64,000 bases of DNA from Rhyzopertha dominica (taxonomy: Eukaryota > Arthropoda > Insecta > Coleoptera > Bostrichidae), in assembly GCA_025024175.1 (NCBI GenBank), contig QCXZ01000137.1, positions 64,940,911-65,004,910 on the forward strand. Reading direction: 5' to 3'. Below, piece by piece: positions 1 to 64,000 of this stretch (its first letter is position 1; the number at the start of each line of letters is the position of its first letter). The position numbers and the translations under genes were made by a program. The notes beneath the pieces are model-generated. The model ran no database searches and had not been told where the DNA came from. It was given only the letters and a program-made list of their open reading frames with translations.

Positions 1-607
1 ACTTTGTATTGATGAATTGTACCTGTAACTGCAATCTGCAAGCCCATATCCCATTGTTTTAATCTGTCACCATTACCGCCCATACTGATGGTATGTACAA
101 CATGGTATACATTTGTCGTCTTAAAGGTTAAAATCTGCACATTAACATTTATGCAACACTTTTCTTATGCAAAAATTTTAATACTAATGTCAAACTCACA
201 ATTTGACTATTGCTCGCTGGTTCTGTCACGGTACTCTGCTTTTGCTATTAATCAACTTGGCCTGGGAGACAACGAACCTGGCGCCATCTGAAGTGTACTC
301 AGATTTTGGAACAGACATTTGAACTAAAATGGCCAAAGCTGAACCACCAGTAATCTACCACCTAGGCTGTATATAGCAGTCACCACCTCGAATACAGGTT
401 AAGATGGAATGACGGTATGGTCTGAAGAATGTCATATCGCCTGGAAAGCTAGGAAATTTTTTTTTTAACATCGATACCTTTTTACAGATATTTTAGTGGT
501 ATCGATACTTTAATGCGGAATTGTATCGGTTTAGTTATAAGAACAAATAGGTGAAGAAATGTACAAAAATACTATATAATATGCTACGTTGTCGTCGGAA
601 AGCAATC
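1..607. other. AT-rich flank without a gene
   Basis: No coding region is convincing here; the short open frames have no recognisable motif. The stretch holds a diverged dispersed repeat at about 375-460. It also holds a pair of ATCGATAC-containing motifs at about 470-515, which resemble a segment at about 6085-6120 beyond the LTR element. It ends where the 5' LTR begins. Confidence 0.5.
375..460 (+). repeat. Dispersed repeat, copy 1 of a pair (partner 7986-8062)
   Basis: About 80 bases align in the same orientation with 7986-8062. Shared blocks include a CAGTCACCA/CTGTCACCA start, a GAATACA block, a TATCGCCTG block and an A-rich end near CTAGRAAAT. Divergence is high, so this is an old family. 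The second copy directly abuts the right end of the mariner-like element at 6578-7985. Confidence 0.45.
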
Positions 608-912
608 TGCATGATCCCCAAATTTCTCTTATCTTCCGCCTCGAGCCGACCTTTGACTTTCGAATATCTAAATAGTTTTGTTTGTTACAATTCTCAACAT
701 ATAAAAAGGGTCCGGTTGAAAACAAATAATTATTCATTTTTCTAAATTCACTGTATTCGTAAGTCGGCCCCGCTCTCTTATCTCTACTATTTCTACCGTT
801 TCAATTGTACTAAATTTTCTTTATTGTCGTAACTTGTAATAAACGCGTAAAAGTACACTTCGAGTTTTTACATCAAGCATCTTCGACATTCAACACACCT
901 TGGGCAACAACA
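608..912 (+). repeat. 5' LTR
   Basis: It aligns with 5440-5772 over most of its length and ends in the same GGGCAACAACA. It is about 28 bp shorter than the 3' LTR because of a deletion after the GAGCCGACC block. A TATAAAAA box lies at 700-707, and an AATAAA polyadenylation signal at 838-843 is followed by ACGCGTAAAAGTACAC. The matching TATA position in the 3' LTR reads TACAGAAA. The start is less certain than the end because the first four bases differ (TGC-A here against TGTTA). Confidence 0.85.
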
Positions 913-1131
913 TATTTCGCGCTGCGAACAGAATTCCTTCATTGCATCGAAAATTGTGATTTCAATCAGTAGAAGGAGGAATCCAAAGTACATCCTAGAC
1001 ATCAGGGAACAAACAACCAGGCTCAAGGCAAGTGCACTTTTCTGTTTCTACCTCTCAGTTAAACGACTCTTTCGCGATCGTGTTTTCGTGCTTATTACTA
1101 TTTTCTTTCTTTCATTTTTTTTGCAATCACT

Positions 1132-1980
1132 ATGTCTACCGCGACAACCTCAACTTCTGTTGCTTCAGTTGGCAGTACAAATGCCACCGAACAAAATTAT
1201 GACACTTATAATTTGCCGTTCCTTCAAAGCCTTATACCGGCCACGTTCGATGGTAATCGATTAGAAATCCACAAATTTATCAGCAATTGCGAACAAGCAA
1301 TTGGTTTGGCTACCACCGAGCAGAAACCAGATCTGCTCTCTTTCATCACTTCGCGATTATCTGGTAGTGCGTTCGCACAGCTGCGCGACAAGTCTTTTAG
1401 GACTTGGGATGAATTGAAAAACAACTTGCTCACTCTTTTTTCTGATCAAAATACTGTACAGCTGATGGAAGAGTTAAACAACACACGACAAAACTTTAAT
1501 GAATCCATCATGGATTTCTATAATCGAATAGATCACCTACAAACCCGATTACTAAATTCAATAACTGTACCTACTGAAATTGAACGTTTAGGCGCGACTT
1601 ATATGATAAAACAGTTAGCGTTACAACGCTTCATCTATCATTCTAATTCTTCTATTTCAATGTGTTTGCGCACGATAAAACCTCTCACACTTTGGGAGGC
1701 ATTAAATACTGCCATATATGAGGAACGTGCTGTCCGAATTTCATCGACTTCTTCAAAACCAACACAGTCACACATACCCCCTAAGTCAAGCCCCGTCAAA
1801 GTATGTCGTTATTGTAAAAATAAAGGACATACTATTGAAGAATGCCGCAAACGGCAGTACAATAATAACAGAAGACAACAACAAGCTGGTCAGGTAAACA
1901 ATACACCTGAGGAGCAAAATTTTCCCGAAACCTCCGACGAACGCCCACGACTTCCGGTGGTCTCGTCGGAGTGGCAATAA
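1132..1980 (+). CDS. Gag-like protein of the LTR element
   Basis: This is an open frame of 282 residues, the longest in the window. It begins about 220 bp after the 5' LTR, as expected for gag. An N-terminal capsid-like region (about residues 20-200) is rich in helices and has the fold-typical stretch around TWDELKNNL and the later FNESIMDFYNRI. A single zinc knuckle of Cx2Cx4Hx4C type lies near residues 223-236 (CRYCKNKGHTIEEC), followed by a basic, glutamine-rich tail. In Ty3/gypsy elements this protein forms the particle and binds genomic RNA. The start was chosen as the first in-frame ATG before the serine/threonine-rich leader. The frame is intact although the rest of the element is broken. 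The pol frame would need a frameshift near the stop. Confidence 0.8.
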   Translation: MSTATTSTSVASVGSTNATEQNYDTYNLPFLQSLIPATFDGNRLEIHKFISNCEQAIGLATTEQKPDLLSFITSRLSGSAFAQLRDKSFRTWDELKNNLLTLFSDQNTVQLMEELNNTRQNFNESIMDFYNRIDHLQTRLLNSITVPTEIERLGATYMIKQLALQRFIYHSNSSISMCLRTIKPLTLWEALNTAIYEERAVRISSTSSKPTQSHIPPKSSPVKVCRYCKNKGHTIEECRKRQYNNNRRQQQAGQVNNTPEEQNFPETSDERPRLPVVSSEWQ

Positions 1981-2191
1981 ATAATCCTTTACAAATTACT
2001 GGATCAAGCACAACCACATATAACAAATGTCGAGGCGATCTGACAATTAATCTACAAAATCGTTATTATACAATTCCTACTGTAACCACTAAATCTACTA
2101 TATCGTGCAAAATTCCCTCTGCAATATCTCAATTCTGTAACTACTAAATCTACTATAGCGGGCAAAATTCCCTCTGTGTCATAAATGGCAA
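1981..2191 (+). pseudogene. Gag-pol junction remnant
   Basis: After the gag stop, a different frame continues with protein-like composition for about 45 codons and is then closed by stops. A partial local duplication is visible: the block AAATCTACTATA...GGCAAAATTCCCTCTG occurs at about 2090-2122 and again at about 2143-2179. This is the expected position of the start of the protease. No motif is recognisable in this stretch itself. Confidence 0.4.
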
Positions 2192-2342
2192 ATGCTAAAT
2201 CCAAATATCTCTAAATCTACTAAATCTATTACTAAATCGATAACGTATTTTCCTATTTGTTTTAAAACAGAAAAACACTGCGAATTACAAATTTATTTAC
2301 AAAATCATCGTTTCAATTTTCTTATCGACACAGGTGTATCCC
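2192..2342 (+). pseudogene. Retropepsin (protease) fragment
   Basis: The frame contains FNFLIDTG, the active-site signature of retroviral-type aspartic proteases, with the catalytic Asp at about base 2327. The segment ends only a few residues after DTG, where the protein changes abruptly to reverse-transcriptase thumb sequence. The flap region of the protease and nearly all of reverse transcriptase are therefore deleted at about 2342. The break is in frame, so the open frame runs across it. Confidence 0.7.
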
Positions 2343-2792
2343 CCAACCCTGAGAAAGTAATAGTAAGTAAATATCCGACTCCTAAAACACCTAAGTATGT
2401 AAAACAATTTTTAGGCCAATTTCGCCCATCACGTCAAACCTCTTACTCAATTGCTAAAGAAAGACACGAAATTCATTTGGAACGAAGAACAAAAAGAAAG
2501 CTTTTCAATATTTTTAAAATGCGGTAGCTTCTGCCCCTTTATTACAATTTCCCGATTTTTCAAAGATTTTATATTAACTACGGAAAGTTCACAACATGCT
2601 ATAAGCGCAATTTTATCTCGATGAAAAGTTGGAAGCGATCTTCCGCTAGTCGTACGCTTAACCCAGCTGAAACTCGCTACTCCGTCATTGAACAAGAACT
2701 GCTGGCAATTATATGGGTAACTGAACACTTTCGATCATATCTTTATGGCAGAAAATTTATTATTTATACTGACCATTCTAAACTATTGCGGC
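2343..2792 (+). pseudogene. Reverse transcriptase thumb and RNase H fragment (N-terminal part)
   Basis: The first part (about 2343-2460) matches the end of gypsy-type reverse transcriptase, with the NPEKV...PTPKT and FLGQF-like motifs. After a frame change, 2524-2792 matches RNase H: an ILTT-SSQHAI block, then RYSVIEQELLAIIW and YGRKFIIYTDHSKL. TDHSKL carries the conserved third-acidic-residue region. A TGA near 2621 interrupts the frame. Homology stops abruptly at about 2792 and resumes on the opposite strand near 3995, which marks an inversion breakpoint. Confidence 0.75.
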
Positions 2793-2799
2793 GATCAGT

Positions 2800-3455
2800 T
2801 GTAGTTTTGACAAATTTATTGAAAGTAGCGATATCATGTTTTAATCATGTTTCGTTCTGATTAAGAAATGTGGCGGACTTATTATAATCGGTTACAGCGT
2901 CAGCTAAGATGTGGACTTGTTGTTTTAAAATGACTTTAATGTTATGATTTTGGTATTCTAAAGCATGGATCGCGTCCGTATAATATTTAGCATCTTGGCT
3001 GTCTGGGGTACCGAAGAGCCATTTGAAAGGGTAAGAGACTCCGTCCATTAAACCTAGGCGAACCCGTAATCGTAAATCTACTGTTTGATGTCCGATTATG
3101 TCACATATGGCTTCGAATCTTTCATGTAATAGTACTAACCTCATTTTGATATTGAGCAATTGTTTAGGGCAGCGTGGAACAAATCCAGAGGCGTTTATCA
3201 TAAAGGGAGGAGTACTTGTGCAATAGGTTACACCTTTAAGATACATTTCTTGTAACAGACAAAGCTCATTTTCGTAAATTCCAATATTGGAAAAGGAAAC
3301 TAGCGTGTAATAATTGTCTGAAATGCGTACAGTACCAAGTTCTTGATAGAACAGTCCATTGGTATTATTAAGAGGTTAGCTATTGTAAGGTAGAGTATTG
3401 ATATAAAGGAGAAAGATAGGAAAAAGAGCAAAGTAAGCATAGTATGCATCTGAAA
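2800..3455 (-). pseudogene. Envelope-like protein, N-terminal half (inverted)
   Basis: On the minus strand a hydrophobic leader near 3455-3380, probably a signal peptide, is followed after frame changes by a 133-residue open stretch (3246-2845). That stretch includes GLMDGVSYPFKWLFG, typical of the fusion-peptide region of errantivirus/baculovirus-F type envelope proteins, and a downstream heptad-like region. A TGA ends the frame at 2845, but homologous-looking residues continue to the inversion breakpoint. In the family this protein is a class I fusion glycoprotein; this copy is non-functional. Confidence 0.65.
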
Positions 3456-3643
3456 GTTTCTAAGTTAGTAGGATTTTGAGTATAAATTTTCGTGATGTTT
3501 TCGGATTGCGATTTTGTCCTTAGATTTTACAGTGAGTAAAATAGATCTTGATAAGTTCATTTGTCGAAATGGTTTAATTTTGTTATCGCTAAAAATGTCT
3601 TTTTTGTTTCTGCCGTCAAAGTTTATACATCATAATGATTTAT

Positions 3644-3995
3644 CTAAGTATCAATAGTTTGTAAGTCATAAGTGGCGGATAAATTTTGATAATATGGGTT
3701 TGATTCATCTAAGTCTCTAGAAAAGAATAGAACATTAGGAAATTTTGATAAGGTATTTTCTCTTATTGTTTCAAATTTGATTACTTCGTTGTTCTCATGA
3801 TGGAATTTAACAAATTGTTGATATGTTTCTTCGGCATGTTTAGTGAATGATATGGAAACCGGATTACGTGACAAAGCATCGACATTAGAATTTACTCGAC
3901 CTGCTTTATAATGGATTTCGTAAGAAAATTCTTGGAGTTTTAATCTCCATCCGACTAAGCGACTTTGGGGTTTTTTGTAATTGAATAACCAGGTT
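3644..3995 (-). pseudogene. RNase H C-terminal end and following linker
   Basis: Minus-strand translation begins with TWLFNYKKPQSRL-like residues and continues through a YEIHYKAGRVNSNVDALSRN block, the canonical end of gypsy-type RNase H. About 70 more residues of linker follow, then a stop at 3644. It is the continuation of the fragment at 2524-2792. The integrase expected next is absent; only about 200 bp separates this from the env start. Confidence 0.75.
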
Positions 3996-4003
3996 TGTAC
4001 AAG

Positions 4004-5235
4004 AACACTTCCATCAGCTGAAAGACATGATGATCGAATTAGAGGAAGAGCTAGATTTTACCATCTTCTTTATTCTTTTTTCAAAAAACAATGTGTTACA
4101 TCCCTCTGTCGTCGCTCTTCGTGCGTTTCGCCAAGAACGTTTACGAATTCAAACAGGTCCAAATTTTGAATTACCTATTGATCCAACAAATTATAACAAT
4201 ATTTACATGTACACGTCACTTTGTTCCTTATCAACCATTTATTACAAATGAGTATTGCTATACGCGATCAAAATTCCGTTGGTTACGAAAGAGTTGTTTC
4301 AACTTTACCATCTCATACCTCTCCCAACTCAAGTTCCAAATACTACAATCTATTCCTATATCGATCCTCTGTTTCCTTATCTACTCCCAAGCACTCGCCT
4401 GAACTATGGCCAATTGCAAGTCCTTAACACCTGCTACAAGAGGGACAACCAGGGTTGCGTTAGCCGCAACGTCATCACTTACAAAACGCAAGAACGTCCC
4501 GTCTGCGAAGTCATATTACGTGTCAAGCAAGTTGGACAAATTCCATATTCCAACACCCGTACCACTACCTGGCTCTACATCACCACCAATCCAACCACTG
4601 GGACCATTAGCTGCGAAGACGCCAACAAGCCTATTGCCGACGTCCTGTTTATGGTAACAGGCATTTTCACCATGGAACCAAAGTGCAAATATTTTACTAC
4701 ATCATCAACTCTCTACGCCACTACCAATTAAACTGGGAATATCAGCCATTACATCCCAACTACGAACATCATCGATGACGAATGCTGCATCCAACGTCAA
4801 AATTACCTCAAGATTGAAGAAATGAAACCCATTCATTTAACTGGCGTCACTTTCGATCAGCTACGCCATTTTCAAAGTAAACTCTATGAACTCGACGAAG
4901 TTATTCAAAACAACATTAATCGTCCATTCATCATTCCTAAATCCTAAAAACATTGCAGTTGGTACTCTTACGACGATATCAGCCCTTCTTCTGACGTTGG
5001 TGTCGATGGAGGCCACTACGATGGATCAGACAAATCTGCAGTACCAGCGATTGCCAAAGATACGCCGTCTACACCAACACTATCCACGGCCGGGATTCCG
5101 TACACCGAGGAAGCTGTGACGGCATTGGTATGGTACAGGTCCAAGCCAGGGAGGTGTATGTTCATAATGCAGTCCATTTCTTTGCCATGTTTTCTATTTC
5201 CACTATGTCTATTCAAAATTGCTATGTCTACTTAT
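4004..5235 (+). pseudogene. Envelope-like protein, C-terminal half
   Basis: Homology resumes on the plus strand at about 4004 with a charged helical segment (KDMMIELEEELDF). It continues in a long open frame (4255-4731, 158 residues) that has env ectodomain features: paired cysteines and an EVPL-like FQLYHLIPLPTQVP block. Later pieces run to a C-terminal hydrophobic stretch near 5160-5230 that could be the membrane anchor. Frames change at about 4250, 4735 and 4945, where there is a stop. This is the missing half of the env segment on the minus strand at 2800-3455. Confidence 0.65.
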
Positions 5236-5439
5236 GTCTATTATTTTATTTAAAATTAATACTACGAGTATATCTACTATATTATACCTATTACGATTAT
5301 CTTTATTTTGATTTTATATTATGTAATCTATTAACATAGGCTTAGGTTTCTTTTAATTATAATATTGTTTGCTTAGTAGTCATCAGTGTTTTGTACCTTT
5401 ATAGATAACTTCCGCTACAAAGCACTCAACAGGGGGGTA
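5236..5439 (+). other. 3' untranslated part of the LTR element with polypurine tract
   Basis: AT-rich non-coding sequence ends in AACAGGGGGGTA immediately before the TG of the 3' LTR. A purine run in this place is the usual primer for plus-strand synthesis in LTR elements. Confidence 0.6.
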
Positions 5440-5772
5440 TGTTATGATCCCCAAATTCACTTATCTTCCGCCTCGAGCCGACCGCGTGCAATTCTTGCAA
5501 AAATCACTTAACCTTTTAATAGTTAGTCCTCGCATATCTAAATAGTTCTGTTTGTTACAATTCGCAACATACAGAAATGGTTCGGTTGAAAACAAATAAT
5601 TTTTCATTTTTCCAAATTCACTTTATTCGCAAGTCGGCTCTAATCTATTATCCCTACTATTTCAATTGTACCAAATCTTCTCTACTTTCTAAACTTATAA
5701 TAAACGCGTAAAAGTACACTCAAGTTTTTACATCAAGCATCTTCGACATCCAACATACCTTGGGCAACAACA
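5440..5772 (+). repeat. 3' LTR
   Basis: It starts TGTTATGATCC directly after the polypurine tract and ends GGGCAACAACA, so it has the TG...CA boundaries typical of LTRs. It contains about 28 bp (after CGAGCCGACC) that the 5' LTR lacks. AATAAA is conserved near 5697. There are many substitutions relative to the 5' LTR, so the insertion is not recent. Confidence 0.85.
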
Positions 5773-6577
5773 CTTCAAACTAGTACAGCTGCTGTCTGCT
5801 GCTAGAACAAGATTTTGTAAATAACGTAGTAACAGTGTTACCAATTTACCAAACAATACATCTAGTTCAGGAGATACATTTGACATGTACACATTGTTTT
5901 TTTGTCTTTTACAAATGAGTGGTGGATTAAAATTCAATTGTTCCCTAATTATAATAAAATCATACATATCTCTGCATGTGTTAGTGTAACATATTTTGTA
6001 AGTTTCAAGAACGGTGCCATTTAGATGAATTTAAAAAATCTATGTGGATCATATGCTTTGACATTATTTTTAGCAAGTCTTCAACAGATATTGATACTTA
6101 GTAGCATCGATACTTTTAATTTGATAAAGTATCCCTAGATAAAATAAACACTTTAGCTGTCTTTTGATTTGCGCGCGTAAACTAGTGACTAAATATGCAA
6201 TAATTATGACAAGCAATAAAATTATTTATTTAAGAAGTTCAGTATGATTACTGCCTAAAACGCGAATTTATTCAAATGTTGAAAATGTTGGCAGAACAAA
6301 TTAAATCCACTTATTTTTCCGCGTGCCAGGTTTAAACTCTGAAAATCTCGGTGTAGTTAAGATTTGTATAGCGTTAAAGTAGATATCCCACGTCACGAAA
6401 AGTGCTCTAAATATGGGTTGTGTGAGGCCCTTGGAGTTACAAGCTGGAAATTTCACAGAGGTAATATATTGATAATTATAAATCCGTTAGTTATCAAAAA
6501 TTAATCCCAGCCGGCAGCCGGAAGTCAATATCGTTAAAAATATAACTAATGACACATTGTTAAAAACCGACATATAC
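5773..6577. other. Non-coding stretch between two mobile elements
   Basis: No gene is seen. A segment at about 6085-6120 resembles the ATCGATAC-containing block at about 470-515 on the other side of the LTR element. The remainder is anonymous AT-rich DNA. Confidence 0.4.
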
Positions 6578-7985
6578 AGGGTGGTTACTTTTAAGATACC
6601 CACCATTGGGATATCGAAAACTGTAAGAGATACGAAGTCGGTTAGATGAGAAGAATTTGCACGTTTTCATGCAGTTTGAGGATCTAGAACGGCTTGTTTT
6701 TAGATATCTTCTTTACTCTGTGAGATATTTAAAAAAAATTTTTGTTTTCCTGTTTTTTTTTAATTTGAGTTTTATTATCAACGGGATTGTAGTATATTTT
6801 TAGGCATTTACATACGTCGATACGAGCTTTCAAACAAACTTGTTAAAATGTTCTTAGCCGACTGGATGCTTGAGTTATGCGGTTCTACTTGATTTTTTTA
6901 TGGTCGTAATATTGGACATAATACACTTAGGTCATCTAAATGCATTTAATAGCTAAAATTAGGAAAAATAAAGAAACACTAAGCTGCTGTTTATAACAAA
7001 TGTGTAAAATATAAACGAATACAAATCAAAAGCTAACTACCACTAGATGTAGGTTTTCGGATGCATCAAAATTAATTAATTCAATTAAATGTTCCACTGT
7101 TTGTAAGCAGTGTTTCATCTGACCAAATAACTATCTTAAGAAATCGATGGTGAATAGTTTGTACTGCCTGATATTTTAGATTGTGCTATTTGTATGATTT
7201 GAGGAATCTTTTGCACAACTGATTTAGATAAATCAACTTTCTTTGCAACTGTACATTGTGTCATTTTAGGGCAGATTTCTTAATGAATCTGTTTGAGCTT
7301 TATTCTACATAAATTGCTGATAACTGAAAAAATTTATCAAACACCGACGATACAAAAATTACGGGCTCAGAATAAACAAAGGACTTACATATGTCAAAGT
7401 TTATATTAACCCTCATTATACAAGAATAAAAGGTCAATTCCAGTTCAGTTTATTCGTTTTTATAATTATGACACATTATCCTATTACAGAGAATCATTTC
7501 AGGCATTCGCGCTAAAAAAAAACCTGAAAGGCCTTATCAAAATATGGACAGCCGGACTTTTGCTTGCATTTGCTACGGAGAGCACCATTTTGGGCATTAT
7601 TTATTAAATTTCGTTGCTAAGCACTGCCAATATTGTATAATTTGAGATGATATTGTTTACTCGTGGTAGTTGGCGTTGGCTTTATGTTTGTTTATATTAT
7701 GCTTTTGTTATCCACAACGACTTTTTTAATTTTTCTTAATTTCTGCTAATAAATACGGTTATGTAGCCTATGTGTGTACTTTAACACGTATGTCATATGG
7801 AATATATAATGCCCAAAAAATTATTACCATCCAGTTTATAATAAAACGGCAATTAGAAAGACACATAAGAATGCCAAGATTTACTTTTTTCAAGCAGTAA
7901 GCAAGATACCAAAACCAACGTTCCAGATCCTCAAACTGCATGAAAATGTAAAACATTGTATTTCTTTACGTTTCCGAGATCCCAG
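6578..7985. mobile_element. Mariner-like DNA transposon relic with ~200-bp terminal inverted repeats
   Basis: Sequence at about 6613-6860 matches the reverse complement of about 7985-7770. The match includes the 20-base block TTTCATGCAGTTTGAGGATC and continues through a TTTTATTAT...GCATT region with moderate divergence. The left side is preceded by ACAGGGTGG, the terminal motif common in insect mariner-like elements. Between the arms, a minus-strand transposase relic lies at about 7080-7330. The element is too decayed to show a target duplication. Confidence 0.65.
7080..7330 (-). pseudogene. Mariner-like transposase fragment
   Basis: Minus-strand translation gives a helix-turn-helix-like piece followed by VIWSDETLLTNSGTFN. 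This is the WSDE motif that carries the first catalytic aspartate in insect Tc3/mariner-like transposases, with the usual N-G-x-N continuation. Stops and an internal deletion make it non-functional. It sits inside the inverted repeats of the same element, which supports the assignment. Confidence 0.55.
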
Positions 7986-8580
7986 TCTGTCACCAACTTG
8001 AATACATGGTGATATGACCTGAACAATATTATATCGCCTGAAAATCTAGAAAATCGTTATTAGACGAATGCATATTTAACTCAAAACTACTTTTTTTCGA
8101 ATTTAGTTATTAGAATCTTAGAAAAAAAGGCGAGCGTAAACCGTATGTGTGTAAATAAAACATGTACCGTTAGAAAAGGCAGTCTTGCTGTAAAGCGCAC
8201 CAAGGCAGTATGTTATATCGCTAGCTGTTGGGATATCAGAAGCTGTCATCAATCTTTATTTTCAGAGGCAGCACAATATTCGTTACATGTCGATAAAGTC
8301 TTAGTTAACCTCAGTCAACATTCGGAAACGTTTCATCAAGATTTGCCGTTTAGTATCCGGCAGATGTATTCACCGTATCTTTCAGAAGTTATTATTTGTT
8401 CCAGTGAACAGCTAATGAAATAAAGGGTCGTTCATCTCGGCCACGGTCTTCTCTAACTCAGTTATAAACTACTTTGGAATTTTAATATTTTAATATGCAC
8501 CAAAAAGTGCGACTTTGTAAAATTATAATTGGTTTTTTTAATGACATACTATCATATTTTGGGCCATTCAGTTATTTATT
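7986..8580. other. Dispersed repeat copy 2 and anonymous sequence
   Basis: 7986-8062 is the partner of the repeat at 375-460. Beyond it, a 92-codon open stretch (8145-8423, plus) has no recognisable motif and I do not call it a gene. Confidence 0.35.
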
Positions 8581-8584
8581 CTTT

Positions 8585-9200
8585 GCTGAAAATTATCTGG
8601 TTTGGCGTGTGGTCACAGGATCCTGATAAAAATTTCTGTGATGTAACCTCACAAAAAGAAATGCAATAAGTCAGGTGAACGGGGCCGTAACGGAATTGGA
8701 CCTCCAATCATCCGATTTGGAAAACTTGTGATGGTCCCTAATGCATTTTGAGTAATGTACTGGTGCTCCATCATATTGCAGACACATTACACCCTTAACA
8801 ATTACTAGCAAGTAATTAAAAAAAAACCAGATACATAAGTTCATTCGAAGCCCTAAAGCAATGGGGATCAGTGATATGTTCTCCAGTAATTTCTGCTTAC
8901 ACATTAACATTAACTGATCATCTGTGTTGTTGATAAATATAAAGATTATGGCGATTTACTAATCCATGTCATCATCCTCATCAGAAAATAAAACGTGATA
9001 AAGTAAGTACGCCTGATTTTACATTGTTCAAAATCCCCTTGATACAGTTCTGAAGTTGAATGTGAAGACATGTAAACTGATGCCCTAAAATTCTTCCAAC
9101 GATGCTCTCACTTACACGAACGAAATCACCAACTGCATTTTGACTAACGGAAGGATTTTTGATAATAGCAAAACTGATGTCATTCATTTGGGACATATCT
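8585..9200 (-). pseudogene. Mariner-like transposase relic
   Basis: Two separated pieces lie on the minus strand in the right order. The N-terminal piece (9196-8981) reads NPSVSQNAVGDFVRVSESIV and then GRILGHQFTCLHIQLQ, the second helix-turn-helix and linker of insect mariner-like transposases. The later piece (about 8910-8590) has LQYDGAPVHYS, which contains the second catalytic Asp in the QxDGAPxH motif, and continues towards the proline-rich region before the third acidic residue. The central part is missing or unreadable, and stops occur throughout. Confidence 0.7.
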
Positions 9201-12200
9201 GTTTTCTATTGATTTTGGACAGTCTTAATTTCCTGTTTGTACAAATCTATCTATCCTTTTGTGTAGGTGTTAATCAGTATAACACTGTGCGTAAACTCAA
9301 CTTGGCAAAAAACAGTTTCTTTCTCATTCATTTAACATAAAAGTCTTCCTGAATGTGAAAAATAGTACAGCCAATAGCTCAAAAAAGTACTAACACGAAG
9401 CTAACAATGTATCAATCTTCTAAGGTCAAACATCTTAGCAAACATCTTCATTGTGTTATGACTTTTGATATGTTGTAATTAGAAAATATGTTAGTTTTCT
9501 AATTCTTCATATAATAATATATAAATAAGCTTATACCGGGACATCGGTCGTATAATTGGTTTGTTGTAGAAACTCAGGAAAAAATAGTAACCAATATTAT
9601 ATTAAGGAGTTTTAAGAAAATAGATTCAAGTGCATAACCCAACCGCAATAGGGCTAGCTAATGAACAGGCAGAAATTAAAAGGTAGCCGATTTATTTTAA
9701 GATATAAGTTAAAAGATGGATCAAAAGTGCTAAAATCAGATTACTTGTATAGTTGTACATAACTTTTGTTGAAGGTACTTTGATGTAGTTGCACTCGTAT
9801 AGGCAGTGGAGAGGCATATTTACCTACGTTTTGAGAATTATCATTATAGTAGGCACCTTATTGAATCAGTCGTTCTGTATCAGCCTTAGCCCTTTAAGGA
9901 TGTACATTTCAGCTCAATCTACTTACAAAAAAAGATATATCTTCGTAGCTCCAACTAATGAAAGATCGTCAGCTTGACTTGCTGAAGACAACAGAACATG
10001 CTTTGTAAAACTGAAATATCACATTACTTGAATAACATCTCATATGGTACAGGATATAGTATCTATTGCTCTGCACTCGATACCTTTTTCTCAATTTACA
10101 TGAATTTTAAACTAACTGGATTCAGAAATATTACATATTAAAATTTAATAAGCTGTTTAGTGATATTTATAAACAACTAAGCTATTATAAGTGATCAAAA
10201 TACTGCTTACTCTTCTAAATACAATTGGTAACTCTGTAGCAGTAAGCACAGAAGTTCCTACTTAAGCTGATTTGATGATTTTTTTTGCCTCCACCAGTGC
10301 AACTACATTAAAATATCTTAAACAAAAATGACGTAAAACTTCAGAGTCAGTTTGTAGTTGGTAATTTTAAATTTGACAAAATTTCAATTACGGTGGACTT
10401 ACTACCTAGAAACTAATTTCTCGAAACTCCTCAATATCATATTTTTCGCGAGCTTCTATAAGTTAGCAATTCTGAGATGCGGCCGATATCTGTGTTTAAC
10501 TTAACACATGGCATGTATCAATTGCACGAGAAACGTTTACAGAATGGTATGTCGGAACTCAAAGGATGAACGTGGAAAGGCTTAGATCCCTCCCAATATA
10601 ATGCATACTAAAATACTACCGGCATCGTACTTCCCGCGGAGACCAGGAAACATCTGGAGTTGTCAAGCAAATATAAACGCCATATAAACACGACGAAATG
10701 TTGAATTACATTTGTTTATTTGTTGAAATAAAATATAGGCGGTAAATCAATTCAAATATCGACGGTTCACTGAACGCATAATTGCAAACTGTTCGCAATA
10801 GCTGATGCTTTACCCAAAAAAAAAAACGCTGAAATAACTAACGATTTTACCTTCAAGGGGTAAAATGGCCCATCATCAGACTCTTCCAAGTTTCCCCTAG
10901 AAATTGGAGAGCCAGCAATTGCTTAACCATTCAGCAAATCTCTAGAATGCAATTAAGAAGTTCCGGGCTGTAGAAATGATATTTAGCTGGTGTCGGTGTA
11001 GATAGTTTCACTTTTCATGAAAGTTTTCTTTTGGAACTTAAACTTACTAACGTGAAAGTTAAGCCGATGGGTCAGGAAGGCAAGAGGGAATTAGGTATGT
11101 AGGCGGATAAAACAAAAGTTATAAAGCTGAAGTTGACATTCAACAAGATATATTTATATCTATTACTGGAATACACTCCCACACACGAATCCACAACCAG
11201 GGCTTCGAGAAATGCAAATATCTCTGAACCCTTGTTATATGATGTGAAGTACGAGAAGAGCCATGCATTAGCGAAAACAATTTCATAAGAGAAATTCGGC
11301 TTTATTTTCAAGCATAATACCTATCTAGTATCTTAGGTTCCCTTAAAAGATCTGATATTTCAGTTGGATACAACTGTTAAGTATAAGGGATAAATGAATA
11401 ACGTGTACATGATGTGGTTGTGATAATTAAGATTATTAAAGCCTACTTGCAATTAATTTTCCATTTTCAATATCAATAATTGCATGGATCAGCCCTTGAA
11501 ATATTTCTTTTGCTTCATTGACTGCGTGATCGATCAAAATGACCACATAAATTACTTATATATTTATATTTGTGTGATATACATGATAAGCAAATAAAAG
11601 TATTGTTTTTACGACTTCACAACTCTTAAGATACAAAAACCGTTTACATTTCATTTACATGTTTATACATATTTGTAACTCCTGAATTAAAAAAGTTATT
11701 TTTTACATTGTAAAATAAACATTTTTTACTCAGTGGGATGCAAAAATAAATTTGCTTTGTTGTCAAACGTAAGCTGAATTCACTTGGGCAAGAATTTAAT
11801 GCTGTACTAAACACACCCCTAAATAGGGAATGTTTCTTTCAGACTTTCCAGCCTTCAGACCACTAAATTTCATGCTGCCGCCAAAGCAAATTTACGTAAA
11901 ACTAAGTCAAGAACAATGATGCGAATCTGCAGTTTATTAGGGGTGGCGAAACATCATTTCCCGGTGTACTGTTTAGTTGGGTCGCATTCCATTTATTTCT
12001 GCAGACAGCTGCTATAGAAAGGCGTAAAAGTTAAGCGAGGAAGCAAGCAATGCACAGCATGCGGCTTTCCGCAGTGCGAGAAAGGGAAAGTATTTTATGC
12101 AACATTTCCCGTGCGCCATATGCGGCAAAAAGTAATATAAATATTTTCCAACCAAACGCAAACCTCAACCCCCATTATTTTACCGAGCACGATGTGTAAT

Positions 12201-12312
12201 TGAAAAAAGCAAAGGACAAATGTACGCAGGTTGCTTGTGCAATAACTTATTCCCCATTTTTTTTTATTAAATTGAAAGAACACCAAGAAAAAGCCGCTGC
12301 AAATTGAATCAG
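9201..12312. other. 3.1 kb without a recognisable gene
   Basis: Mostly anonymous AT-rich sequence. Two parts look different. About 10430-10720 has moderately raised GC. About 11860-12290 is non-repetitive with higher GC and several short palindromes such as CAGCTG, and is a candidate conserved non-coding island. No splice-bounded exon or RNA gene is supported. Confidence 0.4.
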
Positions 12313-13076
12313 TACTTCCACATCTAATTGTTAAAATGACATTTACGCTTTTATTTCTTATATTATACGATCAATAACGAGGTTTTGAGATTTTTTGTCT
12401 CTACACCTTGTTTTCTGCGACAAACGGTTCTCGTGACATAAGCAAAAATCCATAAATTTGTAAAATAAGATTTTCTCTGAATAACTACAAAATTATGAAC
12501 TTAACAAAAAAAAAGTGTTTTCGATCAGAAATTTGATTTCCTATATAATAGAAAAATTGGAAAAAAATGTGTTTACAGGGTCCAAAATCCAGTTTTTTAA
12601 AATATTTCTCAAACGTCAAAATTTTGGAATTTCTTTTAAAAAATTTTTAATGAGAAATTCCTATCTGATGGTATTTTCACTTTTTAAATATATTAAGTAT
12701 TTTCGGAGATATTTAGGAAAAACTGGTTTTTTTCTAAACAGTTTGTTGCTCCGAGAATTTATAGGGACGAATAATACTCGCAATTATATTACTAATCACA
12801 CAATAAAAGGAAAAATATAAAAAATAAAAATTTTCCCACAATTGCACGCCCTTCCCTATACCCTACTAACCCCAAGTAAGTCGCTTTGGGTAGTTGAGAT
12901 TTCAAGTTCATATGTTAAGTCTTTCGAAAGTTATCGCGTCCACACACAGGCAAAAAATTTTTTTGCTCAACTTTTGTTTTATACGTTTTCGAGCATTTTA
13001 AAGCAATTGAGCAAATAAAAATTTTTGAAATTTTTTTTCGCGATACAATACTTCCCGTCCGTTGGATGTAGAAGTA
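12313..13076. mobile_element. MITE family A, copy 1 (~764 bp)
   Basis: It aligns along its length with 26201-26971. Ends read TACTTCCACATC on the left and, on the opposite strand, TACTTCTACATCCAAC on the right. If the outer TA is the target duplication, the terminal repeats begin CTTCCACATC, as for Tc1/mariner-derived MITEs. Near the right end, TACTTC and GAAGTA form a small secondary hairpin. The open frames inside (for example 12515-12820) are not conserved in the second copy, so they are not genes. Confidence 0.75.
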
Positions 13077-13659
13077 ATAACTGTTTTTAATTGATATTCA
13101 GTAAATATGAAACTTTTAGGTGAATGTGAAAGTGAATAAAATTTCAGGTTATTTTCACCTATAATTCCACAAGGGCACTAACTCTGAAGAATAATTTTTT
13201 TCAGTTGGTGTAATGCACTAAAAATAATGATGAAAACCGCAGTCCTATATCTATCGTAGTATCGGAGATACACGGTGATCTTCGAAAATCTACATTTTGG
13301 GAATGCGGTATTTAAAATTAGTATACGGGGACACATCAAAAAGGTGTCGGACCTAACCTATTTTTTAATTAGCACATCCAGTATTTTTTATTTATTTGAA
13401 GAGAGATTCAAATCGCTGTTTAAAAAATATATCACTCTGCTTTTCATTTAAGTTTACTTTAAAATACAAAGATTTTTGTTTTTGCCTGCTAGTTTAAAGT
13501 GCACATTTTTAATGGTTCTTTAATGGTGTAGGCACATACGGGTCATTCATACTGACAATTCCAATAAAGCAATATACTGGTAATTGCACCTAAGAATATG
13601 TAACAATTTAAGCCAGATGGAAAATACAAAGCAACAATAACAAACTCGTTCTAACAACA
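13077..13659. other. Anonymous sequence between MITE and transposase relic
   Basis: I see nothing identifiable in this stretch. It is AT-rich with no repeat partner elsewhere in the window. Confidence 0.35.
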
Positions 13660-14360
13660 TTAAACTAAACAAGAAATTTCGTTACAAATGTTCGAAATGT
13701 CGACAAACGACATCTTCTCTGAAGACTTCTTGCCAAATAAAATATTTATAAAAGCTTGCATTACCGCGACTTCTAATTCTTGCCTGGCGTGCGTCAGCCT
13801 TTTGAAAATAAGATCTTTCAACGTTCCCCACAGATTAGAATCCATTGGTGTTAAATCTGGAGACCTCGCTGAGTAGTGGTTAGCTATTCAATTATTGCCA
13901 AAATCAANCTCAAAATTTATTATTAATTGCAGCGTTGTTGGCAGGAGGAATCTTGCTGGGAAAATACTGTTAGTCAACTAACGGCAGTTCATCAACAAGC
14001 GGTTCTATTTTTTTGTTTCTGAATTATTTCTGAGTATCTCGTAATAGGTGAGGATGTCATCGTAATTAACGGACCTATAATACTGCCTCTAAAAATTACT
14101 GTCCACACACTAAACCCAAATTGACCTTAATTTCTATGGTCTAAAATTCATGGGAGCTATCTTGTGCACAAGTACAAAAATTGTAGCGATCGAAAATCTT
14201 CGGCTCTCAAGATACGAACTTCTCTTGTCCTTAATGGCCTGATTTTATACTTCTTCAAAGACCGCCTAATATTACTTCTCGGTAATACGGTAGATACCTT
14301 TAACTTTCGCGTCGACGATTTGGGATTATTTTCTGTACTTCCTAAAAACAAACATTTCTT
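13660..14360 (-). pseudogene. Mariner-like transposase relic
   Basis: Three consecutive pieces run in the proper order on the minus strand. At 14351-14157 there is a helix-turn-helix/linker piece (IRRSLKKYKIRPLRTREV, then LRAEDF). At about 14130-13990 there is a core piece (VWTVIFRGSIIGPLI). At about 13880-13690 comes the C-terminal piece with ARSPDLTPMD, the region before the third catalytic acidic residue, followed by LWGTLKDLIFKR. Frameshifts separate the pieces, and an ambiguous base (N) lies at 13908. The order and spacing fit one decayed transposase gene of about 340 codons. Confidence 0.75.
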
Positions 14361-15128
14361 TTAATTTCTTATCCCTATTTGGTATTTGCGTTTTGGTACG
14401 CGGCTTTTAAAACTGACCGCTGTTAATTTATGTTTCAATCTGGAAAAGTATCTGTCGAATACCACGCGAGAGTGTGAATAAGTTAGAAAATAATTTTCAA
14501 GAACTTTTCTTCTCGGACTGTTGCCATTTGGCAACAGCCAAGAGCAGTAAGCTTTTGTGACTGTTTCCATTTGGCAGGCAACAACGAATTGAAAATAATT
14601 CGACAGAATTTCGGGGTTCTGTCGGATTATATTAAATTTGTTTTCACCCTCTTGTGATATAAACTGAAAATTGAACTTATTATTTAACCAAAATTTGATA
14701 ACTACAAGTAAATAAAGTAAGTAACGTCGCTTGCCAACCGTACAAAGCGCAAGCAAAAACACAATAAAATCTATGTATTTTAAAGTATGCTTAAAAAAGC
14801 GCAATTTTTTAAATTCAACTTTAACACCCTAAATATAAAAAAAACATTTTTATATTTTTTGAGAATTTTTCCAAAATCTCATCTCCTGTCACACGTTGTC
14901 GGTGTATTTCGAGGACTCTCGTATTATATTAATAGTTGCATTAATAAAATCTTACATCTTTATAAGGACGAAATTTTTACTTGTAAATTACAATTATTGG
15001 TTGGTCTACCTACAAAAAAAATAAAAGAAATTATTTTGGTGTAAGTATTGGTTATGTTTTTCTGTTGGTTATCAATTACGTGCAATTTTCTCTAATATAT
15101 TTTTAACTGTGTCAACAAAATTTGTCAA
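14361..15128. other. AT-rich stretch with unassigned open frames
   Basis: A 147-codon open stretch lies on the minus strand (14804-14361). It has no motif I recognise and AT-rich, low-complexity codon use; I do not call it a gene. Nothing else is seen. Confidence 0.35.
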
Positions 15129-15614
15129 GTGTGGAATGAAGATGAGAAAAACGATCAGGAAACAGAAAAAATAGTAAACTATGCTCCATTACAATACATC
15201 AAGATCTTCAGCTTTTGTCTCTGCTGGAGCCCGTTTCTCTATCTTATACCAGATTGGAGACCAATTGTTTCTAGAGATTCCCAGACTCTACAATATCCTC
15301 ACAAAATATTCGAACGGTGTCAAGAACGTCAACATTTTCTAGACTATTATTTTTGCCAAAGCCTAAGACAGTATCGAGATAAAATCACAATTTCTGAAAT
15401 TACCAACCCATGTGTAGCTGTTAAGGACTTAGAATCACTTCATCTCTTAGAAATACGAGCAGCTGCAGGAATTCTCGACATAAAATCTAGCGTACTATTC
15501 TCGAAAGCTGCTCTTACACATAAAATTCGAGTAATTTCAGTACTTCCCCGTTCACTTATAACTTACACTCGACGAAAGCGGGTTTTAGATTCTTTCACTT
15601 TAATGGAAGCATAA
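15129..15614 (+). CDS. Unassigned 161-codon open frame
   Basis: I do not recognise this protein. The frame is open for 161 codons with more balanced amino-acid composition than the surrounding spurious frames. A leucine/isoleucine-rich middle (DLESLHLLEIRAAAGILDIK) and a basic end are visible, with no obvious signal peptide or membrane anchor. One minus-strand frame is also largely open across 15610-15350, so either strand could be the relic of a real gene. The sequence grades into a higher-GC island on its right. It could be a fragment of a mobile-element protein or chance. Confidence 0.25.
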   Translation: MWNEDEKNDQETEKIVNYAPLQYIKIFSFCLCWSPFLYLIPDWRPIVSRDSQTLQYPHKIFERCQERQHFLDYYFCQSLRQYRDKITISEITNPCVAVKDLESLHLLEIRAAAGILDIKSSVLFSKAALTHKIRVISVLPRSLITYTRRKRVLDSFTLMEA

Positions 15615-16100
15615 AAATTAGAGCTGCGGCCACTTCGAGCACGTCCCGTCTGTCAGCGAAGCAACAATGCAGCACGCTTATCCCCATGATGCGCACTGCT
15701 TGATGTCCCGCTTTATATTTAGAATTACTCTTGCCCACTTACACGAACATCTGGCCGAATATAAATTATTTCGAAAACGTGTTCCCCAAATAAACCTACG
15801 AAGCAGCATTAACACCTGTGGTCTTCACTTTCACCCCTGTATCAAAGGAACCACACACACGCAGGCAAGCTTTATTACAGCGGCACGTCGCGGCGGCATT
15901 CCGTTTCGTTTATTTTGCATCCCGACGATGTAGCGTCAACAGTAAATACACGGTGGATGGCAGTCAATCGGAAGTAATATCTTGTGACGGGGGGCCAAAC
16001 AGCACTTGAATTCGGGGCGTATGCTTGCTTGTAGGATGTGTCGGGTTTCCACAAACGATGTTTATATGGCATCCGTATCATATTGTGCGTAACACAAGGT
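15615..16100. other. Higher-GC non-repetitive island
   Basis: GC content rises visibly, and no part is repeated elsewhere in the window. Short open frames on both strands overlap and none carries a known motif. It may be conserved non-coding DNA or part of an unrecognised exon, and the sequence alone does not decide. Confidence 0.3.
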
Positions 16101-19100
16101 ACGAGCATATAGAGTGATAATGAAGTTTGGAACAAATTCCTAATTTAGTTTTGTAATAGTTTTTTTTTTCGAAAAACACCCAAACTGGTCCTATTTTACT
16201 TTTGATTTGCCGTCCCTTAACGTAAACATATTGTTGATTACGTCATCTATTTTTAAGTGTGACGCCATCATATTTTTTTAATGACAACCGCCAACTTTTA
16301 TTAAATTATACAACATTGAATTCGCCGTTCGACAAAAATGAAAAGTGATAACTTCCATCACATTTTTTCTTCAAATAATTAAATTTTGATGGCAATGGTC
16401 TTAATGGTGTTCCTACTGCAAGATCTGTCGTTTGTGTGTCAAATTTATTAAACAATTAATAACGTCCACCCCAAAATTTACAATAAAAGCAAAATAGGAG
16501 CAATCTATGATAGAGCTGACACCGTACCATTATTGGAAAATAACAGAAAAACAGAANTATAAAAAAATAATTAGGATTGCTAGAGAGAATGGTTCTCAAA
16601 AACATTGAATTCAAACTTATGGCATGCTATTGACGTCAACAAGGTTACTACCTCAAATTTGTTCCTAATGAGTTCTATATTTCCAGTATCGCCTTCTCTT
16701 CATCTGAACATCACAGCAATAGCATTTATATTGGTTATCTACAAATTGTCAAAAGTAACTCCACATTTGCATATGCTTTGATGGCATTATATGGAAATGC
16801 GAAATTGTATTTGGTTTGAAAGATACGTAGCTATTTACGAGTATGTTTTCACTTTTATACCTACTTCACTACAGTTTTCATATATTTACTAATAATTATC
16901 CATACTTATACATTTTTACTTAAACTTGTACTATAATGCCACATAGGCTTAAAAACAGACTTTTATCCTTAATGTTAATGTTAATGGTCTTGGTTTCTGC
17001 TGTGCAGTTTGAACAGGACATAAGTAAAATATTATTATTATCTTTATCACAGAGTAGTGAATCTAGCCTCTGAAATGTTAGTTATATAAATCTCCACAGG
17101 GTCTATTCTGCTCATCGAGAACTTTCCAAAGAATTTTTCGTAAGCTGCTTAACAGTGTTAGTTTATGTACCAGTTCTATGCAATCTTTTTTTCTTATCAG
17201 CTATTCTCTCCGGATATTTATAATTAATCATGTAGATAGTTAGACACTACGATGGGTATTAGCATATCTACTGTAGCGTCAATTTCGTAAACTAGATGAG
17301 AACCCTAAGTTACAAGACAAGATTTACTTTAAAAAAGCGGGCGTAGTGTCTCGCTCTCCAATCTATATCTAACGGAGGATTGCCATGTTTCTCGCGGGAT
17401 TTCCCTACCAATTCAGTATGCGTATCGCGCCGCGGACAAATTCAAATTATGAATGAATGAACAGAACGGCGACGCGTCCCAAATTATCAATATTTAAATG
17501 AGTACTTCGGTTCAAATGTGAACATTTTACGTTACTCGTCCTGCGAATAACTAGATTAGCCATTGAATTACGCAAATTAATGCGAATTCATTTGTGCGAT
17601 TAATAATATGATATCAATTGTGGTCCATGTGAATACGGAAATAATATTGTGACCCAGTACAATTTAACCGGGGGTTTGTTTTACAATTTACATTTTTAAA
17701 ACAATGTATCGCACCTTTGAGTGTGAAAATCTAGAGCTTCTAGTGTTGAATTAGTACATCCAGTTTGATGCCCTTTTATGAGCGCCACATTCTAAATAAA
17801 ATTTTGCAAATGATTGAATTACATATATGTGTAATGAAACTTAAAATTGTTTACTGCGTTTAAAATGTGAAAGAGCTGGGACAGGCAGTACATATCTATA
17901 GTATGTAACAACAGCATATTGCAAACTATTTTTAAAGAATCTTGAAAAACTTGTAAGCACTTGTTGACCATAAAATAGATTTTCTTTCTGATAATTTGAA
18001 TTTTCCACACCTTATACTCTAAAATACTTGGGAACGGCCTAAAGAAAGAATATAAAAAGTCTATATGTGTTCATTAAAAATTGAAAAGGAATAAAATATA
18101 ACCAGAAGGTACAATAGAGTGGAAGTGGTCCAGGGTACTGCATGTTAAGGCCGGACATCTCTACTTCTAAAGTAATGGTATTGTATCAAGTGGTAAAAAA
18201 TGGTGTTGATTTTTTTACACACGCCTGTTTGGAAGAAGAAGTATGTTTTGCTTAATAAACCAGAACAGTCCACATAACTACGCAACTACGCTACAAAAGA
18301 TTACATGCCAAAGCACTTCTCAAGAATTCAACGAATATAAATTCGCGTCGCGCAAGATACCAAGGTTTGGATAATGCTATTAGGGTGCTGATTGTGCTAT
18401 ATACGAGTATACAATATATGAAAAGATTACCGCAGATCCTACACCCCCGAGCAATATTCAGTATAGATCTTACTTAATCACAATATAGTATTTTTAATAA
18501 GTATAGATTTTTGTAGTTTCGGGTATTCCTTATGACAGATCCTTGCATAGTTACATATACTAGGGGATTTATTGTGGTATTCGCTCCATTGTAACTATTT
18601 CATTATTATAAAAAAGTATAATATATTCCTAAATGCGATGACAAGAATTGTTGAATAAAAGTATCAGTTTGACATTTCTTAAAAAGGTGATTGTCAACCT
18701 CTTTTTTATAGACACCTGAATATTTTCTGCTCCATTTGATGTATAATTAAAAACAATTTCAGTTCACTTTAAAGTTCACTTGAAAGTGTCAGAATTGGGT
18801 ATAAAAACATATCTAAATGATACTGACACAGGAAGATGGATCGGGTATCGAAGTGAAGAAATAAAGTCCAGCGCTCGATTTCTTGATCTCACGTCCCTGG
18901 ATTCTTGTATGTCTCTATAATACACCCTGTTTTAATGTTAATAGATCTGAAAAGTAAGAAATGAATATCATGAGTAGAATCAAGTAGTTCTTTCTCGTGT
19001 TTTTACAAGAACGTAGAACAAAATTGTGTCTTGGAACAAACGAGCCTCTTAATAAACTGAACCCTGATTTACACCACGATAGGTCATCAATGTTTAATGA

Positions 19101-19258
19101 TTATAATAAAAGTACTGCCAGCCATCACATAAGTCAAAAACGGCTGTAAAAAGGCTTATTTAGGTTTCCATATAGCACGTTAACTTTTGGCTTGTGTCTA
19201 AAGTTCCAAAAACACATGGAACATGGCTAACTAATTTATAATATAAAATACAAATAAG
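16101..19258. other. 3.1 kb without a recognisable gene
   Basis: AT-rich sequence with one higher-GC island at about 17330-17560, near CGCGCCGCGG and ACGGCGACGCG. ACACCCTGT at about 18923 resembles the terminal motif of mariner-like elements, but I find no partner end. An ambiguous base lies at 16557. No coding region or RNA gene is supported. Confidence 0.35.
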
Positions 19259-19486
19259 TTTGATGTTAGCCCTGTAGGTCCAAATTTTGTGACAGTTTCC
19301 GCTATTTAGACTAAGCGCAGGAATTTCTTTTGGGTTTGCAGGGTTACAGGTGATAACATTTTATTTTAGATACACAGATTTTAATTGTATATCACCTGTA
19401 ATCCTGCAAATTCGAAAGAAAGTCCTGCACTTAGTCCACACATCGCGGAAAGTATCGCAAAATATAGACCTATAGGCCTAATATCA
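19259..19486. mobile_element. Small foldback MITE (~230 bp)
   Basis: Two arms of about 92 bp (about 19260-19354 and 19395-19486) are inverted copies with roughly 80% identity, separated by a loop of about 40 bp. Shared blocks are GATRTTAG, CTRTAGGTC, TTTCCGC, GACTAAG and TTACAGGTGAT. There is no coding capacity. Structure and size fit a foldback MITE. I see no clear target duplication at its edges. Confidence 0.65.
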
Positions 19487-20379
19487 ATCTTTACAAAATT
19501 ATTTGTCTATTCGTAAATAAGTAAGTAGGGGCTAGCCAGAAACATCTATGTGCAACTGAGATAGAGTCCTGAATTCATTTCTTATATAATCTACTTTAAA
19601 AACATAATTACCGCCGTAAATCTTAGAGCTTATTAAAATTAACGCACATGTATAAATAACATTATTGTCGGCCCTTTATATCTAATCTAGTTTCAGAAGA
19701 GATCATGAAATAACCCTTCAATTTTTCTTCATTGATTAATCACGTTCTCCGTATGTTCAGTGCAACAAGTTTACAAATTCATAAGTAGCCCAAAATACCC
19801 ACGTGTTTTAACAGTAAAGGTTAAATAGGAGAACCGGTAATTAGAATACCTAGGACAAATACTTTTTGGCACGAAAGAATATGACTTTTATCTTATATTA
19901 CCTTTATGTCCTTATCTCGGCTCGCATGAGCAGCGAATTTTTGTTAACGCACAAGAAGGACTTAATGTCCATTTAGATCTCCCGACTTATTTCCACAAGA
20001 TTATTTGTGGGATTAGTTAATGTCAAAAGAATACATTAATATACCATATAGGATTAAATAATTTTTAGTCGGGATTCTCGATAATAATGCTTTTGCACAT
20101 AGTTTGCATTATTTGTTGCTTTTCTCAACGACAGTAGGAAATAAGTACCTGAAATTGGTTTTATTGACATGTTATTGAATGCTGAATTTGAATGTGTAAA
20201 ATTATAATTTCTGAAACAAAAATTGCGGTTGTATTGTAAAGATTTACGACTAACGTGCAGGTTTATTTTTATTTACTGATAATTTCATGCCACGTGGTTC
20301 AAGCTAACTCAATTATATCCAAAGCTCCAAACACCAAGAATTATTAAAATTAAACAAATATATATTTACCTCTGCACGT
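19487..20379. other. Anonymous AT-rich sequence
   Basis: No gene, repeat partner or structured element was recognised here. Confidence 0.35.
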
Positions 20380-20760
20380 CAAAAGCACGGAGAAGATGCC
20401 AACTATCCATTGCACATATATCATGTTTCCGCACAGAAAGTCTCACATCACTTTAAATCCTTTTATCGCCGGCGTGCACTCGTGATGTTTATTAAAAGTT
20501 CGCCCCGAGCAGCATCATATTCTTTGCCGCCACGGATTAGTTCCGCACAAGTTTATTAAGCACGCGTCAGCGGCGTAAAACGTGTAGATAAGCTTTACTG
20601 TATGTATATCGTGTGCGCTTCCTTCGGGACGCCGGGAGCAAATAAAGAGCAAACCCCGTTAGCCCGTGCCAAACGGCTGCCAGCGCAAGCGTTCGGAACA
20701 GTCGAACGTGTATGATTATTGGGGTGTGATACGAAATGTAGATTTAACCGAGGGGAAGAT
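20380..20760. other. Higher-GC non-repetitive island
   Basis: Unique sequence with several CpG-containing blocks (CGCCGGCGTGC, GCCGCCACGG, CACGCGTCAGCGGCG) within AT-rich surroundings. No open frame with a motif is present. It is a candidate regulatory or conserved non-coding segment. Confidence 0.3.
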
Positions 20761-21599
20761 CAGAAAAAGTGTTAAGTTTCGACGGCTATAACTATCAAAT
20801 AAATTTTCTCACGTTGGCGTCGACGGTATGGTTTGCTTTAAATTCCACATCTGGTTTATCTTTCTTTACTTTAAGTATTCATAAAATAGTACGTCTTTTA
20901 AAACATTCGTTAATAGTCTGATGGGCAGATGGAAGATCACACTTCATTCTGCCAACTGACAAATCTATAAAGTGATGCCTCTTTGCTTCACTTCCACTCA
21001 TTTTTGCATAAATAATCTCATATTATTTATTAGCGTATAACAACATATTTTGTCTTCCGCATATCCTTAGGAATATCTTCACAGAACTTGAGAAACATTT
21101 GAGCACATTTATCACGACGCTTGAGTTGATCTGCTAAGCTTGGTTTGGAGCCCGAAGTTTTATATCAACTTTACTCGTGCCCAGATATTTGTTAATAATT
21201 CGGATTGCATGTAAAGGTCTCCACACTTTTGTACTTAACCACCACTTTCACTGTTTTCTTCTTCTGACGTTTTGGTCAATGGAATTTTGAAACCAATTTT
21301 CCTATCTTCATTTTCCAAACTTTGTACTGTTTCTTGTTTCAAAGAAATAAGTAAAACTAAAAACTAATCGGTATCAAAATACTACAGCCTCAAAGAATTA
21401 ATTAATTTCATTTCGTCGTGCCAATGACGACAAGACTGGTATAGTCAAAGCATTTGTACAGAGGGTTTTGCAGTTGTCTGATGCAGAGTTCCACAGGAAA
21501 AATATGCGTAGAATAAGAACGATTCTACTTATGAACGGTTACCCTGGACATTAGATGAGAAAGAATATATCACATATGCATGTACACCGCATATGTACT
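20761..21599. other. Anonymous sequence, possible old coding relic
   Basis: Minus-strand translation of about 21290-20950 gives patches that look protein-like (for example KFCEDIPKDMRKTKYVV) but with stops in between. I could not assign a family. Confidence 0.25.
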
Positions 21600-22030
21600 C
21601 CAGGATATAGTTAAGTGTGAAACCACGACACATATTATTAAATATAAAGTCCAATAATGTACCAGTACTAACGAATAAAATCAAAAAAATTTTGAGGACA
21701 CCGTCTGCTGACATCGTTCCTAGTAAAACTATTGGCAATATTTATTCAAATCTCAAAGATATCCATTCGACAAACAAAAAACTATGAACGTCTAGGATCA
21801 GTGCTCACAGATCAACTACAGGAAATTTGATCAATCAGAATCAACAGCTTTATTTAAGCATTACAGCAGTTTGGATTACACATTTAACTTTGAGACTGTG
21901 CGTAATTTGGATAGAGAAAGCATGTTCAGAAAATATTTAATTCCTGAAAATCTTTATACCAATAAGGAGCCCAATTCTCTGAATAACCGAAATGATATTA
22001 ATTCATTAAGTGTTATTTAAGTAAATTTGA
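21600..22030 (+). pseudogene. Penelope-like element, linker and GIY-YIG end (3' part)
   Basis: Plus-strand translation, with frame changes, shows a VPVLTNKIKKIL-like linker. A C-terminal part then resembles the end of the GIY-YIG endonuclease region of Penelope-like elements: a hydrophobic FNFETVRNLDRE block, MFRKYLIPENLYTNKEPNSL and NDINSLSVI. In the family, reverse transcriptase precedes this domain. Here the 3' part lies upstream of an RT fragment in the same orientation (22550-23310). Confidence 0.6.
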
Positions 22031-22549
22031 TTAAAGACTACTGCTGACATCTGTTCTTCTTTCGGCTTATTCTTTGCTGTTTCTCGTATGATATTGGTTT
22101 AAAAAACTCCATGTACGTTTGCGGGAATTCAGCTGTCAAGTGATGGAAATTTTTGATAATTTATAATTAATGATTGTCGTTTTCTTATGCCTGTTTAATG
22201 CAGGAATTGACGATCGGCCCTTGGATTATTAAATTTTAAATTTTATTAAAATTTTATTATATACTGATTCTAAATGCGGTATGTATTGTTTTTGTGTACT
22301 TATAACCTACCTGATTATACATCGTACGGTGGCTCGTGTGGTTGTCGTCGTTAAAATAGATATTAATTAAAAATTAATTAAAATCATATTTGTCAAATTC
22401 TAGTTTATTATTAAATGAAAGACTGGAATTTATTCCAATCTAAATTCTGAAGTTAATACCACGTATGATTTCAATTTTAAATAAAACTGTTATATAAATT
22501 AAACGGAACCAACATCGATTCGACTAAACTTAAATTACAACAGGAGAGT
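22031..22549. other. Spacer between two Penelope-like fragments
   Basis: AT-rich sequence with a small palindrome (TTAATTAAAAATTAATTAA near 22365). If the two Penelope fragments are a tandem pair, this stretch would hold the pseudo-LTR junction. No coding is seen. Confidence 0.35.
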
Positions 22550-23310
22550 TAAAGAAAACTTATTTTTTTCTCAAGCTGATAAATGAAAATCGTCTCCCTA
22601 TTTGAGATAAAAATGTGTATATTACTAAAGTTTCTAATTATCTAAATGATGGAGACTTTATTTCAATTAAAAGTGACCAAACAATTAAATTTAATTAAAA
22701 ATTAAAGGATTTGATAAATAGAGTTGAACCAACTTTACAATTTTTAATTTGCTAGAAGTCACACATTATTCTTCCCTACCCTTCAACCCCTTCAACACCT
22801 AGACTTTATGGTCTTCCTAAAATTCATAAAAAGGTTGTCCTATTAAACCAGTTTATTCATACGTAAACTCTCCTTGTTACAAATTATCAAAATGGTTAAA
22901 CTTAGCTTTCCGTGAAGTTCCAAATTTGATCATTCTTTTTCTATTAAAAACAGTTTAGATTTGATCCACAAACTCAGTGGAGTTGATATTCTTCAAGATT
23001 GATTTTTACTTCCTTTCGATGTGAAAAGTGTATTTCGTTCCATTTTTCCTAAATATTGTATTAAAATTTTAAATGATCTACCTTTTTAAAGTTGTGGTTT
23101 GTCTTTATTTCATAAAAAGAACTTAATTTCGTTAACTGAATTTGTCTTGAACTGAAATTTCTTTTCATTTAATAATAAAAATTTTATACAAACCGAGATT
23201 AGCTATTGGTTCTTCTCTTAGCCCTTTTTTGACTGAACTATTTATGAATAAACTTGAAAATAATTTATCTCAGCATAACATAAAAGATTAACAACAAAAT
23301 TTGTTTAGTA
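22550..23310 (+). pseudogene. Penelope-like reverse transcriptase fragment
   Basis: Translation shows an N-terminal block with VSNYLNDGDFISIKSD, then PRLYGLPKIHK, the hallmark motif of Penelope-like and related RTs. Next come a FDVKSVF region (the A motif with a catalytic Asp), and a RLAIGSSLSPFLTELFMNKLE block typical of Penelope-like RT. Several stops and frameshifts interrupt it. The catalytic (Y/F)xDD segment and the GIY-YIG part that should follow are not seen after 23310. Confidence 0.75.
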
Positions 23311-26200
23311 GATGTGTTAATGTTAACGTAATATATCATATCGTTACTTCATTTTCGAAATTTCTAGAAAGCGAACGTGTACAGATCATATCCGCATACC
23401 TCTTTCTATCCTTCCTAAGATAAATTAGCCGTTTTTCATTGTTTATTTCATGGACTTTTTAAAATCTGCTTGATGTAGCTTTTGAAATGGAACTTGGTGT
23501 GATTTCAGAAACTGCTTATAACAACAATTTTCCAAATTAATTAATAGAAAACATATATTAAGTACTCGATAAATTATAGGTTTTCTTTTTTTAATACGAT
23601 TGATTTGCATATAAAAGAAAAAAGTTGGCATTTGTTTAAGTTTAGGTATTGCTCCAGTTTCAACGAATATTTCCAAATAACTTTTATCTCACGAATTCAT
23701 ATTGCTTTTTAAACCACATGCAGCTTAGGATCTCAACCTCACCGCCGCATACAGTTTTTCTTGTACTGATTATGCTACACGGTAGGACAAACTAGGAAAT
23801 CTTTACTGGTTAGAACTGTCGAACATAACAAACTATCAAAAAAGACACAGAATAGCAAAATGTCTTGCGAGGATGAAGTTTGCTATACAAGCGAGGAAGG
23901 TGAGCAAATGGTGTAACCATCTACAATGTAGGTAAATGAAAAAACACACTATTTTGTTATAATTTTACTTTCCACTACACTGAACAATAGTAATGGAACA
24001 ATTGATAAATTGTTTGGATCGAATAGATAAATTAAATGGAATATTACCATTATTTACACAACATTTTTTTATAGTAATGGTATCTATGCGACAGCAGTGG
24101 CCAGTATATTGATCTGTATGTGGTAGTTACAAATATGAAATTAATATTATTGCTTTCCCATTATTAGAAACTTGTGTGTCCTCCTTTTGCAGAACATAAA
24201 TTGCGTTCCAATTTCTAACTCAATTTTTTATTATAATGCAGGCAAATAGAATTCCACATCGTGTTAAGTAAAATACCTTAAAATAAAGCAATTCCACTTA
24301 ACGATTATTAATATTAACTAGAAATAAGCATGATGTTCATCAGAGACTTGCCCTACATGTTTCTGATGGTTTAGATAAGAGGTAAAGCTATAATAGTCTT
24401 TAACACTGAACTGTACCGGAATAATGGTATTATGAAAATCCCTGTGAACTTGATATGAACCCAGAGAGCTTTGGGTGCACACTATCTAATACCCATGTAA
24501 ACATGCTCGAAAATGCAGATATTCATGGTACACCTTCTTGAACAGGCGAATTGAAAAGGAAATTAAACAGCGGATCCTGGTCGAGCACATAAATAACCCT
24601 TTTTGTCGGTGTCTTTGAAGCCGACCGTTGAAAGCACCCTAAACACCTCAACAAAAGAATATAAAGCGTGAGGTTTACGAGAGAATGTAATTAGAGCAAA
24701 ACTGTTTTTCCCGGGGGACAACTTTATGGGCATTTTTATTTCTCCGCCAGTTTGTCAAAATTTACCGGCTGTAAAAGGGTCGACCCTTAAGAATCAGACA
24801 CTTTGAGCGACCGTTCCTGCGGATTAGTCTTTAATATTTCTCCCTCTTCTATATTCCTGGCTTTTATAACCTCATATCACACATGCGGGTATCCTGAAAC
24901 AACAGCCTCTGGAGAATGGAACACGGACGTGCCCTGAATCCGGAATGGCTACGCCGCTCATATTGATACGAAGTTGGATATGGAATGATCTTTGATCTAT
25001 CAATATCTCTCGCATCATCATTCATGTACTGGGAACGTCACCTGTATTTGCAATTGAAATTTTTTGCTGCATCACAAAGAATAATACGGTCCGCGTAGGA
25101 TGGTTATTGCTTCTTCAATCTCGCCGCATCGGAATTTGTATGTGATTTGTTACAGTTGGCGAGGGAATTCTATATTTTCCTTAGGTGCAGAATGCATAAT
25201 CAAATAAGGAATTATTTTTCGGAGCGTAGTATTGAGGGTACTAACGTGATACCAGTAGACGTACGCAAGGCGAAGAGGTCTTTTCATCCAAGGAATCAAT
25301 TAACTACACCACTTACAGATTAGAAAACTTTTAACAAAAGGAGAGTGCTGGATATGAATGAATAGCGCACTCAAATGGGATGTAAAACATCAAATCTATT
25401 TTTCTGCGCGGGCAGTTCAGACAAGCCTTTTCGTTTAAAATCAGTATTAATATCGGCCCAGAAATATAAACTGTTCCGGTTGCTTTGTGGGCAAATACTT
25501 AATCTTACAAAATATGTGCAACAAACTTCTTGAAATATCGATCACTAGAGTGTTTTAGTTTATTTACAAAATATTTTTGGCTATATAGTTTAATTGTTAT
25601 TCGACTACATCTTAGGTAGCGACTATAATACCTCACTTGTAAGTAACAGCTATGATCTTTCACAGTGCCCTACTAAGCTAGAATTATTATCCTACCCATC
25701 ACCAAGAAAACATTGAAGGGATAAAACAATAGAAATGAAAAATGAAAAATAATATACATGGTCGATGTCATAATTTCTAGTGCGTGTTCCTGGCGTGAAA
25801 TTATGACGATAAGTCTATATAATCATGGGTCTGAAAATGCCTCATTTTTATATAAAGAGTGTTGAAGTTAAAAGAAAATTTTGTATTTTCATTTTTATTA
25901 TTATTTATTTGACAGAATGTTATAATTGAACACAACAAATATCCTAGCATAAAGTATTTATTCAAATCTGTAACAGAGGCGGCGTAGGGAGAGGGGCAGA
26001 GGGGTTTTCTCTTTGAAAAAAGTTGTGTGTGAAACGTTAAAAAACTCGTAACTATTTCCAGAAAGAGCAAAAAATAACGTACAAAAAAGACCTCTTATTG
26101 CATTTCGCTAGAACGAACCGTTGTCGAGAAAATCGAAAAAAATTTGAATTCCTACAGGTTAGCGCAAATCGACCAAAAAAACATCTGCAAATTGAATCAA
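23311..26200. other. 2.9 kb without a recognisable gene
   Basis: It contains a higher-GC unique island at about 24550-24970, with blocks such as CCCGGGGGACAACTTTATGG and GGCTGTAAAAGGGTCGACCC. The rest is AT-rich and anonymous, with purine-rich sequence near 25980-26010. No exon or RNA gene is supported. Confidence 0.35.
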
Positions 26201-26971
26201 TACTTCCACATCCAATTGTCAAAATGACATTTACGTTTTTATTTCTTATACTATACGATTAGTAATCATGATTTGAGCATTTTTTCTCTACACATTTTTT
26301 CTAAGACAAACAGTTCTCGTGATATTAGCGAAAATATATAAATTTTAAAATCGGTTTTTTCCAAATAACTCTAAAATTATTAACTTAACAAAAAAATACA
26401 AGAGTGCAGAAATTTGATTTTCTACATAATACCTAAATTTTAAAAAAATCTTACGAGCAAGGTCCAAAATAGGTTTTTTGGAAATATTATGAAAATGTCT
26501 GATGGTATTTTCATTTTTTGAATTATTCAAATATATTCGGAGATATTTAGGAAAAACCGTTTTTTTGCTAATATCTTCTAAACAGTTTGCTGCATCGAAA
26601 ATTTATAAGAACAAATAATACTCGTAGTTATACTACTAATCACATACTAAAACGAAAAAAAATAAAAATTTGCAAAAAGGGTAGTTACCCCCCAATTTCA
26701 CCCCCTTCCCGATACCCTACTTACCCCACAAACAATAGATCGCTTTGGGTAGTTGAGATTCATGCGTTTGCCAAATTTCAAGTTCATATATTAAGTCTTT
26801 CGAAAGTTATCGTGCATACAAACAAAACCATAGACACACACACAGACAAGAATTTTTTTTACTCAAATATTGTTTTTTTGCGTTTTCGACCATTTTAAAG
26901 TGAATGAGCAAATAAAAATTTTAGAAAATTTTTTCGCGATCAATACTTCCTATCCGTTGGATGTGGAAGTA
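26201..26971. mobile_element. MITE family A, copy 2 (~771 bp)
   Basis: The left end TACTTCCACATCCAA is repeated exactly, inverted, at the right end (TTGGATGTGGAAGTA at 26957-26971). This gives a 15-bp perfect terminal repeat that includes TA. The body aligns with 12313-13076 throughout, including the inner C-rich block followed by TCGCTTTGGGTAGTTGAGAT. Both copies are preceded by CTGCAAATTGAATCA, so either the repeat extends slightly further left or the target was itself repetitive. Confidence 0.8.
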
Positions 26972-27722
26972 ATTAGCTTTTTTCTTTATTTTCCAAAGAA
27001 ATCAAGGTTTATACGCCAACAACTTCTCCATATATCTTAACAGTGGCAGTAATTGGGGGGGGGGTAGAAGTTGCATTTCTAGCTTTAAGAAAAATAATTT
27101 GTTCAAGTACATACATAATTCTAATAAACATTTATATTAAATAGGACAAAAGGAAAATTGAAAATAAAAGTAAATTAAAAAAATCAACACAACACAACAA
27201 GTTAATGTTCAAAATGTCGATAAAATATACATAAGATATAAACACAGCACGAAAACATCACATTGATGTTGATATTGTCACTCACACAAGCTTTTATTTT
27301 AACATATTTAATTACATTAAATATATCATAATCCAAAATTAGGATAAAAGGAAAACGAACACATATCTCGTTTGCTGAATTATTAATATAAAAGTTTAAT
27401 AAGTCTTGGTTTATGCTGTAATATGACCCTCCTTACTAACTCACAATTTCGAGTAGATTGACTGTAGCAGCATTTTCTGAAAACCATGTTATCCATATAT
27501 AAAAGTAAATTTACCATAATGAGTTCGCGATCTAACGAATTTTTCAAATGCATTGGAATCTATACAGGTATAACTCGAAACTCTAAGTAACAGAAAGCCT
27601 ACGTCGAATTAGGAAAAAGACATGCTCGCTTTAGTCTGAAACTCTTTTTATGATTAAAGGCTTAGAGCTTAGCTTAAACGCTTTTAAATATGAATACAAT
27701 TTTCTATAGCATTTGCTAAGGC

Positions 27723-27723
<1 letters not shown>
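26972..27723. other. Anonymous AT-rich sequence
   Basis: A G-run (about 10 G) lies near 27055. No gene or repeat partner was recognised. Confidence 0.35.

Positions 27724-27756
<33 letters not shown>
27724..27756 (+). repeat. (CT)n microsatellite
   Basis: About 16 uninterrupted TC/CT dinucleotides, followed by a short GT run. Confidence 0.95.
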
Positions 27757-27762
<6 letters not shown>

Positions 27763-27779
27763 CTTTTCGCAGAATCAAC

Positions 27780-28140
27780 GGTGCCCGTTGCCATATTATG
27801 TTATGCTACAAAATGGCCCTCAAATGTCACCGGTAGGTGGCGAGAAATAATTTTGACATTTTTTGCTCCTTTTTGTCTTCTTATTCAGAGTGACACACGT
27901 AATAGTAATTATGCAATAGAAGGACGTTATATAGGAATAAGTAATATAAACTTTCAATATGCTTTGCATAGTAACGGAATAGATCAGGGCTCTATTTTAA
28001 AATTAAGTACTGTTTCACAAGTTTAGTTAACCTTTTAGTTGTTTTTGAAGTAGTTATAGTTTTAGCTTTGCTTAGTTCGTTGTTTAACATTCGATTTGGC
28101 GAAATTTAAGGTACCTTGGAGCAGAAAACAAATACATGTG
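27780..28140 (+). repeat. Left arm of a ~350-bp inverted repeat
   Basis: It aligns with the reverse complement of about 28346-28700. Shared blocks are AGTAATATAAACTTTCAATATGC/TGTTATATAAACTTTCAATATGC, AAATTAAGTACT, ACAAGTTT and the almost identical stretch from GTTTAACATTCGATTTGG to GCAGAAAAC. This arm lies outside the hAT-type element whose left end is at 28195; the other arm lies inside it. A 5'-side ACCGGTAGGTGGC block is present in both arms in related form. Confidence 0.75.
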
Positions 28141-28194
28141 GGGTAGTACTCGTATATAGTTTCTTAATTGTTATATTTCGATAAGCATTGTTAT

Positions 28195-29076
28195 CAGTGG
28201 CGGCTCGTGCCCTTACAAGTAGGGTAGGCGACACCTTATACTCGTATATAGTATAAGCAGTTATAATTATTGTCTTCCATCTTGGANTATGTGTATTTTG
28301 ATGATCATGCCAATAATTTAGTTTTATTCGTATACCACCGCACATTTATTCGTTTTCTGCTCTAAGAGACCTTAAATTTCTCCAAATCGAATGTTAAACA
28401 AAGAATTCAGCAAAAGTCAAACTCTAATAAGCTTAAAAATGCTAAAAAAGGAAACAAAACTTGTAAAAGAGTACTTAATTTAAATAATAGAGCACCTAAT
28501 CTTATCCGTGTTGTAACTGTTCAGAGCATATTGAAAGTTTATATAACATATTCCTATGTCACCTCTTCCTATTGCATGATTATTATGATGTTTCAGTCCG
28601 AATAAGACGTTAAAAAATGTAAAAAATCTTACACTTGCCAGTTGCTGCCATCTATCGGTGTCATTTAAAACCTCTATCGCCCTCTTTTGCAATACGAATA
28701 GCACGAGTCCATACAAAGCTTGTCGTAGGCGACCGATCATTCCGCCTGAGACGCATCTATATGCGCGAGGATTTCACTACGTTAACTGTCAACTCTGCGG
28801 TCGTTAACGGTGCAGATTCTGAAGGACGTGAACACAGATACANATGAATTTCAGTTGGTCACGTTGTGTCGCCTATTCCCAATTTAAACGCGGTTCGTAA
28901 TTTTTGAGCGGTATGAGTAAACTTGAGATGAAATATTAAATAAACATTGGTATAAAAACAATTTGCATTAAAAAAATATAAATTTCTAGCTAATTATTAT
29001 TTATTTTTATGGCATTGTTGATTGAAATTGCAAGGTAGGCGGTGCCTACCTTGCCTACCCCGAGGAGCCGCCACTG
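28195..29076. mobile_element. hAT-type non-autonomous element (~882 bp)
   Basis: The left end is CAGTGGCGGCTC and the right end, on the opposite strand, is CAGTGGCGGCTCC, so the terminal inverted repeat is at least 12 bp. Subterminal GGTAGGC motifs occur on both sides. The element is flanked by identical ATTGTTAT at 28187-28194 and 29077-29084. An 8-bp duplication is diagnostic of the hAT (or P) type, and the CAGTGGCGGC-like ends favour hAT. No transposase is encoded. Ambiguous bases lie at 28287 and 28843. The interior carries the inverted partner (28346-28700) of a repeat that lies just outside. Confidence 0.85.
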
Positions 29077-29084
29077 ATTGTTAT

Positions 29085-29989
29085 TACACCGTAATTTTAC
29101 ACCTATGATTCTACTAATATGTGGTGTGCGAGATGGTTCGCAACAAACAGCAGAATTTTCCTGTTCTGGGCTTCAGGAGATGCTTGTTTAAATTTAATTT
29201 ACCATCCACGCTTTTTTGTTGTAACCAGATCAAGTGATTTTGCGTTCCTAATTCAACGTAAATTTGGATTGCCAATAATAAACAATTTAAACTTTTGGGA
29301 ATCATTGTTGCTTCTAACAAAAACTGTGATTCCGTCCTTGCTGTTTTCATTGTAAAGCATTTTTCGCCTTTAAATACTAACGGTTTATTAGAAAAACATT
29401 TAACATGTTGTGTTTTTCGTATTTGCTCATTAAATGTAATAAAAAAAGTAGAGAATTCATTGGATTTTTTTCTACTACGGTTCCTAGATCATAGCTTTAT
29501 TAACATTATACTTGTTGAAGGTTCTTTGCTTAGTGTATTAATCATAACATTCGTTTTTCTCCATATTTTGTCCCTGTTTTTTTAAATGTTTAGATTCTAA
29601 TACAAAAAAAAGAATGTAGGTACACGTATTTCCGCTCATCTTTGTAGTATTATCAAGTGTTCCACCACCAGGCCACATCTTACATTAAGCTTTTTTTTGT
29701 GTTTAGTAACATCTATAGTAGGAATAGTATGGGTTGAATTAGCAAGCATTGACAAGGATATAATAGAAAAAAGCTTAATTAATACTGTAACAGCTATATA
29801 TGTGTTAAACTTTTATTGCTTAAAACGAGTTAAACTGTAAAAAAGCTTAAAAATAGAGGATTATTTTATCGACAAAGATAAAAATATACCCCTTATAACA
29901 TTTTGCATACCAAGGGGCAGCATTTTTCTTTTATAAGCATTTGCTGGTTGTATTATTGCACCGCCTACGATGCCATCCTCTTTCCTTGG
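29085..29989. other. Anonymous sequence right of the hAT element
   Basis: Overlapping open frames on both strands (29114-29585) have no motif I recognise. A possible older relic cannot be excluded. Nothing else is seen. Confidence 0.3.
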
Positions 29990-30300
29990 AACTGAAATTT
30001 TATTACGTAATACGGTTTAAACCTCCGCATCACCGGATAAAAATATGACATGAACTTGGGATGTTGGCATCCCCATTATCCGTCTACGTTAAGAGCGAAT
30101 TGCTGGAGTTCTCGACGGGTATGTGCAGCATTTGCGGCCACCTGGTGGCAGTAAACACCCGCTGCATGTAAATTATCCAAACCAAAAGCCTGCGACATGC
30201 AGACGCAACGCGGTATAAAATGAGTACGTGTCGATTTTGGAACATGCTGGGAGGAAATTAGCACTGAAGGTTAGAAAATTATCTGGGTTTAGAGGACGGA
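29990..30300. other. Higher-GC island with a palindromic CCACCTGGTGG motif
   Basis: Unique sequence of raised GC. At 30137-30150 it carries GCCACCTGGTGGCA, a near-perfect palindrome that differs at about one position from the general CTCF-type consensus (CCASYAGRKGGCRS). No coding evidence. Confidence 0.3.
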
Positions 30301-30768
30301 ATTCTGCAGACTGCAGACTGTAAGACTGCAAATCTGCCTTTTCAGTTCAGAAGTTGCATGCCCGACTGGATGTTGAGTTCCATTGGAAGAAAACATTCAG
30401 CAGTGTATCAGTTGTTCTCTAAAGCCACATCGATGAGAACAACTGTTAAAAATAAGTAATCTAAAAAATTAGTAAACGATTTTGAGGGAAGAAGAGGCAA
30501 CGCATTCAGCCCAGGATTTGCTAGATTTGTGAATAAAAATAGCAACAAGCAGGTAATGAATAGGATCTCCTTATTTAAACCTTTTGTATTTAATGCAAAG
30601 AAGCAAATATTATTAACATGGATGGCGGTATTTTAACGACGTATTGTTTAGTCACTTTATGTTTCAATGAGATGCTTTAACAGCATATCAACTTGAAAGT
30701 ATTAAAAGCAAATCAGTGTTAGCATTTCATAAGGATAAAGGTAACAAAACTATCATTTAGGATATTTA
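30301..30768. other. Anonymous sequence
   Basis: A short CTGCAGACTGCAGACTG direct duplication lies near 30303. No gene is seen. Confidence 0.35.
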
Positions 30769-31080
30769 ATAATTTTGCCCAACTGCAACTGACATTTTAT
30801 TGCTTTTATTGAACGCATGAACGCAATGTTCAGCAAACCTTACCAGACTTTGAAAAAAGTTATATAATGCTTTTAACACAGTACAGCTATTTGCCAAGAA
30901 TTTGTGATAACGATTCATTAAGCCCAGTGTATTACGGCTCGCACTGTATAGGGTTGGAATTTTGGTAAGACATTTAGTTTGCCCTGGCGTTGACTGTGAC
31001 ACACTTGTCTCTCGAGGGAAGGCCAATATCTGCAATTGGGTATTATCACTATTTTTGAAAATTACGTAAAATGAATCTTG
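30769..31080 (-). pseudogene. Ty3/gypsy pol fragment (RT thumb region)
   Basis: The minus-strand frame (part of a 135-codon open stretch, 31173-30766) contains LGLMNRYHKFLANSCTVLKALY. This matches the FLGLxNYYxKFxPNxSxxxxPLY motif at the end of gypsy-type reverse transcriptase, and a FAEHCVHAFNKSK-like block before RNase H follows. The first part of the open frame (31173-31080) shows no homology I recognise. No LTR is seen nearby, so this is an isolated scrap of a different gypsy lineage from the element at 608-5772. Confidence 0.6.
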
Positions 31081-31360
31081 AAGTGCATATATATAGTACG
31101 CCATGTTAAAAAAGCAAAAAAAGTATTTGTAGGTAGAAAATTTCAGGTCTGAAATTCGAATCTTAGAAGTCACCGCCTAAACGCTTCTATCCAAGGTCAA
31201 CTCGAGACGTCAAGTGTCATGTAAACATTACCGAGGAGCGTGCTATTTAATGGTGTTGTATCATTCTTGTATTGGAAAAGCTTTTGTGTGGTGTTTATTA
31301 AAAGCATGGTGTAAGAGGTCGCACCAAAAAGTGATTTATGTAGTTTTACAAGCATCTATT

Positions 31361-31712
31361 ATGTATGGAAAACAAAACAAGTGTTGTTTCGTACATGGTT
31401 ATAAATGAACTTCAGTCAGTAAAGCTAACAAAATTTTTGTAACCGTTCCTCGAGATTACCAACGTATGAAAAAGTTGTTTAAAGCCCCTAGACGTGATAT
31501 GACGAAATCGCAAAGTTGGTTTTTCTGTTGTGAAGATCATCTTAATTCTTACTGTAAGTTTTATTATTCTTTGTGGGGTTATAAGTGTTTACCATTCAGT
31601 TTCCATTTTGTTATAGCTTGAAGAGGATATGAAACATTATATGCGTTTTATGTTGATAGAGGGAAATGTTATAATAAAGAACGACCTTGTTCCCCATATA
31701 TTCAACTGTTAG
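31361..31712 (+). pseudogene. THAP-domain relic with an intron
   Basis: Exon 1 (31361-31553) starts MYGKQNKCCFVHGYK and, after an in-frame TGA, continues TSVSKANKIFVTVPRD and FCCEDHL. These are the C2CH THAP zinc-finger landmarks, including the closing CCEDH motif. A GTAAGT donor at 31554 and a TTGTTATAG acceptor ending at 31616 bound a 63-bp intron. Exon 2 (31617-31709) continues LEEDMKHYMRFM and IIKNDLVPHIF, as THAP proteins do. It ends in TAG, and the junction is out of frame by one base. The domain binds DNA in THAP proteins and in P-element-type transposases. This copy is dead. Confidence 0.65.
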
Positions 31713-32289
31713 TTAGACCGGATACGAGCCGCAAAAGCGCAGAAAATAAATGGCAATTCATATTTATTCTGACCTCTAGAATAAATGTCAAGTTTAGGGT
31801 ACGTTTTTGATTCTTACATTTTTATGTTTACAAATAGTATATTTCCAACAACCCACTGTGATCAAATTATCAATGCTACGCTCATTTGATAAAAAGTTCA
31901 CTTATGCTGTTGCTTTTGCTTTTACGTTCCTCATCTCGCGTTGAACCTCTCGTCGCTGTACACAAATTCCATAACAATGAACATGCCTTCAGAAGTCATA
32001 AGTCATAAGTATTTCACTTTTTCTTGGCGTATTTTAATTCGCTTGTCACAAAATTAACGCAAACAACAAACTGATAAATTGAAGGACTGAGGCTGACGCG
32101 TGACGCGCTGACCTCAAATGTAAACAAGCGGCCATTTACAAGACACCTGACGTCACGGCCAATATGTTCGCGTTTTGGCGGTCCCTTTAAATATTCACAT
32201 TTTTAATATTAAAAATTACACCTTACGATCCATTTTTTCAAATTTATAAGCTGTCACAGCTGTTTGAGGATTAGATGCTACCTATTAAT
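31713..32289. other. Non-coding stretch with a CpG-containing block
   Basis: About 32080-32190 is richer in GC and contains a perfect TGACGTCA palindrome at 32148-32155, the binding sequence of CREB/ATF-type factors, with GACGCGTGACGCGC just before it. It could be an old promoter, perhaps of the nearby THAP relic. No transcript evidence is available from sequence. Confidence 0.3.
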
Positions 32290-32680
32290 ATGCAATTTAA
32301 TAAAATATAAATAGATGGCAAATACCCAATTGTAGCGATATGCTGATCCATTTGGCCAAAACGTAGCTTCATCAGCAAATACAATGTTGCTAAAAAAATA
32401 TATTATTCTATATAAAACAGCAATAGGCGATCTGAATCGTCTTCGTTTAACTTTTGAACATTGCGTTTGTTTCTTTTTTAATAATCGTACAAGACTACTT
32501 TAAGTAATCTTTTAATTTGGCTTCGACATCTATTTGAGATTGACCGTTTTGCGTCATATCTTACAATAGGAGGCCACCCTGGGTGTACTTGCTTGAACAG
32601 TTCAAATACTTTTGCATGCATCCACAGCCTATCGACCAGGACAGTACCGAACCGAACTTGGTAATTGTGCATATAGATCT
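32290..32680 (-). pseudogene. Mariner-like transposase fragment
   Basis: The minus-strand pieces include KLNEDDSDR, the linker motif of insect Tc3/mariner-like transposases. NIVFADEATFWPNG follows, where D of ADEATF is the first catalytic residue. Frameshifts separate them. The upstream part (32672-32478) has a basic, helix-turn-helix-like composition. The second and third acidic residues are not found, so only the N-terminal half remains. Confidence 0.6.
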
Positions 32681-34160
32681 TTGAGATTTGCTATGCGTGT
32701 TGGTAGAAACTTTGCTGGTATTACACTTTTGTTTTAACTTTATTGTCTAAATAAAATTGATTGTCCATCACTTCTATCACAACTACCGTATTACATACCA
32801 TGCGTTTCTTCAAGTCATGGAGCTACTGTTCTCGCAATGACATACATTATGCCTCTGTCGCCAATTTTTGTTGCATGCACGTTGCCAATCGACGTTCAGA
32901 AGATTTATTTATCGAATTACTTTTTTTCTTACTACCATTTATTCGGTTAAGATCAATTCAATTTTAATTTAGTAATACTGTCCTGTAATTGGATTCCGTT
33001 GGACAAGAAAGTATATTATTATCATTATATAATTATGCACTATAGTAGTATAGTCAAAAGTAGAAATAGTAATAAATAATTACTTTCAGCAACAGTTCCG
33101 TTTTACTTACAATCGGAATTATACACAGCAAAGTTTACTGCACAATTGCTCTAAATATTAGGTATCATTTGCCGCTCTGCTCATGCTGTTACTTCTAGAA
33201 ATGCACCACCCTAATTGTATGTACATACATACTCCAGAGGCGGGTGTTTGGGGTTTGAAGGTGCCTAGAAATATTGAATTTAAATACACTTATCTGAACA
33301 AAAAAAATGACGCGGCATAATGTTCATATTTTAAAAAAAGGAAAGGAAAAGGATAATGGAGCAGATACATATATAATTTAAAGCAGGTTTTGAACAATAC
33401 TGTGTAATAATACTATTTTTGATGTTCATGACTTACTGAGAAACGTTTCTATACAGCGAAATTATCTATATGTTGTGGAAGATAATCCAGTTACAGGGAC
33501 AAGAGAGAAAAAACAAAATTGTTTCGGTCAACCAGTTTCGATCGTACAGAACGTTTACAGGGCGCTATATAAAAGAAAGGCCAAGAACTGTAAAAATAAC
33601 AAATTACAAGATTATAAAATATTAATGTTATTGAATTGTGTGGACATATCTGAAACAGTCAATTTAATTTTAAATTAATTGGGATTTCACGCACATACGC
33701 TTCATAGTTCGATAACTGAGATTCCTAAAATTTAGACCAAAAGTAGTGTTAAAGGTAGGCTTGGCAATTAGCAATTACTTTAGCGCAAATGATTAAGTAT
33801 CTTCGAAAAAATACCTTCATATTCAGTAGCCTTTGAGTAGTGCTTTTTTTTTGTAAAAACAGATGGTTCTCTGTTACCTTTCTATTGTCATCTTAGATAT
33901 ATATTGTCTGAATTTTTAAACAAAGCTAGTGCCATCATATATCACACCTGAAAGACAATGCTGCAACGTACCCCGTTTGTTATAGATGTAGAAAGAGCAG
34001 AGAGTCCAAAATGCTCAAAATGTAAGCAAGTATTGGTTCTAGTCGAATAGTGCTGTAACCATGGCAACGAGATATAGCAACTGTATAGAACCATTGGGCG
34101 TAAAGGCTTGTGTAAACCTGGTTGCCTTTGGGAGGACTACCTCCTAGAGCCCTCCTTTGG
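32681..34160. other. 1.5 kb without a recognisable gene
   Basis: Open frames at 32761-32967 and 33475-33678 show no motif. CCAGAGGCGGGTGTTTGG near 33232 looks like a possible hAT-type terminus, but I could not match it to a target duplication with the terminus at 34172. Confidence 0.3.
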
Positions 34161-34172
34161 GAGCCGCCACTG
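34161..34172 (-). mobile_element. hAT-like terminus (CAGTGGCGGCTC)
   Basis: GAGCCGCCACTG is the reverse complement of the 12-bp end of the hAT-type element at 28195. It sits exactly where homology to the non-LTR RT at 34173-34890 stops. It probably marks a hAT insertion into the retroelement whose body extends to the left (towards about 33.2 kb). Confidence 0.5.
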
Positions 34173-34890
34173 CGTACAATAACTCTGACCCGTCGTTAGC
34201 AAAAGGAAAGCCTCTCACCGAATAAGCATTATCCAGTTTGAAATGAGAATACTTCGCAAATCGTCTCTGTACCTTCTCGATATTAATCGTGTGTACTACA
34301 TACTGGGGAACCCAAACCACACTAGCATACTCCAGTTTAGGTAACAAAGTAGGTACATCATAAAAAATCCTTGCCTCTCTAAGCACATAACCAATGCTTT
34401 TGTACGCATTACTAAAAACACCGCCGTTGAAACCTAACCTAGCATCAAAAGTCACTCCCAAATCCCTAATTCTTTGACACCTCTCCAACAATGCATTATT
34501 AATCGAATAATAAAAAAAATATAGGCGTGTCTAGTAAATGTTATAATTTGGCATTTCTCAATATTAAGAGTGCAATGGCAGAATATCAAGGCGATACTCT
34601 GCAAAGGTCCTCCCGAAGATGTATGCAGATAGAGCAATAAAACTTTAAATCAACAGCATATAAAAGGACATTGTTTCTCAGGGAGCATACCACGTTACTC
34701 CAGATGTTGCCTGGATATAACGAGATGAAAACCTTTATAGCGAAAACTAAGCTCTCTGCCGACAAGGTACGATTTGAAGAAAATAAAGAAATCTGTTGTA
34801 AACCTAGTATGCGATAACTTCTGATACAGAATTCCATGATCTATTATATCAAAAGCCTTTGTCAAGTCCTTGTAAACAACGGCCACCTAT
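34173..34890 (-). pseudogene. Non-LTR retrotransposon reverse transcriptase relic
   Basis: On the minus strand, 34886 downward reads DLTKAFDIIDHGIL, the LTKAFDxVDH motif with the first catalytic Asp of non-LTR RT. A degenerate YADDLK region follows (here YAVDLKFYCS, so the first of the two Asp reads Val). Then come NIEKCQIITFTR and IRDLGVTFDARL, and the thumb-like LPKLEYASVVW. Several frameshifts are present. The type resembles jockey/CR1-like elements. The 3' part is cut by a hAT-like end at 34172, and the 5' part with endonuclease is missing. Confidence 0.75.
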
Positions 34891-35379
34891 CCACTTCTAT
34901 CCTGTAATATGTTAATATACTTGACTTGACATGAAATGATAGTACTTCATGTTTTTTTATGGAATTTTGTTCTAATATTTGTTTTCTGTGCTGCACGCCG
35001 CTGTTAGGTGTTGTTGTGATAGCTTTATTGTACTTTCTGTACTTCTGAAAGGGAGTTTAGTTTTGAGATCTGATTCAAAATACTGCGTTCGTTTTGTATG
35101 CTTAACTAAGCATTGTACTCGCATGTACAACCCAATACCCCTGCAAACTATGACCGAAGTAATATTTTTCAACAATTTAGAACTCTAAATAGTTAAGCGA
35201 CTAAGGTCAGCAAGCTCTTCCAGTTATTGCAGGACACTTTAAAAATGTACCCTGCAGTTCAATAAAATTTTCCTTTCCAGCGTAATCTGCGCAACTTTGT
35301 GAAAAGGAAGTACAGAAATAAGCACTCGCATTGCAGTCACCCTTAATGTGCTCTTTCCGTTCGGATACATGTAGTGCAG
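34891..35379. other. Anonymous sequence
   Basis: No gene or repeat partner recognised. A short open frame is present on each strand at about 34972-35188, without motifs. Confidence 0.3.
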
Positions 35380-36060
35380 AATAAGTTTATTAGCCGTTTC
35401 GCGAAAAGTCGGAGTGCCTTAATGTCTCGTTGCGGCACGGTTTCTTTGTAAGACAAGTGAAGTTGTTAGTTAAATAGATGCGAACAATAAAGTTTGCCCG
35501 AACTTTTAGTGAAAGGTTCAATTCCTTTTGTTGGGCTGTGGAACCCCGAATGTTGAAGAAAAGAAACAAAATCAATTTCATTCATTGCAGAAAAGTTCCG
35601 TCCCTTAAAAGTTATTTATTATCTGAATTTTTTATTTAGCAAGTTAAAAAGGTCGGAAGGATTGGTCGAAAGGGTCGACTCTCACATTGTGTTTGTTCAG
35701 AGTCTCGCTCCAGGTCCAGAGATTTAGTAGATTCTCCAGGCTTTTGTATGCTGCAAATGGACTTAGCGGCGTGCCCGGCCTTAAACCGTAATTTTTATAT
35801 ACATGCAAACAAAACTCCCGCCTGCTACATTCAATAACATTGCCAGCCGGATTAAATCGCATTAGTTTGCGCCGAGAGGGCTTTGATTTTAAGTAAGACC
35901 AAATTGAATTTTTCTGGTAGTAAATACAGACTAAAAGCCGGAAAGGGTCTCTCCGGTGACGAATTGTGTGGAAGTAACACTCGCAAATTTCTTTTCAGAG
36001 TCGATTTCCTTTGCAAATTTTAAAGACGGTTGTGTTATCCCTGAAAAGTAATTAAACTGT
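35380..36060. other. Higher-GC non-repetitive island
   Basis: Unique sequence of raised GC without stops-free exon structure that I can defend. A 72-codon minus-strand frame (35862-35644) has no recognised motif. It is a candidate conserved non-coding block. Confidence 0.3.
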
Positions 36061-36096
36061 GATTTACTTAAGAGACATTAAAGGTTATTTTGGGTG

Positions 36097-36100
<4 letters not shown>

Positions 36101-36143
<43 letters not shown>
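36101..36143. repeat. (TA)n microsatellite
   Basis: About 21 perfect TA dinucleotides. Confidence 0.95.
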
Positions 36144-36147
<4 letters not shown>

Positions 36148-36539
36148 AGACGTTTATAAAAAAGTACTTATAGCCGAACTCTGAAGTTTTGCAGTATGTG
36201 GTTTTCGGGTATGCTCTGTCCAATAGAAATATTTCCAAGATGGCGACGCTCTTATTTATACTAGAAGTAGGTGTTAACTCTGTTATTTTAAACACAACTC
36301 TCCTCATATTATTGTATTGTTGCATGGTTTCTGCTTTGAATTTTAGGATAGCTTTATTAACTCTACTTGGTCGAAGGTCTGCCATTTTGGCGTTATTTGA
36401 TATTCAGATACAGAAATGATGTAAGGTAGTTACGAAAAGTAGTAATATCGAGGAAAACGAAGCTCTGTATATTAAGGATTTACTCAGTATAAAGCGGAAT
36501 TGTGCAGCCCATTTTTTTAATTTTATATTTGCAAGCGCA
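36144..36539. other. Anonymous sequence
   Basis: Opposed short open frames (36146-36419) overlap and carry no motif. No gene is supported. Confidence 0.3.
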
Positions 36540-36830
36540 ATCTTCACCTGTTTTTCCACCCCGTCTTCTTCATTTGCATCCACCTACAGCTCCTTAAATA
36601 TAATATAGTGCAACTGCTTTTGTCATTCTTCCTCCTTTCACCTTCTCCAAATGACCTAACCAAAACACCTGTTGTGTTTATATGTATCAAATAGCTATGG
36701 ATTCTATCTTGATCGTCTTCGTTCATAACTCGAAATATCTTTAATTTTGTCATGGTATAGCTTTGGATTCACGAATGGTGTAAAATGCTTGCTCCCATGT
36801 CCTTGTTTGGTTTTACGGGTCTCATCTATT
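36540..36830 (-). pseudogene. Non-LTR retrotransposon 3'-end fragment (possible)
   Basis: Minus-strand translation gives an IFRVMNEDDQDR block and, after a frame change, a WFGHLE-like motif followed by a basic RRRGGKTGED-like end. These resemble the C-terminal region of insect LINE ORF2 proteins (QxxWFGHxxR, then GRPR..W). Frameshifts are frequent. The assignment rests on short motifs only. Confidence 0.4.
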
Positions 36831-37379
36831 TGTTTACGGTTAGTGCTACTATCCTTTGCTAAGATTCCTAGATAACTTGTTTACTTTTAATGCTATGAAT
36901 ATACCAGTTGCGTTAAACCTTTTAGTTCTAATGGAATGATGAGAAAAGACTGTCACTCCAGTAAAGCTTTTGACTGAATATGAGCTTACAAAAGAGAGTT
37001 ACGAGGTTGTGCCCTTGAAATGTAAGTCTCAAAGAATTCTGCTTCGTGATAAGACTATGAGGTATTTCGCATTTATAGCTTTAAGAAACATTTTTTGGGC
37101 TTTAAGAAAATAATATGTGTGTGTGATGGTTTTGTACGGGGCGTTGACGGATTTATATTATTAGTTTTTGTTATAAGTATTGGAACTGAAAGAACATAGG
37201 CTAGACATTAAAAATATATTAAAGGGATTTTTCTGGTATTTTGGAGAATTCGAGTTTGTGGAAACGAAAATTAGATGTTTGTGTTTCGTGTTTGCCACAT
37301 ATTAGAGGTTTGGATGAGCACCAAAATGTAAACAATGTGGAGGAATGACTTTAGAGACGCTAAGAAAATAAGAAAACAG
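36831..37379. other. Anonymous sequence
   Basis: No coding region or repeat recognised. Confidence 0.3.
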
Positions 37380-37455
37380 AAAAGACGGTTGCCTATGGCC
37401 ATAACCGTCTTTATTTGTAAATAGTCGAGCTTCCCATGCCAGCCAGCGTTTCAAA

Positions 37456-37488
<33 letters not shown>

Positions 37489-37489
37489 G
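37380..37489 (-). repeat. Hairpin plus (ATT)n tail, possible retroelement 3' end
   Basis: AAAGACGGTT...AACCGTCTTT forms a 10-bp hairpin at about 37381-37412, and a perfect ATT trinucleotide run occupies 37457-37489. Unique sequence followed by a trinucleotide run is typical of the 3' end of some non-LTR or SINE elements read on the minus strand. No body is recognisable. Confidence 0.4.
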
Positions 37490-37926
37490 TTAATATTATT
37501 ATTTGCTCTAATTCCTCTTTTTTGTATTGATTCTGCTGTCTTGTAAAAGTTTTTTCATTACCATTAAGTGATATTTTAGATAAATTAATATGTGCATTTT
37601 CTAGCATTCGGGCTGTTTTATCTTTTGCATTTTAAGGAGAATCATTTGTATATTTTTATACTATGAGGATAAATTTCAGAGGACAAGGTTGGACTATACT
37701 TATGTACTTAGTTAAATGAAATTGAAAACAAAACAGCAAAACAGTTGGTATAAAACACAAACTGAAAATAACGTTTTAAAATGCAACTTCTTTTAGAACA
37801 TCTCTGATGAGGCGTTTTATCGTTTAGGTAATACACATCCCTAGTTTGGTTTTAAGGCTTCTCTGGTTGTCGTTGATGACATGTTGTTTTCCGAGCTGGT
37901 TCCTACGTTGCTTGTTTGGTCTTGAC
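37490..37926. other. Anonymous sequence
   Basis: Nothing recognised. Confidence 0.3.
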
Positions 37927-38032
37927 GTTTCGACACTAATGTCGGTGTCTTCCTCAGAAGCTTCAGTTTCAGATCCAGTTTCAGTTTCAGAGCTACTTTT
38001 GGGGAAGACACCGACATGAGTGTCGAAGTGAC
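37927..38032 (-). repeat. Long hairpin with hammerhead-like core
   Basis: Arms of about 29 bases (37927-37955 and about 38002-38032) are inverted copies with few mismatches, sharing GTCGGTGTCTTCC and CGACACT. The loop is about 46 bp and rich in AGTTTCAG repeats. On the minus strand one arm reads CTGAGGA, a GACAC...GTGTC stem, then GAAAC. This is the order of conserved core boxes in hammerhead ribozymes, which Penelope-like elements are known to carry. One extra A lies between box and stem, and stem I pairing is weak. Confidence 0.45.
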
Positions 38033-39240
38033 TTCTAGCCTGACAAGTTGGCATGCTCCTGCATACATCAACTTGACAGCAGGCCTCCACGGCACTTTAA
38101 ACTGCAGTGATGAGCTATAATAATAGCGAAATGGATCTATCTGCAGTTGGTTGGGTGTAGACAGCATAGCATAGACATGCATTTCAAACTACAACACTAT
38201 ATTCAAAATTTATTAGGCTTCACAGAAATGAGCAATGCTTTGTCTATCTTGACTAAAGTAGAACGTTCCACAAAGCTTAAAATGATTTTACACTTAACAA
38301 CTAGTTTTTGTGCAATAGTTGAGTATGTTTGTCGTAATATATGCAAATATATACTAAATATAAAACCAACCTTTTGTTTTTTGAACGCACGCTGTTTATT
38401 TGGAATGTCTGTACATCTAAACTTTGGAATACCTTCGCTTAGCTCTAGACGACATTATTTTGCCAGGACGAAAGAAACTCTCGCAAAAGATTAATCGGCC
38501 ATTGCAAGAGATTTATAGCATCCAATAAAGTAGCGAATAATGGCGCAGTTTGCTGTCTATAACACGCCGACTAATTACTTTACATCTGTTTTTAATTATT
38601 TACCAAACATGTTCTTCGGGCAACAGTTCTTTTCGTTCTGAGATACCTTTAGGTGATACTAATGAGTAGCAAAGCGATCTGACTGTTCAAACACTCGTTC
38701 GGGTAGTAAATGCCCTAATTATGATAGATATTAATTCCTCCTAAATAAATGTAAGTGTTTAAAACGATTTTCACCAGCTACAAAAAGGAGAGCCCATTTA
38801 AGTCATATCATATGTTTAATCATCTTATTGAAAATTACCATTTCTTACTTAGATACAAAATTTGAAAGCTTTTGTTTTACCAATTTTAACTATTCACATA
38901 GCAAGGGGTGAGCGAAAATAGTGGGTGAAAAAAATTTCACTCACTCATTCTGTCGATACGAATAAGTTTAACATTCAATCAGATATTACGCATAACTCTA
39001 ATGCACATCAACAATATCGCTTATAAATATCGATATTAACATTACGATTGTCAAAAATCGGCACATGAATTTGGACAGACCCTTCGGGTTCAACTTCAAA
39101 GCAAATTTTTTGCTGGTGCTGCTGCTAGTAGGTATCACACGTAATAATTCTTTTTGCTATATTGATTCTATTAGCTGATATTCACGTCGATTTGCTTGAC
39201 CTAAATTTGGTCTATAAATAATTTCTCGCGGATTGATTGC
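38033..39240. other. 1.2 kb without a recognisable gene
   Basis: A 115-codon plus-strand frame (38147-38494) has no motif. The rest is anonymous. It lies downstream of the minus-strand Penelope-like element and may include its decayed 3' flank. Confidence 0.3.
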
Positions 39241-39285
39241 CAACGTTTCGGCTCCTTATTCCAAGCTTCTTCGGGGCTGTAAAAA
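39241..39285 (-). ncRNA. Degenerate hammerhead-like motif of the Penelope-like element
   Basis: On the minus strand the sequence reads CCCGAAGAAGC, a short stem region, then GGAGCCGAAACGTTGGC. In Penelope-like elements the corresponding segment carries a hammerhead motif (CUGANGA...GAAA). Here the first box has C in place of U and the stem II halves pair imperfectly, so activity is unlikely. It sits 3' of the GIY-YIG region on the same strand, which is the expected place. Confidence 0.35.
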
Positions 39286-40153
39286 ACACACCTGTGGTAA
39301 AACGATGTTATATAAGAGTGGTAAATGTCACATAAAACTTTTAAACGTTTAAAACATGTATTTAATACTTAAGTCACTACATACCTGGATGTTCTTTTTG
39401 TTTATAAACTGTGAATCTGGGACGTAATGAACTTGATATTTAGAAATTAGATCAAGTTCGCTCAACTTCACCAGAGGTACTGAAACTACCCTGTTGTCGC
39501 AAAGGATGATACATTAGAACTACCGTACTAGATTCAAGTATGTGTCTTCACATATAGTAACGAAAATCATCAAATACATTAATACAATAATACAGTTAGG
39601 GGTTGAGTTTGTCAATCAAGTCAGCACATATGCCATGTAAATGGTCAACATCACTTCTAAAGTTCACGCTGTTGTTCGTTTTTATATACATATCATTTCA
39701 CTAATATTTTGTTTCCTATAGATGTTTTCTTTTTCTAGGATTTTAATACTATCAAAATCAAAAAGGTGTCCTTCAAAATTATGTACCGCTAGTTGGGTTT
39801 TATTTACTTTATTAGTGTTGGTGATGTTGCAATCATATTTGTGTTCTTGGCTACTCCGTTTCAAGTATCGACTTGTTTGCCTAACATACGATTTCTTACA
39901 GTTATAGCATGAAATATTGTACACTATGTTCGACATATTCTCTTCACCAGTCTTATCTTTAAATATGAATTATATCATCTTCTGAAGTTTCAACGTGTTG
40001 TATATTACCAATATTCGTGTCCCGAAAACAATTTTTAATCTTTTTGTTGATGCTCGGTACATAGGGAAACCTGCAGCGGGTGACCGTGCCCTTCTTCATC
40101 TTTGTTCTAATTATTTGGTTCTTGTACATGATAAAATTATTTTTATTACGCAT

Positions 40154-40213
40154 GCATCATAATCAACAATTATCGCACGCTGCAGCGTGTGTAAAATGAT
40201 GATTATGATGTGC
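40154..40213. repeat. 60-bp palindrome inside the Penelope-like element
   Basis: Arms of about 29 bases pair around CACGCTGCAGCGTG. Outer parts are GCATCATAATC on the left and GATTATGATGTGC on the right, with few mismatches. No loop remains, so the DNA could extrude as a cruciform. It lies at the left edge of sequence that interrupts the pol-like frame between RT and GIY-YIG. Confidence 0.7.
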
Positions 40214-40424
40214 CTACTTTTTTATTACCTAGATATTTACCTGCCGTTTAAATTACTAGGTATACCTTTTGTACCCATATCAAAATGAACGAACACTTTT
40301 AAAAACAACATTTCTTTATTCTAAGTAACTATAATACTCTTATTTTAAATAAACATTGATTGTACAATTTGTATTTTTAGATATTTCAATTGAGCTTATG
40401 ATGCATTCGTAATAAAAAATAGCG

Positions 40425-40550
40425 TATGATACGCGTGTATAAACAAGAGGCCTTTAAAGCCCTTGCGACTTACAAAACNCTCCGCTGCGCGTCGTGTTTT
40501 TGAAATATGTCGCGCGTGCTTTAAAGGCCCTCTTATACACTTGTATCATA
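40425..40550. mobile_element. Foldback MITE (~126 bp)
   Basis: The ends are TATGATACGCGTGTATAA and, inverted, TATGATACAAGTGTATAA. The inverted repeat continues through AAGAGGCCTTTAAAGC and into GCGAC...GTCGC, so most of the element is one imperfect hairpin. An ambiguous base (40479) lies near the hairpin tip. It sits inside the Penelope-like element and has no coding capacity. Confidence 0.7.
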
Positions 40551-41110
40551 ATATACTATTACGAGTCGTTTTGGGTAGTTGTTTGTCAAAATTTTCTTGA
40601 TTTTGGTAGTGTTTCTTGTATACAATTCTGGGTCTCCCAACATAAAAGCTCCATGAATGAAATTTTGAATCACGGAGATCTTATATTTCGTGTCATATTT
40701 CGACAAGTAGTTTAATAGGTACCTTTTCCGAGTCGGAGGGTTTCATGTACCAATCAGATTTTAAAAACCTAAGAAAGGTATAGAATTTTGGTGTTCTGTG
40801 TAGAAGTAGCAAAAAAGCTAGTGTACCTACTTTGTTTACAGGTATGGCAAGAAAATTGTTACGGGAAGATACAGTTCTATTAATTCGATTATTGTCTTCA
40901 AATTAAGTAATGTGTAACTCGAGGTGAACCTAAAACCTTTCTTAATGATCTCTATCACTAGATTTTTTGGGATGCTGCTAAATATTGATGTGACATCCAG
41001 CGATACAAATTTATACTGTGGAGGTATTTCTGTTTGTTTCAGGAATTCGACAAATTCAAACGAGTTGTTTAAGTTATGTTCGAATTTTGTAGTATATGGA
41101 GACAACAGCT

Positions 41111-42130
41111 TCTTGTGAGTGAGTTGTGAAATTTTATGTTATTTATTTATTTTATTTGTCACTGGCTCTTCTACATACATAGGTCTCAGCAATGGATGAG
41201 GAACGCCAACCCCTGTGTCTTCGAAATTGGCCAGACCACCAGCAGAAGCATTTGTTAATACTGTTGCCGATGTGAGCTGAAAGCAATGTCTCGTATTTAA
41301 GTTATCATCCTTGATTTGTAGATAGATTGCTACTGATCTAGGTATTTTGGATGAAGTATTTATACCCACTGGTTAAACTGCATTTCCCTGATCGATTCTT
41401 GATAAATATTCCATCGCCAAGAGTTTTAGAACGCATCGCTATATATCTTGAATATATGGTTTAAAAAAAAATATATCCTTCTGTACCAGTCACAACAAAA
41501 CAGAACGCGGCTTGTAATTCTTCGTCTTAATAATATTAACTTTATCTTCAATATTAGTGTTTTTGGCTTTCCCACCTACAAGCTGCCGTAATTTGCATCC
41601 ACAGACATCTTATCTTTCTGAAGAGTAGCCTGCGCCCCCATCTCAACATCTATCGTTGTTGGTGAAGTTAGCCTCGGCAGGAGCTTGATTTCGAAACTTT
41701 TCTGCTTCTTTCTGGTCAATATTGCTTTGCTTTTTTAAGTTGATAGCCTTCCACATTATTTTTTAGAATTGCGAACAAGATCTTAAACCTGCAAAATTAC
41801 ATATATCATTACAAGTAGTGAATTAACTATGAACTTACTTATGTATATTTTTTCAAACACAAATGAGTTGAATTTAAGCATCGAAAATGTAGACCGTTAT
41901 CCGTTAAAATAAGCAACCACAACTTCAATCACATTTACATTTCTGATCTCCATCCACAACTGAAACGTTTTTAGAGTTTTGCAGGAGTAAATTTAGTGTG
42001 ACTGCATTAGCTCTTTTTATAATATCCTCGGGTACAAATACTCCGTTTTCTTCTTCAATTTTTTCGAGGGATAAGTTTTGTATGCACTTTTGCGATAAAA
42101 TTTGTTGGCAAATTTATGGCAAAATTATTC
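41111..42130. other. Sequence with possible coding relics on the minus strand
   Basis: A 76-codon minus frame (41369-41139) and a ~60-codon stretch at about 42112-41930 (with LSLEKIEEENGVFVPEDIIKRA) look more protein-like than the background. About 41650-41560 also gives a protein-like patch. I could not assign them to a family. They may be pieces of a transposon protein or of a decayed gene with introns. Confidence 0.25.
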
Positions 42131-42839
42131 TTTCTTGATGATAACCATAACAACGATAATTGCCTCCTATTTATTTCCGGTTAAAAAATTAAAATTCATT
42201 TTATTGGATGTTTAATAGCAGTGTTCAGTGTACAGCACTCATGGAATACTAACCACTCACTTGGGTGTTATTCCGCAGCACACTCGTGAGTGAAATGAAA
42301 ACATATGTATCATCAGCATCAGCATCAGTATCAGGTATTGGAGTATAGTCAGCATAATAAATAAGTATTTGCAAATTTAAAATAGATATAAATGTGTGTG
42401 GGTTAAAAGGCAATGTGTTTTACTAATATTACTTATCAACTCATAGTTGTGCTACAACAATAACATCTACGGGTTATCTGCAAAGTTAGATATTAGCAAT
42501 ATCGTATATATGTACGTAAAGAGCATGTTTGTACCAATCACACTTACAAAACTGCAACCAACATAAAACTACTATTTACTAGATATAAATTACCACTAGA
42601 GGACTTGAAGCTTTCAAAAGCAAATACCGCGATGTAGTCATAAATCGGTATACGAAGTACTGCAGCATGCAGATGTCATGTCAAACTTCAATACCTACTC
42701 ATGATATTTTTCCGGCCAAAGAATCTTCGGTTTCGAAGTTCCGGCTGAAATATGATTCCGAACGCTCTATATTAGATGCTGGGGAACTTACAAGTTCGGG
42801 CGAATACTTTCTGTAAACTACAACACTCGACCACACATG
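42131..42839. other. Anonymous sequence
   Basis: A short (CAGCAT)-like repeat, CATCAGCATCAGCATCAG, lies near 42312. Nothing else was recognised. Confidence 0.3.
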
Positions 42840-43560
42840 CGTTATAAATCACGGCAACTAAAGCACTTGGTGACAAGACCAGATTTCGGCGATACAAACT
42901 ACCACTACATTTGATGCGATAAAACCGCCCAAAAAGGGATAGAATAATTTAGGATCTATATCTTTTTGCTTTTTCCTTGCGGAGGGAATCGCAGTTGGCT
43001 TTATATGCGTTGACCTTACATAAATTTTCCTCGAAACCATTCGAACGCAGTTCACATATATAAAGTATGGCGAACAAAGTAAACCGTTGCCGGCCGGGAC
43101 AGGGAAACACAGGCGCGTTAATTGTGAGTCCATTAGCAGACTAAATCCAGAGCTTAATTCTATCCTTCGTGGCTTTAAAGATGGCCCTGGGTTCGGCATT
43201 CGTTAGACGCCGGATCCATTTCGAAAAGCGTCCACACGCAAAAAGAAATTTATACCTCCTTATCTTAACGGTCTTTTTATCCTTCCTTTTTGTATTGTTT
43301 ACACACATTCACCAAACAAATTCTGGATCCATAGAAATTGCCGAGTTTTTATTGGCCCACTTTCAGATATTCATTGTTGGCGTAGTTTGTGGCTATGTTA
43401 GGGAGATAAACGGAAATTGGGGATAAAAACTTTTCCAACACTTATAAAAGATTTTACGAGCTGTCCATAATTCACAGCCTTCGGCACACCTCAAATTATA
43501 TTAGACTGCAGTCAATACCGTAGCAACAGAGTTTCTCCTTTCAACCCGAAACGAATCCGC
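42840..43560. other. Higher-GC non-repetitive island
   Basis: Raised GC with CGTTGCCGGCCGGGACAGGG near 43085, and opposed short open frames (43199-42858 minus, 43169-43426 plus). The plus frame has a hydrophobic segment in its middle but no family signature. I leave it unassigned. Confidence 0.3.
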
Positions 43561-43804
43561 TTATAGGTAAAATGCACACGTCAATATTATATACGAGTAC
43601 TTTTACCTATAAGAATAGGGTATCCCAACTAGATGTCGGATGTGATGTGCACAAAAAGTACTTAATTTTTAGAAAATGGTAATTATTTAATATATGATCG
43701 TCAAGTAAATAAAACAAAACTCAAAAGGCAAGGTTGTTTGGCATATGTTCTCTACAACTGGTTCCGCAGGGCCGTACACTCTTGATGAAATTAATAATCA
43801 CTTT
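43561..43804. other. Short anonymous spacer
   Basis: Nothing recognised. Confidence 0.3.
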
Positions 43805-43875
43805 TACTTCCACATCCAACGGATGGGAAGTATTGTATCGCGAAAAAAATTTTCAAAAATTTTTATTTGCTCATT
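43805..43875 (-). mobile_element. MITE family A, terminal fragment (copy 3)
   Basis: TACTTCCACATCCAACGG at the left edge and about 70 further bases match the right end of the MITEs at 12313-13076 and 26201-26971 in inverted orientation. The match includes TATCGCGAAAAAA and TTTTATTTGCTCA. Homology stops near 43875, so only one end remains. Confidence 0.75.
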
Positions 43876-44220
43876 TCCTCTTCAATTTATTGCATGATTT
43901 CAGGAAGCCCAGAAAATATTTTCAAGAAGTACGGTCACATGACTTTGGTGGACTATTCTGATCACCGTTACGAGCGAATGCTCGGCCCGAGAACTTACCG
44001 AGAAACAAAATGTTTGTGTTTTTGCGGTTACCGTGATCAAGTTTTTCTATTAGGGTCTTATCGCTCTACTGATCAAAATCCACTCTACCTGTAATTCACT
44101 AGTCACCATGAATACAACCACAAGCTATGTTATAGGTAGCCATGCTCAGAGGCTGAAATTATTTTTTTCTGACAGGAAAGCAAACGATCAAACAAAGCGT
44201 GCACATTTGATGTTTCTATG
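43876..44220. other. Left flank of the foldback element
   Basis: Anonymous sequence ending in GTTTCTATG (44212-44220), the left copy of the 9-bp target duplication. A 75-codon plus frame (43867-44094) has no motif. Confidence 0.4.
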
Positions 44221-46185
44221 GGGTCCGTTAAGTTAGCTCCGCCATGTTGAGCAATTTTTTTGAAAACATTGCTCCAGATTGCCCTGAGCTAGCTCCAGCT
44301 AGCTCCACTAAAGAGAAAGCTAGCTCCACCTTACTTGAGTAGTTATAAGCTCATCATTGCGGGGGGGGCTAACTTAACGTTATCCTCGCCATGTCCTCAA
44401 ATCTGTTTCAAAAGCTAGCTCCAGCTTGCCCAGAGCTAGCTCCAGCTAGCTCCACTAAAGAGAAAGCTAGCTCCACCTTACTTGAGTAGTTATAAGCTCA
44501 TCATTGCGGGGGGGGCTAACTTAACGTTATCCTCGCCATGGCCTCAAATCTGTTTCAAAAGCTAGCTCCAGCTTGCCCAGAGCTAGCTCCAGCTAGCTCC
44601 ACTAAAGAGAAAGCTAGCTCCACCTTACTTAAGTAGTTATAAGCTCATCATTGCGGGGGGGGGCTAACTTAACGTTATCCTCGCCATGGCCTCAAATCTG
44701 TTTCAAAAGCTAGCTCCAGCTTGCCCAGAGCTAGCTCCAGCTTGCCCAGAGCTAGCTCCAGCTAGCTCCACTAAAGAGAAAGCTAGCTCCACCTTACTTG
44801 AGTAGTTATAAGCTCATCATTGCGGGGGGGGGGGCTAACTTAACGTTATCCTGGCCATGTCCTCAAATCTGTTTCAAAAGCTAGCTCCAGCTTGCCCAGA
44901 GCTAGCTCCACTAAAGAGAAAGCTAGCTCCACCTTACTTGAGTAGTTATAAGCTTATCATTGCGGGGGGGGGCTAACTTAACGTTATCCTGGCCATGTCC
45001 TCAAATCTGTTTCAAAAGCTAGCTCCAGCTTGCCCAGAGCTAGCTCCAGCTAGCTCCACTAAAGAGAAAGCTAGCTCCACCTTACTTGAGTAGTTATAAG
45101 CTCATCATTGCGGGGGGGGGGGCTAACTTAACGTTATCCTCGCCATGGCCTCAAATCTGTTTCAAAAGCTAGCTCCAGCTTGCCCAGAGCTAGCTCCACT
45201 AAAGAGAAAGCTAGCTCCACCTTACTTGAGTAGTTATAAGCTCATCATTGCGGGGGGGGGGCTAACTTAACGTTATCCTCGCCATGGCCTCAAATCTGTT
45301 TCAAAAGCTAGCTCCAGCTTGCCCAGAGCTAGCTCCAGCTAGCTCCACTAAAGAGAAAGCTAGCTCCACCTTACTTGAGTAGTTATAAGCTTATCATTGC
45401 GGGGGGGGGCTAACTTAACGTTATCCTCGCCATGGCCTCAAATCTGTTTCAAAAGCTAGCTCCAGCTTGCCCAGAGCTAGCTCCAGCTAGCTCCACTAAA
45501 GAGAAAGCTAGCTCCACCTTACTTGAGTAGTTATATGCTCATCACTGCTGGGGGGCTAACTTAACGTTATCCTCGCCATGGCCTCAAATCTGTTTCAAAA
45601 GCTAGCTCCAGCTTGCCCAGAGCTAGCTCCAGCTAGCTCCACTAAAGAGAAAGCTAGCTCCACCTTACTTGAGTAGTTATAAGCTCAACATTTCTGGGAG
45701 TGCTAACTTAACATTATCCTCGCCATGGCCTCAAATCTGTTTCAAAAGCTAGCTCCAGCTTGCCCGGAGCTAGCTCCAGCTAGCTCCACTAAAGAGAGAG
45801 CTAGCTCCACCTTACTTGAGTAGTTATAAGCTCATCATTTCTGGGAGTACTATCTTAACGTTATCCTCGCCATGGCCTCAAATCTGTTTCAAAAGCTAGC
45901 ACCAGCTTGTCCAGAGCTAGCTCCAGCTTGCCCAGAGCTAGCTCCAGCTTGCCCAGAGCTAGCTCCACTAAAGAGAAAGCTAGCTCTACCTTACTTGAGT
46001 AGTTATAAGCTCATCATTTCTGGGAGTGCTAACTTAACGTTATCCTCGCCATGGCCTCAAATGTGTTTCAAAAGCTAGCTCCAGCTTGCCCAGAGCTAGC
46101 TCCAGCTTGTCCAGAGCTAGCTCCAGCTAGCTCCACTATAGAGAAAGCTAGCTCCATCTTACTTGAGTAATTATAAGCTCATCAT
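44221..46185 (+). repeat. Left arm: tandem array of ~13 units of about 147 bp
   Basis: Each unit has a GCTAGCTCC-rich part with AGCTTGCCCAGAGCTAGCTC subrepeats, then AAAGAGAAAGCTAGCTCC, ACTTGAGTAGTTATAAGCTC, a variable G run (about 6-11), GCTAACTTAACGTTATCC and TCGCCATGGCCTCAAATCTG. Spacing between equivalent points varies (about 139-177 bp), mostly in steps of about 21 bp caused by gain or loss of the subrepeat. Units from about 45.5 kb inward lose the G run and become more diverged. Open frames inside (for example 45872-46078) are by-products of the repeat. Confidence 0.95.
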
Positions 46186-47095
46186 CTTACAAATTATTTG
46201 TGAAACATTTAAGAAACTTTCATATCCTCTATTGTTATGCAACAACTATGTACAATACTAATAGCTTACAAATTATGATTTATAGCTTACAAATTATGAC
46301 AATTAATTTTCTGATTGCTTAAAAAATGATTCAGATTGAACGAATCTGGGAAAGTCAATGCCTGGACCTTTTGAATATAGGTAATTCCATTTTGGTAACA
46401 TCTCGGGAATTTAATTTTTATTTTTTTACTTCTTTATAAATAATATGATTGTTTTCATACAATCTATAAAGAAACTCAAATTCGATAAACGTTATTTGTA
46501 CAAGGGTTTTTCGTTACCGAACAACTGTAAAGATTGCGCCATGCTTAAAACTCTGCACTTGTATGTATACAGGATAGCTGATGTTACGAAAGTATTGCGT
46601 TCATTATTTTAGTTACTACATTGAATTAAGTTTTGACTTTTGATTTCATAACGTGAATGCTATGATTAAAGCATTAAGTATTAAATTTTATGTCTGTTAA
46701 ACCTACCAATCGTATCTAAGCCCCTATCGTTTTTCTGCGATTCGGATACCTGGAACACGCCCCCCTGACTTTAACCGTTTCCGGTACAACTATTTCAACT
46801 AAGCTAAATGCTATGTACACAGTCAATTAAACACTTCGTTCATCAGAATTGTATTTTAACTCAACACAACTTAATTACAACTCATAATAATGTGATATTT
46901 TTGGCGTATTGCCACTACGCTGTTTCAATAACACTAAAAATATATTTTTGTTCTACCATTTACTCATGTTTGTCCGTTACTTTGGAAATTGCAAATGTAG
47001 ATGATCTGCAGGCCTATAAAAATTATTACTATTATTATAATATGATATAAAGCTGAGACCTACCACACGGATTTAGCTTCTCATATCGACACGAC
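46186..47095. other. Unique core of the foldback element
   Basis: About 0.9 kb of AT-rich sequence without array units. A 20-bp direct duplication (ATAGCTTACAAATTATGA twice) lies at about 46261-46300. An 80-codon frame (46808-47050) has no motif. No transposase or other gene is present. Confidence 0.7.
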
Positions 47096-48512
47096 AAAAT
47101 TGTGGGGCTAACTGTCATAATATTTTTTCTGAACGTAGCTGAATGTAGCTAGCTTTTTAAGAACGGAGCTAACTGAAGACAGCCCCAAATGATGTGGAGC
47201 TATTTTTTCAGATCGACCGATCAAAATGGCGGAGCTAAATCTTCTTTTCCTGAAAATTATGGAAATTGGGATGGAGCTAACTTTGTCTAGAGCGGAGCTA
47301 GCTAGAGCTAGCCCTGGGCTACCTGGAGCTAGGTTTTGAAACAGTGGCGAGGATAGCGTTAAGTTAGCACCCTCCTAAGTGATGAGCTTATACTACTCAA
47401 GTGAGGTGGAGCTGGCTTTCTCTATAGTGGAGCTAGGTTTTAAAACAGATTTGAAACAGTGGCGAGGATAGCGTTAAGTGAGCACCCCCCGAAATGATGA
47501 GCTTATAATTACTTAAGTAAGATGGAGCTAGCTTTCTCTATAGTGGAGCTAGCTGGAGCTAGCTCTGGGCAAGCAGGAGCTAGGTTTTGAAACTGATTTG
47601 ACACAGTGACGAGGATGGCGTTAAGTTAGCACCCCCGAAATGATGAGGTTATAACTATTCAAGTAAGGTGGAGCTAGCTTTCTCTTTAGTGGAGCTAGCT
47701 GGAGCTAGCTCTGGGCAAGCTGGAGCTAGCTTTTGAAACACATTTGAGGCCATGGCGAGGATAACGTTAAGTTAGCACTCCCAGAAATGATGAGCTTATA
47801 ACTACTCAGGTAAGGTGGAGCTAGCTTTCTCTTAAGCGGAGCTAGCTGGAGCTAGCTCTGGGCAAGCTGGAGCTAGGTTTTGAAACAGATTTGAGGCCAT
47901 GGCGAGGATAACGTTAAGTTAGCACCCCCAGCAATGATGAGCTTATAACTACTCAAGTAAGGTGGAGCTAGCTTTCTCTTTAGTGGAGCTAGCTGGAGCT
48001 AGCTCTGGGCAAGCTGGAGCTAGCTTTTGAAACAGATTTGAGGCCATGGCGAGGATAACGTTAAGTTAGCCCCCCCCCGCAATGATGAGCTTATAACTAC
48101 TCACGTAAGGTGGAGCTAGCTTTCTCTTTAGTGGAGCTAGCTGGAGCTAGCTCTGGGCAAGCTGGAGCTAGCTTTTGAAACAGATTTGAGGCCATGGCGA
48201 GGATAACGTTAAGTTAGCCCCCCCCGCAATGATGAGCTTATAACTATTCAAGTAAGGTGGAGCTAGCTTTCTCTTTAGTGGAGCTAGCTGGAGCTAGCTC
48301 TGGGCAAGCTGGAGCTAGCTTTTGAAACAGATTTGAGGACATGGCGGGGATAACGTTAAGTTAGCCCCCCCCGCAATGATGAGCTTATAACTACTCAAGT
48401 AAGGTGGAGCTAGCTTTCTCTTTAGTGGAGCTAGCTGGAGCTAGCTCAGGGCAATCTGGAGCAATGTTTTCAAAAAAATTGCTCAACATGGCGGAGCTAA
48501 CTTAACGGACCC
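47096..48512 (-). repeat. Right arm: inverted tandem array of ~8 units
   Basis: Reverse complement of the left-arm units (GGAGCTAGCT, GAGGCCATGGCGAGGATAAC and CGTTAAGTTAGC). The outer units are close to the consensus. The inner part (about 47096-47340) is heavily diverged, with scattered GGAGCTAAC motifs. C runs here correspond to the G runs on the left. The arm is about 0.55 kb shorter than the left arm. Confidence 0.93.
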
Positions 48513-49279
48513 GTTTCTATGGGGCTGAAATAGAAAGTGTTAACAGTAAGTAGTATTATAGTGACCCTAGTATGTAAAAATATCGATGTTAACCTCGGTA
48601 AAATTGTGAACTTATTAAAAAACCAGGCACAGCTGCAGAAGCAGAATTAGGCTCTGCACACTGGCATCGGCGACTGCAATGGTCGGACTAGGACTGTAAA
48701 TGGACATTGGACAAAAGATAAAGTACCATGGATATAGTCAAGAGTGAAGTTATAGTATCAAGCAACGATCCAAGAGACTGACTTATGCAGAGGGTTTTAC
48801 AGCTTGATGGTCGGCCGTCGTAAACTATTGTATTGTAAATGAGGGTTTTTACAACCTTATGGTCGGCCGTCCTAAACTATTGGGATTAGTGGCACTCTTC
48901 AAAGTTCCTAAATGGGCCGTACTCAAAAAAATCTTGTTGGCTAAAATTTTATCTTTTGGGCTATAAATTTTTGAAATTTGTTAGTTGTGATAATTTAGCA
49001 ATCAATAAAACGTAGAAGCTTTTATGACAAATTTTATTTAATGCATCATTTTTATATGATACTTTATTGGGTTTAAATTTTCCGATGTATAAAATAAAAG
49101 CCTTTGCATGTCGTAACGAATTTATACAAATTTAATATAAAAACATACAAATTAGTAAGTAAAAAATTATTTACATTTGTTAGAAAAAATTTACAATAGT
49201 GCAGAATAAAATTTAACACGGTATCGATTATGTTCATTACAGCTTGTTAATAAGCACATGACAAGAGTCACAAACTAAA
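48513..49279. other. Right flank of the foldback element and edge of the next element
   Basis: It starts with the second GTTTCTATG. At 48790-48881 a 51-bp unit, GAGGGTTTTACAGCTTGATG and onward with GGTCGGCCGTC, is present twice in tandem. The tandem pair may belong to the end of the transposon whose transposase begins at 49280. The rest is AT-rich. Confidence 0.45.
48790..48881 (+). repeat. Tandem duplication, 51-bp period
   Basis: Two units starting at 48790 and 48841 share GAGGGTTTT, ATGGTCGGCCGTC and TAAACTATTG with a few substitutions. Confidence 0.85.
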
Positions 49280-50704
49280 AAAAATACTCACTATCACTTT
49301 CACTGCTAAAATCACAATTAACTTCTATTATTAATTCTTGTACATGATTATCTCTGTACCGATTTTCAATGTCCAGTACATGCCGCACTGAATTTCTCCA
49401 TGCATCGACACTTGTTATTTCAGCTTCGTGCCTAATATTTAGCAGCATTTCATTGCTAAATTTTCAACCGGTGTTCCCTCGTCTTTGTTTCAACTGCCCC
49501 CATATCACTCCAATGGGGTTGAAAATGCAATGATATGGGGATAATCGTAGAATGGTGTATCCGCATTCAGAAGCGAGAATGTCAATTTTCAATTTCTACG
49601 AAAAATTTTTTGTGTCAAGCACTTCCAACAATTGTTTTTTTTTGTATAGTCCTCTTCGAAATATAAATTTTCTTTTCTTAAAAACTCTTGAATGGTTGCC
49701 TTATTAGTTGTTGTATTTGGAATTTTATCCAGTTGCTCCGAATGGTAACTAGCGTTGTCCATTACTATGACGCTGTTTGGTGGAAATTTGGACAATAAAA
49801 TGATTTTTGAACCAATTTTCAAACACTTCCGCATTCAGAATGATAATCGGCGCTTGCTTCTTTTAGGTTTTTACATGCAAGATACAAGGTTCCAGGAACG
49901 AAACCATTTTCACCTCCTGCGTGTAGAATCATTATTCTTTTTCCTCATGACGCCGGAATATTGACGTTGCACTTCCCTGAGTCATTAACCCATCCTTTTT
50001 TATTGTATCATGGGTATCGTACCATGTTTCATCGAGGAAAAATGTCGGACGATTTTCCTGCCTATACATTTATATAAATTTTAAATAATCGTATCTCTAC
50101 TTTCTTATTACCTGGCTTTCCATTATGCATTCCTTCTTCTCCACCTTTTTCATTGAAAAGCCAATGGTTTTAACATACTTTTGCAGGGTATGCTCAAAGC
50201 AGTCGATCATATTATCATTTTTCAATTTTTTATATAACACGGTGATTGTTGGAATAACATTATTCTTGTACATTTCATAAATGTTTCTTATAATACGATC
50301 CACGTGAGTTGCAGTAAATTTTTTAAAATTGCCTTTTCGGATCTTATCTTTCTCTATGAAGGCCCGGATTTAACAATTCTCCAGATGGTTGATCGTAGAG
50401 TTCCAGTCACTTCTGCCGTTTTATCTAAAGATTGCTTCGCGCCATAACATTCAATTTTGTTGTATAGTTTTATAATGAAACATTTTTTGTCAAACGATAA
50501 AAATTTACGCTTCCGTTTCATTGGTTGATCAGTTACAGCCTCGAGTACAGCTTCTGCTTCTTCTTGATCCGGCAAAGGCGGGACGTCTTCAGCGTTGACA
50601 GGATCCAGGTTTGTTTCACTTTTCCAAGGTCTCCACATATTGGAACTGTTAAGTAAAAATAAATTGTATTCCATAAAATTAAAAAAAAAATACAGTACTT
50701 ACCA
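49280..50704 (-). pseudogene. IS630/Tc1-type transposase pseudogene with introns
   Basis: The minus strand encodes a nearly full-length DDE transposase. At 50655-50354 is an acidic N-terminus and a helix-turn-helix (ECYGAKQSLDKTAEVTG...STIWRIVKSG). Next come a second helical domain (50303-50097), PTFFLDETWYDTHDT (first Asp), KRIMILHAGGENGFVPG, and SVIVMDNASYHS (second Asp). The C-terminal part ends ELIIEVNCDFSS near 49290. The third acidic residue, expected as Glu in FNPIE, reads Gly (FNPIGVIW, near 49510). A GTAAGT...TTAACAG intron precedes the start, and a ~50-bp GTAATAAG...TGTATAG intron interrupts the middle. Frameshifts near 50350 and a stop near 49950 complete the inactivation. Confidence 0.8.
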
Positions 50705-50901
50705 AAACGAATAAATGTAGGCCACTAAGTAGTCTTCAAATGACTGTTCTTTAAATAAGCGAAAGTAAAACTTGGAATAACACATGCACTCTAAACGAAA
50801 CGAAAGAAAAGAAANTTTCCAGTATTTTACAGGTATTTAGATGTTTGGGGAATAAAAAAAATGTTATTTACTCTTTCCAATATCTACCCGGAGGTGCTCA
50901 A
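50705..50901. other. 5' flank of the transposase pseudogene
   Basis: Upstream part of the element, probably including a non-coding first exon that ends at the GTAAGT donor near 50701. An ambiguous base lies at 50815. Confidence 0.35.
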
Positions 50902-50994
50902 TTGGCCCACGGTTTAAAATCACCAATAATCCGTTCGACCTGTTGCCCCACGGTTTAAAATCTGCAACGATCTGTTTGACTAGTTGCCCTACGA
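50902..50994 (+). repeat. Tandem repeat, 41-bp period, two and a quarter units
   Basis: TTGGCCCACGGTTTAAAATC starts at 50902 and TTGCCCCACGGTTTAAAATC at 50943. A third partial unit (TTGCCCTACG) starts at 50984. It lies on the side of the transposase pseudogene opposite the 51-bp tandem pair at 48790, so the two could be the subterminal repeats of one element. Confidence 0.85.
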
Positions 50995-51589
50995 AATGTA
51001 TTTGTCACAAACGCCTCTTAATAAGTGGCTAAATGTAAGCATATATGTAGGTATGACTGAATAAGTAAAAATATTGCACTTGGTACGCTTATATGCTGTA
51101 AAACTTTAAAATATAAGTAAACACATATGCTTTCAATGCCGTTTATAGTAGGAGTAGAATAGTTCCGATTTCTTCTTATTTCCAAAAAAATATACAGTTC
51201 GAAACTATGTTTATGACACTCCGGATTAAAGGAAAGTTTAATCTGTGAAGAAACAGGACAGAGGACGATTGCACACCGCGATCAAAAATTAGAAAGTATG
51301 GGCTGCCGCATTGAAATTGGAATGTTTACCATTCATGGTTATAAAAATAGATACTACTCATTAAATTAGGACAGAATACGATTTAGTCATATATTAAAAG
51401 CTATTAGATGAGAAATATTTGTAGTTCAAATAATAATATCAAATAATGCTCATTGATTTATGTATACTGATGCTGCTGTCCCTTAGTCCCAGTTAAAAAA
51501 AAAAGTAACAAATACTGTTTGCGTTGAAATAAAGGCATTTACTAGAGCTCATATGAGATTATGGAAAATCTATTACCGCTTTGAGGGAT
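50995..51589. other. Anonymous AT-rich sequence
   Basis: Nothing recognised. Confidence 0.3.
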
Positions 51590-52470
51590 TAATATAACAG
51601 CATCGCAGTACATGTAGGGATTATTCGGCGAGCATTTTGATATTAAAGTCTTTGGGAAAGCCGGGCTTGGATCCTTTATTGGAATAGCATCGGAGTTGTA
51701 AAAATGCCTGCAATATAATCACAAATGCAGTGTATAAATGAAAGCACTTGCAAGTGTTGTTGTGTTTCTTTTACTTCTCTAGATAACGTCGCGGCTTGGA
51801 AAATCCGAGGGAATTATGAAAATCCAATACCGTGCATGGCAGTTATTGTTTCCCGCAGGATTATTTATGAGATGTGAGCGTTGTCGATGCAGTTTTAACA
51901 GAAAAAGGTTTATGCAGAGGGTGGTGTGAGGTATCGAATACAAAGTGCTGTCTGGAACTTGGGAACACAATTTATCTCATACGTACTTCCGATATCTTGG
52001 GGCTTCGGAGAAATTTTATCTGGACCACTTTGCTCACTGCTGAAACAGTTCGCGATACAACTTTTCCCAGCTGTGCCAAGGGCCTGGCATTTTAATGTTT
52101 CATACGTTATGAGGCATCTAAAACCTACCACTAGAAAACGAAACACGATCAGTACAAGTAAAGTCAATCTTTACTAGTGTAAGAATTGTAATTGTGAAAA
52201 TCCTTTCAGTAGACATAAACTCACACCACAGTGTAATTCGGCATCTAACTTGTCTAAATATCTACAGAATACACAGAGCAAGCTTAGCTCAGTACGAGCA
52301 ACAAAGAAACATCTCGCAGAATTCTGCTTCGGTCTGTTGATCTTTATTTACCTTACCCCAGATACCGAGCATTTACATAACATTTACGCAACACTTGAAG
52401 CACACATACAGGATATCCATGAAACACAAGCTGCAAAAGCGGATACGCGGAGAGTTTATTAAGGTATTCG
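51590..52470. other. Higher-GC non-repetitive island
   Basis: Unique sequence with raised GC. Several overlapping open frames of 60-85 codons lie on both strands around 51780-52180, and none has a family motif. It could be conserved non-coding DNA or contain an unrecognised exon. Confidence 0.3.
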
Positions 52471-55400
52471 AATTAAATAAACCTTTGATGAATTTAATAA
52501 TTGCATGAAAATTGCCTTTGAATAATATTGTATTTTATTGCAGTCTATTGATAATATGGATATGTTTGGCAGTTTTCCATCCATAGTATTACGGACGTGT
52601 TCGACAGGTGAAAAATCGGGAAATCTGATGGATAGGTTACCAATTGACGTATTTTATTTTGTCTACTTGTATTCGTATGTTTTCTTGTTAAATAAGTTGA
52701 CTGTATATGGTCCAGAAGTAGGATAAAACGTGTTGTTCTCCTGGATAAAGTGATGGACGGTTACGTTGTCTGTGATGAAAATGCTAATGGTGATATTCTG
52801 CGGTGAGCAATTGCCACTACACCATTACAGTCTCAAACAAATAGGTTAGAGAAAACTGCAAAAAAAAACCTGTATTCTGGTTTATCTTCTGAATTCTACT
52901 TTTCCAAACGGGTTGATGTAATATAATACTGTATCAGATGTTATCGTTAGTTACTTGGAGAAATCTCGGATGGCACAGAAACAAAAAAAGCATAAATAGA
53001 ATGTAAAAGGAAAATACATCCACTGTTCTTAATGCCTCGAAAATTTTGTACAACACGAATCAGTGCTACACTGTGTCGGTATCCAGCAATCTCTTTCCTT
53101 AAAATTTCAACTTCCAGTAGGCTGTATGGTATTTTGAGCGTATCTTTATAGTCATGCTCTAGCTAGTTGTGTAAAAAATTCGAACGATAAGTACTAATGA
53201 ATTATTCAAATAGGTTCCTTGACGTCCTTTTCAGTTAATTGATCACTATTTCTTGTACATGTTCTAATGTTGATCGAGTTAATTAAAAACACCAGGCATA
53301 CTTAAACAGTAAANTTTTTGGGTACAAATTTTGCAATCTATTCTACTCGCGATGAAAGAGACTTGAAATTTTAAGCATAGCTCAGAACTTGACGACAAAT
53401 AATTATTGAAATAAAAGATTAATTAAGAATATTTTTAAAACGGACCAGACATAGAAAATAAGTATTTAAAGATGTTTTTCTTTAATTAACCACATCTTCA
53501 AAACTAACTAAAAGATAAAAATGATTTCTTCTAGTCCCATACAGGTTGCCTCGAAAATTTTTAATTACGAATTTTCAATAACTCTGAAAATACTTGTAAG
53601 ATTTCAAAAGAAAACGTAGGATGCATGCAATAGACAATAGTCTGGAATGTAGAGTAGCTGTCGTTGAGATCCCACAAAAAAACTCATATAATTTTCAGTA
53701 TAGTAAAGTCCTTATGACTTAGATAAACTATTAAAATTTATGATACCTGCGTAGATGCCCTTAAATCTGTGACGCTTGCGCAGAACCAATGGAAGGAGAA
53801 GTAGCTAAAATCCAAAATACTATTTAGATATAACTTGTTTTTGCTCTGTTATACAAATGACTTCAATTTATATAGATTTAAACATGGATTATTTTCTTTG
53901 TAGGTAGGAGGGAGCAGGGATTTATTTCCTTGATTTTAAATTAGCACGTAATTTCACCTTTCAGCTCATATAATGTTGAAGATAATACACAGCTTCACCC
54001 TTCACGCGAGCTATATTCGATATCTTTAAGCATAAATCGCTAGTCGATTTGCATCGTTTGTTATAAATATTAATCACCGATACATGGTTTTCAAGCTACA
54101 GCTCTTTAAAAAAACATACTTTTCATATACCTATAGTTTTTTTTTACTTAAAATGTTGTGAACTCTTGATTTGAGACGAATAAGTAAATTACATTTTATC
54201 ACAAGCAATAAATGATCTAATTGTGGGCTCATTTTTATTGCCATCTTAAAATATGGGACAAAGTTATGAGTTTTTGCTTAAAAAAAAACTTTAAATGCCA
54301 TTTTTTACTTTGATTTCTTTTAAAAGTTTGTTGAACAAATGGTTAAAATTGAGTTTTAGAAACAAATCGCATTGTAAACAATATTTTCAATTTTTAGTTT
54401 TTGTAAAATAAATGTAGTAATTTTCCAATAATACCGGTAAATATCTTTAACGCTTTAATTTTCCAAATCGAAATTAAAAATTGCTAAAATGTTGGTGAGA
54501 TGTTCTGTTTATATAGAGTATCCGTGCGTTATAAGTACTAGTGTATTGTAAAGGGATTCTAAAGGTGGATTCATTATTAGGTATCAAATGCTTGCTATTT
54601 GGTACAGCCTTGGCAATATTTGCTAAATAAACTTATGTACAATTTAAAAGGAAAAATAATCATTAATTACTATCTATCGCCTTAACTTGCTGGTTATATG
54701 GTAGCTATAACAAATAAATGTGGATTATTTAGGCATGATCTGGGTTTAGTTTTGCAATTATTTATGTATTTTACCGATATTCTAGTGCACTGTGTATGTT
54801 TTACTTCTAAGTTAATCGTATTTAGGACGGACATAATCAAGCTAGATTTGATTATTATTAAGTTGCCTAAATCCATCCTTAAAAATTGTGTAGCTGCACT
54901 TACCTATAAATAATATTTTATTCTCAACGCAGATATATAAATATTGACGTAGAATCTAAATTTAGTTCTCTTATTAGAACTTCATTTTAAAAATATGCTG
55001 CACTCATTTCTGGCTAAGCAACAATCCCGTACAAATTTATGGCATACTGACAACACTAAACTTTTCACTCATAGGTCATCAGCAATTTAGAATATGCAGA
55101 TAATCATATGTATCTTATATCTTATAAAAATCTAATTGCTAAACATCTCATAGAAATCCTAATGAAATGTTTTTGTTCAGCAAAAACCTAATTAAGCCAC
55201 TGGTATTTTAATCAAGTACTTAGTCTTCTCTTTTGTAAAGCAAACTTCAGCAAACAAGAAATGAGAAACCTTTCTAATAAATGTTGTACCATATATATAA
55301 TATATTATATTATCGAATAATTACAGACATAGCATAAATGCATAAAATTTTAGAGGCATAAAAGTACTGGTTCCTTCTCATCCTCTATCCATTTTTTATG

Positions 55401-55599
55401 CAAGTGACAGGACAACGAAGTATACATGCATTAATTACCTATTGCGTATTATATACGCCCCAATTTTTTAATATAAATCTTACAAATATCTTCATAGCTA
55501 TAATAACTTAATGATCACAAATTTTAAGGACAATCTGCATAAAGTTAGAAATCTATTGGGATTTAATTAATTTAAAAGTTATTATGATACACAATCACT
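52471..55599. other. 3.1 kb without a recognisable gene
   Basis: AT-rich, no repeat partners in the window, and one ambiguous base at 53314. Poly-A/T runs near 54240-54500. No coding evidence. Confidence 0.35.
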
Positions 55600-56260
55600 G
55601 CAACGACGAATTTAAAGTTGTGCAGGCGTTGACCGATGTCGCTCCCATGGAAACCATCAAATTACCGGACGATGCCGTCCAGAGCTCGACTCTTTTGTGA
55701 TCTTGCACAATGGCAGAGTTCCCGACATCTTTCCGAGAAACTTGATATCGTGATTCTGCGGGTTTATACCTCAAACTGCGCAAACAGAATGAAACACGGA
55801 GCAGTTCAATTCGCGCTATTCAGAGCACAGAGAAACAGATCGTCTCTCTGAAGAGAAGTTGATACGAGTTGGCTGAGTTGGTCTGCTCTTTTGATTGCTT
55901 ATGCTACATTCCGGGCACGGAACTGAAACAGGAAACTTTCAATTGGAACATAGCGAAAGAGCAATACCAATTTAATATATATAACGTATGTTTCGCTCCT
56001 GCAGCCGAATGCATCAAAGGGCCCTATTAAATAGTCAGGTGCGTGTGCCTCGATGAACAAGAATGTGTTCCTAGTTGGTGGCCAAATGCGAGGTATGCGG
56101 TCCGGTGGAATATTGAAAATAGTAATAAATGTTTATGTCATTGCTACTTTGCTGGCGAAATGTAGGTAAATGCGTTTGTGGATAGCCTGTTCCGAAAAGA
56201 AGAGATAGTTGGGATGTAATCGTGCTTTTGGTGGCCTCATTGATTCTCACTGTAAATACG
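55600..56260. other. Higher-GC non-repetitive island
   Basis: Unique sequence with raised GC from about 55603 to 55930 and again near 56040-56110. Opposed 62- and 71-codon frames (55595-55851) lack motifs. Confidence 0.3.
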
Positions 56261-57132
56261 ACGATTTTACCTTATAATTAGGATATAAAATCGGTAGATT
56301 TGGTTTTAATGGATTAAAAGGACTAGTTGGCATCTAAATAATAGATTGTTGTACTTATTTGTTACTGTTACTAGCATTTGTTGGCTGGTCCACTCGGCGC
56401 CTCATGTGCGCTTTGCTTACAAAATTAACAAATAAAATAAGGGGTAAACATATTAATATACTCTGCAACAAATATCATTATCGAAAACTGATCTTGCCTC
56501 ACCTATGAAGACTTGGTCTAATCTTGGTTTCTATCACCTGTTCAAAAAATAGGCGTGAAGTAGAGACAAAGACGTTTATATAAAAAGTTATTGTTGCATA
56601 ACTTGATAATATCCTCTAATGACAGTATAAATCTGTGAAAGAAAATAACAGATATCTAATGTATGTAAAAATATTACCCAACCTATAGTTTAAAAGAGTA
56701 CCCTTTCATTAGTTTATTATTGCTTTATAGCTATAGATGTTGAAAAGTCTAAGAATAGGTTACTCAATATTATAGTGGAAGATTATCTTGCGCTTGTGCA
56801 ATATTAATTTTCCTCGAAGCTACTTCTGCTCGTAATGGAGAAGTTGCACTGAGAATTTTGTTCAATTTTTATTTATTTTGTGGTTCTGAGTCTTAGGAAA
56901 TATTTAGATTAATGTCTAAAAGAATGTATGCCTTAGCGTTTGGTAATCTAATGTATTGAGCTACCATTGTGAGTACATTTTTCCTAAATACATATTTATT
57001 CCCATAAGTTATACTCCACACCTTTCATTGTATAATTTTCAAATAATCTATCGTGGTTTGCAGTAGATAATATTAAATACTATATAATATTTTAGAATTT
57101 CTGTACACTTTACAATTTTGATGATGGCCAAA
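56261..57132. other. Anonymous AT-rich sequence
   Basis: Nothing recognised. Confidence 0.3.
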
Positions 57133-57470
57133 TCCTATAGCAGGAAACAATAAACACAAAAACGGATTATATGGTAGTTGGTGCAGACGAACGAGAATGT
57201 TTAAATTTACATGCGGATTTTTGTAAAACTAAAATGTCTACATCTAGGTAGATACATGGGCGTCAATTTTACAACGAATGGTAAAAACATGCAAGATGTC
57301 TTAACAGACCAATTTAGACAAGGGAAAACAGTTATATGCCAACTAGATAAAGAATTTATAAGTGAACTCCAACGGAGCGAAGAAGATGGAAGTGGGATGT
57401 CGCTGATGGGATGCAATTAATAGGCCACCTGGAAGGAGATTGGTAGGACATGGAATTGAGAAGCAGAATA
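57133..57470 (+). pseudogene. Non-LTR retrotransposon ORF2 fragment
   Basis: Plus-strand translation in shifting frames gives INTKTDYMVVGADE, then YMGVNFTTNGKNMQDV. These match the (V)NxKKTKYMVV and F-YLGVxFTxDGK motifs just after the RT active site in RTE/R1-like LINE proteins. A helix rich in Q and K follows, ending at a RPPGRR-like motif near 57430. Only about 110 codons remain, with at least two frame changes. It is unrelated in position to the LINE relics at 34 and 36 kb. Confidence 0.6.
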
Positions 57471-58429
57471 CAATGCTACAGCCGTAAAGAACCGCATAAT
57501 ATACTTATTCTTACGGGTTGTGCTCTACGTTTTTCTATGCAATATTTCTCAAAAAATTTATCTTAGTTTGCACTAGATAATGTGTTTGTATTTGGTGATA
57601 AAGTCAGCAAAATTCAGACGAGCATTATTTTCACCAGTATTCATAAATTATCGAAAAACGTACATGGTAGTATTATAAATAAAAGTAAGCCTTCATATGT
57701 ACGTCTGTTTCGCGTATAAAAGTTAATTCGATTTTTTGAAGCTTTTGTCCAACGCCTGTCATCGTTACTACCGAACGAACGAAGATTATTGAATAAAATT
57801 CAACAGGAGTTAATTTGTATCTTTGCAGATAGATAGTCTTTGTCTTCAGCTCTTTTATAAACTTTTATTTTGTCGATATCTCTGTTTCTTTCGCAAGGTA
57901 ACCAATATAATAGCATAGTGTATTCCTTAATAGCAAGATTTAGTACCGCATATGCAGTCCATAATGTAGATGCTTTTAGTGCTTTTGTACTCCTAAAAAA
58001 GGTAATCATTACCTTCTCGTTTATGTTTTTTACCTTAATAAATTTTCGCAATTTTTATATTTAAGTACTAAACTATACGTACAGCAACATTTGCAAGCTT
58101 GTCATAAGAAGGTAATCTAAACCGATGAAGACATTTTTGTAAGCTAAGACTTGCTTAAAAAATTCGATGTTTATTTATAAAATTAGTTCCTTACTAATTA
58201 TGTAAGTATTTATTGAAAACAAATCCTGTTGCTCAAAGAAATCCCGCTAACCTTTAATTTTAATTTTATTTATTATTTTTTATTAGCTATATACATCAAT
58301 AAATTATTTTGCGTGTTTCACTAAATTTCCATTCTATAGTACAATCAAATTATTTTTTTTTGATAATATAAAAGTCTTCTGGATAAAGCTGTGATGAACT
58401 CTATTACGCAGTGTATTAGGTACCGTCAT
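57471..58429. other. Anonymous AT-rich sequence
   Basis: Nothing recognised beyond short open frames without motifs. Confidence 0.3.
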
Positions 58430-58880
58430 TATCTTAGATATTCGAAGGTAGCAGACTTCGCGTTTGTATTCTTTCCAGACGTCAGATCGCACACGCCCTA
58501 TAATATCTCGTATCTCGCTCCGCATAAAATTGCGCTGCCCTTTGAAACCATTTTCGCGAGACGTGTTTGTTAAAATGCATTTTGCAGAATTTAATCCCTG
58601 GAACTTAACCGGAATATTAGCGCAATGTGAACACAAAGCCTTTCAGTGGAGGAAAAATAGAAGAACGCGGAACGTGTTAGTCGACAGATAATCTGAACCC
58701 ACCGACCTCTTGCATAACTTGTTTAACTTTCATGGTTCCATGCTTCCCGTCCGGATATGAAATCCTGAATATACAAATACAAGCGACTGACAAAATGATA
58801 TTCTGCTAATAAAATAGCTGAACGAGGGAATATGAATTTCCTTTTATTGGTGGTCCTTTTCCTCGCTATATAATTGTTTC
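58430..58880. other. Higher-GC island
   Basis: Raised GC with unique sequence up to about 58700, then a segment with a diverged partner at 62240-62340. Open frames on both strands (58334-58691) carry no motif. Confidence 0.3.
58700..58805 (+). repeat. Diverged duplicate segment, copy 1 (partner 62240-62340)
   Basis: GACCTCTTGCA, CTTGTTTAACTT, ATATGAAAT, CCTGAAT, TACAA-TACAA and GACAAAATGA occur in the same order in both places, with gaps. There is no third copy in the window. Confidence 0.6.
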
Positions 58881-60269
58881 TGGTTCAACTCCTACTTTGC
58901 TGACTAGTTTTTTTTTGTCTTAGGTATTTTTATTTCGTCTTTTCCTACCAATTGTTCTAATCTGTCATCCCACACATACAGCTTATTGATTATCTATAAA
59001 TTTTGATACGCAATTTTAACCTCCTTGTCGACTCCTTTCGCTCCTCTTTTGCTATCTTTCTCAGGTTGACAACTATATTTCCTTCCTTATGTGTTAGGTC
59101 ATTTTTAAATGTGAATTTCTGTTGGTTTCCGTCTGTCTTTGTTCTTCATAATGGTCTGTTTTCAACAACACATCCCTTTTCCCTGCTTGCTTAAGTTTAT
59201 GACGTTCCTCATACCTACAACCACTTTTAGATTAGTTTTGAACCAGTCCTTTATTCCCTGCTGGCCGTATATTCGTCTTTCTGCCATACTTTCAATTGCA
59301 ACATTACATTTCCGTCTTTCTTTCTCATTCTCCTCAAGCTTTTTTCTAACTTTTCTTTCTCTTTACCAGTTGGAGTTATACTCGCCCATTTTTCGCTGAG
59401 GCATTTTGTCTCATTACTCGACATCCAATATTTGCCCACTACGTGGAAACGTCGCTTTTACGGCATCCAGCGCAGGAACACGTATTTTCAAATGAGCTTA
59501 TTTACTTGGAATTTGTTTACTTGCTATTATGGTGTTAATGGCCCTCCGTTTTCAAATTTTGTCTCACTACCATATGTCATAGCTCTGCTGAGGAAGCTTT
59601 ATAAGCCGATACAGCTGTCCACGGATTGTTTTGACGCAGGCGACATGGCATAGGCGTAATTTTGTTATTATTATGCTTGAGAACTGCACTCTTTGTAGAA
59701 ATTGTCATTGGGAACATCTGCCGGTTTTACACACCCACAGCATAGCGGGCTGCCGTTCAGATTAGGTCCCCACAGAGATGACTGGGTGATAACGTATTGC
59801 TACTAGTTGGCATTGTGTCATCCACATTATAATTCTCGTATAACTGTATAACACAGTACAAGGGGATATTATTCTCAGTGTCGACAAAGCAACATTTAAA
59901 TTGCTAAATAAGGGTTATTGCAAAATCTATAAAAAACGCTGAAACAAAATGTAAGATTTATAAAGTACTTAATTTTGAGACGACTTAAGCGGAGCAGTTT
60001 GTTATCACGATGAGGATATGATGTAATCATGTCTTTTTTTAATAGAACCGTAGGAATGCATTTTTGTGTCATTAGAGCCCTGCAATCAAAAGGTGCACAA
60101 CTGGAATAATTGATATTTAACACGTGGATAAAATGAACAAATGTTCAAGGGGCGATCAGTTAATTTACAATTTGACACACCTAGTTGATCCATATGACAC
60201 CTACAAAAAATTGGTTGGAGGGAGAAAGGTGGAATTCCAGTGAATCTGAAAAAACTCAGAATATAAAAA
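58881..60269. other. Anonymous sequence with a pyrimidine-rich part
   Basis: About 59000-59440 is rich in C and T on the plus strand. Its minus-strand translation (59439-59251) is lysine/glutamate-rich, and it could be a relic of a coiled-coil or LINE protein. I cannot assign it. No other feature. Confidence 0.3.
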
Positions 60270-60720
60270 TGCTGGAATCTACAGATAACTTTGTTGGACA
60301 GGCCTTGATAACCAACAACTTTTTTTGAAGATAATCTTATGGTAGATATGTATTTAGAATTTTTCAGAGATGATTTAATACCTGTACTTGCTGAGATATC
60401 TCCGCATGAGCTCGAGAATGATATTCCAAGGGAAGACATTTTGGAGTAGCGGTACGTAGCTTCCTTCATGACGTTTTTGTCAGTATATTGATAGGTCGCA
60501 GGAGAGTTGTAGAATTCCCACCCCGATCTCCAAATTTCACTCCTTTCTCTGGGATCAATTAAAAAGTAGAGTACCTATATGTAGACCATCCACACACACA
60601 CACCAGAAGAATTACAAGCTTGTATTTGAGCTAAAATGCGATTACTACTCCCAGTAGTTGTTGAACACAGTATTTTTAAGCGCAACTTGAGTAATGTTAA
60701 GTTATAGAGGAACTGCAATT
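60270..60720 (+). pseudogene. Mariner-like transposase, C-terminal fragment
   Basis: Plus-strand translation with frame changes gives YLEFFRDDLIPVLAEI, the spacer before the second catalytic Asp, then an IGRRRVVEFPPRSPNFTP block. This corresponds to the W-IGRRGPVEWPPRSPDLTP motif before the third acidic residue. LWDQLKSRV follows, as in insect Tc3/mariner-like transposases. The D of PRSPD reads N. The 127-codon minus-strand open frame over the same place (60469-60086) is its antisense shadow. Confidence 0.65.
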
Positions 60721-62239
60721 TGAAGACTTGCAGATGTGTTTTTTTGCGAGTTCAAAAGCTTGCTAATTCATTAAATGTGGTGATCAAAGTCACTTGATGA
60801 AGTATTTTGTTTTATCTCTGAACTGAAGTAATTTATGCACATATTAAATAACAATTTTCCCAATTGTGCCCATCTTTGTTGACGACATAATGTTTGAATT
60901 TTTAAGATAATAAGAGCTCGAATGACAAAAAATACATATGGTTATATAAAAAAGAAAAACATCTGATATCGTCATACCTTCGTCGTAGCAACAGACTGTT
61001 CTGCTTCAATCATCCCAAAATATATTTCTGTTTAAGTCTTAAGTTACCCGTTTCAGCGTTTTTTTTTGTCAAATTTTGAATTTTCTTTGTTACTTTGTCC
61101 ACACCGTATACCTATAGCAAGCGCAAAATCTCTACGGAAAAGGTGTGAGAAGCAATATCCGTGATTTTGTAACTGAAGCAAGAAATACAAGTGTAAATGA
61201 AAATGCTATGGAATACTTGGACGCAGAAAGATGAGTTGCTAGTTCAGAACGTTTCTTTCGAATTGCTATTTTATTAATAAGTTAAGAGTGTTATCTAATG
61301 CCACATTGAATTATTCGATACTACTTTGATTTCTATTGAGAATGTCATATATAACGTTGCTAAATGATGCTTTTTTTCTTCTTAAAATGCCATCTATATA
61401 TAGATGCTGACTCGGGTAAAATTGTAAAATTCATGAGAGGGGTAAAAGTAATCTTGTTACTAAAAGTGTGAAAAATACAGAAGCGAAAAACTCCATAATC
61501 TAACCGTAAGTTACGCAGAAGATACCTACCGGGTCACAATTAGGGTTCATATTAATCAAAAACACTTGTTAGACGGTTGTTTACTGTGACTAAAAGCAAC
61601 AGGTTGGATCTTTCGAAAAAATACCACACACGGGCATGAGAAAGCGCTTTTGATGGACAAAGTAAATTCATAAACTAAAAAGTTGGCATCCACACTGTCG
61701 GCAAAGTACCTAATAAATGCAGAATATCTCAAACTTAAGCATCTTATAAAATTCACAGTTCACTGCTTTAGCAATACATCAGCAACACTATTGGTCAATG
61801 CAGAATATGATATTAACATATAATTAAAACGTATTGGCGGCTGGAAGTGCCTAGCGTGTAATACAAAGGGATCGAAACATTACGTGAAGGTGCCAATGCG
61901 CCAATGTTAATGGCCACCCTTTAACAAATATTACTAATTGTAACGTTACCATGAATGTTAACAAGTATAGTAAAATAGTTATTTTTTGTGGATAGTTAAA
62001 CACCTGTTAGTAAAGCGCCTTTTATTTTCCATACATTCAAACTTCGTTACATTAATAATAAACTTTGATTCACTACCGAGAAAATTTTATGAAACAGTGC
62101 AGTGAAATATTTTACCGGTATTGTAACATAATGTGTCAATTTCCGGTCTCAAATTGTTGATGTAAGGCTGATATTAAAGGACAGCATGAAATAAAAAAGT
62201 AGTTCGGGCGAAATAGGAAATTTTTTGTGACTCCCCAGC
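60721..62239. other. 1.5 kb without a recognisable gene
   Basis: AT-rich anonymous sequence. Minor open frames lack motifs. Confidence 0.3.
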
Positions 62240-62340
62240 TACGGACCTCTTGCACTTGTTTAACTTCAGCAATATGAAATGTGAAACCCTGAATTATACA
62301 AGTACAAAAGGCAGACAAAATGAATATCTCCGGCGACCAA
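62240..62340 (+). repeat. Diverged duplicate segment, copy 2 (partner 58700-58805)
   Basis: Same ordered blocks as the partner; the copy here lacks about 12 bases in the middle. Confidence 0.6.
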
Positions 62341-62979
62341 GCGGTGAAGTTGTTTCTTGCGCGCTCTCCTTGAGACTAGTCCCCCTTTTGGAAACAAGAG
62401 ATAAAGCCAGTTTTTCTTTTCTACAAACTGCTCGACCCAATGCCCCTTGCAACACACTAATAAAAACTTTCTTGAAATGCTGAGTGCGCGCTTCCTAAAT
62501 TCGGTTATTTAAATGAGACATTTGCGGTCGGAAGCTTTGTAATTCTTTTCTGACGGCGAAGCGGTAATTTGAAGTTAGTGCATCCTCAGGAAGAGCACGG
62601 CCGTGGATAGCCTGGCTGGCTCGAAATTTTCAAAAGCCGCACGCTAAGATTCTAATAACGCTTGTCGGTTTACTCCTGAAATATGAATATTGCGCCCGTT
62701 CGCGTGGCTGAATTAGATTTACGCTCAATAATCGTAAATCCATTGTCTTTTATTAACAGAACACGGGGATTCCGATCGGATAGGGTAGAAAATTGGAGAC
62801 ATTTGGGACGGCATATTGACAGAAAAAAATCCACTGATGTGGAATTTAATAATGTCGAGAAAAAACGTACCCTAAGTAGTTAGAGTTGTTTACCTTCGAG
62901 AGTAGGTTGATTAATTTGCTGCCTAATAAGAAATGATTATTCAGAACAAAATTAGTTTTATTTTTTAATATAATTCCCT
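62341..62979. other. Higher-GC unique sequence
   Basis: Raised GC up to about 62830 (for example GCACGGCCGTGG near 62596). A 66-codon plus frame (62683-62883) has no motif. Possible conserved non-coding block. Confidence 0.3.
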
Positions 62980-63730
62980 TCTAGTTGGATGCACCTGGTC
63001 CACCTTTGTAGCTACAATTTTTCAAAATTTGATTTGTATTTATTCAGATTCTGTCTTTTTAGGTTGCGTAATAGATTAGAGTCTGATGGAGCCATGTCGG
63101 GCGAGTAGGGTGCGTCTGATACCGATCTGAATCTCAACTGAGCAATTTTAGCCATAGCGATAACGGATTTGTGAAAACTAAATGGCAATGCTATCTGTCA
63201 GCATTACACTGACATGATGACAAAGCCTCCTAGCTATCTTAATGGGTACCACTTCCTAAAGGAAGAGACCTATTTTTTGCAATCTTGTCGTGAAGCTGAA
63301 GCTGTTCCAGAAAGCTAGTCACCAAAAGGATCCTTTTTGTGTCCCAGAAAGCTCTTGCCATTACCTATGCAGTAGCCTTCCTCGGAGCTGGTGCATCCGT
63401 TTCTGTCCATTGTTTTGATTGCTATTTAGTCTCCAATGTCTAGTATCATTATAGCATCATTACCAATCGGCGCTGAAACAGCTACAAACATTGCTTACAT
63501 GTGACTCTGCGGGTGTGCTTTTGTTTTGGAGTAATCAGTCGTGGCACCCGTCTTGAGAATTTTCTTGTGTCCTAAGCTTGATGAAGGATATGATGTGACC
63601 ATTCTTTTTAGATGTCACCTGAGCCGATTTTAATCTGCGATCATCCAGTTTTTAACCTGCAGAACTATGGAGATGATGTATCTGACTCTTTTGAATCTCT
63701 GTTGATGTTAACCTTTAACGTAAAATTATT
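62980..63730 (-). pseudogene. Mariner transposase relic
   Basis: Read on the minus strand, with many frame changes, it shows mariner landmarks in order: a SKQWTETDAP block, then VMARAFWDTKRILLV, and at the C-terminal end DAPYSPDMAPSD, the YSPDLAPSD motif carrying the last catalytic Asp of mariner (DD34D) elements, with NLKR after it. This is classical mariner, unlike the PRSPDLTP type of the other relics. No terminal repeats were identified. Confidence 0.65.
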
Positions 63731-64000
63731 TTTTACAGCTCGAACCTCATTTTTCTCCATTTGTTAAAAAATGAGAACTTAACATTTAAAACATAATAAA
63801 AACTACCTACTTGACACAGAACCTTAGAAAACTGTAATATCAAACTGTGATCGAATTTTACTAGATGACAACACAAAAATTAAAAAGAAATACGATTCCT
63901 TTCTGTGAGAGCCCACGAATTAGGAATTAACCAATTCATCCTCATACTTATATATCTTCCTCATTGATAAACTGGAGACTATGACGCTCGTAGGTTAGAC
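63731..64000. other. Right edge of the window
   Basis: AT-rich sequence with no recognised feature. Confidence 0.3.

Follow-up and report, generated by a model that had tools for sequence, protein, structure and literature searches.

The window analysed here is a 64,000-nucleotide stretch of the Rhyzopertha dominica assembly (C136:64940911-65004910). It contains a 4,292-bp element at 44221-48512, flanked by exact 9-bp target-site duplications. As an earlier sequence-only reading had stated, the duplicated 9-mer, GTTTCTATG, lies on the left (44212-44220) and on the right (48513-48521) of the element. It occurs nowhere else in the window. The perfect inverted ends that it described were also recovered: GGGTCCGTTAAG at 44221 and its reverse complement at 48501 are each found once in the window, no mismatch separates the two arms over their first 165 bp, and complementarity is 99% over the outer 525 nt. 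Both arms have a period of 147 according to Tandem Repeats Finder. The left arm (+ strand) starts with a 148-bp terminal unit (44221-44368), which carries the outer end GGGTCCGTTAAG and is a diverged copy of the 147-bp unit, followed by an array of 12 internal units (44369-46190) delimited by repeat finding and unit anchors. The 12 unit anchors and the variant terminal unit bring this arm to 13 units with lengths of 138-179 bp, of which 8 measure 146-150 bp. A unique core of about 0.9 kb follows (46184-47100, + strand), which in the window copy is devoid of any long frame. The right arm (- strand, inverted orientation) has 8 anchors and a terminal unit. From the core outwards, it consists of one or more degenerate units (47100-47367, delimited by arm comparison and unit anchors), an array of 7 internal units, one of which is only 115 bp long (47368-48364, repeat finding and unit anchors), and the terminal unit (48365-48512), an inverted copy of 44221-44368. 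The first count of about 13 units and about 8 inverted units of 147 bp around a 0.9-kb core is thus correct, except that a ninth right-hand "unit" (47100-47367) is degenerate.

The terminal unit is a diverged satellite-like unit: it aligns with the 147-bp unit with a score of 26, the maximum being 13 in 1000 mononucleotide shuffles. A decamer, AGCTAGCTCC, recurs in the left arm (50 forward, 1 reverse) and in the right arm (26 forward, 0 reverse). A left-arm unit holds 3-5 decamers and a right-arm unit mostly 3-4, with fewer in the innermost part, and their spacing inside units is 10 or 21 bp, i.e. one or two helical turns. This decamer is absent from the window outside the arms and from all 500 sequences obtained by mononucleotide shuffling of the left arm. 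By analogy with Galileo, in which THAP-domain sites are described within the arm repeats (PMC3688188), these decamers may be candidate binding sites for the transposase or for an accessory protein. The outer units (44221-45409 and 48070-48512) also contain ~8-11 G runs of varying length (C in the right arm), present as degenerate versions in the inner units.

We searched the insect's own assembly (479,159,283 bp, 138 contigs) with the outer 201 bp of the element as query. Of 321 candidate places, 40 were scored, which makes the copy counts lower bounds, and a query that contains the end picks up too few truncated copies. The 40 scored ends correspond to at least 27 elements on 9 contigs. All 27 possess both ends, and 25 of them (22 out of 24, plus L044, L045 and a 15.4-kb coding element) are flanked by an exact 9-bp duplication, which supports a mobile element. 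The satellite travels with the element. In a chance control with 552 mismatched pairings of left and right 9-mers, agreement was seen in one (L016/L017, which have a common duplicated flank). No strict consensus was found among the 9-bp target duplications of the copies. In 22 of 24 copies, both ends agree with the window copy at no fewer than 138 of the first 140 positions (ungapped count); by this count, L016 and L017 have a lower identity.

Two elements are exceptions to the 9-bp rule. The right flank of L016 is the same as that of L017, inside a 9.9-kb segment duplicated at 98.5%. In L027 no target duplication is visible, as about 500 bp of one flank recur in inverted form in the other. 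At L016/L017 (C137:4909300-4968899), the 9.9-kb segment starts exactly at the left end of the element and its duplicate lies about 24.7 kb away; on its other side, L016 abuts the host repeat in which L011 is inserted, with a junction no more than 1 bp from the L011 site. At L027 (C86:10579950-10586000, with L031/L032), the inverted match between the two host flanks comprises 392 bp at 99.7% and 112 bp at 97%, which points to an inverted duplication of host DNA linked to the foldback structure.

To look for empty sites, we joined the flanks of 26 elements around one copy of the duplication, took the left flank alone for L025, and matched these sequences against the window and all fetched loci. 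One joined flank matched over more than 80 bp across the junction, that of the sibling L011 (duplication ACGTAGATG), which is inserted in a host repeat. The corresponding empty site (C137:4930692-4930971) is an uninterrupted paralogous copy of this repeat, 88.6% identical, with a single ACGTAGATG and a 19-bp difference about 60 bp past the junction. The proposed empty-site check therefore succeeded for this sibling only, and no empty site of the window copy was found among the fetched loci. Among 21 loci (the window and L011-L030), 15 have the complete 911-bp core (99.1-100%); 5 others have partial cores (98.8-99.4% similar) and L021 has none. Between the 15 full cores (105 pairs, gaps excluded), the median difference is 0.11% and the maximum 0.99%, 39 pairs being identical. 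With such a low median, the family is young and is not an assembly artefact: it was recently active and is caught soon after its amplification. Inverted satellite arrays misassemble easily, and an immobile satellite palindrome or a misassembly was considered as a rival explanation of this structure. Nevertheless, 27 elements on 9 contigs, 25 of them with exact 9-bp duplications, their unlike flanks and one empty site contradict this explanation, unless every copy is an assembly error, and its probability is negligible.

All units of 24 copies were typed by sequence, with G runs collapsed. The usual order of the left arm is 0-1-2-3-20(or 4)-5-6-24-25-26-27-9-10-11. Relative to this common order, the window copy is two units short, L011 and L026 are short of more units, and L030 has two additional ones. 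Whole units are thus lost and gained within the arms. The left arm of L028 has the order 0-12-13-26-27-9-10-11, and types 12 and 13 are otherwise found exclusively in right arms of this subfamily. The tip of one arm therefore bears the markers of the opposite arm. We infer that repair, or a template switch from one inverted arm to the other, caused this exchange, which was seen in one copy.

What has been amplified is a derivative of 1.8-5.9 kb that lacks long frames. A 15,381-bp element (L025, C136:44065585-44080965, target duplication CAACTATAG) shares ends, arms and core with the window copy; it had appeared one-ended until the following 9.9 kb revealed its second end. Its inverted repeat measures 2.27 kb (97%), window 46184-48512 corresponds to its end region with a 97.5% match, and the window core is its subterminal part (98.9-99.3% match). 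Judging from these matches, the window copy resembles a single end of the coding element with a second arm added. In L022, L024 and L045, two cores lie head to head, and L022, L024 and L042 map onto the end region of the coding element with an inversion point near 2213/2263, a pattern that would be expected of internal deletion derivatives.

The first frame of the coding element (ORF1) has 711 aa from the first Met, without any stop and with two unread residues. A second stop-free ORF1, 99% identical, is located at C41:31613470-31615602 with a truncated left arm. The top match of the predicted fold of ORF1 is the ISCth4 transposase, and the P element transposase is also among the structural matches. 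As we take ISCth4 to be an IS256-type enzyme, ORF1 would be MULE-like. This coding relative with identical ends agrees with the initial view of an FB-like, Mutator-type, non-autonomous element, and the window copy is non-autonomous. The second frame (ORF2, 398 aa) has a predicted ubiquitin-specific-protease (USP) fold, with Cys149 as the predicted catalytic residue, and a Cys-rich stretch (residues 27-68). In five homologues, the transposase and USP-like parts are fused in one protein. Neither ORF1 nor ORF2 gave a PHD or a THAP match in Pfam. The 15.4-kb element also contains a nested element (L046:4359-5315) with a DDE_3 protein frame preceded by a second frame, with a stop between them, which is presumably mariner-like. 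In addition, 809-aa open frames that are 38% identical to ORF1 were found with near-equal scores at three places (G000 C136:69929428, C41:44614895 and C1:18130445); they possibly represent a further young family within this group.

Among named groups, Rehavkus, a sister group of the MULEs, most likely comes nearest, a fit that concerns the anatomy as described and not the proteins. The window family has both the 9-bp target-site duplication (25 of the 27 two-ended elements) and the satellite or minisatellite in inverted ends (147-bp units in both arms) that characterize this group. In the available text of PMC6446971 (2019), Rehavkus elements are described with 9-bp duplications, a minisatellite, a MULE-related DDE enzyme and arthropod (also annelid) hosts, the type of enzyme and of host being probable likenesses to our family; their known members are few and come from Repbase descriptions only. 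This text describes one ORF with a PHD finger, inverted ends of 26-400 bp and a minisatellite before the 3' end, whereas here the arrays are in both arms, the ends of the coding element measure about 2.3 kb and the USP-like protein is a separate ORF. The words "ubiquitin" and "protease" have 0 occurrences in the same text, and the USP domain is unmentioned in the other Rehavkus descriptions compared, as far as these were available. The closest description is that of Rehavkus-1_TC in Tribolium castaneum, which has the 164-bp satellite TCsat23 in its inverted termini, in arrays of mostly 5 and 8 monomers (PMC10218199, available text). Both elements are DNA transposons with short arrays of a similar-sized satellite unit in inverted ends, and since the anatomy is the same, this kind of element is already known. 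Compared by description, Rehavkus-1_TC is a 9.5-kb element with copies about 95% identical (PMC10218199), in contrast with the shorter amplified derivative found here, the very similar cores of 15 copies and the 15.4-kb coding form.

Other foldback elements resemble this family. Its tandem-unit arms between inverted ends and its 9-bp duplication are traits of the Drosophila FB elements. FB repeats are 10, 20 or 31 bp long, and FB-NOF carries a coding insert between its arms, with a 9-bp duplication. Repetitive inverted arms and frequent rearrangement are described for FB/FB4 and FB-NOF (PMC8277862, available text). Tetris of Drosophila virilis likewise has the foldback form and is non-autonomous; its inverted ends contain tandem units of ~220 bp, and its duplications measure 8-10 bp. 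The available text of PMC4079207 reports only three structurally complete copies and longer satellite-like arrays in this species, and no transposase found.

The sequence-only reading expected a MULE/Phantom relative. A coding element with the same ends does exist, but no MULE/Phantom profile match assigns it to Phantom, and Rehavkus suits the anatomy better. That the family is a Phantom- or Muta-type MULE with FB-like arms is thus rather unlikely. Such elements can combine composite tandem-repeat inverted ends with 9-bp duplications (8-10 bp in Tm1 and Muta1) and have transposase-encoding and non-autonomous members within one genome, according to the available text of PMC3169594 and PMC5225508, and the fold of ORF1 is nearest to ISCth4. 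However, the arms of Muta1, Muta5 and Tm1 (the last of the Phantom subclass, with MULE transposases as in Muta1) are described as made of 12-15 bp repeats (PMC3169594, PMC5225508), against ~147 bp here. In addition, the MULE profile (Pfam PF10551, which includes Phantom) and FLYWCH have no match in ORF1, nor in 10 of the 13 homologues scanned.

A Galileo-like foldback element of the P superfamily is considerably less probable still. Elements of this superfamily generate duplications of 7-8 bp, and the family has 9 bp in 25 of 27 elements and lacks a THAP match. In favour of this assignment, the arms of Galileo are also long and repetitive with several transposase-binding sites (PMC3688188, available text), and the P element transposase is one of the structural matches of ORF1.

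We therefore consider it very probable that the window holds a recent insertion of a non-autonomous foldback DNA transposon of the cut-and-paste type, which most likely belongs to the Rehavkus (MULE-sister) lineage and whose transposase is presumably supplied in trans by the 15.4-kb relative. The DDE transposase of this relative would bind the ends of the element, excise it and reinsert it with a 9-bp stagger; we infer that this enzyme moves the window copy. The USP-like protein might protect the transposition proteins. More tentatively, and this extended scheme is more doubtful than probable, the arms would consist of binding sites in helically phased arrays, would gain or lose whole units, and would have their tips re-copied from the opposite arm, so that the ends stay near-invariant as the inner array drifts; an autonomous element would carry a USP-type deubiquitinase beside or fused to its Rehavkus-like transposase, perhaps protecting the transposition complex from degradation. 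The MULE-like transposase with a USP fold, fused in five relatives, at least provides a testable idea on how a transposon handles host protein turnover. One genome thus offers the ends, duplications, empty site, coding partner and arm variants of a satellite-armed foldback family, whose marked units make unit loss, unit gain and arm-to-arm copying countable. The coding element probably adds to Rehavkus, a group with few known members (PMC6446971, 2019, available text).

Two further observations concern the window outside the element. A 114-aa open frame without Pfam match (50354-50698, - strand) has a helix-turn-helix-like stretch by eye and the look of a transposon protein. At 1063-4731, the pieces of a degraded retroelement comprise a gag protein (PF03732) and fragments of a baculovirus-F-type envelope (PF12259, with one of two hits below cut-off). 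These pieces resemble insect errantivirus-like elements, and the gag and envelope fragments suggest an insect host.
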